Source: Xylophilus sp. GW821-FHT01B05
GTDB taxonomy: Bacteria; Pseudomonadota; Gammaproteobacteria; Burkholderiales; Burkholderiaceae_C
DNA: 64,000 nt
Reading direction: 5' to 3'
NCBI GenBank assembly: GCA_038961845.1
Contig: CP152408.1
Span: forward strand, 5,766,001 to 5,830,000
Numbering within the stretch: position 1 is the stretch's first letter; each line of letters opens with the position of its first letter. The position numbers and the translations under genes were made by a program. The notes under the pieces were generated by a model. That model worked only from the letters and a program-made list of their open reading frames with translations. It did no database searches and was not told where the DNA came from. This document shows, piece by piece, positions 1-64,000 of this stretch.

Positions 1-686
1 TCCTTCCACAGCAGGCTGGGCGACACGGCCTGGCTGCGCAGATAGCCGTTGGTGCGGAAGCTGCCCGAATCCTCTACCGCCGCATCGAGCCGCACCGCCA
101 CCGTGTCCGACACGGCGCGGTTCAGGCCCAGATCCGTGCGCTTCAGGCCATAGCTGCCCAGCGTCACGCCGGCGTCACCGCTGTTGGTGAAGCTGGGCTT
201 CTTGGTGATCAGGTTGATCAGCCCGCCCGAAGAGCCGCGCCCGTAGAGCGCTGCGGCCGGGCCCTTGACCACTTCCACGCGCTCGATGTTGTAGAGGTCG
301 CGGAAGTACTGCGCGTCGTCGCGCACGCCGTCCAGGTAGATGTCATAGAGCGCGGTGAAGCCACGGATCACGATGGCATCGCGCTGGCCGTCGCCGGTGG
401 CCAGGCCAACCGAGGGGATGGTCTTCATCACGTCCTGGACGCTGCGCGCGCCCTGGTCGCGCATGACCTCTTGCGTGACGATGTTGACCGTCTGCGGGAT
501 GTCGCGCAGCGGCGCATCGACCTTGGCCGCCGTGGCGGTGGCGGCCGGCGCGTAGTGGGCGCCATGCTCCTGGCCGGCGGTGACATCCACCTGCGGCAGG
601 GTCTGCGCCTGTACGGCAGCGCCGGTCAGCGCCAGGAAAGCGGCCTGCGCGATGGCGCGCCGCGGGGGAAGAAAGCGGGATTGCAT
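1..686 (-). CDS. TonB-dependent siderophore receptor, N-terminal part (truncated by window edge)
   Basis: The first 228 residues of an outer-membrane receptor are present; the gene runs off the left edge. A signal peptide (about residues 1-26, ending AVQA) is followed by a short spacer and the plug domain. The plug is recognised by DIPQTVNIV, VMKTIPSV, IVIRGF, YLDGVRDD, IERVEVVKGPAAALYGRG and GGLINLITKKP, all typical of ferric-siderophore receptors of the CatE/Fiu type. The start is the ATG at 684-686. It would import ferric siderophore with TonB-ExbBD energy. A Fur-like box lies about 50 bp upstream, which fits iron repression. The siderophore cannot be told from this part. Confidence 0.9.
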   Translation of the reverse strand, partial: MQSRFLPPRRAIAQAAFLALTGAAVQAQTLPQVDVTAGQEHGAHYAPAATATAAKVDAPLRDIPQTVNIVTQEVMRDQGARSVQDVMKTIPSVGLATGDGQRDAIVIRGFTALYDIYLDGVRDDAQYFRDLYNIERVEVVKGPAAALYGRGSSGGLINLITKKPSFTNSGDAGVTLGSYGLKRTDLGLNRAVSDTVAVRLDAAVEDSGSFRTNGYLRSQAVSPSLLWK

Positions 687-730
687 GGTGTTGCTGCCTT
701 GCCTGGAGTACGTTGGAATAGTGGCCACAT

Positions 731-750
731 GAACGCGAATCGTTCTTGCT
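731..750 (-). promoter_or_regulatory. Putative Fur box upstream of the TonB receptor
   Basis: The stretch gaacgcgaatcgttcttgct resembles the imperfect palindrome AATGCGAATNATTCTCATT found at Fur-controlled promoters of Burkholderiales. It lies 45-64 bp before the receptor start. The match is read by eye; the function is inferred from the downstream siderophore receptor. Confidence 0.45.
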
Positions 751-844
751 TGCTTTTGGCTTGGCGAGCCTATTCCTGCGAAGCTGACTTGAAGCCAGCG
801 GTCGCGCAAATACAACACTGGTCGCAACGACTGTCGATCGCTTC

Positions 845-893
845 TATTTTTATAGCTATATGCCCATGACCAGCCTTGGCAAAAGGCATATTT
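845..893. repeat. Short palindromic mini-element (copy 1)
   Basis: It has the layout seen in other copies in this window: an AT-rich lead with TATAGCTAT, inverted arms ATATGCC (858-864) and GGCATAT (885-891), and a T-rich end. It is intergenic, between the TonB receptor and the MBL hydrolase. Confidence 0.55.
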
Positions 894-898
894 CCCTG

Positions 899-1018
899 AT
901 ATTTCGTAACTACTCAGCCCCCACACCGCTCGGGCTGAGCTTGTCGAAGCCCTGCCACGCATCACCAAGCCCAACGACCGGCTCAGGGCGAACGGGGGTG
1001 AGTAGTTACGATATTTCG
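899..1018. repeat. REP-like inverted pair between the TonB receptor and the MBL hydrolase
   Basis: A perfect 12-bp inverted repeat (CGTAACTACTCA at 905-916, TGAGTAGTTACG at 999-1010) encloses two oppositely oriented REP-like units. The left unit contains GGGCTGAGCTTGTCGAAGCCC-type sequence near 928-952; the right one has GGCTCAGGGCGAACGGG at 980-996. The stretch 687-1035 contains no gene. Apart from this pair, mini-element copy 1 and the Fur-like box I see nothing else in it. Confidence 0.65.
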
Positions 1019-1035
1019 CCGCAGGTGCTGCGGCT

Positions 1036-1908
1036 TCAGAAGCGGTCGATGGGAATCTTCAGGTAGGCCGTGCCATTGCCCTCCGCCGGCGGCAGGCGGC
1101 CGGCGCGCATGTTGACCTGTACCGAGGGCAGCATCAGCGCCGGCAGCGCGAGCGTGGCGTCGCGCGCCTGCCGGCGGGCGACGAAGTCGGTCTCTGCGAT
1201 GCCCTCACGCACGTGGATGTTGTGCGCGCGCTGCGCCGCCACCGTGCTGCGGCAGCTGGCCTCGCGCCCCGCGGGCGGGTAGTCGTGGCACAGGTAGAGC
1301 ACAGTCTGCGGCGGCAGCGCCAGCAGGCGCCGGATCGAGCGGTACAGCACGTGCGCGTCGCCGCCGGGGAAGTCGCAGCGCGCCGTGCCCAGGTCGGGCA
1401 TGAACAGGGTGTCGCCGACGAACACCGCGTCCGGCCCGCCGGCCGGGTCGGTGATGCGGTAGGCCACGTCGGCCGGCGTGTGGCCCGGCACATGCAGCGC
1501 ACAGGCCTGCAGTCGGCCGATGGCAAAGGCCTCGCCATCGGCGAACAAGTGGTTGAACTGGGAGCCGTCCACGGCCATTTCGCCGGCATTGAAGATGCCG
1601 TGGAACTCGCGCTGCACCTGGGTGATGCCCGCGCCTATCGCCAGCGCGCCGCCCAGGCGCCGCTGCAGCCAGGGTGCGCCAGACAAGTGGTCGGCGTGCG
1701 CATGCGTCTCCAGCAGCCAGGCCAGCTGCAAATCATGGGCTTCGATGTGCGCGGCCACGGCCTGCGCCGGCTGCGGGTCGGTACGCCCGGCCTTCTGGTC
1801 GAAGCCCATCACCGGATCGATCACCGCGCAGGTGCCGGCGCCATCGTCCACCACATAGGAGAAGGTGGAGGTGGCTGGATCGAAGAACGCTTGGATGGAC
1901 AGGCTCAT
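1036..1908 (-). CDS. MBL-fold hydrolase of the persulfide dioxygenase (ETHE1/Blh-like) group
   Basis: A 290-residue metallo-beta-lactamase-fold protein. The THAHADHLSG metal motif is at residues 68-77, with further ligands in VPGHTPAD, VFVGDTLF and YLCHDY. The ETHE1 and Blh subgroups use one iron to oxidise glutathione persulfide to sulfite; the length and the metal motifs match them better than glyoxalase II. No rhodanese domain is fused to it. It is divergent from the MmgE/PrpD gene and shares a 68-bp control region with it. A sulfurtransferase and a TauE-type exporter lie in the same island, which supports a sulfur role. A general MBL thioesterase is the main alternative. Confidence 0.75.
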   Translation of the reverse strand: MSLSIQAFFDPATSTFSYVVDDGAGTCAVIDPVMGFDQKAGRTDPQPAQAVAAHIEAHDLQLAWLLETHAHADHLSGAPWLQRRLGGALAIGAGITQVQREFHGIFNAGEMAVDGSQFNHLFADGEAFAIGRLQACALHVPGHTPADVAYRITDPAGGPDAVFVGDTLFMPDLGTARCDFPGGDAHVLYRSIRRLLALPPQTVLYLCHDYPPAGREASCRSTVAAQRAHNIHVREGIAETDFVARRQARDATLALPALMLPSVQVNMRAGRLPPAEGNGTAYLKIPIDRF

Positions 1909-1943
1909 GGGAGGCTCCGCACAGAAGAAGTGCCATTTTATAT

Positions 1944-1961
1944 AATGAAAGTTATTTCATT
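1944..1961. promoter_or_regulatory. Palindromic operator candidate between the MBL and MmgE/PrpD genes
   Basis: AATGAAA and TTTCATT form a perfect 7-bp inverted repeat with a GTTA spacer. It lies 15 bp before the MmgE/PrpD start, and related TTTCATT half-sites lie at 4198-4222 in front of the IclR and FAD-oxidase genes. This suggests a site for the local IclR regulator (inference). Confidence 0.5.
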
Positions 1962-1976
1962 GAATAAAACTGCACC

Positions 1977-3371
1977 ATGCATTCGTCCAGCCCCGCATCG
2001 CACGATCTGCCCGAATCCCGGCTGGTGGCCCATGTGCTGGCGCAGGCCGCGCGGCCGCCATCCATGGCCACGCGCGAGCGGCTGGCGCAGGCGCTGCTGG
2101 ACTGGTTCACCGCCGGCTGGTCGGCGCTTGATATGCCGGCCGCAGCCAGCTTGCACGGCCTGACGCAGGAGCTGTTTCCCGGCGCCGGCAACGCGGCCGT
2201 GTTCGGCGGCGCCAGCGCCACGCCGTTGGCCGCGGGCTTTGCCAACGCCGGTATCGCCCACCTGCGCGAAATCGACGACGCGCACCGCGCCGCCATGCTG
2301 CACCCAGGCGTGGTGGCGGTGTCGCCGGTGCTGGCCCTGGCGCCGGCGCTGGGCCTGACGCAGCAGCGCGTGGCGCAGGCCGTCGTTGCCGGCTATGAGG
2401 TGGCGCTGCGCCTGGGCGAGGCGCTGGGGGCGCGCCATGCGGGGCTGTTCCATGCCACGGCTACGGCCGGCGCCGTGGGCGCGGCTGCCGCCAGCGGCGT
2501 GGCGCTGGGCCTGGATGCCACGCGGCTGCACCATGCGCTGGGCATTGCCGCAACCCAGGCCGCCGGCCTGTGGCAACTGGTGGACGACGACGCGCACGAG
2601 GCCAAGTCGCTGCACCCCGCGTTCGCGGTGCGCAATGGCATGACGGCCGCCTATGCCGCGCGCGCCGGCCTGCCCGGCGCACGCGCCTTCATGACCGGCC
2701 GGCGCGGCCTGTACGCGGCGCTGGCCGGTGACGGCCCGCTGGCCGCCATCGACGGCGGGCTGCAGGCGCCCGAGCGCCTGCACACCGCCACCATCAAGGC
2801 CTGGCCCGCCTGCGCCATGCTGTTCACGCCGCTGGACGCCACGCGCGCGCTGATGGACGAACACCACATCACCGGCGCCGACGTGCAATCCATGGAGATA
2901 GAGATCTTCCCGCACGCGCTCAAGATCGCCGGCGTGCAGTGGCCCGCCAGGCCGGCCGAGGCCAGCTTCTGCCTGCGCTACGTGCTGGCGGTGCTGCTGG
3001 AAAAAGGCACGCTGGGCATTGCCGACACGGAAGCACCGGACATCAACAGCCCCAGGCTGCACGCGCTGGCCGCGCGCATGACGGTGCAGCCGCGCGAGGC
3101 CTTCCAGCAAGCCTTCCCGCAGCGCCGGCCCAGCCGCGTGACCGTCACGCTGCACGACGGCCGCCAGCTCAGCGCCTACCGCGAGCTGCGCCGCGGCGAC
3201 CCGGAAGACCCCTTCACCTGGCCCGCGCTGCAGGCACGCCTGCGTGCCTTTGCGCCGCAAGTGGATGCAGCCACGGCACACGCCCTGGCCGCCTGGTGCG
3301 AAGGCTTTGCCGATCCGGCGCGGGATGGCGCGGCTTGCGCGCCAGGGCTGGCTCTTTTCGGCGCGCGCTAG
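1977..3371 (+). CDS. MmgE/PrpD family protein
   Basis: A 464-residue protein of the MmgE/PrpD superfamily. The family includes 2-methylcitrate dehydratase, cis-aconitate decarboxylase and the iminodisuccinate epimerase. Supporting features are the helical N-terminal domain with FPGAGNAAVFGGASATP and FANAGIAHLREIDD, HPGVVAVSPVLALA, and the C-terminal lid domain containing TVTLHDGRQLSA. It acts on short di- or tricarboxylates by removing or adding a proton or water next to a carboxylate. It sits in an island with a fumarase-superfamily lyase and carboxylate-binding proteins, as in iminodisuccinate degradation, so a dehydratase or epimerase role on the same substrate is likely. Its end overlaps the convergent IclR gene by 4 bp. 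Confidence 0.85.
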   Translation: MHSSSPASHDLPESRLVAHVLAQAARPPSMATRERLAQALLDWFTAGWSALDMPAAASLHGLTQELFPGAGNAAVFGGASATPLAAGFANAGIAHLREIDDAHRAAMLHPGVVAVSPVLALAPALGLTQQRVAQAVVAGYEVALRLGEALGARHAGLFHATATAGAVGAAAASGVALGLDATRLHHALGIAATQAAGLWQLVDDDAHEAKSLHPAFAVRNGMTAAYAARAGLPGARAFMTGRRGLYAALAGDGPLAAIDGGLQAPERLHTATIKAWPACAMLFTPLDATRALMDEHHITGADVQSMEIEIFPHALKIAGVQWPARPAEASFCLRYVLAVLLEKGTLGIADTEAPDINSPRLHALAARMTVQPREAFQQAFPQRRPSRVTVTLHDGRQLSAYRELRRGDPEDPFTWPALQARLRAFAPQVDAATAHALAAWCEGFADPARDGAACAPGLALFGAR

Positions 3372-4114
3372 CGCCAATCCTTGGGCGGCCGGCTGGCGAA
3401 CCCGCGCTGCGCCAGTTCATGGCGCACTACTTCCACCGCCTTGCGCTGGGCCGCAGCGCTCTGGCGCGGCGCCAGGCCTATCACCACCAGCGCGCCCTGG
3501 AAGCTGCCGTCGCTGTCGAACACCGGCAGCGCCACGGAGGCGATCTGCGGCACGCGCTCCTCGCGCGTGATGGCAAAGCCGTCGCGCGCGATGGCGGCAG
3601 CCTGCGGCGTGCTGCCGCCGGTGAAGGCACGCAGCACATGCGAGGAAGAGCCCCCTGCCGCCAGCGCGATACGCGTGCCCACCTCGACGTGGTGGCGCAC
3701 CTCGTTGGCGCTGTTCTCGCGGTACAGGCAGACCCGCTCATTGCCGTCGCGCACATAGAAGGCCACCGTCTCACCGGTCTGCCGCATCACCTCCTGCAGC
3801 GCCGGCTGCAGGCGCGAGCCCAGGTCGAAAGTGCGGCGATACAGCATGCCCATGTGCAGCAGCGCCGGGCCGGGCGCGTAAGCGCCGTTGTCGAAGCGGT
3901 GCACCAGCCGCGCGCGCACCAGCACGCCCAGCAGGCGCAGCAGGGTGGCCTTGTCCAGGCCGGTGAGTTCGGCCAGCTCGCGCAGCTGCAGCCGCAGGCG
4001 CTCTTCGGTGAAGCACTCCAGGATGGTGATGCCGCGCTCCAGCACGCCGGAGGGCGGCTGCGGTGCGTCGGCAGCGGCCTGCGCCGGGGCGGTTTTTTTG
4101 GGTTTCTGAGTCAT
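3368..4114 (-). CDS. IclR family transcriptional regulator
   Basis: 248 residues from the ATG at 4112-4114; an in-frame GTG at 4163-4165 would add 17 residues, and neither has a clear ribosome-binding site. The N-terminal winged helix-turn-helix (GVLERGITILECF, LRELAELTGLDKATLLRLLGVLVRARLV) and the effector-binding domain (TVAFYVRDGNERVCLYRE, HHVEVGTRIALAAGGSSSHVLRAF, ASVALPVFDSDG) are complete. IclR proteins bind operators beside catabolic genes and respond to a pathway metabolite. It is divergent from the FAD-oxidase operon and convergent with MmgE/PrpD, so it probably controls the island through the TTTCATT repeats on both sides. Confidence 0.93.
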   Translation of the reverse strand: MTQKPKKTAPAQAAADAPQPPSGVLERGITILECFTEERLRLQLRELAELTGLDKATLLRLLGVLVRARLVHRFDNGAYAPGPALLHMGMLYRRTFDLGSRLQPALQEVMRQTGETVAFYVRDGNERVCLYRENSANEVRHHVEVGTRIALAAGGSSSHVLRAFTGGSTPQAAAIARDGFAITREERVPQIASVALPVFDSDGSFQGALVVIGLAPRQSAAAQRKAVEVVRHELAQRGFASRPPKDWR

Positions 4115-4197
4115 CGTGAACAGACGCAAACCCGCGGCGCGGGACCGGGCAGGCCCCGTTGACACTGGTTTTGCAGCGGGCTATAGTTTTGATTAAC

Positions 4198-4222
4198 GAA
4201 ATGTATTTCATTCATTGAAATA
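4198..4222. promoter_or_regulatory. Double palindrome, IclR operator candidate
   Basis: Two overlapping inverted repeats lie between the divergent IclR and FAD-oxidase genes: GAAAT-GT-ATTTC (4198-4209) and TATTTCA-TTCAT-TGAAATA (4204-4222). The TTTCATT core recurs in the palindrome at 1944-1961. Confidence 0.5.
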
Positions 4223-4315
4223 CCACAAGCACCAGGATGGCTGGCCGCAGCGTACCCCAGGGCGGATGTCCCTCACGGGCCGCAGCGGGCCCGCACATCC
4301 TGACGGAGACACAGC

Positions 4316-4354
4316 ATGATTCTTTCCCGCCACCACAGCGGCACGGCCGCATGA
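4316..4354 (+). CDS. Possible 12-residue leader peptide overlapping the FAD-oxidase start
   Basis: An ATG preceded by a GGAG-type ribosome-binding site (4305-4308) opens a 12-residue frame, MILSRHHSGTAA. Its TGA overlaps the ATG of the FAD-oxidase as ATGA at 4351-4354. The arrangement would couple the two translationally. The downstream ATG at 4351 has no good site of its own. It may simply be a short chance frame. Confidence 0.35.
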   Translation: MILSRHHSGTAA

Positions 4355-5799
4355 GCGCAGACAAGCTGCTCGACACACTGGCCGCCTGCGTCGGCCGCGC
4401 GCATGTGCTGACCGACGCCGCCGACATGGCCCGCTACGAGACCGAATGGCGCCGCAGCTATCCCGGCGCGGCGCGCGCCGTGGTGCGCCCGGCGAGTACG
4501 CAAGAGGTGTCGCGCGTGGTGGCGGCCTGCGCCGCGGCCGGCGTGCCGGTGGTACCGCAGGGCGGCAACACCGGCCTGGTGGGCGGCTCCACGCCCGACG
4601 ATTCGCGGACCGAGGTGGTGCTGAGCCTGGACCGTATGCGCGCGGTGCGCCGCACCGACGCGCTGGACAACACCCTGACGGTCGAGGCCGGTTGCACCGT
4701 GCTGGCGGCGCAGCAGGCGGCCGAGGCCACGGGCCGGCTGTTTCCGCTGTCGCTCGCGTCCGAGGGCAGCGCCACCATCGGCGGCGTGGTGTCCACCAAT
4801 GCCGGCGGCGAGCAAGTGCTGCGCTACGGCAATACCCGCGAACTGGTGCTGGGCCTGGAGGTGGTGCTGGCCGACGGCCGCGTGCTGGACCTGCTGGGCG
4901 CGCTGCGCAAGGACAACACCGGCTATGACCTGAAGCAGCTGTTCATCGGCGGCGAGGGCACGCTGGGCATCGTGACCGCGGTCACGCTCAAGCTCTTCTC
5001 GCATCCTCGCAAGGTGCTGACGGCCTGGGTGGCGCTGCGCGATCCGCAGGCCGCGGTGGAGCTGCTGTCACGGCTGACCGATGCCGTGGGCGAGCGCATC
5101 CCGGCGTTCGAGCTGATCGGCAGCGGGCCGCTCGCGCTGGTGCTCCAGCACGGCACGGCCGGCATGCGCGCGCCGCAGGGGAAAGTGCATCCATGGTCGG
5201 TGCTGTTCGACGTGTCGGAGGTCTCCTCCCACATGGACCCGCAGCCGGCCGTGGAAGAGGTGCTGGCCGCCGCCATGGAAGATGGCCTGGTGCAGGACGC
5301 CGCGCTGGCCGCCTCCGACAGCCAGGCCCATGCCTTCTGGGCGCTGCGCGAGCACGTGCCCGAGGCACAGCGGCTGGAGGGCCCGTCGATCAAGCACGAC
5401 ATCTCGGTCGCCATCTCGCGCATCCCTGATTTCATTGCCCAGGCCGGTGCGGCGCTGGAGCAACTGATGCCCGGCATCCGCATCGTCTGCTTCGGCCATG
5501 TGGGCGACGGCAACCTGCACTACAACCAGAGCAAGCCCGCCGGCATGGCGGATGCCGACTTCCGCGCGCAGGAAGAGGCGGTGCACAACATCGTGCATGC
5601 CACGGCCGCGCGGCTGCACGGATCGATCTCCGCCGAGCACGGCATAGGCCGGCAGAAGCAGGCCGCCTTTCTTCACTACAAGAGCCCGGTCGCGCTCGAC
5701 GCCATGGCGCGCATCAAGCGCGCGCTCGACCCGGCCAACACCTTCAACCCGGGCCGCGTGCTGCCACGCGCGCTCGTCGCCCCGCAAGCCTCCCTCTAG
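4351..5799 (+). CDS. FAD-linked 2-hydroxyacid oxidase/dehydrogenase (GlcD / D-2-hydroxyglutarate dehydrogenase type)
   Basis: 482 residues. The PCMH-type FAD domain is shown by PQGGNTGLVGGS (69-80) and SLASEGSATIGGVVSTNAGG; the C-terminal catalytic domain has CFGHVGDGNLHYN and SAEHGIGR, which supply the metal/substrate histidines of D-lactate, glycolate and D-2-hydroxyglutarate dehydrogenases. It would oxidise a 2-hydroxy acid to the 2-oxo acid, passing electrons to the respiratory chain. It is the first gene of a rightward run (lyase, TTT binding protein, and so on), divergent from IclR. An upstream in-frame start at 4237 is less likely because the added residues are not conserved in kind. 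Confidence 0.9.
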   Translation: MSADKLLDTLAACVGRAHVLTDAADMARYETEWRRSYPGAARAVVRPASTQEVSRVVAACAAAGVPVVPQGGNTGLVGGSTPDDSRTEVVLSLDRMRAVRRTDALDNTLTVEAGCTVLAAQQAAEATGRLFPLSLASEGSATIGGVVSTNAGGEQVLRYGNTRELVLGLEVVLADGRVLDLLGALRKDNTGYDLKQLFIGGEGTLGIVTAVTLKLFSHPRKVLTAWVALRDPQAAVELLSRLTDAVGERIPAFELIGSGPLALVLQHGTAGMRAPQGKVHPWSVLFDVSEVSSHMDPQPAVEEVLAAAMEDGLVQDAALAASDSQAHAFWALREHVPEAQRLEGPSIKHDISVAISRIPDFIAQAGAALEQLMPGIRIVCFGHVGDGNLHYNQSKPAGMADADFRAQEEAVHNIVHATAARLHGSISAEHGIGRQKQAAFLHYKSPVALDAMARIKRALDPANTFNPGRVLPRALVAPQASL

Positions 5800-5814
5800 A
5801 CCACCAGGACTCCC

Positions 5815-7170
5815 ATGCCCGTTTCCGTCTTCGACATGCAATCGCTCCAGCACCTCTGGGGCACCGATGAACTGCGCGCCATCTTCTCGGAAGAGAACCG
5901 CATCCAGAAGTGGCTCGACTTCGAGGCCGCCCTGGCCGCCGCCCAGGCCGAGCTGGGCATCATCCCGGCCGCAGCCGCCAGGCAGATCGCCGAGAAGGCC
6001 CAGGTCGCCAACATCGACATCGCCGCCATGTCGGCCGAGATCCGCCGCATCAAGCATTCGCTGGTGCCCGCGCTCAAGCAGCTGCAGGCCGCCTGCTCCA
6101 AGGAGAACGGCGAGTGGGTGCACTACGGCGCCACCACGCAGGACGTGGTGGACACCGGCGTGGCGCTGCAGCTGAAGGAATTCCATGCGGTCGTGCTGCG
6201 CGACATGCAGGCCGTGGGCCGGGAGCTGGCGCGCCTGGCCGTGGCGCACCGCGACACGCCCATGGCCGGCCGCACGCACGGCGTGCAGGCATTGCCGATC
6301 ACCTTCGGCCACAAGTGCGCGCTGTGGCTGGACGAGCTGGGCCGCCACCACGAGCGCCTGCTGCAGGCCGCGCCGCGGGTGCTGGTCGGCATGCTGGCCG
6401 GCGCCGTCGGCAGCCAGGCTTCGCTGGGCCCGAAGGCCGAGCAGCTGGAGCGCCTGATGCTGGACAAGCTGGGCCTGGGCACGCCCGCCATCAGTTGGGC
6501 GCCGGCGCGCGACCGCTTCACCGAATACACCCTGCTGCTGGCCATGATCGGCGCCACGCTGTCGAAGATCGGCAACGAGCTCTTCAACATGCAGCGCAAC
6601 GAGTTCGGCGAGGTCGAGGAAGGCTTCTCCGAAGGCAAGCTGGGCTCGTCCACCATGCCGCACAAGCGCAACCCGACCTCGGCCGAGAACCTGGCCGGCC
6701 TGTCGCGCCCGCTGCGCTACAACGCCGCGATGATGGTCGAGGGCATGGTGCAAGAGAGCGAGCGCGACGGCATCGCCTGGAAGATGGAATGGAAGGCGCT
6801 GCCCGAGTGCTGCCTGATCGCCGGCGCCATGCTGTTCCAGGCCAGAAACCTGCTGGCCGGCCTGAAGGTCAATGCCGACGTGATGGCCGCCAACCTCGAC
6901 AAGATGCGCGGCTACCTGCTGTCCGAGCGCGTGATGCTGGAGCTCTCCGAGCGCGTGGGCAAGCAGACCGCGCACGAGTGGATCTACGAAGCCTCCATGC
7001 ACGGCATCACCGGCAAGCTGAGCTTTGCCGACGCCATGCGCCAGCACGAAGGCCTGGGCAAGCTGCTGAGCGACGACGAGATCCGCGATCTGACCGACCC
7101 CAGCGCCTACCTGGGCCAGTGCGGCGCCTCGGTGGATCGCGTGGTGGCACAGCAAAGCTGGGCCAGATAG
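5815..7170 (+). CDS. Adenylosuccinate lyase / fumarase-aspartase superfamily lyase
   Basis: 451 residues with the superfamily signature GSSTMPHKRNP near residues 277-287 and the other conserved patches HYGATTQDVVDT (C1) and AGRTHGVQALPITFG (C2). These enzymes cleave a C-N or C-O (rarely C-S) bond by beta-elimination to release fumarate or a related product; PcaB-type cycloisomerases also belong here. It lies 15 bp after the FAD-oxidase and before a carboxylate-binding protein, so it is a catabolic member and not the biosynthetic purB. The substrate is unknown; a thioether- or imino-dicarboxylate would fit the neighbours. Confidence 0.85.
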   Translation: MPVSVFDMQSLQHLWGTDELRAIFSEENRIQKWLDFEAALAAAQAELGIIPAAAARQIAEKAQVANIDIAAMSAEIRRIKHSLVPALKQLQAACSKENGEWVHYGATTQDVVDTGVALQLKEFHAVVLRDMQAVGRELARLAVAHRDTPMAGRTHGVQALPITFGHKCALWLDELGRHHERLLQAAPRVLVGMLAGAVGSQASLGPKAEQLERLMLDKLGLGTPAISWAPARDRFTEYTLLLAMIGATLSKIGNELFNMQRNEFGEVEEGFSEGKLGSSTMPHKRNPTSAENLAGLSRPLRYNAAMMVEGMVQESERDGIAWKMEWKALPECCLIAGAMLFQARNLLAGLKVNADVMAANLDKMRGYLLSERVMLELSERVGKQTAHEWIYEASMHGITGKLSFADAMRQHEGLGKLLSDDEIRDLTDPSAYLGQCGASVDRVVAQQSWAR

Positions 7171-7228
7171 GCCGCCGGCCTGTGTAGCGCGCCTTGCGGC
7201 GCATAAGAAAAGAGATGGAGACAAGAGC

Positions 7229-8215
7229 ATGAGAAGCCCCACCCGCCGGCGCCTGGGCGCCCTCGCGCTGGCCGGCGCAAGCCTGCTGGCCCTTGCCGCC
7301 ACGCCCGCGCGGGCGGCCTATCCCGACCAGCCGGTGAAGCTGGTGGTGGGCTTCCCCCCGGGCGGCGGCGGCGACCTGTACGGACGCCTGATCGCCAATG
7401 CCATGGGCAAGGCGCTCGGACAGACGGTGCTGGTGGACAACCGCGCCGGCGCCGGCGGCAACATCGCCGCCGACATCGTCGCCAAGGCGCGGCCCGACGG
7501 CTACACCGTTCTGCTGGCCATGAGCGGCAACCTGGCGCTCTCCCCCGCCATCAAGCCCCAGAGCCTTCCGTACAAGGCCCCTGACGATTTCGCGCCGATC
7601 GGCCTGATCCTGGAGGCGCCGCACGGCCTGTTCGTGGCCCACAACTCGCGCTTCAAGACCGCGCGCGAGCTGCTGGATGCAGCGCGCACGCAAAAGCTCA
7701 GCTTCGGCTCGACCGGCACGGGGGGCTCGGCGCACATCGGCATGGAGATGGTCAAGCAGTCCGCCGGCATCGACATGCTGCACGTGCCCTACAAGGGCTC
7801 GGGCCCGGCCATCACCGACATGCTGGGCGGCCAGGTGGACAGCTTCTTCGCCACCGCCTCGCCGCTCGTCAGTCAAGTGCGCCAGGGCCAGCTGCGCCTG
7901 CTGGCCATCACCGGCGACACGCGCAATGCCGCCATCCCGGACGTGCCCACCTTCAAGGAGCTGGGCGTCAACGTACCCGTGGTGCAGTGGTATGGCCTGG
8001 TGGCGCCCGCGGGCACGCCGGAGCCCATCGTGCGCGCCCTCTCGGCCAGCCTCAGCAAGGCGCTGGCCATGCCCGAGGTACGCGAGGCCATCCGCCGCGA
8101 CGCCGCCACCGAGCGCGACCTGCCGATGGAGGGCTTTCGCCGCTTCATCCTGGACGACATCGAGCGCTACAAGCGCGCCATGACACCGGCGCTGCTCAAG
8201 GAAATTTCCCCCTAA
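7229..8215 (+). CDS. TTT-family periplasmic substrate-binding protein (Bug type), first copy
   Basis: 328 residues. A signal peptide (RRRLGALALAGASLLALAA, ending ARA) precedes the mature start AYPDQPVKLVVGFPPGGGGDLYGR. Other family marks are VDNRAGAGGNIAAD, STGTGGSAHIGMEM, VPYKGSGPAITDMLGGQVD and QWYGLVAPAGTP. These proteins capture carboxylates for tripartite tricarboxylate transporters or act in sensing. No TctA/TctB membrane genes are in the window, so it must use a distant one. It is closely similar to the copy at 10279-11253. A GATGGAG ribosome-binding site supports the start. Confidence 0.92.
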   Translation: MRSPTRRRLGALALAGASLLALAATPARAAYPDQPVKLVVGFPPGGGGDLYGRLIANAMGKALGQTVLVDNRAGAGGNIAADIVAKARPDGYTVLLAMSGNLALSPAIKPQSLPYKAPDDFAPIGLILEAPHGLFVAHNSRFKTARELLDAARTQKLSFGSTGTGGSAHIGMEMVKQSAGIDMLHVPYKGSGPAITDMLGGQVDSFFATASPLVSQVRQGQLRLLAITGDTRNAAIPDVPTFKELGVNVPVVQWYGLVAPAGTPEPIVRALSASLSKALAMPEVREAIRRDAATERDLPMEGFRRFILDDIERYKRAMTPALLKEISP

Positions 8216-8238
8216 CGCACACCTCTGAGGAAACGCAA

Positions 8239-8583
8239 ATGCTGCTGAATGACTGGGCCAGCGCCCTCTCCAACAACAAGCGCGCCGCCGGCGCACTGGT
8301 CGAGCACAACCCCAAGATGATCGAGGCCTTCCGCGCGCTCAACGCCGCGCAGGGCGCCACCGGCACGCTGGACGCCAAGACACGCGAACTGATCGCGCTG
8401 GCGGTGGCCGTCACCACCCGCTGCGACGGCTGCATCGCCGCGCACGCCGCCGCCGCGCGCAAGGCCGGCGTCACCGAGGCCGAGCTGAGCGAGGCCCTGG
8501 GCACAGCCATCGCGCTCAACGCCGGCGCCGCCTACATCTACTCCTTGCGCGCCATGGATGCGCTGGGCGACTTCAAGGAATGA
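8239..8583 (+). CDS. Carboxymuconolactone decarboxylase / AhpD-like protein
   Basis: 114 residues with the AhpD-type redox motif TRCDGCIAAHAAAARKAGV (CxxCxxxH) and the flanking helices ELIALAVAV and TEAELSEALGTAIALNAGAAYIY. AhpD-like proteins are thiol peroxidases or reductants of peroxidases; the family also includes true decarboxylases, which lack the CxxC pair. The pair favours a redox role. It starts 23 bp after the TTT binding protein, and its TGA overlaps the sulfurtransferase ATG (ATGA), so translation is probably coupled. A thiol-redox role would fit the sulfur genes next to it. Confidence 0.88.
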   Translation: MLLNDWASALSNNKRAAGALVEHNPKMIEAFRALNAAQGATGTLDAKTRELIALAVAVTTRCDGCIAAHAAAARKAGVTEAELSEALGTAIALNAGAAYIYSLRAMDALGDFKE

Positions 8584-9446
8584 CAGCCGTGACCTACGAC
8601 ACCCTCATCTCCGTCGAGCAGCTTGCCTGCGAACTCTGCTGCGCCAAGCCGCCCGTGGTGCTCGACTGCAGCTTCGAGCTGACCAACCTGCAGGCCGGCC
8701 AGCAGGCCTACGACGCCGGCCACCTGCCCGGCGCCCGCTACGTGCACCTGGAGCACGTGCTGTCGGCCGCCAAGACCGGCAGCAACGGCCGCCACCCGCT
8801 GCCCACGCGCGAGGCCTTCGCAAAGTCCATGGCCGATCTGGGCCTGGACGACGACACCCAGGTCGTTGCCTACGACAACGCCGGCGGCATGTACGCCGCG
8901 CGCCTGTGGTGGATGCTGCGCTGGGCTGGCCACCGGGCCGCTGCCGTGCTCGACGGCGGCGTTGCCGCCTGGAAGGCCGCCGGCCAGGCGCTCGCCACCG
9001 ATGCGCCCGCGGCGCGCTCGGCCGGTAATTTCAGCCTGCGCAGCCCGCTGGTCAAGACCGTGGACTACGCCGGCATCCAGGCCAACATCGCGAGCAAGGG
9101 CCAGCAGGTGCTGGACGCGCGCGCGCCCGACCGGTTCCGCGGCGAGAACGAGACCCTGGACCCGATCGGCGGCCACATCCCCGGCGCGCGCAACCGCCTG
9201 TTCAAGGACAACCTTGGCAGCGACGGCCGCTTCAAGCCCGCCGCCCAGCTGCGCCAGGAGTTCGACGCCATCACCGGCGGCCGGCCCGCTGCCGAGCTGA
9301 TCAACCAGTGCGGCTCGGGCGTGACGGCCTGCCACAACCTGCTGGCCATGGAGGTCGCGGGCCTGAAGGGCGCGGCGCTGTACCCGGGCTCGTGGAGCGA
9401 ATACAGCGCCCAGCCCGGCGCGCCCATCGCCACCGGCGCCCACTGA
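8580..9446 (+). CDS. Two-domain sulfurtransferase (3-mercaptopyruvate sulfurtransferase type)
   Basis: 288 residues with two rhodanese domains: an inactive N-terminal one (YDAGHLPGARYVHLEHVLS, VVAYDN) and a catalytic C-terminal one. The catalytic loop CGSGVTA, with the cysteine at residue 244, is the SseA/MST form; thiosulfate-specific rhodaneses usually carry a basic loop. It transfers sulfane sulfur from a donor such as 3-mercaptopyruvate to a thiol, forming a persulfide. It overlaps the AhpD-like gene by 4 bp and is followed after 8 bp by a TauE/SafE permease. This fits a route from persulfide through the MBL dioxygenase to sulfite export. Confidence 0.92.
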   Translation: MTAVTYDTLISVEQLACELCCAKPPVVLDCSFELTNLQAGQQAYDAGHLPGARYVHLEHVLSAAKTGSNGRHPLPTREAFAKSMADLGLDDDTQVVAYDNAGGMYAARLWWMLRWAGHRAAAVLDGGVAAWKAAGQALATDAPAARSAGNFSLRSPLVKTVDYAGIQANIASKGQQVLDARAPDRFRGENETLDPIGGHIPGARNRLFKDNLGSDGRFKPAAQLRQEFDAITGGRPAAELINQCGSGVTACHNLLAMEVAGLKGAALYPGSWSEYSAQPGAPIATGAH

Positions 9447-9454
9447 GCCTGCCC

Positions 9455-10246
9455 ATGACCACGCTGCTGCTGGGCCTGCTGATCGGTGCCGCCCTGGGCC
9501 TGACCGGCGCCGGCGGCGGCGTGCTGGCGGTGCCGCTGCTGATGGCCGGCACCCATGCGCCGCTGGCCGTGGTGGCGCCCGTGGCGCTCACCGCGGTCGC
9601 CATGGCGGCGGGGCTGGGCGCCGTGCTGGCCTGGCGGGCGCAGCGGGTGCGCTACCGCGCGGCAGCCTTGATGGCGGCCGTGGGCATTGCCGCATCGCCC
9701 GCCGGCCTCTGGCTGGCGCAGCGGCTGCCGGCCGCACCGCTGGCGCTGGCCTTTGCGGCAGTGCTGGGCTGGGTCGCCTGGAGCATGTGGCGGCGCGGCG
9801 CGCAGCCCGGCAGCGGTGATGCCGGCGCCCGCATGCCCTGCCGGCTGGACACCAGCACCGGGCGCCTGTTCTGGACCCTGCCCTGCGCCCGCGCGCTGGC
9901 GGCCATGGGGGCGGCGGCGGGCGCGCTCTCGGGCCTGCTGGGCGTGGGCGGCGGCTTTGTCATCGTGCCGGGGCTGCACCGCTTCACCGACATGCCGATG
10001 GAGGCCGCCATCGGCACCTCGCTGGCCGTGGTGGCGCTGGTGTCGGCCTGGGGCGTGGCGGCCTCGGCCGCCATGGGCCACCTGGACGCGCCCCTGGCCT
10101 GGCGCTTCGCGCTGGGCGCGGCCGGCGGCATGCTGGCCGCGCGGCGCGTGGCGCCGCATGTGCCCGCCAGCCTGCTGCAGCGCGGCTTTGCCGTGCTGGC
10201 GGCGGGCATTGCGCTGTCCATGGCCTGGACCGCGCTGCATTCATAG
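9455..10246 (+). CDS. TauE/SafE family sulfite exporter-like membrane protein
   Basis: 263 residues, about eight membrane segments. It has the two internal repeats of the family: LIGAALGLTGAGGGVLAVPLL near the start and LSGLLGVGGGFVIVPGL in the second half. TauE/SafE proteins export sulfite, sulfoacetate or related organosulfur anions. Its place directly behind the sulfurtransferase is context for a sulfite role; the substrate is not visible from sequence. An earlier in-frame start at 9308 lies inside the sulfurtransferase gene and is rejected. Confidence 0.88.
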   Translation: MTTLLLGLLIGAALGLTGAGGGVLAVPLLMAGTHAPLAVVAPVALTAVAMAAGLGAVLAWRAQRVRYRAAALMAAVGIAASPAGLWLAQRLPAAPLALAFAAVLGWVAWSMWRRGAQPGSGDAGARMPCRLDTSTGRLFWTLPCARALAAMGAAAGALSGLLGVGGGFVIVPGLHRFTDMPMEAAIGTSLAVVALVSAWGVAASAAMGHLDAPLAWRFALGAAGGMLAARRVAPHVPASLLQRGFAVLAAGIALSMAWTALHS

Positions 10247-10278
10247 ACGAATAAAGATTCCATTCACAGGAGACATCC

Positions 10279-11253
10279 ATGCGCACACGTGACCTTCTTC
10301 GCCGCACTGCCGCCCTCGTGGCCACGGCCAGCCTGCTGGGCCTGGCCGGCGTGGCCCACGCGGCCTATCCGGAGCAGCCGATCAAGCTGGTGGTCGGCTT
10401 CCCGCCCGGCGGCGGCGGCGACCTGTATGGCCGCACCATTGCCATGGCGCTCAGCAAGCACATCGGCCAGACCGTGATCGTGGACAACAAGGCCGGGGCG
10501 GGCGGCAACATCGCGGCCGAGGCCGTGGCACGGTCCAAGCCCGATGGCTACACGCTGATCCTCGCCATGAGCGGCAACTTCGGCAGCACGGTCCCACTGC
10601 GCCCCAACCTGCCCTACAAGGTGCCGGAGGACTTCGTGCCCATCGCGCAGTTGGTGGAGACACCCTTTGGCCTGATGGTCGGCAGCAACTCGAAAATCAA
10701 GACCGTGCAGGAATACGTGGAGGCGGCCAAGGGCGGCAAGCTCACCTATGCCTCCACCGGCACCGGCGGCGCGGCGCAGATCGTGATGGAGATGGTCAAG
10801 CAGCAGGCCGACCTCAACATCCTGCACATCCCCTACAAGGGTTCGGGCCCGGCGCTCAACGACCTGTTCGGTGGCCAGGTCGACAGCTTCTTCGCGCCCT
10901 ACACGCCGCTCATGGGCCAGATCAATGGCGGCAAGGTGCGATTGCTGGCGGTGAGCAGCGCCAGGCGTGTGGCCGCGTTGCCGCAGGTGCCCACGCTCAA
11001 GGAGTCGGGCATCGACGTGGTCATGACCCAGTGGTACGGCCTGGCCGCGCCGGCCGGCACGCCCAAGGATGTGGTCGACACCATCGCGCACGCAGTGAAG
11101 CTCGCCATGCAGGACCCGGAGCTGCTCAAGGTCTACCGTGCCGACGGCGCGCAGGAATCCACGCTCACCGGCAATGCCTTCCGCGACTTCATCGTGAAGG
11201 ACATTGGCAACTACAAGCGCGCGGTAGAGCGCGGTGGCCTCAAAGCCGAGTAG
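10279..11253 (+). CDS. TTT-family periplasmic substrate-binding protein (Bug type), second copy
   Basis: 324 residues: signal peptide ending VAHA, then AYPEQPIKLVVGFPPGGGGDLYGR, VDNKAGAGGNIAAE, STGTGGAAQIVMEM, IPYKGSGPALNDLFGGQVDSFF and QWYGLAAPAGTP. It is clearly a paralogue of 7229-8215, and the two have probably diverged in substrate. It has an AGGAG ribosome-binding site at 10268-10272, 32 bp after the TauE-like gene. No transporter membrane subunits lie nearby. Confidence 0.92.
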   Translation: MRTRDLLRRTAALVATASLLGLAGVAHAAYPEQPIKLVVGFPPGGGGDLYGRTIAMALSKHIGQTVIVDNKAGAGGNIAAEAVARSKPDGYTLILAMSGNFGSTVPLRPNLPYKVPEDFVPIAQLVETPFGLMVGSNSKIKTVQEYVEAAKGGKLTYASTGTGGAAQIVMEMVKQQADLNILHIPYKGSGPALNDLFGGQVDSFFAPYTPLMGQINGGKVRLLAVSSARRVAALPQVPTLKESGIDVVMTQWYGLAAPAGTPKDVVDTIAHAVKLAMQDPELLKVYRADGAQESTLTGNAFRDFIVKDIGNYKRAVERGGLKAE

Positions 11254-11323
11254 TGACACGTCCCTCAGGCCACCCTCGCCAGCGCTGGGCCCCTACCGCC
11301 CCGACCTCCGTAAGCTGATCGCC

Positions 11324-13627
11324 ATGAGCACGCACGACACGCCCGCCTTCCAGCCCCACAGCTCCCACTGGGGCGTGTTCTCCGCCGCCTGGGACGGCAG
11401 CACGCTGCGCGTGAAGCCGAACCCGGACGACCCGGACCCGAACCCGCTGATCGACAACTTCCCCGACGCGCTGCGCCACAAGGTGCGCGTGACCACGCCC
11501 ATGGTGCGCAAGGGCTGGCTGGAGCGCGGCCCGGGGCCGGACGCCGCGCGCGGCAGCGACGACTACGTAGCCATGCCCTGGGGCGAGGTGCTGGATCTGC
11601 TGGCCAAGGAGCTGCAGCGCGTGAAGGACCGGCACGGCGCTGGCGCGGTGTTCGGCGGCTCGTATGGCTGGTCGAGCGCGGGGCGCTTCCACCATGCGCA
11701 GAGCCAGGTGCACCGCTTCCTCAACACCACGCTGGGCGGCTACGTGCGCTCGGTCAACAGCTACAGCGCCGGCGCCTCCGGGCCGATGCTGCCGCATGTG
11801 ATCGGCACCATGGAAGAGGTGGCGCGCCGCAACGTCACCTGGGAGCAGGTCGTCGAGCACAGCGAGGTGGTGCTGGCCTTCGGCGGCATGGCGCTGAAGA
11901 ATTCGCGCGTGGCCTCGGGCGGCATCAGCCGCCATGTCGAGCGCAATGCCATGCGCGATGCGGCGGCGCGCGGCTGCCGCTTCGTCAGCATCAGCCCGCT
12001 GAAGAGCGACCTGCCCGACGAGGCGCAGTTCGAATGGCTGCCCGCCGTGCCCAACACCGACACCGCGCTGATGCTGGGCCTGGTGCACCAGCTCGTCAGC
12101 GACGGCACGCACGACCGCGAATTCATCGCGCGCTGCTGCGACGGCTGGGAGGTGTTCGAGGACTACCTCATGGGCCACAGCGACGGCCAGCCCAAGAGCT
12201 GCGCCTGGGCCGCGCCGATCTGCGGCCTGCCGGAGCAGCAGTTGGTGGCGCTGGCGCGCTCACTGGTGGGCAGGCGCGTGCTGGTGGTGGTGTCGCACTC
12301 GCTGCAGCGCGCCGAGCATGGCGAGCAGCCGGTGTGGATGGGCGCGGTGCTGGCCGCCGCGCTGGGCCAATTGGGCCTGCCCGGCGGCGGCTACAACTAC
12401 GCGCTGGGTACGCTGGCGCACTACGGCAAGCGCAACAACGCGGTGCCGGCCGCCGCGCTGCCGCAGGGCAGCAACGGCGTGAAGGACTTCATCCCCGTGG
12501 CGCGCATCAGCGACATGCTGCTGAACCCGGGCCAGCCCTTCGACTACAACGGCCAGCGCCGCAGCTACCCGCACATCCGCCTGGCCTACTGGGCCGGCGG
12601 CAACCCGTTCCACCACCACCAGGACCTGCAGCGGCTGGCGGCGGCCTTCCGCAGGCTGGACACCTTCGTCGTGCACGAGATCGCCTGGACCGCCACCGCG
12701 CGCCACGCCGACATCGTCCTGCCCTGCACCATGACGCTGGAGCGCGAGGACATCGGCGCCACGCCGACCGACCCGATGGTGGTGGCCATGCACCGCATCG
12801 CCGAGCCGCATGGCCTGGCCCGCGACGACTACGACATCTTCTGCGACCTGGCGCGCCGTATGGGCAGCCTGGAAGCCTTCAGCGAAGGCCGCAGCACGCG
12901 CGAATGGCTGGCGCACCTGTACGAGCGCACCCGCGCCGGGCTGGAAGGCCTGGGACTGGAGGCGCCCTCCTTCGACCAGTTCTGGCAGCGCGGCCAGCTC
13001 ATGCTGCCGCAGCGCGATGACGACGGCGGCATCCTGCGCGCCTTCCGCAAGGACCCGGCCGGCGCGCCGCTGCCCACGCCCAGCGGCAAGGTGCAGATCA
13101 GCTCACCTGCGGTGGCGGCCTTTGGCTACGCCGACTGCCCCGGCCACCCGGCCTGGCTGCCACCAAGATTCGCGCCGACGGCCGAGCACCCGTTGTGGCT
13201 GGTTGCCAACCAGCCACACACCAAGCTGCACAGCCAGCTCGACTTCGGCGCCCACAGCCAGGCCAGCAAACGCCAGGGCCGCGAGGTCTGCACGCTGCAC
13301 CCGGCGGCGGCGGCAGCGCGCGGCATCGGCGAAGGCGACATCGTGCGGCTGTTCAACGAGATCGGCGCCTGCCTGGCCAGCGCGCAGCTCAGCGCCGATA
13401 TGCGCGAAGACGTGGTGCAACTGCCCACCGGCGCCTGGTACGACCCGGTGCTGGACGCGCAGGGCCGCCCCCTGTGCGCGCACGGCAACCCCAATGTGCT
13501 GACGCGCGACATCGGCACCTCGTCGCTGGCCCAGGGTTGCGCGGGCCAACTGAGCACGGTGCAGGTCGAGCGCTACGAGGGCCTGCTGCCACCGATACGC
13601 GCCTTCGATCCTCCGCCACCAAAATAA
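11324..13627 (+). CDS. Molybdopterin oxidoreductase, BisC/TorZ-like (DMSO reductase family)
   Basis: 767 residues, cytoplasmic: there is no Tat signal and no N-terminal Fe-S cysteine motif, as in biotin sulfoxide reductase. The molybdenum-ligand serine lies in SVNSYSAGAS; cofactor-binding stretches include AYWAGGNPFHHHQDL, HEIAWTATARHADIVLPCT and, at the C-terminus, VANQPHTKLHSQLDFG and LPTGAWYDP. This group reduces S-oxides or N-oxides such as biotin or methionine sulfoxide. It lies 70 bp after the second TTT protein. It may act on an S-oxide of the island's substrate. The start is taken at ATG 11324; a longer frame begins at 11234 inside the upstream gene. Confidence 0.9.
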   Translation: MSTHDTPAFQPHSSHWGVFSAAWDGSTLRVKPNPDDPDPNPLIDNFPDALRHKVRVTTPMVRKGWLERGPGPDAARGSDDYVAMPWGEVLDLLAKELQRVKDRHGAGAVFGGSYGWSSAGRFHHAQSQVHRFLNTTLGGYVRSVNSYSAGASGPMLPHVIGTMEEVARRNVTWEQVVEHSEVVLAFGGMALKNSRVASGGISRHVERNAMRDAAARGCRFVSISPLKSDLPDEAQFEWLPAVPNTDTALMLGLVHQLVSDGTHDREFIARCCDGWEVFEDYLMGHSDGQPKSCAWAAPICGLPEQQLVALARSLVGRRVLVVVSHSLQRAEHGEQPVWMGAVLAAALGQLGLPGGGYNYALGTLAHYGKRNNAVPAAALPQGSNGVKDFIPVARISDMLLNPGQPFDYNGQRRSYPHIRLAYWAGGNPFHHHQDLQRLAAAFRRLDTFVVHEIAWTATARHADIVLPCTMTLEREDIGATPTDPMVVAMHRIAEPHGLARDDYDIFCDLARRMGSLEAFSEGRSTREWLAHLYERTRAGLEGLGLEAPSFDQFWQRGQLMLPQRDDDGGILRAFRKDPAGAPLPTPSGKVQISSPAVAAFGYADCPGHPAWLPPRFAPTAEHPLWLVANQPHTKLHSQLDFGAHSQASKRQGREVCTLHPAAAAARGIGEGDIVRLFNEIGACLASAQLSADMREDVVQLPTGAWYDPVLDAQGRPLCAHGNPNVLTRDIGTSSLAQGCAGQLSTVQVERYEGLLPPIRAFDPPPPK

Positions 13628-13670
13628 TAGCAATAGGCCCTTTATTCATAAGGGATACAGGCCTTTTTCT
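13621..13670. repeat. Short palindromic mini-element (copy 2), also a possible bidirectional terminator
   Basis: AATAATAGC is followed by GGCCCTT (13636-13642), a loop, AAGGG (13650-13654), GGCC (13660-13663) and a T-run. It includes the stop codon of the BisC-like gene and fills the gap to the convergent cupin gene. Confidence 0.65.
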
Positions 13671-14636
13671 TCAAGCATTCTGGTCCAGGAACGCAAACCC
13701 CATGGTCCGCGCGTGGTAGTGCAGGCCGCCGTCCTGCACGATCAGGAACTCGGCCCGCGTGCTGCCGCGGTTGTGGTGCGAATGGGCGGCGCCCGGTGGC
13801 GTGACCAGGGTGGCCCAGGGCTGCCAGGCGCACGGCGTGCCGTCGATGCGCGTGTGGCAATGCTCGCCCCGCACGACCAGTGTGATCGCCGCCGAGTTGT
13901 GGCGGTGCGGCGCCTGGTCGGCGCCCGACGGCAGGCTGTTGAGCGACAGCGTGAGCGTGGGCAGGATGTTGCGCCCCGCCTCCAGCGCGGCACTGGAGAA
14001 CACCACCGCCAGGCCGGCATTGCCCGCCTCCGGCGTGGCGGCGTGCACCGCGTCCAGCTGGCGCGCGATGTCGTCGGCGCGGTAGTGCACCGTGGGCAGG
14101 GCCGCAGGCACCGGGCGCGCGCGGCACAGGGCATAGAGCGGCTCGTCGGTCACGGCCCACAGCACCGCGTCCTGGCCCGCATCGGCGCCCAGCAGCCAGG
14201 GCTGGCCGCCAGCCAGGAAGAGCACATCGCCGGCCGCCCACCGCAGTTCCTCGCCGCCGCTGCGGCTCCAGCCACGGCCCTCGATCACGCGATAGATCAG
14301 GCCGCTGGCGCAGAAATCGGCAGCCAGCGTTTCGCCCGCGCGTATGCGGGCATAGCGCGCCAGCATCAGCGGCGTGGTGGCGGGAAAGCCGCCGCCCAGC
14401 GCGGGCGACTGGTCGCAGGCCCACCAGCCGGTGGGCGAGGCCGCATCCAGCGCGGCGGCGGCCTGCGCCGTGAAGGCCTGGGCCGGCACGGCGGGCAGCT
14501 TCACGTTGAAGGCGTTGGCCGAGTTGAAGTACCGGGCCTGTGCCTCGGCCGCATTGGCGGGCTGGGCCGCATGCTGCGCACCCATGGCGGCCAGCGAGGG
14601 ACGGGCCGTGCCGGCAGTGCTACTTCCAGAAGACAT
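13671..14636 (-). CDS. Cupin dioxygenase, gentisate 1,2-dioxygenase-like
   Basis: 321 residues in two cupin halves. The C-terminal half carries APHRHNSAAITLVVRGEHCH and TPPGAAHSHHNRG, the histidine pattern of gentisate dioxygenase-type iron cupins, and the chain ends LHYHARTMGFAFLDQ like that family. The N-terminal half has TPLMLARYARIRAGE and VIEGRGWSRSGGEELRW. Members cleave gentisate, salicylate, hydroxynaphthoate or similar rings beside a hydroxyl. It is the last gene of the ten-gene leftward operon and overlaps the upstream permease gene by 17 bp. The substrate is unknown; a hydroxylated aromatic or N-heterocycle would fit. Confidence 0.75.
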   Translation of the reverse strand: MSSGSSTAGTARPSLAAMGAQHAAQPANAAEAQARYFNSANAFNVKLPAVPAQAFTAQAAAALDAASPTGWWACDQSPALGGGFPATTPLMLARYARIRAGETLAADFCASGLIYRVIEGRGWSRSGGEELRWAAGDVLFLAGGQPWLLGADAGQDAVLWAVTDEPLYALCRARPVPAALPTVHYRADDIARQLDAVHAATPEAGNAGLAVVFSSAALEAGRNILPTLTLSLNSLPSGADQAPHRHNSAAITLVVRGEHCHTRIDGTPCAWQPWATLVTPPGAAHSHHNRGSTRAEFLIVQDGGLHYHARTMGFAFLDQNA

Positions 14637-15405
14637 AGCGCTTCTCCACGAAGTTGACGAGGCCGAAGAACAGCAGGCTGCCGGCCGAGGCCACGAAGAT
14701 CGCTGACCAGACCTGCACGAAGTCCACCTGCAGCACCGCCTGGTAGATGGTCCAGCCCAGGCCGCGCTGCGCGCCCAGCATCTCGGTGACGATGGCGACG
14801 ATCACGGCGCGCGTGGTGGACACGCGCATGCCTGCGGCGGTGAGCGGAATGGCCGCCGGCACACGGATGCGCCACAGGATGGCGGCTGGCCCCGAGCCGA
14901 AGCTACGCATCAGGTCGACCACGCGCGGGTCCACCCGCGCCAGCCCGGCCAGCGCATGCAGGAACACGGTGAAGCCCACCGCGATCGCCACCATGATGAC
15001 CTTGGAGGTGGGCCCTATGCCGAACCACAGCAGGATCAGCGGCGCATAGGCCACCACCGGCACCGAATTGAGCGCGGTCACCAGCGGCAGCACCGGCTTC
15101 TTCACCAGCGGCAGCAGGGTGAGCACGACGGCCAGCGCCAACCCGCAGATGGAGCCCGCAGCAAAGCCCGCCAGCGCCTCGAAGAAGGTGGTGGCCGCCG
15201 CCGGCCCCAGCACGCCGCGCTGCCGGCCGATGGCGGCCAATATGCTGCTGACGCTGGGCAGGATGTAGGCTGGCACGCCCAGCGCGCGCGTCAGCACCTC
15301 CCACAGCACGAAGATGCCCAGGATGCCGGTGGCGCCGCGCAGCACGGTGCGGGATGTGGCTGGTGCCGCCGCCACCGCGGTTGGCAGTGATGCAGTTGCG
15401 CTCAT
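14620..15405 (-). CDS. ABC transporter permease (second of pair)
   Basis: 261 residues with about six membrane helices and the BPD_transp_1 EAA-type loop (ALAGLARVDPRVVDLMRSFGSGPAAILWRIRVPAAIP). It belongs to the SsuC/ThiX group of importers. The ATG overlaps the stop of the preceding permease (TGATG). With the permease at 15405-16178, the binding protein at 16175-17191 and the ATPase at 18032-18940 it would form one importer. Confidence 0.92.
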   Translation of the reverse strand: MSATASLPTAVAAAPATSRTVLRGATGILGIFVLWEVLTRALGVPAYILPSVSSILAAIGRQRGVLGPAAATTFFEALAGFAAGSICGLALAVVLTLLPLVKKPVLPLVTALNSVPVVAYAPLILLWFGIGPTSKVIMVAIAVGFTVFLHALAGLARVDPRVVDLMRSFGSGPAAILWRIRVPAAIPLTAAGMRVSTTRAVIVAIVTEMLGAQRGLGWTIYQAVLQVDFVQVWSAIFVASAGSLLFFGLVNFVEKRYVFWK

Positions 15406-16178
15406 CAGAGTTCGCTCCGCCAGAAGACGATGCGGCGCTCCAGCAGCGCCACCACGCCGAAGAAGGAGGTGCCCAGCAGGCCCGCGGCCAATATGGCGCC
15501 CCATAGCGCGACCATCTGCTCGTTGTACATGGCCTGCAGCAGCAGCACGCCCAGGCCCACCGTATCGCCGAACCATTCGCCGGCGATGGCGCCCAGCAGG
15601 CTCAGTGTGCAGGCCAGACGCAGCGCCACAAAGATCTGCGGCAGCGCCGCCGGCAGCTGCAGCTGCCACAGCAGCTTCCAGCGCGAGGCGCCAAAGCTGC
15701 GCAGCAGGTCTTCCTGGCGCCGGTCCACCGCCTCCAGGCCGTTGAGGGTGTTGACCGTGACCGGGAAGAAGGTCAGGTAGAAGGCGATCATGGCCTTGGC
15801 CAAGATGGTGTTGCCCAGCCACAACACCACCACGGCGCCGAACGCAATCACGGGAATGGTCTGCGAGATCACGAACACCGGGAACACCAGCTCGCGCAGC
15901 AGGCGTGACTGGCGGAACACCACGCCGCTGGCCACGCCCACCACGGTGCCCACGCAAAAGCCCAGCAGGGTCTCGCTCAGGGTGCGCAGGAAGCCGGCGA
16001 CGTAGGCTTCGGGCGTGGCCGCCATGGACGCCAGGACCACGCTCAGGCGCGGCAGGTAGTGGGGCGATATCCCGCACAGGACCACCGCCCCTTCCCACAG
16101 CACGGCCACGGCCAGGATCAGCCCCAGGCCCTGCGCCACAGGCACCCAGGCGCGCCGCAGGCCGCTGCCGGCCGTCAC
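15405..16178 (-). CDS. ABC transporter permease (first of pair)
   Basis: 257 residues with a GTG start (16176-16178) overlapping the stop of the binding protein. Hydrophobic helices surround the cytoplasmic loop NTLNGLEAVDRRQEDLLRSFG...WKLLWQLQLPAALPQ, the ATPase-contact motif. It is clearly related to its neighbour at 14620-15405, so the channel is probably a heterodimer. SsuC/ThiX-type group. Confidence 0.92.
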   Translation of the reverse strand: MTAGSGLRRAWVPVAQGLGLILAVAVLWEGAVVLCGISPHYLPRLSVVLASMAATPEAYVAGFLRTLSETLLGFCVGTVVGVASGVVFRQSRLLRELVFPVFVISQTIPVIAFGAVVVLWLGNTILAKAMIAFYLTFFPVTVNTLNGLEAVDRRQEDLLRSFGASRWKLLWQLQLPAALPQIFVALRLACTLSLLGAIAGEWFGDTVGLGVLLLQAMYNEQMVALWGAILAAGLLGTSFFGVVALLERRIVFWRSEL

Positions 16179-17191
16179 GGCAGGCGGTCCTTCAGGTCGA
16201 TGGCCTTGAGGAAGCTCGGGTCGAATGCAGCGTTCAAGTCCACCGCCTTGGGCAGCGCCTTGTTGGCCAGCAGGAAGTCATGCGCGGTCTTGATCGCGGC
16301 CATGTCGATGTTGAACAGGCCCTCGGTCTTGGCCTTGCCGGCGGTCATCAGGCGATAGGCCTCGGTCAGCATGAATTCCTGGTGCGCGCGGTTGAGCGTG
16401 GGCGCGGCCTTCATGACGATGTCCACCGCCTCCTTGGGGTTGGCCATGGCGTCGCGCCAGCCGCGGATCGAGGCCTTGAGGAAGGCCTTGACCAGCTCGG
16501 GGTTCTTCTGCGCGGTGTCCTTCGACACGATCACGGTGTCGCGCGGGAAGGTCATGCCGAAGTCCTCGGCCACGAAGAGCTTGAGCTTCTCCGCGCCCAT
16601 GCGCTCGCGGATGGTGTACAGCTCGTTGTACCAGGTGGCGGTGACCACATCGATCTCGCCATTGACGAAGGGCGTGACGCTGACCTGCTGCGGCTGTATG
16701 TCGACCTTGGAGCGGTCCACGCCGGCGTTGGCCAGCATGCCGAACAGCACGTAGTTGGCGCCGGTGAACCAAGTGGTGGCCTTGCGGCCTTCGAAGTCCT
16801 TGAGCGTCTTGACCGGGCCGTCGGCGCGGGTGACGAAGACAAAGGGCGTGGTCTGGTGCGCCACGCCGACGGCCACGATGGGCAGGCCCTTGTCGATGGC
16901 ACCCATCACGCTGTCGGTGCCGCCGGACAGGCCGAAGGTGTCCGCGCCCGTAGCCACCAGGTTCTCGGTCAGCAGGTTGGGACCGCCGGGGTTGATGGTC
17001 AGGTCTATGCCGGCATCCTTGTAGTAGCCCTTGGCCTGCGCGTAGTAGAAGCCGGCGAACTGCGCCTGCGGCAGCCACTTGAGGCGCAGCGTGGCCTTGG
17101 CCAGCGGGGCCTGCGCCTGCGCCGTCAGCGTGGTGAGCCCCAGCATGGCGGCCATTGCCAGGGTGGTCAGGAAACGTCGCTTCATCGTCAT
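16175..17191 (-). CDS. ABC transporter substrate-binding protein, NMT1/ThiY type
   Basis: 338 residues: signal peptide (MTMKRRFLTTLAMAAMLGL, ending AQAQA), then ATLRLKWLPQAQFAGFYYAQAKGYYKDAG, the ThiY/NMT1 opening. Family members bind hydroxymethylpyrimidine precursors, riboflavin, nitrate or taurine-like ligands. The LKWLPQAQFAGFY form is close to the pyrimidine/flavin group, which suggests a heterocyclic ligand (inference). It lies 58 bp downstream of the class II aldolase gene and overlaps the first permease. Confidence 0.9.
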   Translation of the reverse strand: MTMKRRFLTTLAMAAMLGLTTLTAQAQAPLAKATLRLKWLPQAQFAGFYYAQAKGYYKDAGIDLTINPGGPNLLTENLVATGADTFGLSGGTDSVMGAIDKGLPIVAVGVAHQTTPFVFVTRADGPVKTLKDFEGRKATTWFTGANYVLFGMLANAGVDRSKVDIQPQQVSVTPFVNGEIDVVTATWYNELYTIRERMGAEKLKLFVAEDFGMTFPRDTVIVSKDTAQKNPELVKAFLKASIRGWRDAMANPKEAVDIVMKAAPTLNRAHQEFMLTEAYRLMTAGKAKTEGLFNIDMAAIKTAHDFLLANKALPKAVDLNAAFDPSFLKAIDLKDRLP

Positions 17192-17249
17192 GGTCGGCTC
17201 CGGTGGAGAGGGTTGGAAAACAGGAAACGCATGCGAGGGCTGGCCGCGC

Positions 17250-18031
17250 TCAGGCGCGGTAGCCGGGGTCGTGGCGGTCGAGGCTGCGCAGCAGGCCGGG
17301 CCACTCGCGCTCGCCGGCCACCAGGATGTCGCCGTCCTGCTCCCAGAACTGGCGCGCGGCGTGTTCAGCCACCGCATGGGGCGGCACCAGCATCGGCGCG
17401 CCGCCCGCGGCCGCGGCCTGCATGTCGAGCTGTATGCGCGCGGCGCGGTCGAAGTAATAGAGCAGCATGAAGGCCTCGCCCGGCGTGCGTCCCACGGTCA
17501 GGATGCCGTGGTGGCGCAGCAGCAGCACCGGGTGCTGGCCCATGTCGCGCACCAGGCGCTGCTGCTCGTCCAGGTCCAGTGCCACGCCCTCGTAGTCGTG
17601 GAAGCCCTGGCGGCGGTAGAAGCGCATGGCGAACTGCGACAACGGCAGCAGCCCCTCGGCCTGCGCGGAGACGGCCAGGCTGGCGTCCGAATGGGTGTGC
17701 AGCACGCAGAGCGCGTCGTGCCGCGCCTGGTGGATGGCACCGTGGATCACGAAGCCCGCAGCGTTCACCTCGTAGGGCGTGTCCTCCAGCTTGCGGCCCT
17801 GCAGGTCTATGCGCACCAGGCTGGAGGCGGTGACCTCCTCGAACAGCAGCCCGTACGGGTTGAGCAGGAACTGGTCCTGCGTGCCGGGCACCCGCATCGA
17901 GATGTGGTTGTAGATCATGTCGTCCAGCCCCAGCCGCGCCACCAGCCGGTAGGTGGCGGCCAACGCCACGCGGGCCTGCCATTCGGCAGCACCGATGTGG
18001 GCCGGGCGGGGATAGCGCGGGTCGGCGTCCA

Positions 18032-18032
<1 letters not shown>
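17250..18032 (-). CDS. Class II aldolase/adducin family protein
   Basis: 260 residues from the ATG at 18030-18032, which overlaps the ATPase stop (TGATG); a GTG one codon upstream is also in frame. Metal-binding histidines are in CVLHTHSDAS and LLLRHHGILTVGRT, and MIYNHISMRVPG is the N-terminal family motif. Members are zinc aldolases, ulose-phosphate epimerases or decarboxylases (for example 3-hydroxy-2-methylpyridine-4,5-dicarboxylate decarboxylase of vitamin B6 breakdown). In this operon a decarboxylase or aldolase step on a ring-derived intermediate is plausible. Confidence 0.85.
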
Positions 18033-18936
<904 letters not shown>

Positions 18937-18940
<4 letters not shown>

Positions 18941-20253
18941 GGCGCTCCTTGCTCGCAGGCCAGCGCCTGCAGCACGTCGGCGAGTACGCGGGCGCCTTGG
19001 TACAGGTCCTCGGGCTGCGCGTATTCCGCCTCGTTGTGGGTAATGCCGAGGTGGCAGGGCACAAACAGCATGGCCGCCGGCGCAATGCCGTGCAGGTAGC
19101 GCGCGTCGTGGCCCGCGGCAGAGGGCAGGTCCAGCGTGGGCACGCCCAGCGCCCGCGCCGTATCGCGGATGCGGGCCTGCAGCGCAGCTGGAAAGCTGAG
19201 CGAGTCGGCGGCCGACAGCAAGTGCACTGCCACCTCGCATGGGCCGCGGTGCTTATCGCAGAGCGCCGCCACCAGATCGGCCATGCGCTGCAGCTCGGTC
19301 GTGTCCGGGTGGCGCAGATCTATGGAGAACACCACGCGGCTGGGCACCACCGAAGGCGCGTTGGGCGTGACCTCGAAGCGGCCGACGGTGAACCTGGTGA
19401 CGTCGCCGGCGTCATGGAAGGCCGCGGCCATGGCCTGCACCATCGCCAGCGCGGCCAGCAGTGCGTCCTTGCGCTCGGCGCGGGTGGCTGTGCCGGCGTG
19501 CGCAGCCTCGCCCTGCACCTCGATGCGCCAGGTGTGCTTGCCCTGGATGCCGGTGACCACGCCCACGGGGGTTGCCATGCGTTCGAGCAGCGGGCCTTGT
19601 TCGATGTGCGCCTCGACATAGGCATGCACCGCGCCGCCCAGCGCACGTTCGGCAATGGCGGGCAGGCCCTCGGTCTGCATCTGCGCCAGCGTGGCCTGCA
19701 CCTGGCGCAGCGCAGTGCCCACGCTGGTGCCGCCGGCATCGGTGGCCGCCTCGGTCTCGGCCAGGGTGCGCTCGCCCGCGAACACGGCCGAGCCCATCAT
19801 GCCGGGCGCAAAGCGCGAGCCCTCTTCGTTCATCCAGGCGACCACGTCTATCGGCCGCTCGGGCACGACGCCGGTCTCCACCAGCGCCTGCACCGCCTCG
19901 AAGGCAGCCACCACGCCATAGACGCCGTCGAAACGCCCGCCCGTGGGCTGGCTGTCGAGGTGCGATCCGCTGAGCACCGGCGCGGCGGCAGGGACACGGC
20001 CCGGCAGCCGCAGGAAGAAATTGCCCGCCGCGTCACGCGCGGCCTGCAGACCGATGGCCGCGCCCCAGCGCGTCATCTCGGCCTGGGCCAGTGCATCTTC
20101 GTGCGACAGCGCCTGGCGATTCACGCCACCGTGCGCCGTGGCGCCGATGCGGGCCAGCGCATCCAGCCGTGCCTGCAGGCGCGCCGCATCGACATGGGCC
20201 GACGCACGCACCTGGGTGGAAGAGGGAGAAGCCATGGCCACGCGTTCCGGCAT
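18937..20253 (-). CDS. M20-type Zn-dependent amidohydrolase (N-carbamoyl-L-amino acid hydrolase / allantoate amidohydrolase type)
   Basis: 438 residues. Metal ligands are visible in SGSHLDSQPTGGRFDGVYGVVA and WMNEEGSRFAPGMMGS; VEAHIEQGPLLE and GEAAHAGTATRAERKDA mark the HyuC/AllC group. These enzymes hydrolyse N-carbamoyl or ureido groups to ammonia, CO2 and an amine. Such a step follows the opening of a hydantoin, pyrimidine or similar ring. The ATG overlaps the alpha/beta hydrolase stop (TGATG); an alternative ATG lies at 20235. Confidence 0.9.
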
Positions 20254-21134
20254 CAGGACGTTTTCATGATTTCGGAGGGCACCGAGCGCGGATCGCGCGG
20301 CACCCAGCGGCCCTGCTCCACCGTGGCCAGGAAGTCCGACACGAACTGGTTGAACAGCCCCGGCTCCTCGATGTTGAGCGTGTGGCCCGCCTTGGGCAGC
20401 ACCAGCAGGCCGCAGGCCGGCACGGTGCGCTTCAGGAAGATGCCGGGCTGCAGGCAGTGGTCGTCCTCGTCGCCCACCAGCACCAGCATGGGCAGTGCCA
20501 TGGCCTTGAGTTCGGCTTCCAGGTCGTAGATGGAGGGGCGGCGCGCCTGCACGCCCTGCATGGTGCGGGCCGAGCCTATGGACGAGTGCTCGCCCAGCTG
20601 GGTGGCGAACTCCTGCCAGCCGCGCGGGTCCTTCTGCTGGAAGATGATGCGCGAGGCGGCGGTGGAATAGACCTTGGAGAACGCGGGCGCGCCCTGCGCC
20701 TCGAACTGCCGGCCCACTTCCAGCGACACGCCGCGGAAGTGCTCTTCCAACTGCTTCTCGGCGCCGTAGCCCGCGCCGGCCACGACCAGCGACAGTGCGC
20801 GCTGCGCGTGGCGCAGGCCGAAGTGCAGCGTGGCGAAGCCGCCCATCGACAGGCCAACCACATGCGCCTTGTCAATACCCAGGCCGTCCAGCAGATCGGC
20901 CATGTCGTCGACCGCGATGGCCTGCGAGTAGCGCTCCACGTCTTGCGGAACGTCCGACGGCAGGTAGCCGCGCGCGCTGTAGGTGATGCAGCGGTAGCGC
21001 CGTGTGAAGTAGCGCATCTGCGGCTCCCAGCTGCGCCAGTCGCCGCCGAACTCGTGCACGAACAGGATGGGCGTGCCACTGCCGGCTTCCTCGAAGTGCA
21101 GGCGCGTGCCGTCGCGCGCGGTGATGAAGGGCAT
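20253..21134 (-). CDS. Alpha/beta hydrolase
   Basis: 293 residues from ATG 21134; a longer frame to 21227 would run into the aminotransferase gene. The nucleophile elbow is GLSMGGFA, the oxyanion region FVHEFGGDWRSWEPQM, the acid lies in LVGDEDDHCLQPG and the histidine in KAGHTLNIEEP. Relatives include ring-cleavage-product hydrolases, enol-lactonases and N-formylmaleamate deformylase. It sits in the middle of the operon, 19 bp after the aminotransferase. The exact reaction is unknown. Confidence 0.88.
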   Translation of the reverse strand: MPFITARDGTRLHFEEAGSGTPILFVHEFGGDWRSWEPQMRYFTRRYRCITYSARGYLPSDVPQDVERYSQAIAVDDMADLLDGLGIDKAHVVGLSMGGFATLHFGLRHAQRALSLVVAGAGYGAEKQLEEHFRGVSLEVGRQFEAQGAPAFSKVYSTAASRIIFQQKDPRGWQEFATQLGEHSSIGSARTMQGVQARRPSIYDLEAELKAMALPMLVLVGDEDDHCLQPGIFLKRTVPACGLLVLPKAGHTLNIEEPGLFNQFVSDFLATVEQGRWVPRDPRSVPSEIMKTS

Positions 21135-21153
21135 GGGGATTCCTTTCGCGGCG

Positions 21154-22311
21154 TCAGAACAGGCGGGCGGGCAATTCGATGCTGCGGGCGCGCTCGACCA
21201 TGGCTGGCAGCTGCTCGCAAAAGGCATCGGCCCAGACCTCCGGCACGGTCAGGCTGACCTTGACGAAGCGGTGGCCGAAGCGTTGCGTGTGATAGGTGCC
21301 CTGGCGGATCATGATGCCCACCTCCTGGTAGGCCGCTACCAGCGCCTCTGGCTTTATGCCTGCGTCTATGGTCTCTATCACCACCAGGTTGGCCTGTGAC
21401 GGGTACACCGGGATGGAGAGCCCCGGCACCTTCTGCACGGCCGCCAGCACGGCGGCCTGGTTGCGACGCAGGCGTGCCTTGATGGTGGGGAACCACTCGG
21501 CCTTGCTCTTGAGGCCCGCGATGGCGGCGCGCTGCGACACCACGTTGCTGCCCAGGTTGTTGGGCGGCGCGGTGGCCACCATCTCTATGGTGGCCGGGCT
21601 GGCGATCACCGCGCCCAGCCGCATGCCGGCCAGCCCCAGCCACTTGGAGAAGCTGTAGGTAGTGATGGTCTTCTCGGGATAGAAGCGGTAGGCGGGCGTG
21701 AAGTCGTCCGCGAAGTGCGCGTAGGTGGCATCGTGGATCAACCAGGCGCCGACCGACCTGGCGATGGCGGCGATCTCCTCGATCTCGGCTGCCGTGTGGC
21801 AGGTGCCCAGCGGGTTGTTTGGGTCCACCAGGTAGATCACGCCGGTGTTCGGGCCCACGGCCGCGCGCAGTTGCTCGGCGCTGAGCTTGTAGCCCTGTGC
21901 CGGGTCGTAGATCGGCAGCTCGACCACGGTGGCGCCGGCCTGCCGCGCGAACTGCATGGGCCAGGCCCAGCTCGGGTTGGTGGTGACGAAGTCGGTGCCG
22001 GGCGTGCAGATGTTGCGGCAGACGTTGTAGAGCGCCTCCACCGCGCCGTCGGTGACGAAAGCGCAGGCATCGGTGCCGGCCAGGCCGAAGTCCTCGACGA
22101 TCAGGCGGCGCAACTCCTCGAAGCCTGCGGGCGGCGCGTAGGCGTGGTAGCTGCCGTCCTGCAGCGCGGCGATAGCGGCCTGGATGACCGAGGGATGCGG
22201 GTCGAAGTGGTTGGTGTTCTGGCCCAGCCACATCAGGCCCGGCGTGCTGCAGAGCCTGTCGAAGTAGGCGTTGCGCGCCTCGAAAGGGCGCAGGGCGGTA
22301 TCGGTTGCCAT
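21154..22311 (-). CDS. Fold-type I PLP aminotransferase
   Basis: 385 residues of the aspartate aminotransferase fold. The PLP lysine is in TYSFSKWLGLAGMRLGAV, with DPNNPLGTCHTAAE and LIHDATYAHF supplying the cofactor asparagine and aspartate. The N-terminus (MWLGQNTNHFDPHPSVIQAA) and the helix AFVTDGAVEALYN are usual for the class. It would move an amino group between an amino acid or amine and a 2-oxo acid. It lies 11 bp after the SDR gene, as second gene of the operon. Confidence 0.88.
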   Translation of the reverse strand: MATDTALRPFEARNAYFDRLCSTPGLMWLGQNTNHFDPHPSVIQAAIAALQDGSYHAYAPPAGFEELRRLIVEDFGLAGTDACAFVTDGAVEALYNVCRNICTPGTDFVTTNPSWAWPMQFARQAGATVVELPIYDPAQGYKLSAEQLRAAVGPNTGVIYLVDPNNPLGTCHTAAEIEEIAAIARSVGAWLIHDATYAHFADDFTPAYRFYPEKTITTYSFSKWLGLAGMRLGAVIASPATIEMVATAPPNNLGSNVVSQRAAIAGLKSKAEWFPTIKARLRRNQAAVLAAVQKVPGLSIPVYPSQANLVVIETIDAGIKPEALVAAYQEVGIMIRQGTYHTQRFGHRFVKVSLTVPEVWADAFCEQLPAMVERARSIELPARLF

Positions 22312-22322
22312 GGCTCGCCCTA

Positions 22323-23108
22323 TCAGATGATGGAGCCGCGCGACGCGATGCCGCCGTCGATGGTCACGATGGTGCCGCTGATGTACTGCGCCCGGTCGGA
22401 CGCCAGCCAGACGATCAGGTCGCCCACCTCTTCCGGGCGCGCCGGGCGCTTGGCCGGGTATTTGTCGAACAGCTCTTCCCAGCGGCCTTCGTCGCCGTAC
22501 CAGTCGAGCGCGCGGCGCTTCATGAGCTTGACCATGCGATCGGTGGCCACCGGGCCCGGATTGACGCCAACCACGCGGATGCCGTCGTCCAGACTGGCGC
22601 CGCCCACGCCCTTGGTGAAGGCCATCATGGCGGCGTTGCCGGTGGTGCCGACGATGTAGTTGGCGTCCCAGTTCTCGCCCGAGTTGCCGATGTCGTTGAC
22701 GATCACGCCATGGCCGCGCGCCTTCATGTGCGCATACAGCTCACGCGTGAGCGTGGCGTACGAGAAGATCTTCATGTCCAGGCTCTCGCGCCACTGCGCA
22801 TCGGTCACCTTGTCGAGCGGGCCGCCGGTGGAGTCGGCCGCGTTGTTGACCAGGATGTCGGCATCGGCGCAACGCCGGCCCAGCTCGACCACGCTCTCGG
22901 TCTTGGACAGGTCCATCGCATGGATCTCGACCTTCACGCCGTACTTCGCGCTCAGGTCGGCCTGCGCGGCCAGCAGCTTGTCTTCCGATCGGGCCGCCAG
23001 GTGCAGCTTGGCGATGCCTTCCTGCGCAAAGCTGTGGGCCGTGGCCAGGCCAATGCCCTTGGAGGCCCCCGTGACCAGCGCCGTTTTGCCTTTGAAACCG
23101 AGATCCAT
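22323..23108 (-). CDS. Short-chain dehydrogenase/reductase with atypical active site
   Basis: 261 residues, Rossmann motif TGASKGIG (13-20), VNNAADSTGG near 87-96, and C-terminal LASDRAQYISGTIVTIDGG. The expected YxxxK is Y151-IVG-T155: tyrosine is kept but the lysine is replaced by threonine. A serine is at 143. This may be a divergent subgroup or a non-redox member. It is the first gene of the leftward operon, behind a 308-bp control region shared with the GntR gene. Confidence 0.85.
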   Translation of the reverse strand: MDLGFKGKTALVTGASKGIGLATAHSFAQEGIAKLHLAARSEDKLLAAQADLSAKYGVKVEIHAMDLSKTESVVELGRRCADADILVNNAADSTGGPLDKVTDAQWRESLDMKIFSYATLTRELYAHMKARGHGVIVNDIGNSGENWDANYIVGTTGNAAMMAFTKGVGGASLDDGIRVVGVNPGPVATDRMVKLMKRRALDWYGDEGRWEELFDKYPAKRPARPEEVGDLIVWLASDRAQYISGTIVTIDGGIASRGSII

Positions 23109-23416
23109 GGACCGACAACCTTTCAGAACTATGTATGCAAGCTATTGCGCGCCGCGGGCAAAGGCGCCATCGCGCTGCACTGCCCACTCCTACCGCTTTG
23201 CGCAAGAGGTATGCCAGCAAAAATGGTGATGCACCCGGTATCTGAAGCGCCTGGGCTGCACCATCAAAGTGAGTGCTGCCACCTGATAGGGCATTCACGA
23301 TCCATATTGATGCATTTCTATTTATGCTTGTTGCATACATTGATTGATTTTTTGGATGCCAGGCGACCAGGCAGGCCCGAATCTCGCTATGCTCCCGTCG
23401 CACTCAGCCCCCAGCC
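23109..23416. promoter_or_regulatory. Divergent control region with inverted ATGTATGCAA / TTGCATACAT boxes
   Basis: This 308-bp gene-free stretch separates the catabolic operon from its GntR gene. The 10-mer ATGTATGCAA at 23131-23140, 23 bp before the SDR start, recurs exactly inverted at 23331-23340, 77 bp before the GntR start. Similar boxes precede the LLM monooxygenase and the flavin reductase. They are likely GntR operators (inference). Confidence 0.55.
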
Positions 23417-24070
23417 ATGACGACACCTATTACCCGTTCCGAACAGGTCCAGCAGATACTGGAGCAGGACATCCTTTCGGGCGCCCTGCAGCCGGGCGCG
23501 CGGCTCGACGAGATGGAGCTCGCCGCCCGCCTGCAGGTTTCGCGCACCCCCGTGCGCGAGGCTCTGCGCCACCTGGCCGCGGCCGGGCTCATCGAAACCC
23601 GCAACCGCCAGCCGGCGCTGGTGGCGCGCCTGTCAGCGCACAAGCTGATCGAGATGTTCCAGGTGATGGCCGAGCTGGAAGGCCTTTGCGCCAAGCTCGC
23701 GGCGCGCCGCATCGCACCCGTGCAGCTGGCCCAGTTGCATGCGCTGCAGACGCAGCTCACGGAGCTCGCCGCCTCCGATGACGTGGAGGCCTTCTACGAG
23801 GTCAACCGCCGCTTCCACGAAGTCATCTATGAAGCCTCGCAGAACGAGTTCCTGGCCGACCAGACCCGCGCCCTGCGCAATCGCGTGGCGGCCTACCGCC
23901 GCATGGTCACGCATAGGCCCAGCCGCCGCACCGACACGCTGACCGAACACGAGACCGTGCTGCGCTGCATCGCCTGCGGCGACGAGGAAGGCGCAGGCCG
24001 CGCCATGCAGGGCCACGTGAATCTGCTGGGCGAGAAGCTGCTGGACTTCATCGCGTTGTTCAAGCAATAA
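23417..24070 (+). CDS. GntR family regulator (FCD domain)
   Basis: 217 residues. The winged helix (LEQDILSGALQPGARLDEMELAARLQVSRTPVREALRHLAAAGLIE) fills about residues 12-60, followed by the all-helical FCD ligand domain with VNRRFHEVIYEAS and LTEHETVLRCIACGDEEGAGRAMQGHV, which carry the metal/ligand residues. It probably represses the neighbouring operon and the monooxygenase/reductase pair until a pathway acid appears. It is divergent from the operon. The operators are the TGCATACA-type boxes noted separately. Confidence 0.93.
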   Translation: MTTPITRSEQVQQILEQDILSGALQPGARLDEMELAARLQVSRTPVREALRHLAAAGLIETRNRQPALVARLSAHKLIEMFQVMAELEGLCAKLAARRIAPVQLAQLHALQTQLTELAASDDVEAFYEVNRRFHEVIYEASQNEFLADQTRALRNRVAAYRRMVTHRPSRRTDTLTEHETVLRCIACGDEEGAGRAMQGHVNLLGEKLLDFIALFKQ

Positions 24071-24156
24071 CCCCCAAGCTGCGCTGCGCTCCGCCAACCC
24101 TTCTTGGAAAGAAGGGGGCGGCACCGGTGGACTGGCGGAGCCAGATCCACGGTGCC
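24071..24156. terminator. Hairpins between the convergent GntR and LLM genes
   Basis: CCCTTCTT (24098-24105) and AAGAAGGG (24109-24116) form an 8-bp stem with a GGA loop; GGCACCGGTGGA (24120-24131) and TCCACGGTGCC (24146-24156) form a second one. The first stem belongs to the CCCCCAAGCT...GGGGGCG family seen elsewhere in the window. Confidence 0.55.
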
Positions 24157-24176
24157 CCTGGTTTTCCGGGACGTTT

Positions 24177-25478
24177 TTAGCCGCGAGCCGGTGTTTGGGG
24201 GCGTTGCAGGCCCAGGTGGTCGCGCAACGTGCTGCCCTCGTACTGGCGGCGGAACAGGCCGCGCTCCTGCAGGATGGGCACGACGCCGTCGACGAAGTCC
24301 TCGAAGCCTTCATGGAAGTACGGCGGCATGATGTTGAAGCCGTCGGCGGCATGGGTCTCGAACCAGTGCTGCAGCGTGTCGGCGATGGTGACCGGGCTGC
24401 CGCAGACCACCCAATGGCCGCGCGCAGCGGCCGTCAGGCTGTAGAGGTCGCGCAGCGTCATCTGCTCGCGCCGGGCCTTGGACAGCAGCACGCGGGTGAA
24501 GGCGTGGTAGGTGTCGGGCAGCGCCAGCTCGGGCACTGGCGCGTCCAGCTCGTAGCCCGAGAAGTCATGGCCGAAGCGCTCGGACAGCACGGCCATGGCC
24601 TTGCCATCACCGATGTAGGCCTGCAGCGTGTTGAGCTTGTCGCGCGCCTCCTTGTCGGTGCGGCCCACCACGGGCATCACGCCGGGCAGCACGGTCACAT
24701 CCTGCGGCCGGCGGCCGAAGCCGGCCAGCCGCCGCTTCAGATCGGCGTAGCTGGCGCGCGCCTCGTCGATGTCCTGCACCACGGAAAACGCCACGTCGGC
24801 CGTGCGCGCCGCCAGTTGCAGGCCGGGCTCGGAGCCGCCGGCCTGCAGCACCACCGGGTGGCCCTGCGGCGCACGGCCGATGTTGAGCGGGCCCTTGACC
24901 TTGAAGAACGCGCCCTCGTGGTCCAGCGCATGCACCTTGGCCGGGTCGATGTAGAGGCCGCTGGCGCGGTCGGCCGGCACCGCGTCGTCGTCCCAGCCGT
25001 CCCACAGGCCCTTGACCACGTCGATGAATTCGCCCGCCATCTCGTAGCGGCGCGCGTGATCGGGATGCACCGTGCCGAAGTTAGCGCCGACCACCGGGTT
25101 GGACGTGGTGACCGCGTTCCAGGCCGCCCGGCCGCCACTGATGTGGTCCAGCGAGGCAAAGGCGCGCGCCACCGTGAACGGGTCGCTGTAGGTGGTGGAC
25201 ACGGTGGCGCCCAGGCCGATGTGGCGCGTGGACGTGGACAGCGCCGCCAGCATGGTCAGCGGCTCCAGCCGCAGCGTGTACGACGGGTGCGCCTTGGGGT
25301 CGGCGTTGAGGTTGTCGCCCATGAAGATCAGGTCGAACAGGCCGCGCTCGGCCGTCTCGCCGATCTTCTGGATGGCGCGAAAGTCCTGGAACGAGTTGAG
25401 TGCACCCGGATAGCGCCAGCCGGCGGTATGGCTGCCGGTGCCGAGCAGGAAGAGGCCGAGGTGGATCTGGCGTGTCAC
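24177..25478 (-). CDS. LLM-class flavin-dependent monooxygenase (NtaA/SnaA/DszA family)
   Basis: 433 residues from a GTG start at 25476-25478, preceded by AAGGAG. Family marks are LGLFLLGTGSHTAGWRYPGA, FDLIFMGDNLN, STTYSDPFTVARAFASLDHISGGRAAWNAVTTSNP and PVVLQAGGSEPG. These enzymes use reduced FMN and oxygen to break C-N or C-S bonds (nitrilotriacetate, EDTA, dibenzothiophene sulfone). A flavin reductase is encoded divergently 184 bp away, completing the two-component system. The substrate is unknown; control by the same GntR boxes ties it to the operon at 13671-23108. Confidence 0.92.
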   Translation of the reverse strand: MTRQIHLGLFLLGTGSHTAGWRYPGALNSFQDFRAIQKIGETAERGLFDLIFMGDNLNADPKAHPSYTLRLEPLTMLAALSTSTRHIGLGATVSTTYSDPFTVARAFASLDHISGGRAAWNAVTTSNPVVGANFGTVHPDHARRYEMAGEFIDVVKGLWDGWDDDAVPADRASGLYIDPAKVHALDHEGAFFKVKGPLNIGRAPQGHPVVLQAGGSEPGLQLAARTADVAFSVVQDIDEARASYADLKRRLAGFGRRPQDVTVLPGVMPVVGRTDKEARDKLNTLQAYIGDGKAMAVLSERFGHDFSGYELDAPVPELALPDTYHAFTRVLLSKARREQMTLRDLYSLTAAARGHWVVCGSPVTIADTLQHWFETHAADGFNIMPPYFHEGFEDFVDGVVPILQERGLFRRQYEGSTLRDHLGLQRPQTPARG

Positions 25479-25512
25479 GGGAAACGACTCCTTGTACCTT
25501 GAGGGAACGTTC

Positions 25513-25640
25513 TTGTATGCATTAGCGCTTTCGATAAAAGCAAATTCCGTTCCCGTGAAAGTCGTATTTTTCGGGGCTTGCCACGCAATTCAGGTCTCAG
25601 CCTTCGTCATCAGGCATACGAATTGCGTTGTATTGCATAC
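25513..25640. promoter_or_regulatory. Divergent promoter region with GntR-type boxes
   Basis: TTGTATGCAT at 25513-25522, in front of the monooxygenase, and TATTGCATAC at 25631-25640, in front of the flavin reductase, match the inverted boxes at 23131 and 23331. A further partial GGCATACG is at 25613-25620. Confidence 0.5.
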
Positions 25641-25661
25641 CTATTGACCCAAATCCGTCCC

Positions 25662-26210
25662 ATGCGCCTTATCCAGGACCTGCCCCAGACCATCCCGGAC
25701 GCCGTCGGTGCCGAGGCCTACCGCGATGCGATGGCGCGGCTGGCAGCCGCCGTCAACATCGTCACCACCGACGGCCCCCATGGCCGGGCCGGCTTCGCGG
25801 CCTCGGCCGTCTGCAGCGTGAGCGACGCTCCGGCCACGCTGCTGGTGTGCATCCAGCGCAAGTCCTCTGCCTTTGCTGCGGTCATGGGCAATGGCGTGCT
25901 GTGCGTCAACACCCTGGCGGCCGGGCATGAGGCGCTGTCGCGCCGCTTCGGTGGCAAGACGCCCATGGCCGAGCGCTTCGATGCGGCCTCCTGGCACAGC
26001 CTGGCCACGGGCGCGCCGGTGCTCGCAGGGGCCGCCGCGGCCTTCGACTGTCGCATCCAGCACGCGGTGGATGCCGGCACCCACCAGGTACTGTTTTGCA
26101 CGGTTCTGGCGTTGGGCGCCGGAGCGCAACCCTTGTCCTGCCTGGTCTACGCAGGCCGGGGCTACCACGGGCTCAGCCTATCGAGCGCCCCGCAGCATCG
26201 CCCCGAGTGA
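25662..26210 (+). CDS. Flavin reductase family protein (FMN reductase partner)
   Basis: 182 residues. The FMN-binding split-barrel motifs are [46 protein letters not shown] and [23 protein letters not shown], as in NtaB, HpaC and RutF. It reduces FMN with NAD(P)H for the divergent LLM monooxygenase. The start at ATG 25662 is chosen over the longer frame from 25578 because the family begins close to the [12 protein letters not shown] helix. Its 3' end overlaps the convergent flavoprotein gene by 38 bp. Confidence 0.92.
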
Positions 26211-27789
26211 AAGCCTCTTCAAACACCGAATAGCCCGACCAGTCGGAGTGGGCAAAACGCAGCCGCCCGCTCTGCGGCCCGTATTGCTCTGATTTTGATA
26301 GCTTATAGCCCAGGTGGGTACTGGGCAAACGCCCGATTCGGCTCAAAGTCCCGGGCACCGGCACGGCCATGGCGTGGCCGTAGCGCGTGATCTCCATGCG
26401 CGTGGCGCGCGCCAGCACGTCGGGGTGCGGCACGGCCAGCTCGGCCAGCACGGTGTCGCGCCAGGCCTGCCAGGGCTGTTGCAGCAGCGCGGCGCGGCCG
26501 CCGGGCGTGCCGCCCAGGGCGCGGTAGCAGCTGAGCACGGTCGGGCCGGGGCGCGGGTCCAGCGACTGGTGGCGCGCGTCGACATAGCCCAGGCCTTGCG
26601 CGCCTGGCGCGTCCTGGTAGATCACGTTGTCCCACGAGGGCTCGGCGCCGCCGGGGCGGTCGGCCAGCGGCGCGTCCAGGTGCAGGTTGGCGACCAGCCA
26701 GGGCGCGTGCGGCGTGGCGGCCGCCGTCTGGCGCAGAAAGTCTGGCGCGTTCTGCACCACGTGCACCGCCACATGCAGCGGCAGGGCGACGACGCAGTGC
26801 CGCGCCTGCCAGCGCTCGACCTGGCGCGTGGCGTGGTCGTAGGCATCGACCTCCACGCCGTGCCGGCCGTTGGCAATGCGCAGCACGCTGCGGCCGGCCT
26901 GCAGCCGATCGCCCAACGGCGCGGCCAACGCGCGCGCCAGAAAGCCGTTGCCCTCGGGCCAGGTCAGCACCGGCTCACGCTCGGCGTCCGCATCGCCCGG
27001 CGCGTGAAAGCCGTGGCGGCTGGCAAAGTAGTGGATGCCGGCCCAGGCCGAGACAACGGCCATGCCGGCGCCGTAGTCGTCGCGGCAGCAGTAGTCCAGG
27101 TACCAGCGCAGATGCGGGTCGGTGAAGGCTTCCTGGTTCAGCCAGTTTTCAAAAACAATAGCATCCAGCCCAAGCTGTACCTGGGCAAAAGTCGATTTTT
27201 GTACAGGAATGGCAAATGTCGCTTCGCGCTGCAGCGCCGCCACGCGCGCGGCAAAGCGGCGGTACTGGGCCAGCGTGTCGGCGCCCACGCCCTGCATGGG
27301 CAGCAGGCCGTCCTGCCAGGCGCCGCGAAAAAACAGGCGCTCCTGCGGGCTGTGGCACAGGTGGCGCTCGTCGTACTGCCAGCGGCCGGCCACGCGCTGG
27401 CGCAGGCCCAGTTCTTCCAGCAGGTTCTGCACCTCGGGCGCATCGTCGCCGGGCAGCGGCAGGTAGTGCGCGCCCAGCGGGCAGGCCACGCCTTCGACGC
27501 TGCCGCCGCGGCTGTTGCCGCCGGCTTCGTCCTCCAGCTCCAGCAGTGCGAAGTCGTCCACGCCCGCCTGCCGCAGCGCGCGCGCCGCCGCCAGCCCGGC
27601 GATACCGCCGCCCGCGATCAGCACCTGGGCGCGCCGCTGCACGGTGGGCGCGGGCCAGGCGGCCGGGTCGCGCAGCAGGTGGCCGCGCCCGGCCGATTGG
27701 CCGGCAAAGCCGCCAGCGATCTGGCGCGGCGCGGGCTCGCAGCCGGCCAAGGCAAGCACCGGCAGTTGCAGGGCGTGGCGGCGCTTCAT
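26173..27789 (-). CDS. FAD-dependent amine-oxidase-like flavoprotein with lipoprotein signal
   Basis: 538 residues. The N-terminus [17 protein letters not shown] is a lipoprotein signal with lipobox LALAGC, so the protein is probably anchored in the periplasm. The FAD domain opens with [21 protein letters not shown] and [13 protein letters not shown], as in amine oxidases and polyamine oxidases. It lies 10 bp after the membrane spermidine synthase gene and is probably co-transcribed. It would oxidise an amine, perhaps a polyamine product of its neighbour (inference). Two copies of the palindromic mini-element lie inside the frame (27148-27205 and 26291-26331), where they are translated. Confidence 0.8.
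26291..26331. repeat. Mini-element copy 3, inside the flavoprotein frame
   Basis: ATTTTGATAGC lead, then AGCCCAG (26307-26313) and CTGGGC (26321-26326). It is translated near the C-terminus of the flavoprotein as [13 protein letters not shown]. Confidence 0.6.
27148..27205. repeat. Mini-element copy 4, inside the flavoprotein frame
   Basis: CAATAGCATCC, AGCCCA (27167-27172), TGGGC (27182-27186), then GTCGATTTTTGTAC. It is closely similar to the rsmA copy at 39082-39133 and read in the same frame, giving [11 protein letters not shown] here. Confidence 0.7.
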
Positions 27790-27799
27790 GCGGGCGGGC

Positions 27800-29326
27800 T
27801 CAATGCGTGACCTTGCCCCATTCTTCCTCGTAGGTGTTGACCAGCACCTGGTTGGACAGCCGGTTCACCTCGGCCGGCACGCGCGCCATGTCCTGCGGAA
27901 AGTCGAACAGCAGCGGCAGGCTTTGCAGGTTCAGAAAGCGCAGCCCCGCCGGCAGCGCCGTGGGCAGGCGCCAGGGCCGGTGGCTGGCCAGCACAAAGCC
28001 CCATTCGCCAAAGCTCGGCACATGCGCGTGGTAGGGCGTGGCGGTGAGGCCCGCGGCCTCGATGGTCTGCACCACCGTCCAGAAGCTCTTGCGCGCCACC
28101 AGCGGCGAGGTGGTCTGCACCACGGCGTAGCCGCTGGCCGACAGGCGCTGCTCCAGCAGCGCGTAGAAGGACTGGGTAAAGAGCTTGCCGATGGCGAAGT
28201 TGGTCGGGTCGGGGAAGTCGACCACGATCACGTCGAACATCTCATCCGTCTGCTGCAGCCAGGCAAAGGCGTCGGCGTTGACGATGCGCAGCTTGGGCGA
28301 TGTGAGCGAATGGCCGTTGAGCCGCGCCAGCGTCTCGTGCGTGGAGAACAGCCGCGTCATGTTCGGGTCCAGCTCAACCAGGGTGATCTGCTCGACCGAC
28401 GGGTACTTGAGGATTTCGCGCACCGCCATGCCGTCGCCGCCGCCCAGCACGGCCACGCGCCTGGGCGCGCCCTGCGCGGCCATGGCCGGGTGCACCAGGG
28501 CCTCGTGGTAGCGGTACTCGTCGCGCTCGGCAAACTGCAGGTTGCCGTTGAGGAACAGCCGGTGCCCGGCACGCCCCTGCGTGACCACGATGCGCTGGTA
28601 GGGCGAGTTGGCCGCAAACACGATGTGGTCCTGGTAGAACCTGTCTTCGGCCAGCGTGCTGATGCGGTCGGCCCCGGCAAAGCCGGCCAGCAGCACCGCC
28701 AGCGTGGCCGCGCAGGCCAGCGCATGGGCGCGCGGGCGTTGCAGCTCATGGCGAAACAGCCAAAGCGCCCACAGCGCCACCACGGCATTCAGCACCCCGA
28801 ACAGCAGGCCCGTGCGCACCAGCCCCAGTTGCGGCACCAGCAGCAGCGGAAACGCCAGCGACACCGCCAGCGCGCCCAGGTAGTCGAAGGTCAGCACCTG
28901 CGACACCAAGTCCTTCAGCTGCACGTCGCGCTTCAGGATGCGCATCACCAGCGGAATCTCCAAGCCCACCAGCACGCCCACGGCAAACACCAGCCCGTAC
29001 AGCAGCAGCCGGAACGCGCCCGGCAGCCAGGCGCTGGACAGGAACAACAAGGCCGGCAGCATGCCGCCGGCCAGCGCCACCAGCAGCTCTATGCGCAGGA
29101 AGTGCGCCGGCAGCTGCCGCTCCAGGTAGCGCGACAGCCAGCTGCCCACGCCCATGGCAAACAGATAGGTGCCGATGACGGTGGAGAACTGCAGCACCGA
29201 GTCGCCCAGCAGATAAGACGCCAGCGCCCCCGCCGCCAGTTCGTACAGCAGCCCGCAGGCGGCAATGACGAAGACGCTGGCCAGCAGCGCGACCTGCACC
29301 GGGCGCGGGGCATGGGTGTGTTTCAT
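27800..29326 (-). CDS. Membrane-embedded polyamine aminopropyltransferase (spermidine synthase-like)
   Basis: 508 residues. About 220 N-terminal residues form seven or so membrane helices (VALLASVFVIAACGLLYELAAGALASYLLG is the first). The C-terminal half is a spermidine-synthase domain with VAVLGGGDGMAVREIL (decarboxylated SAM site), LVELDPNMTRLF and the acidic VVDFPDPTN loop. Soluble SpeE is about 285 residues, so this is the membrane-fused form. It makes spermidine or a related aminopropylated amine at the membrane. The amine-oxidase-like gene follows after 10 bp; DUF350/DUF4178 genes lie upstream beyond the polygalacturonase gene. Confidence 0.9.
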   Translation of the reverse strand: MKHTHAPRPVQVALLASVFVIAACGLLYELAAGALASYLLGDSVLQFSTVIGTYLFAMGVGSWLSRYLERQLPAHFLRIELLVALAGGMLPALLFLSSAWLPGAFRLLLYGLVFAVGVLVGLEIPLVMRILKRDVQLKDLVSQVLTFDYLGALAVSLAFPLLLVPQLGLVRTGLLFGVLNAVVALWALWLFRHELQRPRAHALACAATLAVLLAGFAGADRISTLAEDRFYQDHIVFAANSPYQRIVVTQGRAGHRLFLNGNLQFAERDEYRYHEALVHPAMAAQGAPRRVAVLGGGDGMAVREILKYPSVEQITLVELDPNMTRLFSTHETLARLNGHSLTSPKLRIVNADAFAWLQQTDEMFDVIVVDFPDPTNFAIGKLFTQSFYALLEQRLSASGYAVVQTTSPLVARKSFWTVVQTIEAAGLTATPYHAHVPSFGEWGFVLASHRPWRLPTALPAGLRFLNLQSLPLLFDFPQDMARVPAEVNRLSNQVLVNTYEEEWGKVTH

Positions 29327-29371
29327 ACGGCCACAATCTTCGCCGATCGGGCTGGGGAACCAAGCAGGCCC

Positions 29372-29638
29372 ATGCCGGCTCCGACGCTCACCATGGACAC
29401 ACTTGCCGCCCTCTCCGACCTGGGCCTGACGCTGCCAAGCCCGGCCTACATCGTGGGCGCCATCCTGTTCGGGCTGGTCGGGCTGGTGGCCTGGCGCCTG
29501 GGCCGGCGCGAGGCGCGGCGCAACACCAAGTGGCTGGGCGTGGCGCTGATGTTCTACCCGTATGCGGTGTCCAGCACCTGGCTGCTCTACGCCGTGGGCC
29601 TGGCGCTGTGCGCCGGGCTGTGGTGGGACCGGCCCTGA
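29372..29638 (+). CDS. Small membrane protein, function unknown
   Basis: 88 residues (82 if the second ATG at 29393 is used). Two membrane helices are seen, AYIVGAILFGLVGLVAWRLG and LLYAVGLALCAGLWW, joined by a basic loop RREARRNTKW. It reads divergently from the spermidine synthase and converges on the polygalacturonase gene with 4 bp between stops. I do not recognise the family; it may belong to the polyamine cluster. Confidence 0.65.
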   Translation: MPAPTLTMDTLAALSDLGLTLPSPAYIVGAILFGLVGLVAWRLGRREARRNTKWLGVALMFYPYAVSSTWLLYAVGLALCAGLWWDRP

Positions 29639-29642
29639 CCGC

Positions 29643-31625
29643 CTAGCGCACGTCGCTCACGGTGGTGTTGTAGGTCGTCCCGGCAATCTTCACGTTCTTC
29701 AGCACGATGTCGTGCACGTTGTAGGCGTAGATCGGGCCCGGCACGCTCGCACTGGCCGGCCCGGCCGCCGTGGGCGTGCCGAAATCGCAGTCGCTGATCG
29801 TCACGCCGGTGATGGCCGGCACCAGCGGCACCGGCAGCGGGCCGTTGTAGTCGGCCTTGACCGGGCCTTGCGCCACGATGGCCTGGAAGCACGACGCAGT
29901 GACGCCGCCCAGCGTCACGTTGCTGGCCTTGACGCGCGAGATGTTGATGTTCTCGACCGTGGCCGGCCGCGTCCGGATCGCATCCTTGGCCGGCTGGTAG
30001 TCGCAGTCGAAGGTGATGATGCCGCCCTGCGCCGCCGACGGGTTGGCGGCCGCGGCGGTGACCACGCCCAGCGGCACGGTGGCGTTGATCGGGCTGCCTG
30101 CCAGCAGTGACGAGCCATAGCCCGAGGGACTCAGGCTCACGCCGTGGGCGAGGGTCACGTTGTCCACATAAAGGCCGCGCACGAAGCCGCCGCGGTTCAT
30201 GTTGGTCTTGATGCGGATGGCGATGTTCAGCGCATTGGTGGCCCAGTTGAGGTTGCGCATCTCCAGGTTGCGCGCATAGATCTTCTCGATGCCCGCGCCC
30301 ATCTCGCTGCCCAGCGTGAGGCCGCCGTGGCCGCTTTGCATCACGCAGTTCTGGATCACGTGGTTTTGCGCCGGGCCGTACAGGGTGTCGAGGTTCTTGC
30401 CGGACTTGATCGCAATGCAGTCGTCGCCGGTGTTGAACTCGACGTTCTCGCACAGCACCATGTCGCAGGCGTCCGGGTCAAAGCCGTCGTTGTTCAGGCC
30501 GGTGCTGTCGGCCAGCACGCCGCGTATCACCACGTTCTTGCAGTCGACCGGGTGGTGCTGCCAGAACGGCGTGTTGTTGGTCTGGTAGTTTTCCATCAGC
30601 ACGTCGGTGCAGCCAATGAAGGTGACCATGCAGGGCCGCAGGAAGTGGCCCAGGCCGAAGATGCGCTGCTCTATCGGCACACCCGCCTCCGACAGGCATG
30701 GCAGGTAGTTCTGGTCCTGCTGCCAGGGCGTGGCGGGGTTGGTCAGCAGCGCATAGAGCGCATCGCTGATGCCCGGCACCTTGGTACGCAAATCAAGGTT
30801 CAGCGGGTTGTTGGAGGCCGCAGACGGTGTAGCGCTGGCACTGACAAAACCGTACTGGCCCACGTTGCCCTTGTAGGTCCACCACGAGGTGGCCGTGTTG
30901 CCGCTGCCCGCAAAGGGCGTCATGGCCTGGCCATTGAGGATCGAGGTCTGGTCGGCACCGGTGATGGCAATGTGCGACTGGTTGCGCGCATAGATCGGCG
31001 AGCCAAAGTTCAGGCAGTCATTCGACTGCCAGCGGCCGTAGTACAGCTGGCCGTTGGTGCCGCAATTGATCGGGCCATCCTTGGCGTAGTCGGCCGGGTT
31101 GTTGCTGAAGTAGATCTGGCAGTGGGCGCTTAAATGGAAGTTGACGTTGCTGAGCAGCACGATCGGCCCCGCGCAGTACCAGTTGCCCGCCGGCACCACG
31201 ACGCGCCCGCCGCCGGCCGCATTGCAGGCCTGTATCGCGGCCAAAAATGCCGGACGCGCATCGAACGCGCCCGGCGCCTGGGTCTTGTCCGAGCCAGCGC
31301 TGGGCGGCGACAGGGCTGCGTTGGTGTAGGGGTTGGGCGAATCCACGACGGTGCAGGCCTGCGCGCCGTAGTCGGTGACCAGAAAGTCGCGCGGGGGAAA
31401 CGAATCCTGCGACACCGACTTGAGCGCGTTGACGATGAGGGTGGCCGCGCCAGACAAACCCCAGATCGGGTCGTCCACATCGCCGTTGCTGCCACCGCCG
31501 CCGCAACCTTCAAGGCCAAGCAAGGCCCCGCCAAAGAGTGCTCCGGCGCCCAGCAGGAAGCTGCGGCGCTGGGTTTGTATGCCCACGGCTGCCGCCATGG
31601 CGCTGCGGTGAAACTGCGCGTTCAA
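29643..31625 (-). CDS. Glycoside hydrolase family 28 protein (polygalacturonase-like), Tat lipoprotein
   Basis: 660 residues. The start is TTG at 31623-31625, decided by an AAGGAG site 7 bp upstream; the first ATG (31598) has none. A twin-arginine signal (QRRSFLLGAGALFGGALL) ends in a lipobox LEGC. The parallel beta-helix carries the GH28 catalytic motifs in order: NNDGFDPDAC, NTGDDCIAIKSGK, SGHGGLTLGSE and AIRIKTN. It would hydrolyse polygalacturonate or a related uronan outside the cytoplasm. A perfect 17-bp palindrome overlaps its promoter. It stands alone between genes of the polyamine cluster, like an insertion. Confidence 0.9.
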   Translation of the reverse strand: MNAQFHRSAMAAAVGIQTQRRSFLLGAGALFGGALLGLEGCGGGGSNGDVDDPIWGLSGAATLIVNALKSVSQDSFPPRDFLVTDYGAQACTVVDSPNPYTNAALSPPSAGSDKTQAPGAFDARPAFLAAIQACNAAGGGRVVVPAGNWYCAGPIVLLSNVNFHLSAHCQIYFSNNPADYAKDGPINCGTNGQLYYGRWQSNDCLNFGSPIYARNQSHIAITGADQTSILNGQAMTPFAGSGNTATSWWTYKGNVGQYGFVSASATPSAASNNPLNLDLRTKVPGISDALYALLTNPATPWQQDQNYLPCLSEAGVPIEQRIFGLGHFLRPCMVTFIGCTDVLMENYQTNNTPFWQHHPVDCKNVVIRGVLADSTGLNNDGFDPDACDMVLCENVEFNTGDDCIAIKSGKNLDTLYGPAQNHVIQNCVMQSGHGGLTLGSEMGAGIEKIYARNLEMRNLNWATNALNIAIRIKTNMNRGGFVRGLYVDNVTLAHGVSLSPSGYGSSLLAGSPINATVPLGVVTAAAANPSAAQGGIITFDCDYQPAKDAIRTRPATVENINISRVKASNVTLGGVTASCFQAIVAQGPVKADYNGPLPVPLVPAITGVTISDCDFGTPTAAGPASASVPGPIYAYNVHDIVLKNVKIAGTTYNTTVSDVR

Positions 31626-31663
31626 TGGTGTCTCCTTATGCGGCCTAACCGCTTGACTGTTAT

Positions 31664-31680
31664 ATGTTGTCGGACAACAT
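31664..31680. promoter_or_regulatory. Perfect palindrome, GntR-type operator of the polygalacturonase gene
   Basis: ATGTTGTC-G-GACAACAT contains TTGTCGGACAA, matching the FadR/GntR-type consensus TNGTNNNACNA. It lies 39-55 bp before the TTG start and touches a TATAAC -10 candidate. This suggests hexuronate- or pectin-type control by a GntR regulator elsewhere (inference). Confidence 0.55.
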
Positions 31681-31828
31681 TGAGCACTATCCGGCGTTGC
31701 TCATCGCCAAATCACAGTGATTACCCCCATGAATCCCGTTTTTACATCTGGTGATGTTTTTGGAAAGTCCACATATCGTCTTACAAGCATGCAGAGACCG
31801 AAGGCGCATTGCCAGCGCCTGGCCGGCC

Positions 31829-32050
31829 TCAGCCGTGGATCGCCGCCGCCACGATCAGCGAGATGCCCAGGCACATCGCCGCCACCACCAGGCCGAGCGC
31901 AACGTTCTGCTTCTCGATGATCTCGGCCCACAGATCGACGGGGGTGATCTTGTCGATGATCAGAAAGCACAGCCAGAACACCACCACGCCCAGCAGCGCA
32001 AAGAAGACAGAGCCCAGCAAGGCACCGGGCCTGAACCATTCAAAAATCAT
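31829..32050 (-). CDS. DUF350 family small membrane protein
   Basis: 73 residues with two membrane helices (ALLGSVFFALLGVVVFWLCFLII and NVALGLVVAAMCLGISLIVAAAI) separated by DKITPVDLWAEIIEKQ, the layout of one DUF350 unit as in E. coli YjfL. The function is unknown. It lies 25 bp after the DUF4178 gene and would be cotranscribed with it and SPFH. Genes of this type occur with membrane spermidine synthases, which lie just beyond the polygalacturonase here. Confidence 0.8.
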   Translation of the reverse strand: MIFEWFRPGALLGSVFFALLGVVVFWLCFLIIDKITPVDLWAEIIEKQNVALGLVVAAMCLGISLIVAAAIHG

Positions 32051-32075
32051 GGAAACCTCCGTGGAATGACACGCC

Positions 32076-33566
32076 CTACTTGTGGCCGCCGCCGCTGGAA
32101 TAGCCACCCCAGGCGCCGCCCGGGCTGCGCGCCGACGCACCGCAGTTCTCGCGCGCCGGGTCACAAGTGCTGCAGCGCGACAGCAGCAAGACCAGCACCA
32201 GCAGCACGAACAAAACCAGTATGACGCCGGTGCAGCCAATGCCCGAGCCGAGCCTAGCCTCGCCGCGCGCCAGCTGCAGCTTCTTTTCTTCGGGCAGCCC
32301 GAAGGCCGCGGCGATGGTGGCCGTCTCCAGGCGGTTGCCCATGGACCAGGTCACCTCGCTGCGGCTGCGCTCCATGGACAGCAGTTGGCGGTTGTAGGCG
32401 TAGTCGGCGTTCGAGGTCTTCTGGCCGCGCTCCACCGGCCAATAGAACTCGCCCTGCACATAGATGGTCTCGGCGTCGTAGCGGTACTGCAGCGCGTAGG
32501 CCGAACCCAGGTACTTGGCGGTGTTCTGGTCGCTGCTGAGCTTGGGCGCGCCGGTGGCGGGCTTGACCAGGCTCCAGCCATCTTCCGCATCCACCAAAAA
32601 ACAAAAGCCGCGCTGGCGGTGGTAGAGCAGGTACTCGCTCCAGCCAAAGCTCTCGTCGTCGCCAGCCTCGCGCCCCATGCGGTGCTGGAAGCCCACCACC
32701 TGCCACTCCGCGCCCTGCAGCTGGCCCAGCGTGCCCACGGGTATCAGCGGGCGGATCGGCTCGTCCTGCAGCGCGTGGCGCAGCTCGCCGCCCAGGCCGG
32801 ATGTCAGGTCGATGATGCTGCGGCAGCTCGGGCAGGTGATGGCCTTGCTGTCCTGCAACTGCACGGCCACCGGCGCGCCGCAGTTCGGGCAGTTGAACTG
32901 GCGCGCAGCCTCGGTCTTCTCCGAGACCTCGCGCAGGCCGCTGAGCTTGAGCGTCTCCAGCAGCACAGACTCGCCGCGCGAGACATCGGGCGGATCGCGG
33001 AAGTAGTCCAGCGACAGCACCGTGCCGTCGTCGCCGCGCAGCTCGGCCGAAGGGAACGTCTGGCCCAGCGGCGCGATGTGCGAAAGCTCGCCCTCCGCCG
33101 CCACCAGCGTCACCAGCCCCTGGAAGGCCACGCTGTAGCCCCGGCCATCGATTGCGGTGCGTGCGCCCAGGCGCAGCGCCTCGGGCGGCGGCGCGGCAAT
33201 CGGCAGCACGACCGGCCGGGCAAAGACATAGGCGCCGTTGTCCTCGGCCAGCAGCGCCGAAGAGCCATCGGCCATGGCCGCATGCCATTCGTTCCAGGTG
33301 CCGGCATCCGAGCGGTACTGCAGCCGGCCCACCAGCGTGAACGGCTGGCCCGCATGCGCGCCCGTGGCCATCAGCTGCAGCGGGCTGTGGTCGTCGAACA
33401 GCTCGGCCATGCGGCCGATGCGCGACAGCACTTCGCCGCTGCGCACGATGGTGCTGTGGCAGTAGACGCAGACCGCGTGGGTGGACTGCGCGCTGCGGAA
33501 ATCAACCGGCGCGCCGCAGCCCGGGCAGGGCGCGCGGTAGACGCGCTGGGGAACGGCGGTGGCCAA
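32076..33566 (-). CDS. DUF4178 / double zinc-ribbon membrane protein
   Basis: About 496 residues if the TTG at 33564-33566 is the start, 4 bp after the SPFH stop; no ATG fits between the SPFH stop and the first domain. Two zinc ribbons are seen: CPGC...CVYC near residues 13-37 and CPNCGAPV...CPSC near 215-240. Each precedes a DUF4178-like beta domain (FTLVGRLQYRSDAGTWNEWHA; QGAEWQVVGFQHRMG...EYLLYHRQRGFCFLV). A single membrane helix (VILVLFVLLVLVLLL) lies near the C-terminus, followed by a Gly/Ser tail. The function is unknown. It is the middle gene of SPFH-DUF4178-DUF350. Confidence 0.75.
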   Translation of the reverse strand: MATAVPQRVYRAPCPGCGAPVDFRSAQSTHAVCVYCHSTIVRSGEVLSRIGRMAELFDDHSPLQLMATGAHAGQPFTLVGRLQYRSDAGTWNEWHAAMADGSSALLAEDNGAYVFARPVVLPIAAPPPEALRLGARTAIDGRGYSVAFQGLVTLVAAEGELSHIAPLGQTFPSAELRGDDGTVLSLDYFRDPPDVSRGESVLLETLKLSGLREVSEKTEAARQFNCPNCGAPVAVQLQDSKAITCPSCRSIIDLTSGLGGELRHALQDEPIRPLIPVGTLGQLQGAEWQVVGFQHRMGREAGDDESFGWSEYLLYHRQRGFCFLVDAEDGWSLVKPATGAPKLSSDQNTAKYLGSAYALQYRYDAETIYVQGEFYWPVERGQKTSNADYAYNRQLLSMERSRSEVTWSMGNRLETATIAAAFGLPEEKKLQLARGEARLGSGIGCTGVILVLFVLLVLVLLLSRCSTCDPARENCGASARSPGGAWGGYSSGGGHK

Positions 33567-33570
33567 GCGA

Positions 33571-34602
33571 CTAGACGAGCTTCTTGAGCAGCTCTGCCTT
33601 CTTGGCGTCAAATTCCTCTTGCGTGAGGATGCCCTTGGACTTGAGCTCGCCCAGCTTCTCCAGCGTGGCCATGACATCCTCGGCGCGCACCACGGCGGGG
33701 GCAGCAGCAGCAGCCGGCGCCGCCTGCAAACCCTGCTGCAGGTTCTGCGCCAGCACCTGGCCCAGCGCCACGCCGGCGCCCAGGCCCATGGCGTCGCCGG
33801 CAATGCCGCCACCGCCGCCCGCCGCGCCCTCGGCCATCTTGGGTATGGCCTGGCCGGTCTGGTACTGGATGAAGCGGCCCATGTCCTTGCCGACCATGCC
33901 CATGCCGATCTTCTGGTCCATGACCTGCTGCAGCTCTTCGGGCAGCGACAGGTTCTGCACCGTCATGCCTTCGAGCTGCAGCCCGATCTTGGCAAATTCA
34001 GGCTGCAGCGCAGTGGTGAGCGCCTGCGCAAACATGATCTGGTTGGCCGCCAAGTCCAGAAAAGAAACGCCGCTGGCGGCTATGGCATTGCTGATGTTCT
34101 GCAGCACCAGGCCGCGCAACTGGCCATCGAGGTCACCGGTGCTGTACTCGGCGCGGGTGCCGGAGATCTCGGTGTGGAAGCGCTTGGCATCGGCCACGCG
34201 GTAGCTGTAGTTGCCAAAGGCACGCAGCCGCACCGCGCCAAAGTCCTGGTCGCGGATGGTGATCGGCTGGGGCGTGCCCCACTTCTGGTCGACCTGCTGG
34301 CGCGTGCTGAAGAAGTAGACGTCGCTCTTGAACGGGGACTCAAAAAGCTTGTCCCAGTTCTTCAGGTAGGTCAGTACCGGCAGCGTCTGGGTCGTGAGCT
34401 TGTAGGTGCCGGGGCTGAACACGTCGGCCACCTGGCCTTCGTTGACGAACACCGCCACCTGCGACTCGCGCACCACCAGCGTGCCGCCGTTCTGGATTTC
34501 CAGGTCCCGCATCGGGTAGCGCCAGGCCAGCGTGCCATCGCCCTCCTCCGTCCACTGCAGGATGTCAATGAACTGCTTCTTGATGAAATCCATCAGGGCC
34601 AT
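33571..34602 (-). CDS. SPFH-domain protein with C-terminal SHOCT-like motif
   Basis: 343 residues. The SPFH/band-7-like core covers roughly residues 25-230 (TEEGDGTLAWRYPMRDLEIQNGGTLVVRESQVAVFVNEGQV at its start), then a Gly/Ala linker, then LGELKSKGILTQEEFDAKKAELLKKL, a SHOCT motif. There is no signal peptide or membrane helix, as in the YdjI-type cytosolic group. Such proteins form membrane-associated oligomers. It is the promoter-proximal gene of the SPFH-DUF4178-DUF350 operon. Confidence 0.88.
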   Translation of the reverse strand: MALMDFIKKQFIDILQWTEEGDGTLAWRYPMRDLEIQNGGTLVVRESQVAVFVNEGQVADVFSPGTYKLTTQTLPVLTYLKNWDKLFESPFKSDVYFFSTRQQVDQKWGTPQPITIRDQDFGAVRLRAFGNYSYRVADAKRFHTEISGTRAEYSTGDLDGQLRGLVLQNISNAIAASGVSFLDLAANQIMFAQALTTALQPEFAKIGLQLEGMTVQNLSLPEELQQVMDQKIGMGMVGKDMGRFIQYQTGQAIPKMAEGAAGGGGGIAGDAMGLGAGVALGQVLAQNLQQGLQAAPAAAAAPAVVRAEDVMATLEKLGELKSKGILTQEEFDAKKAELLKKLV

Positions 34603-34775
34603 GGCGTCCTCCGGGCATTCGAGTACTTGGTGCGAGGGATGATACTTCGCGCCTTCGGCGGCGCAGGAGTGCCACAGCCGATGTCTACAATCCCAGCTCC
34701 CTCAGACACGCCGCCCACCGCGCCCATGCGCGGCACGGCCGCTTGAAGCAGTAGCCCCGCGCAGGAGACGCACGC

Positions 34776-37100
<2,325 letters not shown>

Positions 37101-37184
37101 AAAACCCAGCCAATACGGGCCATAACCGCACAGCGAGTACCGACTTACATCCCCTCTTCGCCAGACGCGAAACCCCCAGGGCCA

Positions 37185-37222
37185 AGGCCTGCAATGCTAG
37201 TAGACACTTGCGTTGCAGGCCT
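37185..37222 (+). terminator. Hairpin downstream of maeB
   Basis: AGGCCTGCAA (37185-37194) and TTGCAGGCCT (37213-37222) form a perfect 10-bp stem with an 18-base loop. Only a weak T-tract follows, so termination is likely but not certain. The rest of 37101-37349 shows no gene. Confidence 0.5.
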
Positions 37223-37349
37223 GTTTCCGTCACACTAGCGGATTGAAATTTGGGGTTAACCCGGGGAAAATTTCGGAAATTTCGAGCAGCGCCGCAGGCC
37301 TGTTCGACATGGCCGGGTGCCTTCCGGAAAGTCCGAAAGGTGTTTTGGC

Positions 37350-37781
37350 ATGTGGCGTGAAGTGGCGCGGAGACAAGCGTTCAGAGCGGCTTTCTCCACA
37401 GCAGCTGTGGCGGTTCGTGCAAGCGTACTGGGGCTGCTGGTTCTTGGCGTCACCGTTTCGGTGCAGGCGCGCATGCCGTCGATTGCACCGCAATCCGCCG
37501 TCGTCTCCATCGCTGAATTGCCGCCCCAGGGCCGCGAAACCTACGAGCGCATTCGCGCTGGCGGGACGTTTCGGCATGAGAAAGACGGCAGCGTATTCGG
37601 CAACCGGGAGCGCTTGCTGCCACCCCAAACGCGCGGTTATTACCGCGAGTACACGGTGAAGACACCGGGTTCCCGTGACCGGGGCGCCAGACGCATTGTC
37701 TGCGGTGGCGCGCCCAAGGCACCGGATCGCTGCTATTACACCAGCGACCACTATGCCAGCTTCCGCGAGATCGTCGATTGA
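37350..37781 (+). CDS. Secreted barnase/RNase Sa-type ribonuclease
   Basis: 143 residues from the ATG at 37350, with a GAAAGG site upstream; a GTG at 37317 is a longer alternative. A signal peptide ends VSVQA near residue 40. The mature part shows the microbial RNase N1/T1 pattern: LPPQGRETYERIRAGGTFRHEKDGSVFGNRERLLPP, YYREYTVKTPG, GARRIVCGG and CYYTSDHYASFREI. The catalytic glutamate lies in REYTV, with arginine in GARRIV and histidine in SDHYASF. It would cut RNA at guanosine. A barstar-type inhibitor gene follows 89 bp downstream. Confidence 0.88.
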   Translation: MWREVARRQAFRAAFSTAAVAVRASVLGLLVLGVTVSVQARMPSIAPQSAVVSIAELPPQGRETYERIRAGGTFRHEKDGSVFGNRERLLPPQTRGYYREYTVKTPGSRDRGARRIVCGGAPKAPDRCYYTSDHYASFREIVD

Positions 37782-37870
37782 CGGCAGCGGGCGCTGGACG
37801 CAAACAGCAGGGCGGATGGCTTGCGAGCCGTTCCTGGATTTTTAGACCTTAACGAGAAAGAGCAGCGGAG

Positions 37871-38299
37871 ATGGACACGCCACTTCGTAGTAAAGAGAAC
37901 GAGGCACCCCTGCGGGGCGTGCGCAGCAATATCGTGCAGTCGATCCGCGCCTTCCGCGTGCCCGACCTGCAGGAAGCAGCTGAAGGTCTCGGCCATCATT
38001 TCCTGTACGCCAATCTGGCGGAGGCACAGTCCAAGCAGGATGTGTTGGACATGATTGCCGGACAGTTCACTTTCCCCTCCCATTTCGGGAAGAATTTCGA
38101 CGCGTTGTACGACTGCATGACGGACCCGTTGCATAAATCGGGCCCGCAACCAGGCTTCCTGGTGGTGCTTGAGCAGATTCCGGCACATGCCAAGTTCGAC
38201 AAGGAAGCACGCGAGCAGCTGCTCGACATCTTCCGCGAAGCCTCGGATTACTGGGGGGACCGCAAAGTGCCCTTCCGGTGCTTCTATTCTTTTCTGTAG
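37871..38299 (+). CDS. Barstar family ribonuclease inhibitor
   Basis: 142 residues. The barstar fold is shown by HHFLYANLAEAQSKQDVLDMIAGQFTFPSHFGKNFDALYDCMTD, where the FGKNFDALYDCMTD helix carries the aspartates that plug a barnase active site. It stays in the cytoplasm (no signal) and protects against the preceding RNase before export. A GGAG site lies 4 bp before the start. About 45 N-terminal residues precede the barstar core. Confidence 0.9.
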   Translation: MDTPLRSKENEAPLRGVRSNIVQSIRAFRVPDLQEAAEGLGHHFLYANLAEAQSKQDVLDMIAGQFTFPSHFGKNFDALYDCMTDPLHKSGPQPGFLVVLEQIPAHAKFDKEAREQLLDIFREASDYWGDRKVPFRCFYSFL

Positions 38300-38333
38300 C
38301 CCGTTCTGCATCTACCAGCCAAGCAGAACGGGC
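38299..38333 (+). terminator. Hairpin at the end of the barstar gene
   Basis: GCCCGTTCTGC (38299-38309) and GCAGAACGGGC (38323-38333) form a perfect 11-bp stem right at the stop codon. There is no T-run after it. The following stretch to 38500 has a weak frame but nothing I can name. Confidence 0.5.
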
Positions 38334-38499
38334 GAATGAGGCTACGCCAGCGCCAGAGGCCGTCACCGGCATCGCACTGGAAACCGATCCCGCAGAGAAG
38401 ATGCCGACCGACAAGCTCGTCGACGTGTCGCCCCTGGCGCTGCGTATGAGCAGTCCGTTTAACTCAGGTTACTGGCTCTCAGCCGCCTGAAACTAGGCT

Positions 38500-38592
38500 C
38501 TCCCCCAGGCTTCGCACTTCGTGTCTTCGCCAACCCCCTTCCGGGGGCGGGCCGGCCGCTTCGGGCGGCCGTGCGCAGCGGCCCCTGGGTTT
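38500..38592. repeat. G/C-rich repeat left of rsmA (inverted partner at 39412-39482)
   Basis: It contains CCCCCAGGCTTCGCACTTCG, GTCTTCGCCAACCCCCTTCC, GGGGGCGGGCC and GCGCAGCGGCCCCTGGG. The same segments in reverse order and strand lie at 39412-39482 on the other side of rsmA. Confidence 0.7.
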
Positions 38593-39378
38593 TTACGGCT
38601 CGCGCTGCGCGCTTGCCGCGCTTAGCGCCTGGGTTAGCGCTACGTATTCGGCTACCGGCACTTCTTCTGCGCGGCGTTGCACGTCGAAAGTGCCGCTGAA
38701 CTCTTGCTGTTCCAGCCAGCGCCCTAGCGTGTGGCGCAGCAGTTTGCGGCGTTGGCTGAAGGCCACCTGCACCAATTCACTCAGGTGCGCGACATCGAGT
38801 GCGGCCGGCTCGGCATGCGGAAGCATGCGCACCACGGCGCTGTCTACGCGCGGCGGTGGGTCGAAGCTTTCGGGCGGCACGAACAACACGTCTTCCATGG
38901 CATAGCGCCACTGCAGCATGACCGACAGGCGCCCGTAGGCGGCTGTCGACGGCCGCGCGACCATGCGGTCTATCACTTCCTTTTGCAGCATGAAATGCTG
39001 GTCCTCGATCACGCCTACGTGGTCGAGCAGGTGGAACAGGATGGGTGTGGAGATGTTGTAGGGCAGGTTGCCCACAACTCTCAATTTTGTAGCACCAAGC
39101 CCAAGCGCCACCTGGGCAAAGTCCACTTTTAGTACATCAGACTCGATCACGTCGAGCTGCGCGTGGCTGCGCAGCCGCGCCGCCAGGTCGCGGTCCAGCT
39201 CGATCACGGTGAGCCGGCCCAGGCGCTCGGCCAAGGGCTGTGTCAATGCGGCCAGGCCCGGCCCGATCTCCACCATCGGCTGCCCCGGCTGCGGCGCAAT
39301 GGCATCGACGATGGCCTCGATGATGCCCCTGTCGGACAAGAAGTGCTGCCCAAAGCGCTTGCGCGGAATGTGCTTCAT
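38593..39378 (-). CDS. rsmA: 16S rRNA (adenine1518-N6/adenine1519-N6)-dimethyltransferase
   Basis: 261 residues (ATG 39376-39378; the longer frame to 39411 lies in the repeat). RsmA marks: [25 protein letters not shown] (SAM site), VIELDRDL and the catalytic NLPYNISTP. It dimethylates two adenines of helix 45 in 16S rRNA. It follows lptD and surA in the same direction; pdxA, often between them, is missing. A mini-element copy lies inside the frame at 39082-39133, in the variable loop before LRVVGNLPY. Confidence 0.95.
39082..39133. repeat. Mini-element copy 5, inside rsmA
   Basis: ATTTTGTAGCACCA, AGCCCA, a short loop, TGGGC, then GTCCACTTTTAGTAC. It is read in frame as [13 protein letters not shown], close to [11 protein letters not shown] in the flavoprotein at 26173-27789. 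Confidence 0.7.
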
Positions 39379-39411
39379 ACACCACTCCGTCGAGCGCAGC
39401 GAAGACCCCAA

Positions 39412-39482
39412 GGGCCGCTGCGCACGGCCGCCCCCCGGAGGGGGGTTGGCGAAGACACGAAGTGCGTAGCCTGGGGGGAAGT
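39412..39482. repeat. G/C-rich repeat right of rsmA (inverted partner of 38500-38592)
   Basis: Segments GGGCCGCTGCGCACGGCC, CCCCGGAGGGGGGTTGGCG and AAGACACGAAGTGCGTAGCC are the reverse complement, with a few changes, of the repeat at 38500-38592. Confidence 0.7.
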
Positions 39483-39487
39483 CAGCC

Positions 39488-40906
39488 TCACTGCGGTGGG
39501 TCCCGGAATTCGACGTAGGCGCGGCCGCGGACTTCCTGCGCCCAGGTGGAGTAGGCCTCGTCGAGCTTCTTCTCGCGCGCGTCGTTGCGGGCCATGTCGC
39601 GCTGCTCGCGCTGGGTCAGGGTGTGCGACCGGCGCTCGACGAGCTGGATCAGGTGCACGCCAAAGCGCGACACCACCGGCTCGCTGATGTCGCCCGGCGT
39701 CAGGCCGGCCAGCGCTTCTTCAAATTCAGGCACGAACTGGCCGGGATTGGCCCAACCCAGGTCGCCGCCATCCTTGGCGCTGCCATCCACCGAATATTCG
39801 CGTGCCAGCGACTCGAACGTGGCCTGGCCGGACTGGACGCGCCGCCGGTAGTCGGCCAGGCGCTCGATGGCCTGGGCCTCGGTGAGGTGGGAGCCAGTAC
39901 GCAGCAGGATGTGGCGCGCGTGGGTCTGGATGACCGAGGTGCCGACACCGCCTTGCACCTTTTCGACCACCTTGAGCACATGGAAGCCCGCCGGCGAGCG
40001 GATCGGGCCGACGATGCTGCCAACCGGTTGGTTCTTGACCGCGTCAACGAACAGCGACGGATAGCGGTCTGCGGCGCGCAGGCCCAGCAGGCCGCCGTTG
40101 CGGCCTTCGGCGGCATCGGACATCTCGCGCGCAACGGTGGCGAAGTCTTCGCCGGCGCGGGCCCGGTCGGCGGCGCGTTGGGCTTTTTGCTGCAGCGTGG
40201 CGACTTCCTGGGGCGTGGCCATCTCGGGCACGATGACCAGCACATGGCCCAGGTTGAGTTCGAGCGCGGTGGTGTCGCTCTTGCCCTGCTGGTCCTGGAT
40301 GTACTGGTCGACTTCCAGGTCGCTGATCTTCACGCGCGACTCGACCTCGCGCTCGCGCAGGCGCAGCAGCAGCAACTGGTTGCGCAGGTCGTCACGGAAA
40401 CGCGACAGCGCGATGCCGTCGGCCTGCAGGCGCCGGCGCATTTCGGGCACCTCGACCTGGTTCTGGCGCGCCACGCTCTGCTCGGCCTGGTCGACGGAGG
40501 ACTCATCCACCTTGATGCCGTTCTCCTTGGCCACTTGCAGCTGCGCCTTCTCGTTGATCATGCGCTCCAGCACCTGGCGCATGAACTGATCGCGCGGCGG
40601 CAGCGGCCGGCCCTGCTGGGTGAATTGCTGGGCCGCGCGCTCGGCGCGCTGGCGCACTTCGTTGTTGGTGATCGGCTCGGAGTTGACGACAGCAACGATG
40701 TAGTCGGCCTGCTGCGACTCACTGGTGACCGACCCGGAGACACGTGGCACCGTGATGGCGGAGGGCTGCAGGGCGCCAGCGGCGTTGCTGCGCGGCAGCC
40801 CCAGGCTGCCGGCGCCGGCCGAGGGACGCAGCCCCTGGGCCAACGCGCCAGTGGCCAGGAGGGCCGCCAGACTGGCAAGCGGCAGGACGTGTACACGTTT
40901 CATCAT
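39488..40906 (-). CDS. surA: Periplasmic peptidyl-prolyl cis-trans isomerase and chaperone SurA
   Basis: 472 residues: signal peptide ([24 protein letters not shown]), a disordered linker, SurA N domain ([23 protein letters not shown]), two parvulin domains ([37 protein letters not shown]) and the closing C-terminal segment. It escorts outer-membrane proteins, LptD among them, across the periplasm. It lies 79 bp after lptD in the same direction, the usual lptD-surA-rsmA order. A second ATG directly follows the first. Confidence 0.95.
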
Positions 40907-40985
40907 GGCGGTGGAGTTCGCGGGCTGGGCGGGAAGTTACAGGGAAAACAGGAGCGGCCGGCACGCAGGGCCGGCCGGAGGGGGG

Positions 40986-43406
40986 TCAATCGTAGCGGCT
41001 GAAGCGGCTCGGGGTGCTGATCTCCTGGCGCAGGTACTGGTAGCGCGGCACATTGCGCTGCAAGGCCTGCAGGGGATTGGCGCCCACACTGGAGAAGCCG
41101 AAGAACTCGACCTGGAACAGGATGCGCTTGGTGGAGGTGGTGGTGCTGCTCTGCAGGCGCTCGAGCACCACGCGGCCGATCCAGCAATCTCCCTCGTACT
41201 CGAAGCCGACGACAGAGTCGACGATCGAGCTGTCGAACATGCTGTAGTTGAGGCGGCCGACGGCGTAGACATTGCCCGGTCCCAGGCCGCGGCCCGGCAT
41301 GCGGTCCATGCTGCGCTTGCCGCCCCACAGGTCGCTGAGCGGCCATTGCCAGCCGATGTCGATCAGCTCGCTGGTGTCGCGTTGCAGGCGGTAGGCCACG
41401 CTGACGGTGCGGAAGTCGCCCGGGTTGTAGCGCCCGCCGATGGATGAGGTTTCCGAGCGGCCGGTCTTGGGGTTGTACTGCACGGTGGAGTCAAAGCCCC
41501 AGCGCGGCGTCCAGTTGATCGATGCGCCCAGCATCACGTCGCTCAGCCGGTCGGTGGCCGGTGACTCGCCTGGCAAGGTCACGAGCTGGTCGCGGAAGCG
41601 CAGGCGCTGCGCGATGCCGAAGCGCGCGGCCTCGGCGCCGGTGTCGGCGTCGATCAGGCGCGTGGTCACGCCGAGCGTGAGCAGGTTGTTGTCAGAGATG
41701 CGGTCGTGGCCGACGAAGGCGTTTTCGCTGTAGATCGAGGCGAAGTTGAAGTCGGTGCGCGCGGTGTCGTAGACCGGCAGGTAGTTCTGGTTGACGAAGG
41801 GCGTGTAGACGTAGAAGGCACGCGGCTCCAGCGTCTGGATCAGGCTGCGGCCAAACAGCTTGGTATCGCGCTCATAGACCAGGCCGCTGTCCAGGCTCAC
41901 CGTGGGCACGGTGCGCGAGGCGGTCAAGGCGTTGTTGGAGGCCAGCGCGTACTGGAAGTCGTAGCGGGTCGAGTGCAACTGCACCTTGGGCGTGACGAAC
42001 CAGCCCGGCGCCACCCAGGGGTGGCTGATCTGCGCCAGGGCGTAGGCGCGGTTGGCATTGGGCTGGCCCGTAAGCGACGGGTCGGAGCTGAACTGCGTGT
42101 AGTCGCCTTCGACGGAATAGTCGAAGCCGCCCACGTCCACCTTGTTGTAGCGCGCCACCAGTTGCGGCAGGCGGTCGTACGGCGGAATGATGGGCGAGGT
42201 GACGTTCTGCAGCGTCTGCCACGTGAGCGAGCGGGCGGTGACGCTGAAGTCGCCGCGGGCCCAGTTCAGGTTCAGATCGGTGGGCAGCAGGCGCTGGGTC
42301 AGCGAGGGTACGGTGCGGGTGAAGTCGCTCCAGTAGTTGTCGTCGCTCACCCGGTTGATGTTCATGTTCAGGCCAAGCGACCCGATGCCAGGGATGCCGG
42401 TGTCGATGCTGCCGGAATGCAGCATGGCCAAGCCCCAGCGGTCCCGGTCGCGCAACTTGTCGTTGGGCATGTAGTCGGCCCGGATCTGGCCGCGGTAGTC
42501 GTTCTCCAGGTAGCGGAATTCGCCGCCCAGGTCGACCCCGCGCTTGCTCATGACGGTGGGGTAGAGCGTGGCATCGCGGTTGGGCGCGATGTTCCAGTAA
42601 TAGGGCTGCGTCAGCTCCACGCCGCTCAGGTTGTTGATGCCGAACAGCGGCGGCAGCAGGCCCGATTGGCGCGCATCCGACAGCGGGAAGCTCACCGACG
42701 GCAGCTCTGGCGTGCTCAGGCCCTTGAAGCGCACGATGGCGCCCTCGGCCACGCCGGTGGAGTCGCCCTGGTCGATGGTGATCGAGCGCGCGGTGATCAT
42801 CCAGTCGGGCAGCCAGCTCGGGCCCGGGCGGCGCTCGCAGGTGGTGTAGCTGCCGTTGTGGATCACCATGTGCTCGTCGTCGATGAAGTCCACGCGCTCG
42901 GCCACACCGTGCGCGTTGTTCTTCAGGAACAGGTAGCGCGGGCGGGTGAAGAAGCCTTCGAAGGCATCGACGTGCAACTGCAGCTCGGGCCCCTGGAAGA
43001 TGTCGCCGGCGCGGTTGATGTAGACATCGCCCTGCGCCTTGGCCAGGTCGTCGGGCTGGGTGTACTCGAGCTGGTTGGCACGGATCACCATGTCGCCGCG
43101 GCGCAGCTCGGCATTGCCCTTGACGATGGTGTTGAAGTCGGTCTCGCTGACCACGTTGTCGCCGGTGACGAAGCTCGGCAGCAGCTTGCGCTGCGTGGAC
43201 GGGATTTCCTGGCGCAGCAGCGGGCTGTTGCGCAATGTGGGCGAGGGCTCGGCGGCCGCATCCGCGGCGCTTGCTGCGGCGGTCTGGGCCCACAGGGGCG
43301 CGCCCTGCAGCATGGCGGCGGCCAGCAGCGCGAGCGGGGTGGGTTTGAACAGGGTACGCAAGGTACGGCGCCTCGGCCGGGCACCCGGTTGCGTCAGATC
43401 ATGCAT
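40986..43406 (-). CDS. lptD: LPS-assembly outer-membrane protein LptD
   Basis: 806 residues. After a signal peptide ending PLWAQ come the OstA/LptA-like domain (FVTGDNVVSETDFNTIVKGNAELRRGDMVIRANQLEY) and a large beta-barrel. I count only two cysteines in the mature chain, near residue 188 (TTCERRP) and 738 (GDCWIG). They match the pair that must link the N-terminal domain to the barrel; the extra pair of E. coli is missing. It inserts lipopolysaccharide in the outer leaflet with LptE. It is divergent from amgK. Confidence 0.95.
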   Translation of the reverse strand: MHDLTQPGARPRRRTLRTLFKPTPLALLAAAMLQGAPLWAQTAAASAADAAAEPSPTLRNSPLLRQEIPSTQRKLLPSFVTGDNVVSETDFNTIVKGNAELRRGDMVIRANQLEYTQPDDLAKAQGDVYINRAGDIFQGPELQLHVDAFEGFFTRPRYLFLKNNAHGVAERVDFIDDEHMVIHNGSYTTCERRPGPSWLPDWMITARSITIDQGDSTGVAEGAIVRFKGLSTPELPSVSFPLSDARQSGLLPPLFGINNLSGVELTQPYYWNIAPNRDATLYPTVMSKRGVDLGGEFRYLENDYRGQIRADYMPNDKLRDRDRWGLAMLHSGSIDTGIPGIGSLGLNMNINRVSDDNYWSDFTRTVPSLTQRLLPTDLNLNWARGDFSVTARSLTWQTLQNVTSPIIPPYDRLPQLVARYNKVDVGGFDYSVEGDYTQFSSDPSLTGQPNANRAYALAQISHPWVAPGWFVTPKVQLHSTRYDFQYALASNNALTASRTVPTVSLDSGLVYERDTKLFGRSLIQTLEPRAFYVYTPFVNQNYLPVYDTARTDFNFASIYSENAFVGHDRISDNNLLTLGVTTRLIDADTGAEAARFGIAQRLRFRDQLVTLPGESPATDRLSDVMLGASINWTPRWGFDSTVQYNPKTGRSETSSIGGRYNPGDFRTVSVAYRLQRDTSELIDIGWQWPLSDLWGGKRSMDRMPGRGLGPGNVYAVGRLNYSMFDSSIVDSVVGFEYEGDCWIGRVVLERLQSSTTTSTKRILFQVEFFGFSSVGANPLQALQRNVPRYQYLRQEISTPSRFSRYD

Positions 43407-43486
43407 CGGTCGAGGCGTCCATCGGCAGGTGACAGTGCTGGCGTGAGATCCAAGTTGGGGTGCGCTTTGTAGAATGGGGATTATCC

Positions 43487-44632
43487 ATGAGCCTACCCGC
43501 CCGCCCCGGCGCGGACCACGCCGCAGCCGCGGCCGTGGCCCCCGACCTCTCTGCCGCCGCCCCTGTGGCGCCCTCCATCGCCTGGGCCGACCCGGCCCGC
43601 CATGCGGCTTTCGACGCCTGGCTGGCGGCGCAGGCCGCCGCGCACGGTCTTGTAACAGGCTCGCTGCGCCCGGCCTCGGCGGATGCGAGCTTTCGCCGCT
43701 ATTTCCGCGTGGACGCGCCCGGCCTGCCCGGCGGCAGCGCCATCGTCATGGACGCCCCGCCGGACAAGGAAGACAACCACGCCTTCGTGCAGGTGGCCGG
43801 CCTGATGGCCGGCGCCGGCCTGCGGGCGCCACGCATCCTGGCCTGGGAGCAGCCGCTGGGCTTTTTGCTGCTGGACGACCTGGGCCGGCGCACCATGCTG
43901 GAGGTCCTGGACCCCGCGAACCCGCAAAGCGCCCTGCCCTATTACCTGCAGTCCATCGATGCACTGATCGCCTGGCAGCGCGCCTCGCGCCCGGGCCAGT
44001 TGCCGGCCTATGACGCGGCGCTGCTGCGGCGCGAGCTGCAGCTGTTTCCCGACTGGTATCTGGCGCAGCACCGGGGCGTGGCAGTGGAAGGCGACATCGC
44101 CGCCACGCTGGCAAAGACCTTTGATGTGCTGGTCGAGCACAACCTGGCGGCTGCACCGGTCTACGTCCACCGCGACTTCATGCCGCGCAACCTGATGGTG
44201 GACGACACCGATCCGGCCGCAGCGCTGGGCGTGCTCGACTTCCAGGACGCGGTCTACGGCCCCATCACCTACGACATCGCCAGCCTGATGCGCGACGCCT
44301 TCCTGAGCTGGGAAGAAGACATGGTGCTGGAGGTGACGGTGCGCTACTGGGAGCAGGCGCGCCGCGCCGGCCTGCCGGTGGACGCGGACTTTGGCGACTT
44401 CTACCGCGCGGTCGAGTGGATGGGCCTGCAGCGCCACCTCAAGGTGGCCGGCATCTTCGCGCGGCTGACGCTGCGCGACGGCAAACCCAAGTACCTGGCC
44501 GACACGCCGCGTTTCATCGCTTACATCCGCGCGACTGCCGGGCGCTACCGCGAACTACTGCCGCTGCTGCGCCTGGTAGACCGCATCGAAGGCACGACAC
44601 CCACCGTTGGCTTCGCTTACGGCCGGGTTTAG
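43487..44632 (+). CDS. amgK: Aminoglycoside phosphotransferase-fold sugar kinase, AmgK-like
   Basis: 381 residues from the ATG at 43487. Kinase motifs are VHRDFMPRNLMV (catalytic loop) and VLDFQDAVYGPITYDIASL (metal-binding DFQ), with FRRYFRV and AIVMDAPPDKED in the N-lobe. AmgK phosphorylates N-acetylmuramate and N-acetylglucosamine at C1 for cell-wall recycling. It lies divergent from lptD, as in many proteobacteria. Its usual partner murU does not follow here; rsmE does, after a mini-element. Confidence 0.85.
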   Translation: MSLPARPGADHAAAAAVAPDLSAAAPVAPSIAWADPARHAAFDAWLAAQAAAHGLVTGSLRPASADASFRRYFRVDAPGLPGGSAIVMDAPPDKEDNHAFVQVAGLMAGAGLRAPRILAWEQPLGFLLLDDLGRRTMLEVLDPANPQSALPYYLQSIDALIAWQRASRPGQLPAYDAALLRRELQLFPDWYLAQHRGVAVEGDIAATLAKTFDVLVEHNLAAAPVYVHRDFMPRNLMVDDTDPAAALGVLDFQDAVYGPITYDIASLMRDAFLSWEEDMVLEVTVRYWEQARRAGLPVDADFGDFYRAVEWMGLQRHLKVAGIFARLTLRDGKPKYLADTPRFIAYIRATAGRYRELLPLLRLVDRIEGTTPTVGFAYGRV

Positions 44633-44640
44633 AAATTTAC

Positions 44641-44690
44641 ATAAAAAGTGGCTGTAGCCCTTGTGCAGCAAGGGCTGCTAGCTACAAATA
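44641..44690. repeat. Mini-element copy 6 (inverse orientation)
   Basis: AAAAAGTGGC, AGCCCTT (44656-44662), AAGGGCT (44670-44676) and GCTAGCTAC. It fills the gap between amgK and rsmE and may act as a terminator. Confidence 0.65.
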
Positions 44691-44699
44691 CAGTAGCAA

Positions 44700-45419
44700 A
44701 TGCCTCGAATCCACTGCCCCGTGCCCCTTGCCACCGGCGCCACCCTGGCGCTGCCGCCCGGCCCGGCGCGGCATGTGCAGGTGCTGCGCTTCCAGCCCGG
44801 CGACCCGCTCACGCTGTTCGATGGCCAGGGCGGCGAATACGCGGCCATCGTGCGCAGCATGGGCCGCAGCGAGGTCACGGTAGAGATCGGCGCGCACGAC
44901 CCGGTCGAGCGCGAGTCACCGCGCGCCCTGCACCTGGCCATGGGCATGCCGGCCAACGAGCGCATGGACTGGCTGGTGGAGAAAGCCACCGAGCTGGGCG
45001 CCGCCAGCCTGCAGCCGCTGAGCACCGCGCGCACTGTGCTGCGCCTGTCGGGCGAGCGCGCCGACAAGAAAATTGCCCACTGGCAAGCCGTGGCCGTAGC
45101 CGCCTGCGAACAAAGCGGGCGCAACCGCGTGCCGCCGCTGCACCCGGTGCGCACGCTGGCCGACTGGCTGCGCAGCCTGCCCGCCGCGCCGCCCGGCACG
45201 CGGCTGCTGCTGTCGCTGCGCGAAGGCGCGCAGCCCCTGACTGCGGACATGCAGCCGCCCGGGCAGGCGCTGACCTTCCTGTCTGGCCCCGAAGGCGGCC
45301 TGGCACCCGAGGAAGAAGACGCGGCCCTGGCCGCCGGCTTCTTGCCGGTGCGGCTCGGCGCACCGGTGCTGCGCGCCGAGACCGCGCCGCTGGCAGTGCT
45401 GGCACGGCTTGCGCTTTAG
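44700..45419 (+). CDS. rsmE: 16S rRNA (uracil1498-N3)-methyltransferase
   Basis: 239 residues. The RsmE SPOUT fold shows HVQVLRFQPGDPLTLFDGQGGEY (N-terminal PUA-like part), KATELGAASLQPLSTART, CEQSGRNRVPPLHP and the trefoil-knot stretch LTFLSGPEGGLAPEEEDAA followed by VRLGAPVLRAETAPLAVLA. It methylates U1498 of 16S rRNA. No clear ribosome-binding site precedes the ATG. Confidence 0.93.
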   Translation: MPRIHCPVPLATGATLALPPGPARHVQVLRFQPGDPLTLFDGQGGEYAAIVRSMGRSEVTVEIGAHDPVERESPRALHLAMGMPANERMDWLVEKATELGAASLQPLSTARTVLRLSGERADKKIAHWQAVAVAACEQSGRNRVPPLHPVRTLADWLRSLPAAPPGTRLLLSLREGAQPLTADMQPPGQALTFLSGPEGGLAPEEEDAALAAGFLPVRLGAPVLRAETAPLAVLARLAL

Positions 45420-45513
45420 TGTCTGCCCCCACGCCCGTTACAGCCTTTCACGTGTTTGCAACCATCCCGCGCACAATGCCCGCTGCACGTCTTACCACTT
45501 GAAAGGACAGCAT

Positions 45514-45999
45514 ATGGGACTCCTGGATTCAGTCATTTCGGCGTTCGGCGATAAATCTGCGCAACCAGAGCAAGCTCCCGGCGCGGGCGGCCTTGGCGGC
45601 CTGGCGGGCCTGGGCGGGCTCGGCGCCCTCGCCGGTGTGCTTGGGCCGTTGTTGTCCTCCTCCAGCAGCCCGGTCGGCGGGCTGTCGGGCCTGGCCGAGA
45701 AATTCGGCCAAGCCGGGCTGGGCCACCTGGTGCAGTCCTGGATCGGCAACGGCGCCAACCTGCCGGTGTCCGAAGAGCAGCTGAAAAGCGTGCTGGGCAG
45801 CGAGACCATCACCAACCTCGCGGCCAAGGTCGGTATCGACCCGGCGCAACTGCAGTCGCACCTGGCCGAGTACCTGCCGGCGCTGGTCAACCACCTGACC
45901 CCCAACGGCGCGCTGCCCGCCCCGGGTGAGGAGGCCCCGGCCGGCGGCCTGCTGGCCAGCCTGGGCAACATGCTGGGCGGGCAGAACAAGCTCGGCTGA
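45514..45999 (+). CDS. YidB family (DUF937) protein
   Basis: 161 residues from ATG 45514, with a GAAAGGAC site. It opens MGLLDSVISAFG, then a Gly/Leu-rich stretch, LSGLAEKFGQAGLGHLVQSWIGNGANLPVS and SVLGSETITNLAAKVGIDPAQLQSHLAEYLPALVNHLTPNG, all marks of the YidB family. The molecular function is not known. No operon partner is evident. Confidence 0.9.
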   Translation: MGLLDSVISAFGDKSAQPEQAPGAGGLGGLAGLGGLGALAGVLGPLLSSSSSPVGGLSGLAEKFGQAGLGHLVQSWIGNGANLPVSEEQLKSVLGSETITNLAAKVGIDPAQLQSHLAEYLPALVNHLTPNGALPAPGEEAPAGGLLASLGNMLGGQNKLG

Positions 46000-46126
46000 G
46001 CCACAGCCCCCAGCCGCAGCAGAAAAATCTGCCGCGGCTGGGCGAACACGCATGCGGCCTGGTCAAGAATGGCGCTGTCCCTTGACCAACAAGTCCCGGT
46101 GGCGCAATGCAGCCGGGCATATCTGC

Positions 46127-47473
46127 ATGCACATTCTTTCCCGCCACCGTCTGGCCCCGCTCTGCTCTGCCTTGGCGTTGGGCCTTCTGGCTTACTCCCC
46201 CGTCACGCGTGCCCAGTCGGCCGTCGCCGCGCCCAGCGCTACGGTGCAGCAGGTGGTACTGGCCGTGCACTCCGCGCCCGCCGTGCGCCAGGTGCTGGAT
46301 GACCTCAGGGCCGACCATGCCCGCACGGTCGAAGAGTTGCGCACGCTGACGCAGATCCCGGCGCCGCCCTTCAAGGAGCAGAAGCGCGCCGAATACTTCG
46401 TGGCGCGGCTGCGCGCGCTGGGCATCAGCGACGCCTATGTCGACAAGGAAGGCAATGCCATCGGCATCCGCAAGGGCATGGGCCAGGGCCCGAAGCTGGT
46501 GGTGTCGGCCCACATGGACACGGTGTTCCCCGAAGGCACCGACGTGACCGTGAACGAGCGCGACGGCAAGCTGTACGCGCCCGGCATCTCTGACGACACG
46601 CGCGGCCTGACCGTGCTGCTGTCCTGGCTCAAGGCCTTGAACGAGCGCAAGTTGCAGACCGTGGGCGATATCGTCTTCGTCGGCAATGTGGGCGAGGAAG
46701 AGCTGGGCAACCTGCGTGGCATGAAGGCGCTGTTTGCGGCCCAGCCCGACATCGACGGCATGGTCGGCCTGGAGCCCGGCGTGGGCGACACCATCCTGAA
46801 CCAGGGCACCGGCAGCCACCGCTACGACGTCGCCTTCAAGGGCCCCGGCGGCCACAGCTTTGGTGCATTTGGCCAGGTGCCCAGCGCGATCCACGCCATG
46901 GGCCGCGCCATCGCCCACATCGGCGACGTGCAGGTGCCGGCCAACCCCAAGACCACCTTTACCGTGGGCAAGGTGGGTGGCGGCACTTCCGTCAACACGA
47001 TTGCGGGCGATGCCAACATGGCGGTGGACATTCGCTCCAACGCGCTGCCCGAGTTGCTACAGGCCGAGAAAGACATCATGGCCGCCATCCAGCGCGGCGT
47101 GGACGAAGAAAACCGCCGCTGGAACGCGCCGGTGAAGATCACCGTCACCTCCACGCTGATTGGCGACCGCCCCGCCGGCAGCACGGCCGCGACCGAGCCC
47201 ATCGTGCAGGCCGCCGTGGGCGCCGTCACGCTGGCTGGCTGGAAGCCGGGGCTGCGCGCGGCCAGCACCGACGCCAACGTACCCATGGGCCTGGGCATCC
47301 CGGCCATCATCCTGGGCAGCGGCGGCAAGACCGGCGGCTTTCACGCGCTGGGCGAGTGGTTCGACCCGACCGATGCCTGGCAGGGCGCGCAGACCAGCCT
47401 GACGACGGTGCTGGCGCTGGTGGGCGTGCAGGGCGTGAGCCAGCCGCTATTGGCCAAGCGCGCGCCGCGCTGA
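46127..47473 (+). CDS. M20 family metallopeptidase, exported
   Basis: 448 residues. A signal peptide (RLAPLCSALALGLLAYSP, ending TRAQS) points to the periplasm. Zinc ligands lie in VVSAHMDTVFPEG, APGISDDTRGLTVLL and VGNVGEEELGN, with GVGDTILNQGTGSHRYDVAFKGPGGHSFGAFG from the dimerisation domain. It resembles peptidase T-like or di/tripeptide aminopeptidases. The longer frame from 45926 overlaps the YidB gene and is rejected. It converges with the M20 dipeptidase gene; a mini-element lies between. Confidence 0.9.
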   Translation: MHILSRHRLAPLCSALALGLLAYSPVTRAQSAVAAPSATVQQVVLAVHSAPAVRQVLDDLRADHARTVEELRTLTQIPAPPFKEQKRAEYFVARLRALGISDAYVDKEGNAIGIRKGMGQGPKLVVSAHMDTVFPEGTDVTVNERDGKLYAPGISDDTRGLTVLLSWLKALNERKLQTVGDIVFVGNVGEEELGNLRGMKALFAAQPDIDGMVGLEPGVGDTILNQGTGSHRYDVAFKGPGGHSFGAFGQVPSAIHAMGRAIAHIGDVQVPANPKTTFTVGKVGGGTSVNTIAGDANMAVDIRSNALPELLQAEKDIMAAIQRGVDEENRRWNAPVKITVTSTLIGDRPAGSTAATEPIVQAAVGAVTLAGWKPGLRAASTDANVPMGLGIPAIILGSGGKTGGFHALGEWFDPTDAWQGAQTSLTTVLALVGVQGVSQPLLAKRAPR

Positions 47474-47478
47474 GCCGC

Positions 47479-47537
47479 ATAGCTATCTAATTTATAGCTA
47501 TAAGCCCAGTCCCCGCCTGGGCTAGAGGCACTTTTTA
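47479..47537. repeat. Mini-element copy 7
   Basis: It has two ATAGCTAT units, AGCCCAG (47503-47509), CTGGGCT (47517-47523), GAGGC and CTTTTT. It fills the gap between two convergent peptidase genes and supplies the stop codon of the second; it is a likely bidirectional terminator. Confidence 0.7.
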
Positions 47538-49031
47538 TGCTGAAACAGTGCTGTCGACCGGCGCCGCCATGGCGGCAATCACCTCGGCCACCGCTGCGGT
47601 GAGCCGGCGCGCATAGGGCACGTGCAGGAACTCATTGGGCCCGTGCGCGTTGCTCTTCGGGCCCAGCACGCCGCAGACCATCATCTGCGCCTTGGGAAAG
47701 CCCTGGCTCAGCATGTTCATCAGCGGGATGGTGCCGCCCTGGCCGATATAGCCACAGGACGCGCCGAAGTGCGTCTGGCTGGCGGCATCCAGCGCGCGCG
47801 CAAACCAGGGCGCCGTGGTGGGCGCGTTCCAGCCGGTGGCGCCGTTGCCCTGGAAGGTGACCTTGGCCTGGTAGGGCGCGTTGTCTTCCAGCAGCGCCTT
47901 CAGCTCTTGCACCGCGCGGTCGGCCTCCACCAGCGGCGGCAGGCGCAGGCTGAGCTTGAAGGCGGTGAAGGGCCGCAGCACATTGCCCGCGTCTTTCAGC
48001 GCCGGAAAGCCATCGACGCCGATAACGCTGAGCGCGGGCTTCCAGGTGCGGTTGAGCAGCGCCTCGACCGGGTCGGTGGTGGTGGGCAGCGCGAACTGGG
48101 TCGAGCCGGCGCAGTCGTAGTGCGCCCACGGAAAGCGCTTATGGATCTCGTCGCCCAGGATGGCGGCGGTGGCGCGCGCCTGGTCCAGGCGCTCGGCCGG
48201 CACCTCGCAATGAAAGCTGGCCGGCAGCAGGCGGCCGGTGGCGCTGTCTTCGAGCCGATCCAACAGGTGGCGCAGGATGCGGAAGGACGAGGGCACCAGG
48301 CCCGAGGCATCGCCCGAGTGCACGCCTTCGGTCAGCACCTCGACCTTGAGCGTGCCGCTGGCCACGCCGCGCAGGCTGGTGGTGAGCCAGAGCTGGTCGT
48401 AGTTGCCGGCACCTGAATCCATGCAGACCACCAAGCCCACGTTGCCCAGGCGTGCACGCAGTGCGTCCACATAAGGCAGTAGGTCATAGGAGCCGGACTC
48501 TTCGCAGGTCTCGATCAGGCCGACGATGCGCGGGTGTGCCACGCCCTGGGCCTTGAGCGCCTGCACCGCGGCGATGGAGGCATAGATGGCGTAGCCGTCA
48601 TCCGCGCCGCCGCGGCCGTAGAGCTTGCCGTCTTGGTACTTGGGCGTCCAAGGGCCGAGGTCGCTGCGCCAGCCGGTGAATTCAGGTTGCTTGTCGAGGT
48701 GGCCGTACATCAGCACGGTGTCGCTCACCTTGGTGCCGGTGGCGGGCACTTCAAAGAAGATCACCGGCGTGCGGCCGGGCAGGCGCACGATCTCGAGTTG
48801 CAGGCCTTCGACTTTCTGCGCCTCGACCCACTGCGCGGCATTGCGCAGCACGGTTTCCAGGTAGCCGTGCTGCGCCCAGTCGGCGTCGAAAGCGGGCGAC
48901 TTGGCCGGAATGGCGATGTAGTCGGTGAGCTGGCGCACGATGTCGCCATCCCATTGGGCAGTGACGTCGTTGCGCAGCCGGGCGCTGTCAAGCAGGCCGG
49001 CGGGGATCTCGCGGTGCAGGGGGGCGTTCAT
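47535..49031 (-). CDS. M20 family dipeptidase (CNDP/carnosinase-like)
   Basis: 498 residues, no signal peptide. Zinc-site motifs are VLMYGHLDKQPEF, YGRGGADDGYAIYASIAAVQAL and IETCEESGSYDL; CMDSGAGNYDQLWLTTSLRGVASGTLKVEVLTEGVHSG marks the CNDP-type dipeptidases. It should hydrolyse dipeptides or peptide-like amides in the cytoplasm. Its last codon lies in mini-element copy 7. It is convergent with the other M20 gene, from which it differs in subgroup. Confidence 0.9.
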   Translation of the reverse strand: MNAPLHREIPAGLLDSARLRNDVTAQWDGDIVRQLTDYIAIPAKSPAFDADWAQHGYLETVLRNAAQWVEAQKVEGLQLEIVRLPGRTPVIFFEVPATGTKVSDTVLMYGHLDKQPEFTGWRSDLGPWTPKYQDGKLYGRGGADDGYAIYASIAAVQALKAQGVAHPRIVGLIETCEESGSYDLLPYVDALRARLGNVGLVVCMDSGAGNYDQLWLTTSLRGVASGTLKVEVLTEGVHSGDASGLVPSSFRILRHLLDRLEDSATGRLLPASFHCEVPAERLDQARATAAILGDEIHKRFPWAHYDCAGSTQFALPTTTDPVEALLNRTWKPALSVIGVDGFPALKDAGNVLRPFTAFKLSLRLPPLVEADRAVQELKALLEDNAPYQAKVTFQGNGATGWNAPTTAPWFARALDAASQTHFGASCGYIGQGGTIPLMNMLSQGFPKAQMMVCGVLGPKSNAHGPNEFLHVPYARRLTAAVAEVIAAMAAPVDSTVSA

Positions 49032-49127
49032 CAGGGGGCTCCGTGGAGAAGAAAAAGGGCAGTGCGCAATTCTGCGCCTGCCCTGATTCCCAGGCCAACT
49101 GCCGGCCGCGAGGCCCCGCTAGCCGCT

Positions 49128-49703
49128 TTAGGCCGACTTCAGTGCGCCCTTGCTCGCGCCGTTGAAGCCAAAGGTGATGTCGCCCGAGAGCTGGCCGCCC
49201 TCTTCGATCACCAGCTTGCCGTAGCGCACCGTGCCGGTGACGCGGCCGGTGGAATAGATCACCAGCTTGTCGCGCACGGTCAGGGTGCCGTCGAAGGCGC
49301 CGTGGATCTCGGCGATGTCGATCTCGGCCGAGCCCTTGAACGCGCCCTGCTCGGCGATGCGGATCACGCGTGAATCCATGGTGGCTTCGACGATGCCCTC
49401 GACCACCAAGGTGTCGCAGTCGGTGATCTCCACGCCCTTCAGCTTGATGTTGGGGCCGACGGTGAGCTTGCTGGCGCTCTCCTTGGCGTCGGCCGATACA
49501 GCACCGACCGCCGCCGCGGGCGCGCCCGACAGCGAGTTGCCACGCGGGTCGCTGACCGGCGTGCTGCTCAGGGGGGATGAGGAGGAGGAAGAAGAGCCCG
49601 AAGACGACGGCAGGGCCATCGACGACGAACCCGCGGGCGGGTTAGGACGGGAGTTCAAAGGTTCAGCCTCTCGTTTGCCAAAGAAGGGGGATTGCAGCGC
49701 CAT
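49128..49703 (-). CDS. Bactofilin family cytoskeletal protein
   Basis: 191 residues. About 85 low-complexity residues (Ser/Pro rich) are followed by a bactofilin beta-helix: NIKLKGVEITDCDTLVVEGIVEATMDSRVIRIAEQGAFKGSAEIDIAEIHGAFDGTLTVRDKLVIYSTGRVTG. Bactofilins polymerise without nucleotide on the inner membrane and take part in cell shape or polar localisation. The N-terminal tail is longer than usual. It stands alone. Confidence 0.92.
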   Translation of the reverse strand: MALQSPFFGKREAEPLNSRPNPPAGSSSMALPSSSGSSSSSSSPLSSTPVSDPRGNSLSGAPAAAVGAVSADAKESASKLTVGPNIKLKGVEITDCDTLVVEGIVEATMDSRVIRIAEQGAFKGSAEIDIAEIHGAFDGTLTVRDKLVIYSTGRVTGTVRYGKLVIEEGGQLSGDITFGFNGASKGALKSA

Positions 49704-50050
49704 GGGTTCTCCGGAAAAAAACCTATGCTAAAGAGCACTTGCACGCAAAGCTTCCTGTGATTTCGCAAGAGACGTAACGCTATTCATCAGCGCTGCGGCC
49801 CAATGGCGGACCTTCTGGCCGGCCCTGCTCCTTGGCGCATGCTACGCCTCTGGTGCCCGGCCCGAAAGCGCTTTATCCGCAGCGCCGCGCATATGGCGAT
49901 ATCGCGCTACCAAATTGGTAGCAAACCCCGATGGCCGGGGCTTGGCGCCGCAGCGCATACCGGAGAAAACCAGGGCCCGCGCCCGGCCCATCGCGATACG
50001 CTGCGGATGCATTTCATTACCGCAGCGGGTGCGCGCCCGCGCGACGAGCC
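49704..50050. other. Gene-free stretch between the bactofilin and metW genes
   Basis: I find no convincing gene in these 347 bp. Two adjoining hairpins, GCTACC/GGTAGC (49906-49922) and CCCCG/CGGGG (49926-49940), followed by CTTGGC, look like a degenerate copy of the palindromic mini-element. Confidence 0.6.
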
Positions 50051-50638
50051 TCAGTCTCCGCGCTCGAACTTGAACACCGCCGTGCCCGCACGCACATTCG
50101 GCAAGAAGCGCACTTCACGCCCCTCTTGCAGCCCAAAGGCGTCCAGCGTGCGCAGCTGGTTCTTCTGCGCCAGCGCAGCAAAGTCGCGGTAGGTGCCGAC
50201 ACGGATGTTGGGCGTGTCATACCACTGGTAGGGCAGGCGCCGCGTCACCGGCATGCGGCCGCGCAGCACCGACAGGCGATTGGGCCAGTGCGCAAAGTTG
50301 GGGAAGGCGACGATGCCGATGCGGCCCACGCGCACGGTTTCGCGCAACATGGTCTCGGCATTGCGCAGATGCTGCAGCGTGTCGAGCTGCAGCACGACAT
50401 CGAAGGAGCTGTCGTCGAACAGGTCCAGCCCGGCTTCGAGGTTGCGCTGAATCACGTTGACGCCGCGCTGCACGCAGGCCAGCACATTGGCGTCGGCAAT
50501 CTCGATGCCGTAGCCGGTGCAGCCGCGCTCACGCTGCAGCAGATCCAGCATGGCGCCGTCGCCGCAGCCCAGGTCCAGCACGCGCGAGCCTTCGGGCACG
50601 AGTTGCGCGATCAGGCGCATGGTCAGGGAATCGCTCAT
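50051..50638 (-). CDS. metW: MetW protein, methionine biosynthesis
   Basis: 195 residues with SAM-methyltransferase motif [15 protein letters not shown] and [22 protein letters not shown], the MetW pattern. It overlaps metX by 4 bp (ATGA). MetW partners MetX in many proteobacteria and is needed for efficient homoserine acylation; its own methyltransferase activity is not established. It would be under the metX riboswitch. Confidence 0.94.
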
Positions 50639-51849
50639 GGGGCTGTGCCCTCCACGTGGGCCGCAGGCAGGGCGCCCTGGCCCATCACCAGGTCGCGCGC
50701 AATGCCATAGAAGTAAGAGCGCACCAGGTCGTGGTAGCGCGCGTCGTCGAGCAAGAAGGCATCGTGGCCGTGCGGCGCGTCGATCTCGGCGTAGCTCACG
50801 TCGCGGCGGTTATCCAGCAGGGCACGCACGATCTCGCGGCTGCGCGTCGGCGAGAAACGCCAGTCGGTGGTGAAGCTCACCAGCAGAAAGCGGCAACTGG
50901 CGCGCTCCAGCGCACGGGCCAGGTTGCCGCCGTAGGTGCGGGCCGGGTCGAAGTAGTCCAGCGCGCGCGTGATCAACAGATAGGTGTTGGCGTCGAAGTA
51001 CTCACTGAACTTGTCGGCCTGGTGGCGCAGGTAGCTCTCGATCTGGAACTCGATCTCTTGCGTCGAGTAGCGGTAGGTCTCGGCTTCGATGCTGGCGGCG
51101 CCTTCCACCACCGCCTCGGTGGCGCGGCGCAGCTGCCGGCCAAACTTGGCGTTCATCACGTCATCGCTCAGGTAGGTGATGTGACCGACCATGCGCGCAA
51201 TGCGCAGGCCGCGCTTGGGTATCACGCCCTGCTCATAAAAATGCCCGCCGTGGAAGTCCGGGTCGGTCACGATGGCGCGCCGCGCCACCTCGTTGAAGGC
51301 GATGTTCTCGGCGTTCAGGTTGGGCGCGCTGGCCACCACCACCGCATGGCGCACGCGCTGCGGGTGCTGCAGCGTCCACGACAGCGCCTGCATGCCGCCC
51401 AGGCTGCCGCCCATGACGGCGGCCAGCGTGCCGATGCCCAGCGCATCCAGCAGCCGGGCCTGCGCATTGACCCAGTCCTCCACCGTGACCACGGGGAAGT
51501 CCGCGCCCCAGACCCGGCCCGTGGCCGGGTTCACATCCGCCGGCCCGGTCGAGCCAAAGCAGGAGCCCAGGTTGTTTACGCCAATGACAAAGAAGCGGTC
51601 GGTATCTACCGGTTTGCCCGGCCCCACCATGTTGTCCCACCAGCCTTCGGAGCGCTCCTGGCCGGCATACACGCCGGCTACGTGGTGCGAGGCATTGAGC
51701 GCATGGCAGATCAACACCGCGTTGGAGCGGTCGGCGTTCAAGGTGCCGTAGGTCTCGTAGGCCAGCGTGTAGTCGGCCAGCACAGCACCGCTCTGCAGCG
51801 ACAGCGGCGCGGCGAAATGCAGGGACTGGGGTGTAGCGAGAAACGACAT
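50635..51849 (-). CDS. metX: Homoserine O-acyltransferase MetX
   Basis: 404 residues from the ATG at 51847-51849 (an in-frame ATG five codons upstream is possible). Alpha/beta-hydrolase fold: nucleophile [10 protein letters not shown], acid in [14 protein letters not shown] and histidine in [10 protein letters not shown]. It acylates homoserine, the first committed step to methionine; many MetX of proteobacteria use succinyl-CoA, and this cannot be told by eye. The leader holds a SAM-II-like aptamer and a terminator. metW follows. Confidence 0.95.
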
Positions 51850-51884
51850 GAAAAAACCCGGCATCGCTGAAAACGAGGCCGGGC
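51850..51884 (-). terminator. Intrinsic terminator flush with the metX start codon
   Basis: Read leftward, CCCGGC (51878-51883) pairs with GCCGGG (51857-51862) and is followed directly by six T (51851-51856) and the start codon region. It is the expression platform expected downstream of the aptamer at 51912-51962, so SAM should cause termination before metX. Confidence 0.75.
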
Positions 51885-51911
51885 GTCGGGGGATGTCTGT
51901 CGCGTCGGTCT

Positions 51912-51962
51912 GTCTTTAGCTGTATTTGTTAAGCGCCCGCAAGCTGGAGCAAATCGGCGCGT
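51912..51962 (-). promoter_or_regulatory. SAM-II riboswitch aptamer of metX
   Basis: Read leftward, the RNA has GCGCC (51960-51956) pairing with GGCGC (51937-51933) as P1, the loop sequence GAUUUG after the 5' strand, and the 3' segment AACAAAUACAGCUAAAG. Both conserved parts match the known SAM-II pseudoknot (GAUUU...AAAUnnAGCUAAA). A -10-like TATACT at 51974-51969 puts the transcript start at the aptamer. SAM-II classically controls metX/metA in alphaproteobacteria. Confidence 0.78.
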
Positions 51963-52032
51963 CGGACCAGTATAGCAAGGCACTTGCGAACGCCTCTCAG
52001 GTGAAACGCCCTCGCAGCGCCCACCACATCAC

Positions 52033-52048
52033 TGGCGCGATTTTTGCT
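52033..52048 (+). promoter_or_regulatory. Sigma-54 promoter of amt
   Basis: TGGCGC-GATTT-TTGCT matches the -24/-12 consensus TGGCAC-N5-TTGCA with the GG and GC in correct spacing. It lies 84 bp before the ammonium transporter ATG, which fits NtrC-type control in nitrogen limitation. Confidence 0.7.
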
Positions 52049-52131
52049 TCATTTTGGTGCGAAAGAGCAAAAAACGGTGCGATTCAACCAAACAAGCACC
52101 ACAACAAGGCAAAAACCCATCCAGAGGATTT

Positions 52132-53334
52132 ATGGAAGCACTCAAACAGGGCGCTGACGTCCTGTTCATTCTGCTTGGCGGCATCATGGTGCTGGCAATG
52201 CACGCGGGATTCGCGTTTCTTGAACTCGGCACCGTTCGCAAGAAGAACCAGGTCAATGCACTGGTCAAGATACTGGTGGACTTCAGCGTCTCCACCATCG
52301 TCTATTTCGCCGTCGGCTATGGCGTCGCCTACGGCACGCACTTCTTTATAGGGGCGCAGGAACTGACGCAGCGCAACGGCTATGAGCTGGTGAAGTTCTT
52401 CTTCCTGCTGACCTTCGCCGCGGCCATCCCGGCCGTCATCTCCGGTGGCATTGCCGAACGCGCGCGCTTCTGGCCACAACTGCTGGCCACGGCCGTCATC
52501 GTCGGCTTCATCTACCCCTTCTTCGAGGGCATCGTCTGGAACCGGCACTTCGGCGTGCAGGACTGGATCGCCCGCACCACGGGCGCGGATTTCCACGACT
52601 TCGCCGGCTCCATCGTCGTGCATGCGGTCGGCGGCTGGCTGGCGCTTCCGGCCGTGCTGCTGCTGGGCGCGCGCAGCAACCGCTACCGCAAGGACGGCGC
52701 CATCAGTGCGCACCCGCCTTCTAATATCCCGTTCCTGGCGCTGGGCGCCTGGATATTGACCGTGGGCTGGTTCGGCTTCAATGTGATGAGCGCCCAGACC
52801 ATCGACAAGGTCTCGGGCCTGGTCGCAGTCAATTCGCTGATGGCCATGGCTGGCGGCACGCTTGCTGCGCTGGCCTTCGGCCGCAACGACCCGGGCTTTG
52901 TCCACAACGGCCCGCTGGCCGGCCTGGTGGCGATCTGCGCCGGCTCTGATTTGATGCACCCGCTGGGCGCACTGGCCACCGGTCTGGTGGCCGGCGCCCT
53001 GTTTGTGGTGCTTTTCACACGCACCCAGAACCGCTGGAAGATAGACGACGTGCTGGGCGTCTGGCCCTTGCACGGCCTGTGCGGCGTCTGGGGCGGCATC
53101 GCCGCCGGCATCTTTGGTCAGCAGATATTCGGTGGCCTGGGCGGCGTGAGCCTGCTGGCCCAATGTATGGGCACACTACTCGGCGTCGCCTGGGCGCTGC
53201 TGGGTGGCACCGTGGTCTACGGTGTACTAAAGCTGTCGCTGGGCATCCGGCTGAGCCCCGAGGAAGAGTTCGACGGCGCCGATTTGTCCGTCCACCGCAT
53301 CAGCGCCACCCCCGAGCGCGAAGCCAATTGGTAA
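52132..53334 (+). CDS. amt: Ammonium transporter, Amt family
   Basis: 400 residues from the ATG at 52132 with an AGAGGA site. About eleven membrane helices. The pore histidines are in GSIVVHAVGGWLALPA and PLHGLCGVWGGI; GGIAERARF and GGTLAALAF are further Amt marks. It conducts ammonium across the inner membrane. It lacks a signal peptide and no glnK gene adjoins it, unlike the usual glnK-amt pair. The sigma-54 promoter upstream fits nitrogen control. Confidence 0.93.
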   Translation: MEALKQGADVLFILLGGIMVLAMHAGFAFLELGTVRKKNQVNALVKILVDFSVSTIVYFAVGYGVAYGTHFFIGAQELTQRNGYELVKFFFLLTFAAAIPAVISGGIAERARFWPQLLATAVIVGFIYPFFEGIVWNRHFGVQDWIARTTGADFHDFAGSIVVHAVGGWLALPAVLLLGARSNRYRKDGAISAHPPSNIPFLALGAWILTVGWFGFNVMSAQTIDKVSGLVAVNSLMAMAGGTLAALAFGRNDPGFVHNGPLAGLVAICAGSDLMHPLGALATGLVAGALFVVLFTRTQNRWKIDDVLGVWPLHGLCGVWGGIAAGIFGQQIFGGLGGVSLLAQCMGTLLGVAWALLGGTVVYGVLKLSLGIRLSPEEEFDGADLSVHRISATPEREANW

Positions 53335-53512
53335 CAAGAAAACCTCTTGACTCCGTGAAAACCCCTGCGCACGAAGGTCCGTCAGGTGTCTCATAACGCG
53401 TGATATCGCGCATAATGACCGCGCGCGGGTCCTTTTGGGCTCTGCGTTTTTGCGGTGTATGGTCAGTTTCGCGTCTTTGAAGTCGTCATTGGTTTGCTGA
53501 TTGCGTGGCCCA

Positions 53513-53546
53513 GACTCCATCGCGTCTTGTTTTTTTGAGGAGTCCC
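53513..53546 (+). promoter_or_regulatory. Hairpin covering the ribosome-binding site of the first RRM gene
   Basis: GACTCC (53513-53518) can pair with GGAGTC (53539-53544), which includes most of the TGAGGAG ribosome-binding site. The same arrangement precedes the second RRM gene with a longer stem. Confidence 0.6.
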
Positions 53547-53549
53547 AAG

Positions 53550-53969
53550 ATGGGCAACAAACTTTATGTGGGCAACCTGCCCTATACCTTCCGTGACGAA
53601 GATCTGCAACAGACCTTCAGCCAATACGGTGCTGTCACCAGCGCCAAGGTCATGATGGAACGCGACACTGGCCGCTCCAAGGGCTTCGGCTTTGTCGAAA
53701 TGAGCAACGACGCGGAAGCGCAGTCGGCCATCACCGGCACCAATGGCCAAGCCTTCGGCGGCCGTAACCTCGTCGTGAACGAAGCACGTCCGATGGAACC
53801 CCGTCCCCCACGTTCGGGTGGCGGCGGCGGCTACGGTGGTGGTGGCGGCGGTGGTGGTTACGGCGGCGGTGGTGGTGGCGGCGGTTACGGCGGTGGCCGT
53901 AGCGGCGGCGGCGGTGGTTACGGCGGTGGCAACAGCGGCGGCGGCTACGGCGGTCGCGGCGGCTACTGA
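53550..53969 (+). CDS. Glycine-rich RRM RNA-binding protein (first copy)
   Basis: 139 residues. An RRM domain fills about 1-80: KLYVGNLPYTF (RNP2) and RSKGFGFVEM (RNP1), with VVNEARPMEPRP closing it. The tail is almost pure Gly with Tyr and Arg. Such proteins in proteobacteria and cyanobacteria are cold-inducible RNA chaperones. The start has a strong TGAGGAG site, which a leader hairpin can hide. A terminator follows. The gene next to it (54207-54728) is a close paralogue. Confidence 0.93.
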   Translation: MGNKLYVGNLPYTFRDEDLQQTFSQYGAVTSAKVMMERDTGRSKGFGFVEMSNDAEAQSAITGTNGQAFGGRNLVVNEARPMEPRPPRSGGGGGYGGGGGGGGYGGGGGGGGYGGGRSGGGGGYGGGNSGGGYGGRGGY

Positions 53970-53993
53970 TCCAGCGCACTGCGCACGCACCAT

Positions 53994-54019
53994 GAAAGGG
54001 CCTTCGGGCCCTTTTTTCA
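53994..54019 (+). terminator. Intrinsic terminator of the first RRM gene
   Basis: AAGGGCC, a TTCG tetraloop and GGCCC are followed by a run of six T. Confidence 0.85.
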
Positions 54020-54165
54020 TGGGCGTCGAATTAGCAGTATTTGAGCGAAAGAATGCTTGCTTTTTTTTCGAACTTATGGGCCATAATGCAATCGCAGGGC
54101 CTGAAAATCCATGCCAGTTTGCGGTGATGCGTCGGTTTCGCGTGGTCGGTGTTGATTGCGTTCTC

Positions 54166-54203
54166 GGGACTCCATCGCTTTATCCATGTTTTTGAGGAGT
54201 CCC
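54166..54203 (+). promoter_or_regulatory. Hairpin covering the ribosome-binding site of the second RRM gene
   Basis: GGGACTCC (54166-54173) pairs perfectly with GGAGTCCC (54196-54203), burying the TTGAGGAG site 4 bp before the ATG. A CATAATG -10-like box lies at 54082-54088, with TTGCTT at 54057-54062. Confidence 0.65.
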
Positions 54204-54206
54204 GTA

Positions 54207-54728
54207 ATGGGCAACAAACTCTACGTTGGCAACCTGCCTTACTCCGTACGCGACAGCGATCTGGAACAGGCCTTCGGCCAATTTGGCGCCGTCACCAGCG
54301 CCAAGGTCATGATGGAGCGCGACACCGGCCGCTCCAAAGGCTTTGGTTTTGTCGAGATGGGCAGCGATGAAGAAGCCCAGGCTGCCGTCAATGGCATGAA
54401 CGGCCAGCCACTTGGCGGCCGCAGCGTCGTGGTCAACGAAGCCCGTCCCATGGAAGCACGCCCCCCGCGCAGCGGTGGCTACGGCGGCGGTGGTGGTGGC
54501 GGCTACGGCGGTGGAGGCGGCGGTGGTGGATATGGCGGCGGCGGCGGCGGTGGTGCTGGTGGCCGTAGCGGCGGTGGCGGCGGCTATGGTGGTCGCGGCG
54601 GCGGCGGTGGTGGTGGTGGCGGCGACGGTGGTTTCCGCAGTCCCTACGGCTCCGGTCCGCGTGGCGGCCGCAACAGCGGTGGCGGCGGTGGTGGTGGATA
54701 CGGCGGCGGCGGCAACGGCGGCTACTGA
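54207..54728 (+). CDS. Glycine-rich RRM RNA-binding protein (second copy)
   Basis: 173 residues. The RRM (KLYVGNLPYSV, RSKGFGFVEM, VVNEARPMEARPP) is nearly identical to that of the first copy; the Gly-rich tail is longer (about 90 residues) with Tyr and Arg at intervals and SPYGSGPRGGRN inserted. RNA chaperone role inferred from the family. Leader, ribosome-binding site and terminator match the first copy, showing a tandem duplication including control signals. Confidence 0.93.
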   Translation: MGNKLYVGNLPYSVRDSDLEQAFGQFGAVTSAKVMMERDTGRSKGFGFVEMGSDEEAQAAVNGMNGQPLGGRSVVVNEARPMEARPPRSGGYGGGGGGGYGGGGGGGGYGGGGGGGAGGRSGGGGGYGGRGGGGGGGGGDGGFRSPYGSGPRGGRNSGGGGGGGYGGGGNGGY

Positions 54729-54748
54729 GCACCCACTCCCAACAACAA

Positions 54749-54773
54749 GAAAGGCCCTGCGGGGCCTTTTTTG
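54749..54773 (+). terminator. Intrinsic terminator of the second RRM gene
   Basis: AAAGGCCC, a short loop and GGGGCC are followed by six T. Confidence 0.85.
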
Positions 54774-54793
54774 CTGCCTGCGCGTTTGGCTGC

Positions 54794-55597
54794 TTAGTGC
54801 GGCGCGTCTTCGCTGCGCCGATGCTTGCGCGGGCGTCCCGCCAGCAGGCGGTCGAACAAGCCATTGGGCAGGAGCCGCAGCAGCTTGGCCACGATGCCCA
54901 TCTGCCAGGGAATGACACGGTAGCTGCTGCCCGCCGCGATGGCCGCAAAAGCCTGGTCGGCAAAGGCCTCGGGCGTCATCAGGAAGGGCATGGAGTAACG
55001 GTTCTCCCGCGTGAGCGGCGTGTCGATGTAGCCCGGGCACAGCGTGGTGACCCGCACCCCCGTGCCGCGCAACTCGCCGCGCAGGCTTTCGCAGTAGGCG
55101 ATGACGGCCGCCTTGCTGGCGCAATAAGCGCCATGGCCTGGCAGGCCGCGGATGCCGGCGACGCTGCCGATGCCCACCAAGCGGCCGGGCCGGCCTTGCT
55201 GCTTGGCGCGCTGCACCATGGCCGTGATGAATGGATGGAAGGTCGCTGCCAGACCCACGTTGTTGGTGGCCAGGGTCTGGGCCAGCACTTCCAGGTCTGA
55301 GCGCTCGGCGGTGTCGATACCGACGCTGATGCCGGCGTTAGCAATGACCACGTCGGGCACTCCCTGCTCGGCCAGGCAGGCACGACCGGCGGCGACGATG
55401 CTGTCGATGTCTGCCACGTCGGCACTATAAATTTTATAGCTATCAGCCGGCACCCCTGCTGCGTTTGCCCAGGATTCCATCTCTGATACCCGGCGTGCGG
55501 CCAGTGCCAGGCGGAAGCCGGCCTGGTGGTAGCGCGCGGCCAGCGCCTGGCCTATGCCACTGGACGCACCGGTGATGAAAACAAGCGGAGCGGCCAT
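54794..55597 (-). CDS. Short-chain dehydrogenase/reductase
   Basis: 267 residues. Rossmann TGASSGIGQALA, NAGISVGID (NAG motif), GIGSVAGIRGLPGHGAYCASKAAVIAY with the complete Ser-Tyr-Lys active site (Y-CAS-K), and a C-terminal hydrophobic tail. It belongs to the group of classical SDRs acting on unknown alcohols or ketones. It lies 25 bp after lptC in the same direction, where lptA is common. A degenerate mini-element (TTTTATAGCTATCAGCC near 55431-55447) lies within it. Confidence 0.88.
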   Translation of the reverse strand: MAAPLVFITGASSGIGQALAARYHQAGFRLALAARRVSEMESWANAAGVPADSYKIYSADVADIDSIVAAGRACLAEQGVPDVVIANAGISVGIDTAERSDLEVLAQTLATNNVGLAATFHPFITAMVQRAKQQGRPGRLVGIGSVAGIRGLPGHGAYCASKAAVIAYCESLRGELRGTGVRVTTLCPGYIDTPLTRENRYSMPFLMTPEAFADQAFAAIAAGSSYRVIPWQMGIVAKLLRLLPNGLFDRLLAGRPRKHRRSEDAPH

Positions 55598-55622
55598 GGT
55601 GCTTATCTCTTGAGACGCCGGG

Positions 55623-56282
55623 TCAGCGCTTGGGGGTTGGTGCAGGCGCCGGGCTTGGCACGAGCACGCCGCGCACCCGGCCGTGCAGGTTCATGATCTG
55701 GCTCATGTTGTCGTAGTCCATACGGTCGCCAGTGAAACGGTCGTCGCCACGGGTCAGGACCACGGGCTTGTTGGAGAGCATGCGCTCGGTCTGGGTGTTG
55801 GCATGCAGGAACTCGCCACGGAACTCCATCTTGGGCACTGGCCGGCCCGCCTTGTCGACGGTGGGCGCGCGCGTGACGATGGCGTTGCCGAACAGCTGGA
55901 CCTCGGTGCCGTCGCCATTGCTCAGGCCCTGGTTGGCGGTGGCTGTGATCAGGTTGCCGTCTTCGCTGATGGAGCGGATGCGCGGCTTGTCGATTTCCAG
56001 CGTGTCGTTGTCAGGGTAATGGCGCCCCTCGACGCCGAATATCTCGCTGCGGAGCCTGCCGTTGACGTCGAAGTTGCGCACCGCGAAATCGCGCATGAAG
56101 TAGTCGGACTCGTGCCGCACCGGTTGCGCCACCTCGGGCGCCGCAGGCGGCGGCGTGCTGCGCACCAGCCAGTAGCTGCCCAGGGCCAGCACGCCCATCA
56201 CCGCGATCGGCAGGTAGATGGACAGGCGATCGGCCGCCAGTTGCAGCGTGGCCTTCGGGCCTGGGATGCGAAAGCTGCTCAC
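55623..56282 (-). CDS. lptC: LPS export protein LptC
   Basis: 219 residues from a GTG start (56280-56282) that overlaps the kdsC stop. One N-terminal membrane helix (LPIAVMGVLALGSYWLVRS) is followed by the LptC/OstA-like periplasmic fold (MRDFAVRNFDVNGRLRSEIFGVEGRHYPDNDTLEIDKPRI, MEFRGEFLHANTQTERMLSN). It passes lipopolysaccharide from LptBFG to LptA. lptA and lptB, its usual next genes, are missing here. Confidence 0.92.
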   Translation of the reverse strand: MSSFRIPGPKATLQLAADRLSIYLPIAVMGVLALGSYWLVRSTPPPAAPEVAQPVRHESDYFMRDFAVRNFDVNGRLRSEIFGVEGRHYPDNDTLEIDKPRIRSISEDGNLITATANQGLSNGDGTEVQLFGNAIVTRAPTVDKAGRPVPKMEFRGEFLHANTQTERMLSNKPVVLTRGDDRFTGDRMDYDNMSQIMNLHGRVRGVLVPSPAPAPTPKR

Positions 56283-56866
56283 CGGGCGTAGTCCTGCAGC
56301 AGCGCGTCGTAGCGGCCGGTTGCGACCAGCAGCAAATCGCAGCATTCGCGCACCGCGCCATGGCCGGCCGGGGCGGTCGTCACGTGATGCGCAACGGCGG
56401 CGACTTCGGCATGTGCCTCCTTTGGCGCGCAGGCGAAAGCGGCGCGGCGCAGCAGCGGCAGGTCGGGCCAGTCGTCACCCATGGCGGCGGCCTGGTGCCA
56501 GCCCAGGCCAAGCGCGGCCAGCGTGGCTTCGGCGGCAGGGCGTTTGTCTTCGGTGCCGAAGTGCGTGTGCGTGATGCCCAACGCGGCCAGGCGCGCGCGC
56601 AGCGGCCGCGAATCGCGGCCGGTGACGATGGCCGGCTCTATGCCGGCGCGCTGCAGCAGCTTCAGGCCATGGCCGTCGAGCGTGTTGAAGCGCTTGATGG
56701 TTTCGCTGCCCATGCGCGGATCGGGCTCCGGGTATTCGGTGAAGTACAGGCCGCCATCGGTCAGCACGCCGTCCACATCGAAGAAGGCCACGCGCACGTC
56801 CTGCGCGCGCAGCAGCAGCTCGGGGGCCCAGCGCAGCACGGGCGCGAGTGGTGGCAAGGGACTCAT
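56279..56866 (-). CDS. kdsC: 3-deoxy-D-manno-octulosonate 8-phosphate phosphatase (HAD family)
   Basis: 195 residues. HAD motif I is FFDVDGVLTDGGLYF, motif II VTGRDS, with GDDWPDLPLL as motif IV, the small KdsC type without a cap. It releases phosphate from KDO-8-phosphate. It overlaps kdsD by 4 bp (ATGA) and lptC by the GTGA overlap, so kdsD-kdsC-lptC is one operon. Confidence 0.93.
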   Translation of the reverse strand: MSPLPPLAPVLRWAPELLLRAQDVRVAFFDVDGVLTDGGLYFTEYPEPDPRMGSETIKRFNTLDGHGLKLLQRAGIEPAIVTGRDSRPLRARLAALGITHTHFGTEDKRPAAEATLAALGLGWHQAAAMGDDWPDLPLLRRAAFACAPKEAHAEVAAVAHHVTTAPAGHGAVRECCDLLLVATGRYDALLQDYAR

Positions 56867-57861
56867 ATCACCTTCGCCCGCATCAGGTCGCCAATATGGG
56901 CGATGCCAACCAGCACACCGGCTTCGTCTGCGACCAGCACGCTGGTGATGCGGTGCTCTTCCATGCGCTCGGCGGCATCGACGGCAAGCGCGGTCGGTGC
57001 GATGGTGCGCGGCTGGCGGTGCATGACCTGTTCGGCCGTGAGAGCGCGCAGGTCGGTGCCGGTTTCCACCAGGCGGCGCAGGTCGCCATCCGTGAAAACG
57101 CCGAGCACGCGGCGCCCGGCGTCGAGCACCACGGCTGCGCCCAGGCCCTTGGCGCTCATCTCGCGCATCAGGTCGCCCAGCGAGGTGCCGGGCGCCACGG
57201 TGGGCAAGGCATCGCCGGTGCGCATGATGTCTGCCACATGGGTGAGCAGCTTGCGGCCGAGCGCACCGCCGGGGTGCGAGCGGGCGAAGTCTTCGGCACG
57301 GAAACCGCGCGCATCCAGCAGCGCCACTGCCAGTGCGTCGCCCAGTGCCATTTGCGCCGTGGTGCTGGCGGTGGGAGCCAGGTTGAGCGGGCAGGCTTCT
57401 TTCTCGACGCCGCTGTCGAGCACGATGTCGGCATGCCGCGCCAGCGTGGACTGGGCGCCACCGGTCATGGCGATCAAGGTCGTGCCCATGCGCCGCACCA
57501 CAGGCAGTACGCCGGCAAGCTCGGCCACTTCACCGCTGTTGGAGATGGCCAGCACCACGTCCTCGGCGGTGATCATGCCCAGGTCGCCATGGTTGGCTTC
57601 TGCCGGGTGCACGAACATGGCCGGGGTGCCGGTGGAGGCGAAGGTGGCGGCGATCTTGCGGCCGACATGGCCGCTCTTGCCCATGCCCATCACCACGACG
57701 CGGCCACGGCAGGCCAGCAGCGCGCGCATCGCTTGCAGAAAAGGGTCGCCGAGCCGGGCCCTCAGGCCCAGGACGGCGGCGGCCTCGATATCCAGCGTTT
57801 CACGGGCCAGGCGCAGGGCTGCTGCGTCATCGAACGCGGGGAGGGCGGGGGCGGCGGTCAT
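56863..57861 (-). CDS. kdsD: D-arabinose 5-phosphate isomerase (KdsD/KpsF)
   Basis: 332 residues: SIS domain (VVVMGMGKSGHVGRKIAATFASTGTPAMFVHPAEANHGDLGM, ISNSGEVAEL) and two C-terminal CBS domains (MRTGDALPTVAPGTSLGDLM; MHRQPRTIAPTALAVDAAERM). It makes arabinose 5-phosphate from ribulose 5-phosphate for KDO synthesis. It is divergent from the antiporter gene, the usual neighbour order. Confidence 0.94.
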   Translation of the reverse strand: MTAAPALPAFDDAAALRLARETLDIEAAAVLGLRARLGDPFLQAMRALLACRGRVVVMGMGKSGHVGRKIAATFASTGTPAMFVHPAEANHGDLGMITAEDVVLAISNSGEVAELAGVLPVVRRMGTTLIAMTGGAQSTLARHADIVLDSGVEKEACPLNLAPTASTTAQMALGDALAVALLDARGFRAEDFARSHPGGALGRKLLTHVADIMRTGDALPTVAPGTSLGDLMREMSAKGLGAAVVLDAGRRVLGVFTDGDLRRLVETGTDLRALTAEQVMHRQPRTIAPTALAVDAAERMEEHRITSVLVADEAGVLVGIAHIGDLMRAKVI

Positions 57862-57946
57862 CGCGGAATTCTATCTAGCGGCCCGATGTGGCCTGGTGGG
57901 GCGCGCCGAAGCCCGCTTGCAGGCACCGGGCTTGCTAGCATCGGAC

Positions 57947-59938
57947 ATGTCCTCCCTCGAACTCACCCTGCTGTACCTGCTGGCCGCAGTGCTGGGAGTG
58001 GTCGCCTGCCGCAGCCTGAAGCTGCCGCCGATGCTGGGCTACCTGGCCGCGGGCGTGCTGATCGGGCCGCATGCGCTGGCGCTGGCGCTGGCGCACGACT
58101 CAGAAGGCGTGCGCCACCTGGGCGAGTTTGGCGTGGTGTTCTTGATGTTCGCCATTGGCCTGGAGTTCAGCCTGCCCAAGCTGCGCGCCATGCGGCGCCA
58201 TGTGTTCGGCCTGGGTCTGCTGCAGGTGGTGCTGACCATGGCGATCGCGGTGGCCGGCGCATTGCTGCTGGCGCGCCTGCTGCCACCGGCCTGGCATATC
58301 GGCTGGCAGACCGCCGTGGCGCTGGCTGGCGCCGTGGTCATGAGCAGCACCGCCATCGTGGTCAAGCTCATGGCCGAGCGGCTGGAACTGGAAAGCGAGC
58401 ACGGCAAGCGGGTGATGGGCATTCTGCTGTTCCAGGATCTGGCGGTGGTGCCCTTGCTGGTGCTGATCCCGGCGCTGGGCTCCTCGCCCGAGGCGCTGCT
58501 GTCGGAGCTGGGCGTGGCCATGCTCAAGGCCACCGCGCTGGTGACCGTGCTGCTGGTGGGCGGGCAGCGCGTGATGCGCTGGTGGCTCACCATCGTGGCG
58601 CGGCGGCGCAGCGAGGAGCTGTTCATGCTCAACCTGCTGCTGATCGCGCTGGGCCTGTCCTGGCTGACCGAGCGCGCCGGGCTGTCGCTGGCGCTGGGCG
58701 CCTTCATTGCCGGCATGCTGGTGTCGGAGACCGAGTTCAAGCACCAGGTGGAGACCGACATCCGCCCCTTCCACGATGTGCTGCTGGGCCTGTTCTTCAT
58801 CACCATCGGCATGATGCTGGACTGGCACATCGTGCTGGAGCGCTGGGGCCTGGTGCTGTTGCTGCTGGTAGCGCCGCTGCTGCTGAAAGTTGGCCTGATC
58901 ACGCTGCTGGCGCGCGGCCTGGGCGCGACCACAGGCGTGTCGCTGCGCACCGGCCTGTACCTGGCGCAGGCGGGGGAATTTGGCTTTGTGCTGCTGTCTC
59001 TGGCGCAGGAGCGCGGGCTGGTGTCGCCGGCGCTGCTGAACCCGGTGCTGGCGGCCATGGTGCTGTCGATGCTGGCCACGCCCTTCATCATCATGTACAG
59101 CAACCGCATCGTGATGAAGCTGGTGGCCAGCGAATGGCTGCAGCAGTCGCTGCAGATGACCAGCATTGCGCGCAAGTCGATCAACGCCAACCGGCACGTC
59201 ATCATCTGCGGCTACGGCCGCTGCGGCCAGAACCTGGCGCGCATGCTGGAGCGCGAGGGCATTGCCTCGATCGCACTGGACCTGGACCCGGATCGCGTGC
59301 GCCAGGCCAGCGCGGCGGGCGATTCCGTGGTGTTTGGCGACGCCGCGCGGCTGCAGGCCTTGATGGCTGCCGGCCTGGCGCGCGCCAGCGCGCTGGTCAT
59401 CACCTACCTCGACCTGCCGGGCGCGCTGCGCATCCTGGAGCACGCGCGCACCCATGCGCCGCAGGTGCCGGTGATCGTGCGCACGCAGGACGACCGCGAC
59501 CTAGAGAAGCTGCAGCGCGCCGGCGCCACCGAGGTGGTGCCCGAAGCGATCGAGGGCTCGCTGATGCTGGCCAGCCATGCGTTGGCGCTGGTCGGCGTGC
59601 CGATGCGGCGCGTGATCCGGGTGGTGCAGGACCAGCGTGACGCGCGCTACGACCTGCTGCGCGGCTACTTCCACGGCGCCGACGATCCGGAGCAGCGTGA
59701 TGCAGAAACCGAACGTCTGGAGCCGCTCACCCTGCCTGCCGGCGTGCAGGCCATAGGCCGCGCGCTGGGCACGCTGGCGCTGGACACGGTGGGCGCGCGC
59801 GTGGTCGGGGTGCGGCGCGCCAGCGGCCACAGCGTGGTGCCAGACCCGGGCGTGGAAGTGCAGGCCGGCGATACCCTGGTGCTGTCGGGCCGGCCAACCG
59901 CGCTGGCGCTGGCCGAGGCACTGCTGCTGCGCAAATAG
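57947..59938 (+). CDS. CPA2-family K+/H+ or Na+/H+ antiporter with RCK domains (KefB/YbaL-like)
   Basis: 663 residues from ATG 57947. Twelve or so membrane helices open with [62 protein letters not shown] is the ion-site helix. The C-terminus has an RCK_N domain ([35 protein letters not shown]) and a TrkA_C domain ([26 protein letters not shown]). It exchanges K+ or Na+ for protons, gated by a nucleotide or redox ligand. It is divergent from kdsD. The 1192-residue frame starting at 56360 is a shadow. Confidence 0.92.
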
Positions 59939-59997
59939 GCAGGCCGGCGCGGGCGGCACAATGCACGTCCTTCAAGACTGCTCCAGCTCCCCGCGCC

Positions 59998-60552
59998 ATG
60001 CTCGATCTCTCCGTCCACGATTACCTGAAGCAGCACATCCGTACCGTGCCCGACTGGCCCGCGCCGGGCGTGCAGTTTCGCGACATCACGCCGCTGCTGC
60101 AGGACCCGAAGGTGTTCCGGGTGCTGATCGACGCCTTCGTGCACCGCTACATGGACCGCGCCATGCGGCCCGATGTGGTCGCAGGCTTGGACGCGCGCGG
60201 CTTCATCCTGGGCGCGGTGATCGCCTATGAGCTGGGCGTGGGCTTTGTGCCGATCCGCAAGAAAGGCAAGCTGCCCTTCACCACGGTGGAAGAAACCTAC
60301 GAGCTGGAATACGGCAGCGCCACGGTCGAGCTGCATGCCGATGCGGTCAAGCCCGGTGACCGCGTGCTGCTGGTGGATGACCTGATCGCCACCGGCGGCA
60401 CCATGATGGCCGGCAAGAAGCTGCTGGAGCGCCTGGGCGCCACGGTAGTGGAAGGCACCGCCATCGTCGACCTGCCCGAACTAGGCGGCTCCGACCGCCT
60501 GCGCGAGTCAGGCCTGCCCCTGTTCACGCTGGTCGACTTCTCCGGCCACTAA
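59998..60552 (+). CDS. apt: Adenine phosphoribosyltransferase
   Basis: 184 residues, close to the usual Apt length. Type I PRTase motif [14 protein letters not shown] (PRPP loop), [14 protein letters not shown] and [29 protein letters not shown]. It salvages adenine to AMP. The TAA stop (60550-60552) is also the left target repeat of the palindromic element that follows; the element therefore did not alter the protein. Confidence 0.95.
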
Positions 60553-60821
60553 GAACGTGTTTACGATCTCTATGGGGTCGCGCAAGTGTCTTTGCGGGAT
60601 GGGATGCAAGGCGCGGTGCGCAGCCAATAGCACGGCTATTGGCAAGCGCCGCAACGCCGCAGACCGCCCGCAAAGACACTTGCCCTTCGGGTTGGAGTGA
60701 AATCGGGCGATTGAGCGCCCCGGCCCCTTGCATGGGCATTAGCCCATGCGGCGGGATCCGGGCCACCCACTCATCCCGATTGCACTCCAACGCGATCCCC
60801 ATACAGATCGCAAACACGTTC
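60553..60821. mobile_element. 269-bp MITE-like element with nested palindromes and TAA duplication
   Basis: Terminal inverted repeats of about 30 bp (GAACGTGTTTACGATCTCTA at the left; the right end differs by two changes and one indel) are flanked by TAA on both sides (60550-60552, 60822-60824). Inside are two arms. Arm A: a perfect 16-bp stem CAAGTGTCTTTGCGGG (60583-60598) with 60667-60682, and an inner 9-bp hairpin GCCAATAGC/GCTATTGGC. Arm B: 17-bp stem (60691-60707 with 60775-60791, one mismatch) and inner hairpin GCATGGGC/GCCCATGC. No coding capacity. The TNA-type duplication fits IS5-family transposases acting in trans (inference). Confidence 0.75.
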
Positions 60822-60939
60822 TAAGCAAAGCCAGCGCGCGCCAAACCCAAGGATGCCGTGGAACCGGCTTTGCCGGGCCACAGGCACGCCCCCGGAAGGG
60901 GTTGGCGGCCACACGAAGTGGGCAAGCCTGGGGGTGAAC

Positions 60940-61440
60940 TCAAACCGCCGCGACGCGCCGCCGCCGATTCGCCAGGCGCTTGGCCAGCACCGCACCTGCC
61001 GCCAGCAGCAGGTTCACCGCGATCTCTGGCTGCCGGTGCGTGAGCTCGGTGAAGCGCAGCGGCGACAGGCCCCAGAGCCGGCATTCACTGCCGGCCTGCG
61101 CCGTGGCGCTGCGCGGCCGGTGCGAGAAGAAGGCGCTTTCCCCCAGCAGCGAGCCCGCGCCGACGATCGCCAGCCGCAGGCGGCCGGCATGGTCTTGGGC
61201 GTGCACGCTCAGGCTGCCTTGCTCCACGAAGTACAGGGTGCGGTCGTCCGAGCCTTCGGCAAACAGGGTCTGGCCCTGCGCCAAGTGGCAGGGCTGCAGG
61301 TAAGGGGCGAGCGTCTGCCACTGAGACGGCGAGAGCTTGTCGGCGAGAACGTCCTCGCCCTGGGCCAGGGCGATGGCGTCAATCAGGCCTTGCAACAAAG
61401 CGCTGGAGGAGCCTAGGGCGGCGGTGATGGATCCTTGCAT
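60940..61440 (-). CDS. Cyclic nucleotide-binding domain protein without DNA-binding domain
   Basis: 166 residues. A cNMP-binding beta-barrel covers about residues 45-140 (YLQPCHLAQGQTLFAEGSDDRTLYFVEQGSLSVHA, GAGSLLGESAFFSHRPRSATAQAGSECRLWGLS). The chain ends in LLAAGAVLAKRLANRRRR without the Crp helix-turn-helix. It may sense a nucleotide or serve as a stand-alone regulator; the function is unknown. The 60825-60939 stretch before it contains a partial copy of the CCCCC...GGGGTTGGCGG repeat. Confidence 0.88.
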   Translation of the reverse strand: MQGSITAALGSSSALLQGLIDAIALAQGEDVLADKLSPSQWQTLAPYLQPCHLAQGQTLFAEGSDDRTLYFVEQGSLSVHAQDHAGRLRLAIVGAGSLLGESAFFSHRPRSATAQAGSECRLWGLSPLRFTELTHRQPEIAVNLLLAAGAVLAKRLANRRRRVAAV

Positions 61441-61542
61441 GGTGCGCGAACATAGCCATGGCGGTCGCCGACCACAAGAGCCATTACTGCGAGTTACAGA
61501 TGACCGCCTGCCGGTGCCGCCCGCAAGCCGGGCGGTTGGCGC

Positions 61543-61899
61543 TCAGGCGTAGACGTCGATCGTTTCGCCCAGCCCGGGCGGATTGGACTTCTTGCGCTCT
61601 GCCTCGGTCGTGCTGGCGGCAGCAGCGGCAGGCTCCGTCTTGTTGTGCTTTTCGGCCTTGGCCGCAGCGGCCTGCTGCTGGGCCTGCTGCAGCGCCGCGA
61701 TCTGCTGCTGGATGGCCTGGATCTGCGCCTGCAACAGTTTTTGCTCTTGCTGCTTGGCCTCGGCCGTGCCGCCCGAAGAGGTGGCGGAGGCCTTGAGCTT
61801 GGCGGTCAGCTCCTTCAGTTGCGCCTGCAACTTGGCGATCTGGCTGGCGCTACCGCCCGAGGAGGCGGTGCTGGCGGAAGAAGTGCTGGTGATCTGCAT
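61543..61899 (-). CDS. FlxA-like coiled-coil protein
   Basis: 118 residues. A Ser/Thr-rich start is followed by a long coiled coil with Gln/Ala heptads (SQIAKLQAQLKELTAKLKAS, QQEQKLLQAQIQAIQQQIAALQQAQQQ) and a disordered tail ending PPGLGETIDVYA. It matches the FlxA-like family in layout. E. coli flxA is controlled by the flagellar sigma factor, but its function is not known; no flagellar gene is near. Confidence 0.75.
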   Translation of the reverse strand: MQITSTSSASTASSGGSASQIAKLQAQLKELTAKLKASATSSGGTAEAKQQEQKLLQAQIQAIQQQIAALQQAQQQAAAAKAEKHNKTEPAAAAASTTEAERKKSNPPGLGETIDVYA

Positions 61900-61992
61900 G
61901 GTGGGCTCCCGGCGATGGGTGGTGTCTCGCTATTTCGGCAGCCGGCGGCGAAAACCGAGGGGCACTTTGCATGTGCTTGGTAAAGACGCCCG

Positions 61993-63408
61993 CTATTTGC
62001 CAATGCAGAAGCGCGAAAAGATCACGCCCAGCAGGTCGTCCGAGCTGAATTCGCCGGTGATGCTGTTGAGCGCGTTCTGCGCCAGGCGCAGTTCCTCGGC
62101 CAGCAGGTCGAGCGCGCCGGCCTGGGCCGCAAGGTGCGCCGCTGCCTCCATCAGGTGGCCGTCGACCTGGCGCAGCGCCTGCACGTGGCGTTCGCGCGCC
62201 AGATACAGGCCTTCGGGCGCCGACTGCCAGCCGGCGATCTCCAGCAGGCGGCGGCGCAGTGCCTCCAGGCCGGCGCCGGTGCGGGCCGACAGCGCCATGC
62301 CGCCGGCCGGCAGCGCGGCTTCTGCGCCAGCGGCGTCGAGCTTGTTCCACAGGTCCAGCACCGGCACGTTTTTTGAGAGTTTTTGGGCCATAGCCGAGGC
62401 CACGCCTCGGTCACCCGCTATGTATTCAGGAGCATTGGCGCGCGTCAGGTCGTGCAGGAAGAGCACGGCGTCGGCGGCGGCGATCTCGTCCCAGGCGCGG
62501 GCGATGCCGATCTTCTCGACCTCGTCCTCGCTCTCGCGCAGGCCGGCGGTGTCGATCACGTGCACCGGCACGCCCTCGATCTGGATGGTTTGCGCCACCT
62601 TGTCGCGCGTGGTGCCGGGGATGGGCGTGACGATGGCCAGCTCGGCCCCGGCCAGGGCATTGAGCAGCGAAGACTTGCCGGCATTGGGCTGGCCGGCAAT
62701 CACCACGGTGATGCCTTCGCGCAGCAACGCCCCCTGGCGCGCGCGCTGCAGCACCTGGACCAGCATTTGCTGCAATTTTGATAGCTGACCGTCGGCGTCT
62801 GCCTTGCGCAGGAAGTCGATTTCTTCTTCAGGAAAGTCGAGCGTGGCCTCGACCAGCATGCGCAGGTGGATCAGCGCCTCGCGCAGCGTGGCGATCTCGG
62901 CCGAGAAGGCGCCGGCCAGCGAGCGGCCGGCGCTGCGCGCGGCGGCCTCGGTGCTGGCGTCGATCAGGTCGGCCACGGCCTCGGCCTGGGCCAGGTCGAG
63001 CTTGTCGTTGAGGAAGGCGCGCTCGGTGAATTCCCCCGGGCGCGCCAGGCGCAGGCCGGCCAAGCGCGGCTGGCCGCTGGCCGGGTCGCGCTCGGCCGCG
63101 GCCTCCAGGCAGCGCGCCAACAGCAGTTGCAGCACCACCGGGCCTCCGTGGGCCTGCAGCTCCAGCACATGCTCGCCGGTGTAGGAATGCGGCGCGGCAA
63201 AGCGCAGCGCAATGCCCTGGTCGATGGGCTGGCCAGCGGCGTCGCGAAAGGGCGCGTAGCAGGCCTCGCGCGCGGGCAGGGCACGGCCGCACAGCGCCAG
63301 CGCCAGGGCAGACAAATCGGCGCCGCTGCTGACGCGCACGATGCCCACGCCGCCGCGGCCGGGGGCGGTGGCGATGGCGGCGATCGGGGCGTGGTGGTGT
63401 GCGGGCAT
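61993..63408 (-). CDS. mnmE: tRNA modification GTPase MnmE
   Basis: 471 residues from ATG 63406-63408. TrmE_N domain ([26 protein letters not shown] start; [16 protein letters not shown]), G domain inserted in a helical domain ([35 protein letters not shown]) and the C-terminal CIGK with the catalytic cysteine. With MnmG it makes the cmnm5 group on wobble uridine 34. It lies downstream of yidC, the usual order near the origin. Two degenerate mini-element copies (62379-62425 and near 62766) are translated in it. Confidence 0.96.
62379..62425. repeat. Mini-element copy, degenerate, inside mnmE
   Basis: TTTTGGGCCATAGC, CCGAGGC (62394-62400), CAC, GCCTCGG (62404-62410) and CGCTATG. The layout matches the inverse copy at 44641-44690; it lies in the G-domain region and keeps the frame. 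Confidence 0.45.
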
Positions 63409-63510
63409 GGGGCGATTCTCACTGAAAGTAAAGGGCCCCCACGCTCCCCGCTTCGCGTGGTTCGCGCCCCCCGAGGGGGCACCTTTCATCTTGGGGCGGC
63501 CCGGCGATGA

Positions 63511-63546
63511 AAGAAAAAGGCCGCCAGACCTTTCGGTCGGCGGCCT
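63511..63546 (-). terminator. Intrinsic terminator of yidC
   Basis: Read leftward, AGGCCGCC and GGCGGCCT flank an inner GACC/GGTC pair with a short loop, followed by a TTTTTCTTTC run. The gap to mnmE also holds a copy of the CCCCC...GGGGG repeat near 63438-63500. Confidence 0.8.
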
Positions 63547-63562
63547 GGTCGGGCGCTGCGGC

Positions 63563-64000
63563 TTACTTGAACTTCGGCAGGTTGAACTGCGGCGGCACGC
63601 CCATGCGGGTGTTGATGATCCACTGCTGCGCGATGGACAGGATGTTGTTCGTGATCCAGTACAGCACCAGGCCGGACGGGAAGAAGAAGAACATCACGCT
63701 GAAGGCCAGCGGCATGATCCACATCAGCTTGGCCTGCATCGGGTCTGGTGGCGCGGGGTTGAGCGCGGTTTGCAGCAGGCTGGTCAGGGTCATCAGCAGC
63801 GGCAGGATGAAGAACGGATCGGGCGCCGACAAATCATGGATCCACATGATCCAGGGCGCGCCGCGCATTTCCACGCTGGACAGCAGCACCCAGTAGAGCG
63901 AGATGAAGAACGGGATCTGGATCACGATGGGGAAGCAGCCGCCCATGGGGTTGACCTTCTCCTCGCGGTAGATGCGCATCATCTCCTTCTGCATCTCTTG
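63563..64000 (-). CDS. yidC: Membrane protein insertase YidC, C-terminal part (truncated by window edge)
   Basis: The last 145 or so residues are present. They comprise the conserved YidC/Oxa1 core: [36 protein letters not shown], then helices [33 protein letters not shown] and the end NLPKFK. It inserts proteins into the inner membrane with or without Sec. The gene continues past the right edge; rnpA and rpmH are expected beyond it. Confidence 0.96.

Follow-up and report, generated by a model that had tools for sequence, protein, structure and literature searches.

The element at the apt stop codon

The window analysed here is a stretch of 64,000 nucleotides from Xylophilus sp. GW821-FHT01B05 (contig CP152408.1). 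It includes an open reading frame of 184 amino acids with a phosphoribosyltransferase domain, in line with apt, and the stop codon of this frame is the TAA that borders a short non-coding element on its left side. The features of the locus, with the evidence for each in brackets, are as follows.

59998..60552, plus strand: apt, the upstream neighbour, with a phosphoribosyltransferase domain (open reading frame, domain match)
60550..60552, plus strand: left target repeat TAA, which is the apt stop codon (sequence, open reading frame, flanks of copies)
60553..60821, plus strand: whole element, two-arm type, 269 bp (direct reading, fold, 20 genomic copies)
60553..60577, plus strand: left terminal inverted repeat, GAACGTGTTTACGATCTCTATGGGG (sequence, copies)
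60582..60683, plus strand: arm 1, a 17-bp outer stem closing the conserved core (DNA fold)
60606..60660, plus strand: conserved core, GCAAGGCG...CAACGCCGC, around an apical stem-loop that varies (pattern and model)
60683..60691, plus strand: inter-arm link, CCCTTCGGG (sequence)
60692..60790, minus strand: arm 2, at the position of the inverted second core in other two-core elements (fold, model)
60797..60821, minus strand: right terminal inverted repeat (sequence, copies)
60822..60824, plus strand: right target repeat TAA (sequence, flanks of copies)

The first-pass annotation had placed a 269-bp element here with TAA on both sides and near-identical inverted ends, all of which matches a direct reading of the sequence, and it was right that the insertion at the apt stop codon is neutral to the apt protein. 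The sole open reading frame of at least 80 amino acids across the element is a minus-strand frame of 97 amino acids, which covers the palindromes and extends into the flanking DNA. Folded as DNA, the element reaches -100.3 kcal/mol; its shuffled versions average -51.9 (sd 3.7), which gives z -13.0, and none of 200 is as good. The fold consists of a stem formed by the terminal inverted repeats and two arms, in each of which an outer stem leads into an inner hairpin of 9 bp; the outer stem measures 17 bp in arm 1 and 9+7 bp in arm 2. The stems of 16 and 17 bp and inner hairpins of 9 and 8 bp given earlier were thus correct to about one base pair.

Two further observations were made around this locus. 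A second place in the same genome (G000:C1:1245333-1245787) matches window positions 60101-60555, the 3' part of apt, at 91% and is either a second apt-like gene or a duplication. Just downstream of the element, at 60856-60940, lies a separate repeat of about 85 bp that has many copies, occurs in all seven genomes of the genus that were searched, and stands in tandem at G000:C1:3624013-3624585. Compared by description with the Betaproteobacterial repeat element BRE, as presented in the available part of its report (PMC3110155), this repeat fits in size, tandem habit and hosts.

A mobile family with TNA target repeats

The genome, a single contig of 5.83 Mb, contains 20 full-length or nearly full-length copies of the element, 259-280 bp long and 89-100% identical (one of them, L014, was matched at element positions 6-264). 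TNA stands on the left of 16 of the 20 copies and on the right of 15, and eight have identical TNA on both flanks; wherever the same three bases flank a copy on both sides, they are TNA. With identical flanks at eight of 20 copies, many target repeats are decayed or never matched. Truncated copies are also present, together with five armless palindromes of about 50 bp that are two terminal inverted repeats joined (G000:C1:357924-357975, 874276-874326, 1706551-1706601, 1936756-1936806 and 4292951-4293000) and one more of about 40 bp. The palindromes of about 50 bp probably arose from the 269-bp element by internal deletion. A full-length copy of 76% identity resides on a plasmid of Comamonas odontotermitis.

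Empty sites were sought in six relatives of the same genus, and the 3' part of apt was matched in three of them (G001, G003 and G004) among the matches listed; in all three, apt is without the element and followed by other sequence. The description MITE-like in the first-pass annotation had been staked on further copies with conserved ends and on empty sites in close relatives. Copies with conserved ends exist, TNA target repeats accompany them, and in three relatives apt lacks the element, so this description is borne out. Being short and non-coding, with terminal inverted repeats, multiple dispersed copies, target repeats and an empty site in relatives, the 269-bp element is a MITE, unable to move alone.

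By a rough call of open reading frames, seven of the 20 copies abut a stop codon exactly. TAA and TGA are themselves of the form TNA, and this placement could thus result from TNA targeting plus survival in GC-rich DNA.

A core common to elements with different ends

Inside arm 1 lies a core of approximately 55 nt, in which GCAAGGCG and CAACGCCGC enclose a variable stem-loop, and this core is common to elements whose ends differ. In the same-genus genome G004, 40 places match element positions 41-120 only, and their ends are quite different (GGCAACGCTGAATAAGTC type); G001 shows a third kind of element ends around the core. The first-pass annotation had proposed that selection acts on folded DNA or RNA beyond the transposon ends, and a structured core retained between different ends agrees with that proposal. 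The core pattern occurs once in the window (0.00 expected) and 19 times in the genome, 17 of these in the 269-bp family, while the reversed-pattern control gives none. The covariance-model match is broader than the core, covering 60592-60674 with 74.5 bits. The link CCCTTCGGG, or CCCGAAGGG, also stands 3' of arm 1 in several other elements, as judged by eye and uncounted. Among the 20 copies of the genome itself, the core letters show 0.18 differences per column against 1.13 elsewhere, a constraint that is not significant in this set (21% of same-size window pairs are as quiet).

Named genomes gave at least 121 matches to the core pattern in at least 119 stretches, and 78 of the 121 listed have a length of 52-58. 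These 78 were compared with the other 43 among the listed matches without a folding filter. Watson-Crick pairing reaches 60% against 31% in the first six positions of the upper stem and 61% against 27% in the outer stem; G.A/A.G cells outnumber C.T/T.C cells by 89 to 10 in the 78, with 34 to 30 in the other 43. Since the length classes differ in pairing, the named-genome set is a mixture of true cores and chance matches. A scan of viral sequences gave at least 120 stretches, and among the 80 run against the model six loci matched, with seven hits; most viral pattern matches are therefore chance. A phage origin was set aside, there being no sign of a phage feature.

Covariation and strand-specific pairs in the core

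Alignment A1 holds 53 of the 61 cores that passed a folding filter. One duplicate of L088 was removed (the genome of L088 is labelled Burkholderiaceae, Burkholderiales, the same family as that of the window), as were seven cores judged to be chance or degenerate matches (L066, L084, L111, L114, L146, L173 and L181); the genome of L066 later gave eight model hits, so the removal of at least this one may be wrong. The core covaries in this alignment: 81.6% of cells pair against 55.5% when shuffled, with a filter that included the outer stem and that the upper stem entered through its folding energy only. Cells changed on both sides number 412 against 169 shuffled, and the covariation score is 0.585 against 0.157 shuffled and at most 0.21 slid; none of 500 shuffles is as high in any of the three measures. 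Pairs with a change on both sides amount to 20 of 26, no higher than in shuffles (19.8), and six pairs are invariant because the search pattern fixes them.

A larger set of 270 distinct cores came from a less strict search, for CNAGGCG...CAACG together with an outer stem, among loci other than L274-L303, and it still includes some chance matches. Here the tandem 5'GA/5'GA occurs in register 76 times, in 53 cores, whereas re-pairing of strands between the cores (200 trials) gives a mean of 19.3 and a maximum of 33, in a control that ignores relatedness and with related cores counted several times. The mirror tandem 5'TC/5'TC is absent from all 270. Counting every cell, G.A/A.G stands at 201 against 52 for C.T/T.C, and G.T shows no excess over its mirror A.C (116 against 112). 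Within the 269-bp family of the genome itself, G.T against A.C is 28 to 5 in arm 1 and 26 to 28 in arm 2. A signal read in duplex DNA would treat both strands alike and the G.A tandems are on one strand only; it therefore seems that a folded single strand, either RNA or single-stranded DNA, is under selection.

The core model was trained on choices made with the exact pattern, which biases its E-values and the apparent conservation of letters, and the unfiltered and non-exact sets correct for this in part. In 100 chosen loci the model gave 131 hits, 44 of which lack the exact pattern. All 44 keep the A, the first G and the C of AGGC, the first A and the second C of CAAC, along with one other G; these letters seem to be kept beyond the needs of pairing, subject to the bias that training on them gives the model. 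Opposite the first G of AGG, the same 44 hits have 19 C, 12 A, 9 G and 4 T, so that its partner is free, and a plain GGCG:CGCC helix is thus wrong in part as a description of the core.

Geometry and distribution of core elements

An outer inverted repeat was located for 152 of the 270 cores by a search favouring neither size. The geometry of these elements is fixed. Their lengths are bimodal at about 165 and 270 bp, with 67 at 150-179 bp, 71 at 260-289 bp, 11 between and three outside, in a tally that counts copies of one family several times, and a distance of 53-59 bp separates the left end from the core in 130 of the 152. Long elements often carry a second core on the other strand. Among 28 close core pairs, 26 run plus then minus and 24 are spaced 100-109 bp; in seven further genomes, a count made with G054 left out, all 21 pairs run plus then minus at 105-108 bp. 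As the second core is inverted, a correct core lies in the 5' half of a two-core element whichever strand is read. Arm 2 of the window element is not recognisable as a core; under the core model it reaches 8.3 bits, which is fifth-ranked and not significant. A different arrangement was seen at L121, on a contig labelled Mariprofundales, where closely spaced cores, at distances of 122 and 165 bp, share one strand; the genome of this locus has 81 core-model matches.

With the covariance model R1, matches were obtained in 65 of 100 genomes from the family of the window (E<=1e-4) and in 59 of 249 from its phylum, Pseudomonadota (E<=1e-5). All 30 genomes reached through core loci, which were chosen for holding the core pattern, are hit as well, with 1 to 148 matches each. 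By record label, cores occur in eight phyla: Pseudomonadota, Actinomycetota, Bacillota, Planctomycetota, Acidobacteriota, Elusimicrobiota, Thermodesulfobacteriota and Verrucomicrobiota. Named strains outside Pseudomonadota belong to Actinomycetota (Streptomyces, Pseudonocardia, Rathayibacter and others) and Bacillota (Anaerobium) only, and the remaining phyla rest on metagenome bins, where mis-binning is possible.

A probable link to IS5-family transposases

The first-pass annotation had pointed to an IS5-family source with the same ends. The TNA targets agree with this, and we take such a target to be of the IS1031 type, within the IS5 superfamily. An IS with the ends of the element itself was not found in the genome at up to 3 mismatches in 23; pairs of terminal inverted repeats were spaced at only about 269 or 50 bp there. 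Among the fetched loci, ten weak spans with up to three mismatches per end were considered as autonomous ISs with the ends of the window element and were judged by eye to be chance.

Support for an IS5-type source is indirect. PF13340, an IS4/5-type transposase domain, matches in 25 of 100 genomes of the family, 22 of them above the cut-off, and some of the 30 PF13340 loci that were fetched end like core MITEs, for example with GAGCGTGTTATG or GGGCCTGTTAAC. In G080, another genome of the family, an IS of about 830 bp (L292, positions 944-1770) and a core MITE (L232) have CTAGGGCCTGTTAACAC at all four of their ends. The IS has two overlapping transposase frames in different reading frames, an arrangement that presumably resembles that of ISs using a programmed frameshift. 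Against an IS5-family model of NCBIfam, the larger frame scores 130.7 bits (cut-off 110) and the smaller 100.1, just below. An IS5-family transposase on an IS with matching ends was thereby seen for GGGCCTGTTAAC ends, in G080, and not for GAACGTGTTT ends. The IS and the MITE of G080 are alike over the terminal inverted repeat only, by which a copying of the outer stem from an IS end was rejected. Since the core model matches just one of the 30 PF13340 loci (L298, whose transposase match is below the cut-off), such ISs do not usually contain the core.

Orientation of the core to genes and replication

Around the 20 copies in the genome itself, ten upstream genes read in along the core strand and 11 downstream genes read back, with some frames open at the element edge included in this count. 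G028 and G004 were taken as single-core sets, from L219 and L031 respectively. In G028, 28 genes run along the core strand and 20 against it (17 upstream reading in, nine downstream reading back); the figures for G004 are 14 and 17 (six and eight). These modest numbers come from a rough gene caller on 37 of 37 loci of G028 and 28 of 30 of G004, with a gene call in only part of them. No clear bias in the orientation of the core to flanking genes appears in the three sets, with G028 leaning along transcription, and this absence of bias is a weak argument against a cis role in host mRNA. A role as folded single-stranded DNA or cruciform, or as an RNA made by the element, is compatible with these data. 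Relative to replication, the core strand is leading in 35 cases and lagging in 53 (p 0.07), with the origin assumed at the contig start and G054 left out.

Proposed mechanism and alternative explanations

We consider it fairly probable that the element is an IS5-superfamily-type MITE mobilised in trans and that it belongs to a class with a conserved single-strand core which aids movement or persistence. A DDE transposase would act on the ends of about 25 bp and insert the element at TNA, sometimes at stop codons, and an IS5-type transposase may well be what moves this very family. The class would be large, with members either of about 165 bp and one core or of about 270 bp, often with two inverted cores about 106 bp apart, and its members, despite their differing ends, would have in common a conserved single-strand fold at about 54 bp from the end. 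The core itself may act as single-stranded nucleic acid in folded form, with a widespread factor recognising it, and it would help the element to move or persist. The level at which it does so is a more tentative matter. There is no clear direction to genes, and two-core elements offer a correct core in the 5' half on either strand; for these reasons we lean, with low confidence, to action on DNA, with the strand exposed in replication, transfer or cruciform extrusion, rather than in host mRNA.

A bolder reading, which we hold to be possible rather than probable, makes the hairpin core and not the ends the lasting replicator. The core would be a structured mobile nucleic acid found across phyla, adopting the ends of any IS5-like transposase that is available, and its folded single strand would be recognised by a conserved cellular or transposase factor.

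Rather unlikely, in our estimate, is a role in RNA, in which the core would fold in read-through transcripts and bind a universal RNA factor (RNA polymerase, an RNase or some other), through which, for instance, the mRNA would be stabilised or the insertion kept non-polar. The larger number of G.A pairs on one strand than of their mirror pairs would fit this, as would the correct core that a transcript of a two-core element has in its 5' half, whichever strand is transcribed, and the 17 genes reading in against nine reading back in G028, a single-core set. According to the available part of PMC10969869, transcripts with Correia or ERIC elements are reported to be processed by RNase III and RNase E. 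What speaks against the RNA role is that no clear excess of genes runs along the core strand in the own copies, G028 or G004, and that no Rfam family matches the core at gathering score. In Rfam 15, the region 60400-61000 of the window gives two matches at E<=1 that fall far short of gathering, and the sole gathering match in 19 core loci is cspA, elsewhere in L097. An identity with a curated Rfam RNA family was accordingly rejected for the window region and these 19 loci.

Descent might also explain the core by itself, if one old MITE had spread vertically and horizontally, its ends had been replaced by drift or recombination, and the core were simply the part that has not yet changed. The families do have core and geometry in common, and MITEs are held to move in trans by IS transposases in the available parts of two reports (PMC10969869, PMC3189936). 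We find this account improbable, because outer stems and ends differ while the core letters stay, because 412 cells changed on both sides where shuffling gives 169 (though six pairs are fixed by the pattern), and because drift does not explain G.A tandems on one side only. Palindromes can correct themselves by template switching during replication, which gives compensatory changes without selection. Such an artefact would suit the joint change of both terminal inverted repeats at several positions within the genome, and it is very unlikely to account for the core, whose bulges and G.A mismatches persist across phyla although self-correction should remove them.

Comparison with known systems

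Riboswitches, ribozymes, attC (weighed by eye), HEARO and similar structures were considered by their general features and rejected for want of a match. Integron attC sites have RYYYAAC/GTTRRRY core boxes and a cassette context. Eukaryotic Tourist and PIF-Harbinger MITEs have IS5-related transposases and three-base targets of the TNA type, as the present element does; we know of no such core in them.

A core shared by MITEs with different ends is not described in the literature searched, which lay mostly outside subscription journals. A known family such as YPAL, ERIC, nemis or MITEPsy1 may hold such a core. MITEPsy1 of Pseudomonas syringae, as described in the accessible part of PMC3189936, is like the element in being short and non-coding, with terminal inverted repeats, a target repeat and an IS5-like transposase acting in trans; by the same description it differs in its length of 100 nt, its 18-nt repeats and its 4-nt target, CTAG or YTAA. 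REP sequences and REPINs (PMC3733652, PMC3116915, in the parts available) are likewise dispersed palindromes, the REPINs being doublets. REPs measure 20-40 bp and are tagged GTAG or CGTC, whereas core elements have terminal inverted repeats and are mostly of 150-179 or 260-289 bp (138 of 152), and a REP/REPIN identity was rejected on size. Nemis/Correia, ERIC and other stem-loop repeats are also short, intergenic and foldable; they are families of particular genera or groups, and the available portions of their descriptions, on which this comparison rests, mention no core between families (PMC2267715, PMC10969869, PMC3110155).

If the preferred reading of a trans-mobilised MITE with a conserved core is true, one covariance model would be a handle for finding such MITEs in bacterial genomes, and the question of why bacterial MITEs are hairpins would become testable by mutating one 55-nt core. 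MITEs are commonly regarded as IS remnants without a transposase; a strand-specific fold common to MITEs with differing ends across phyla would mean, if true, that the interior of the MITE is functional.
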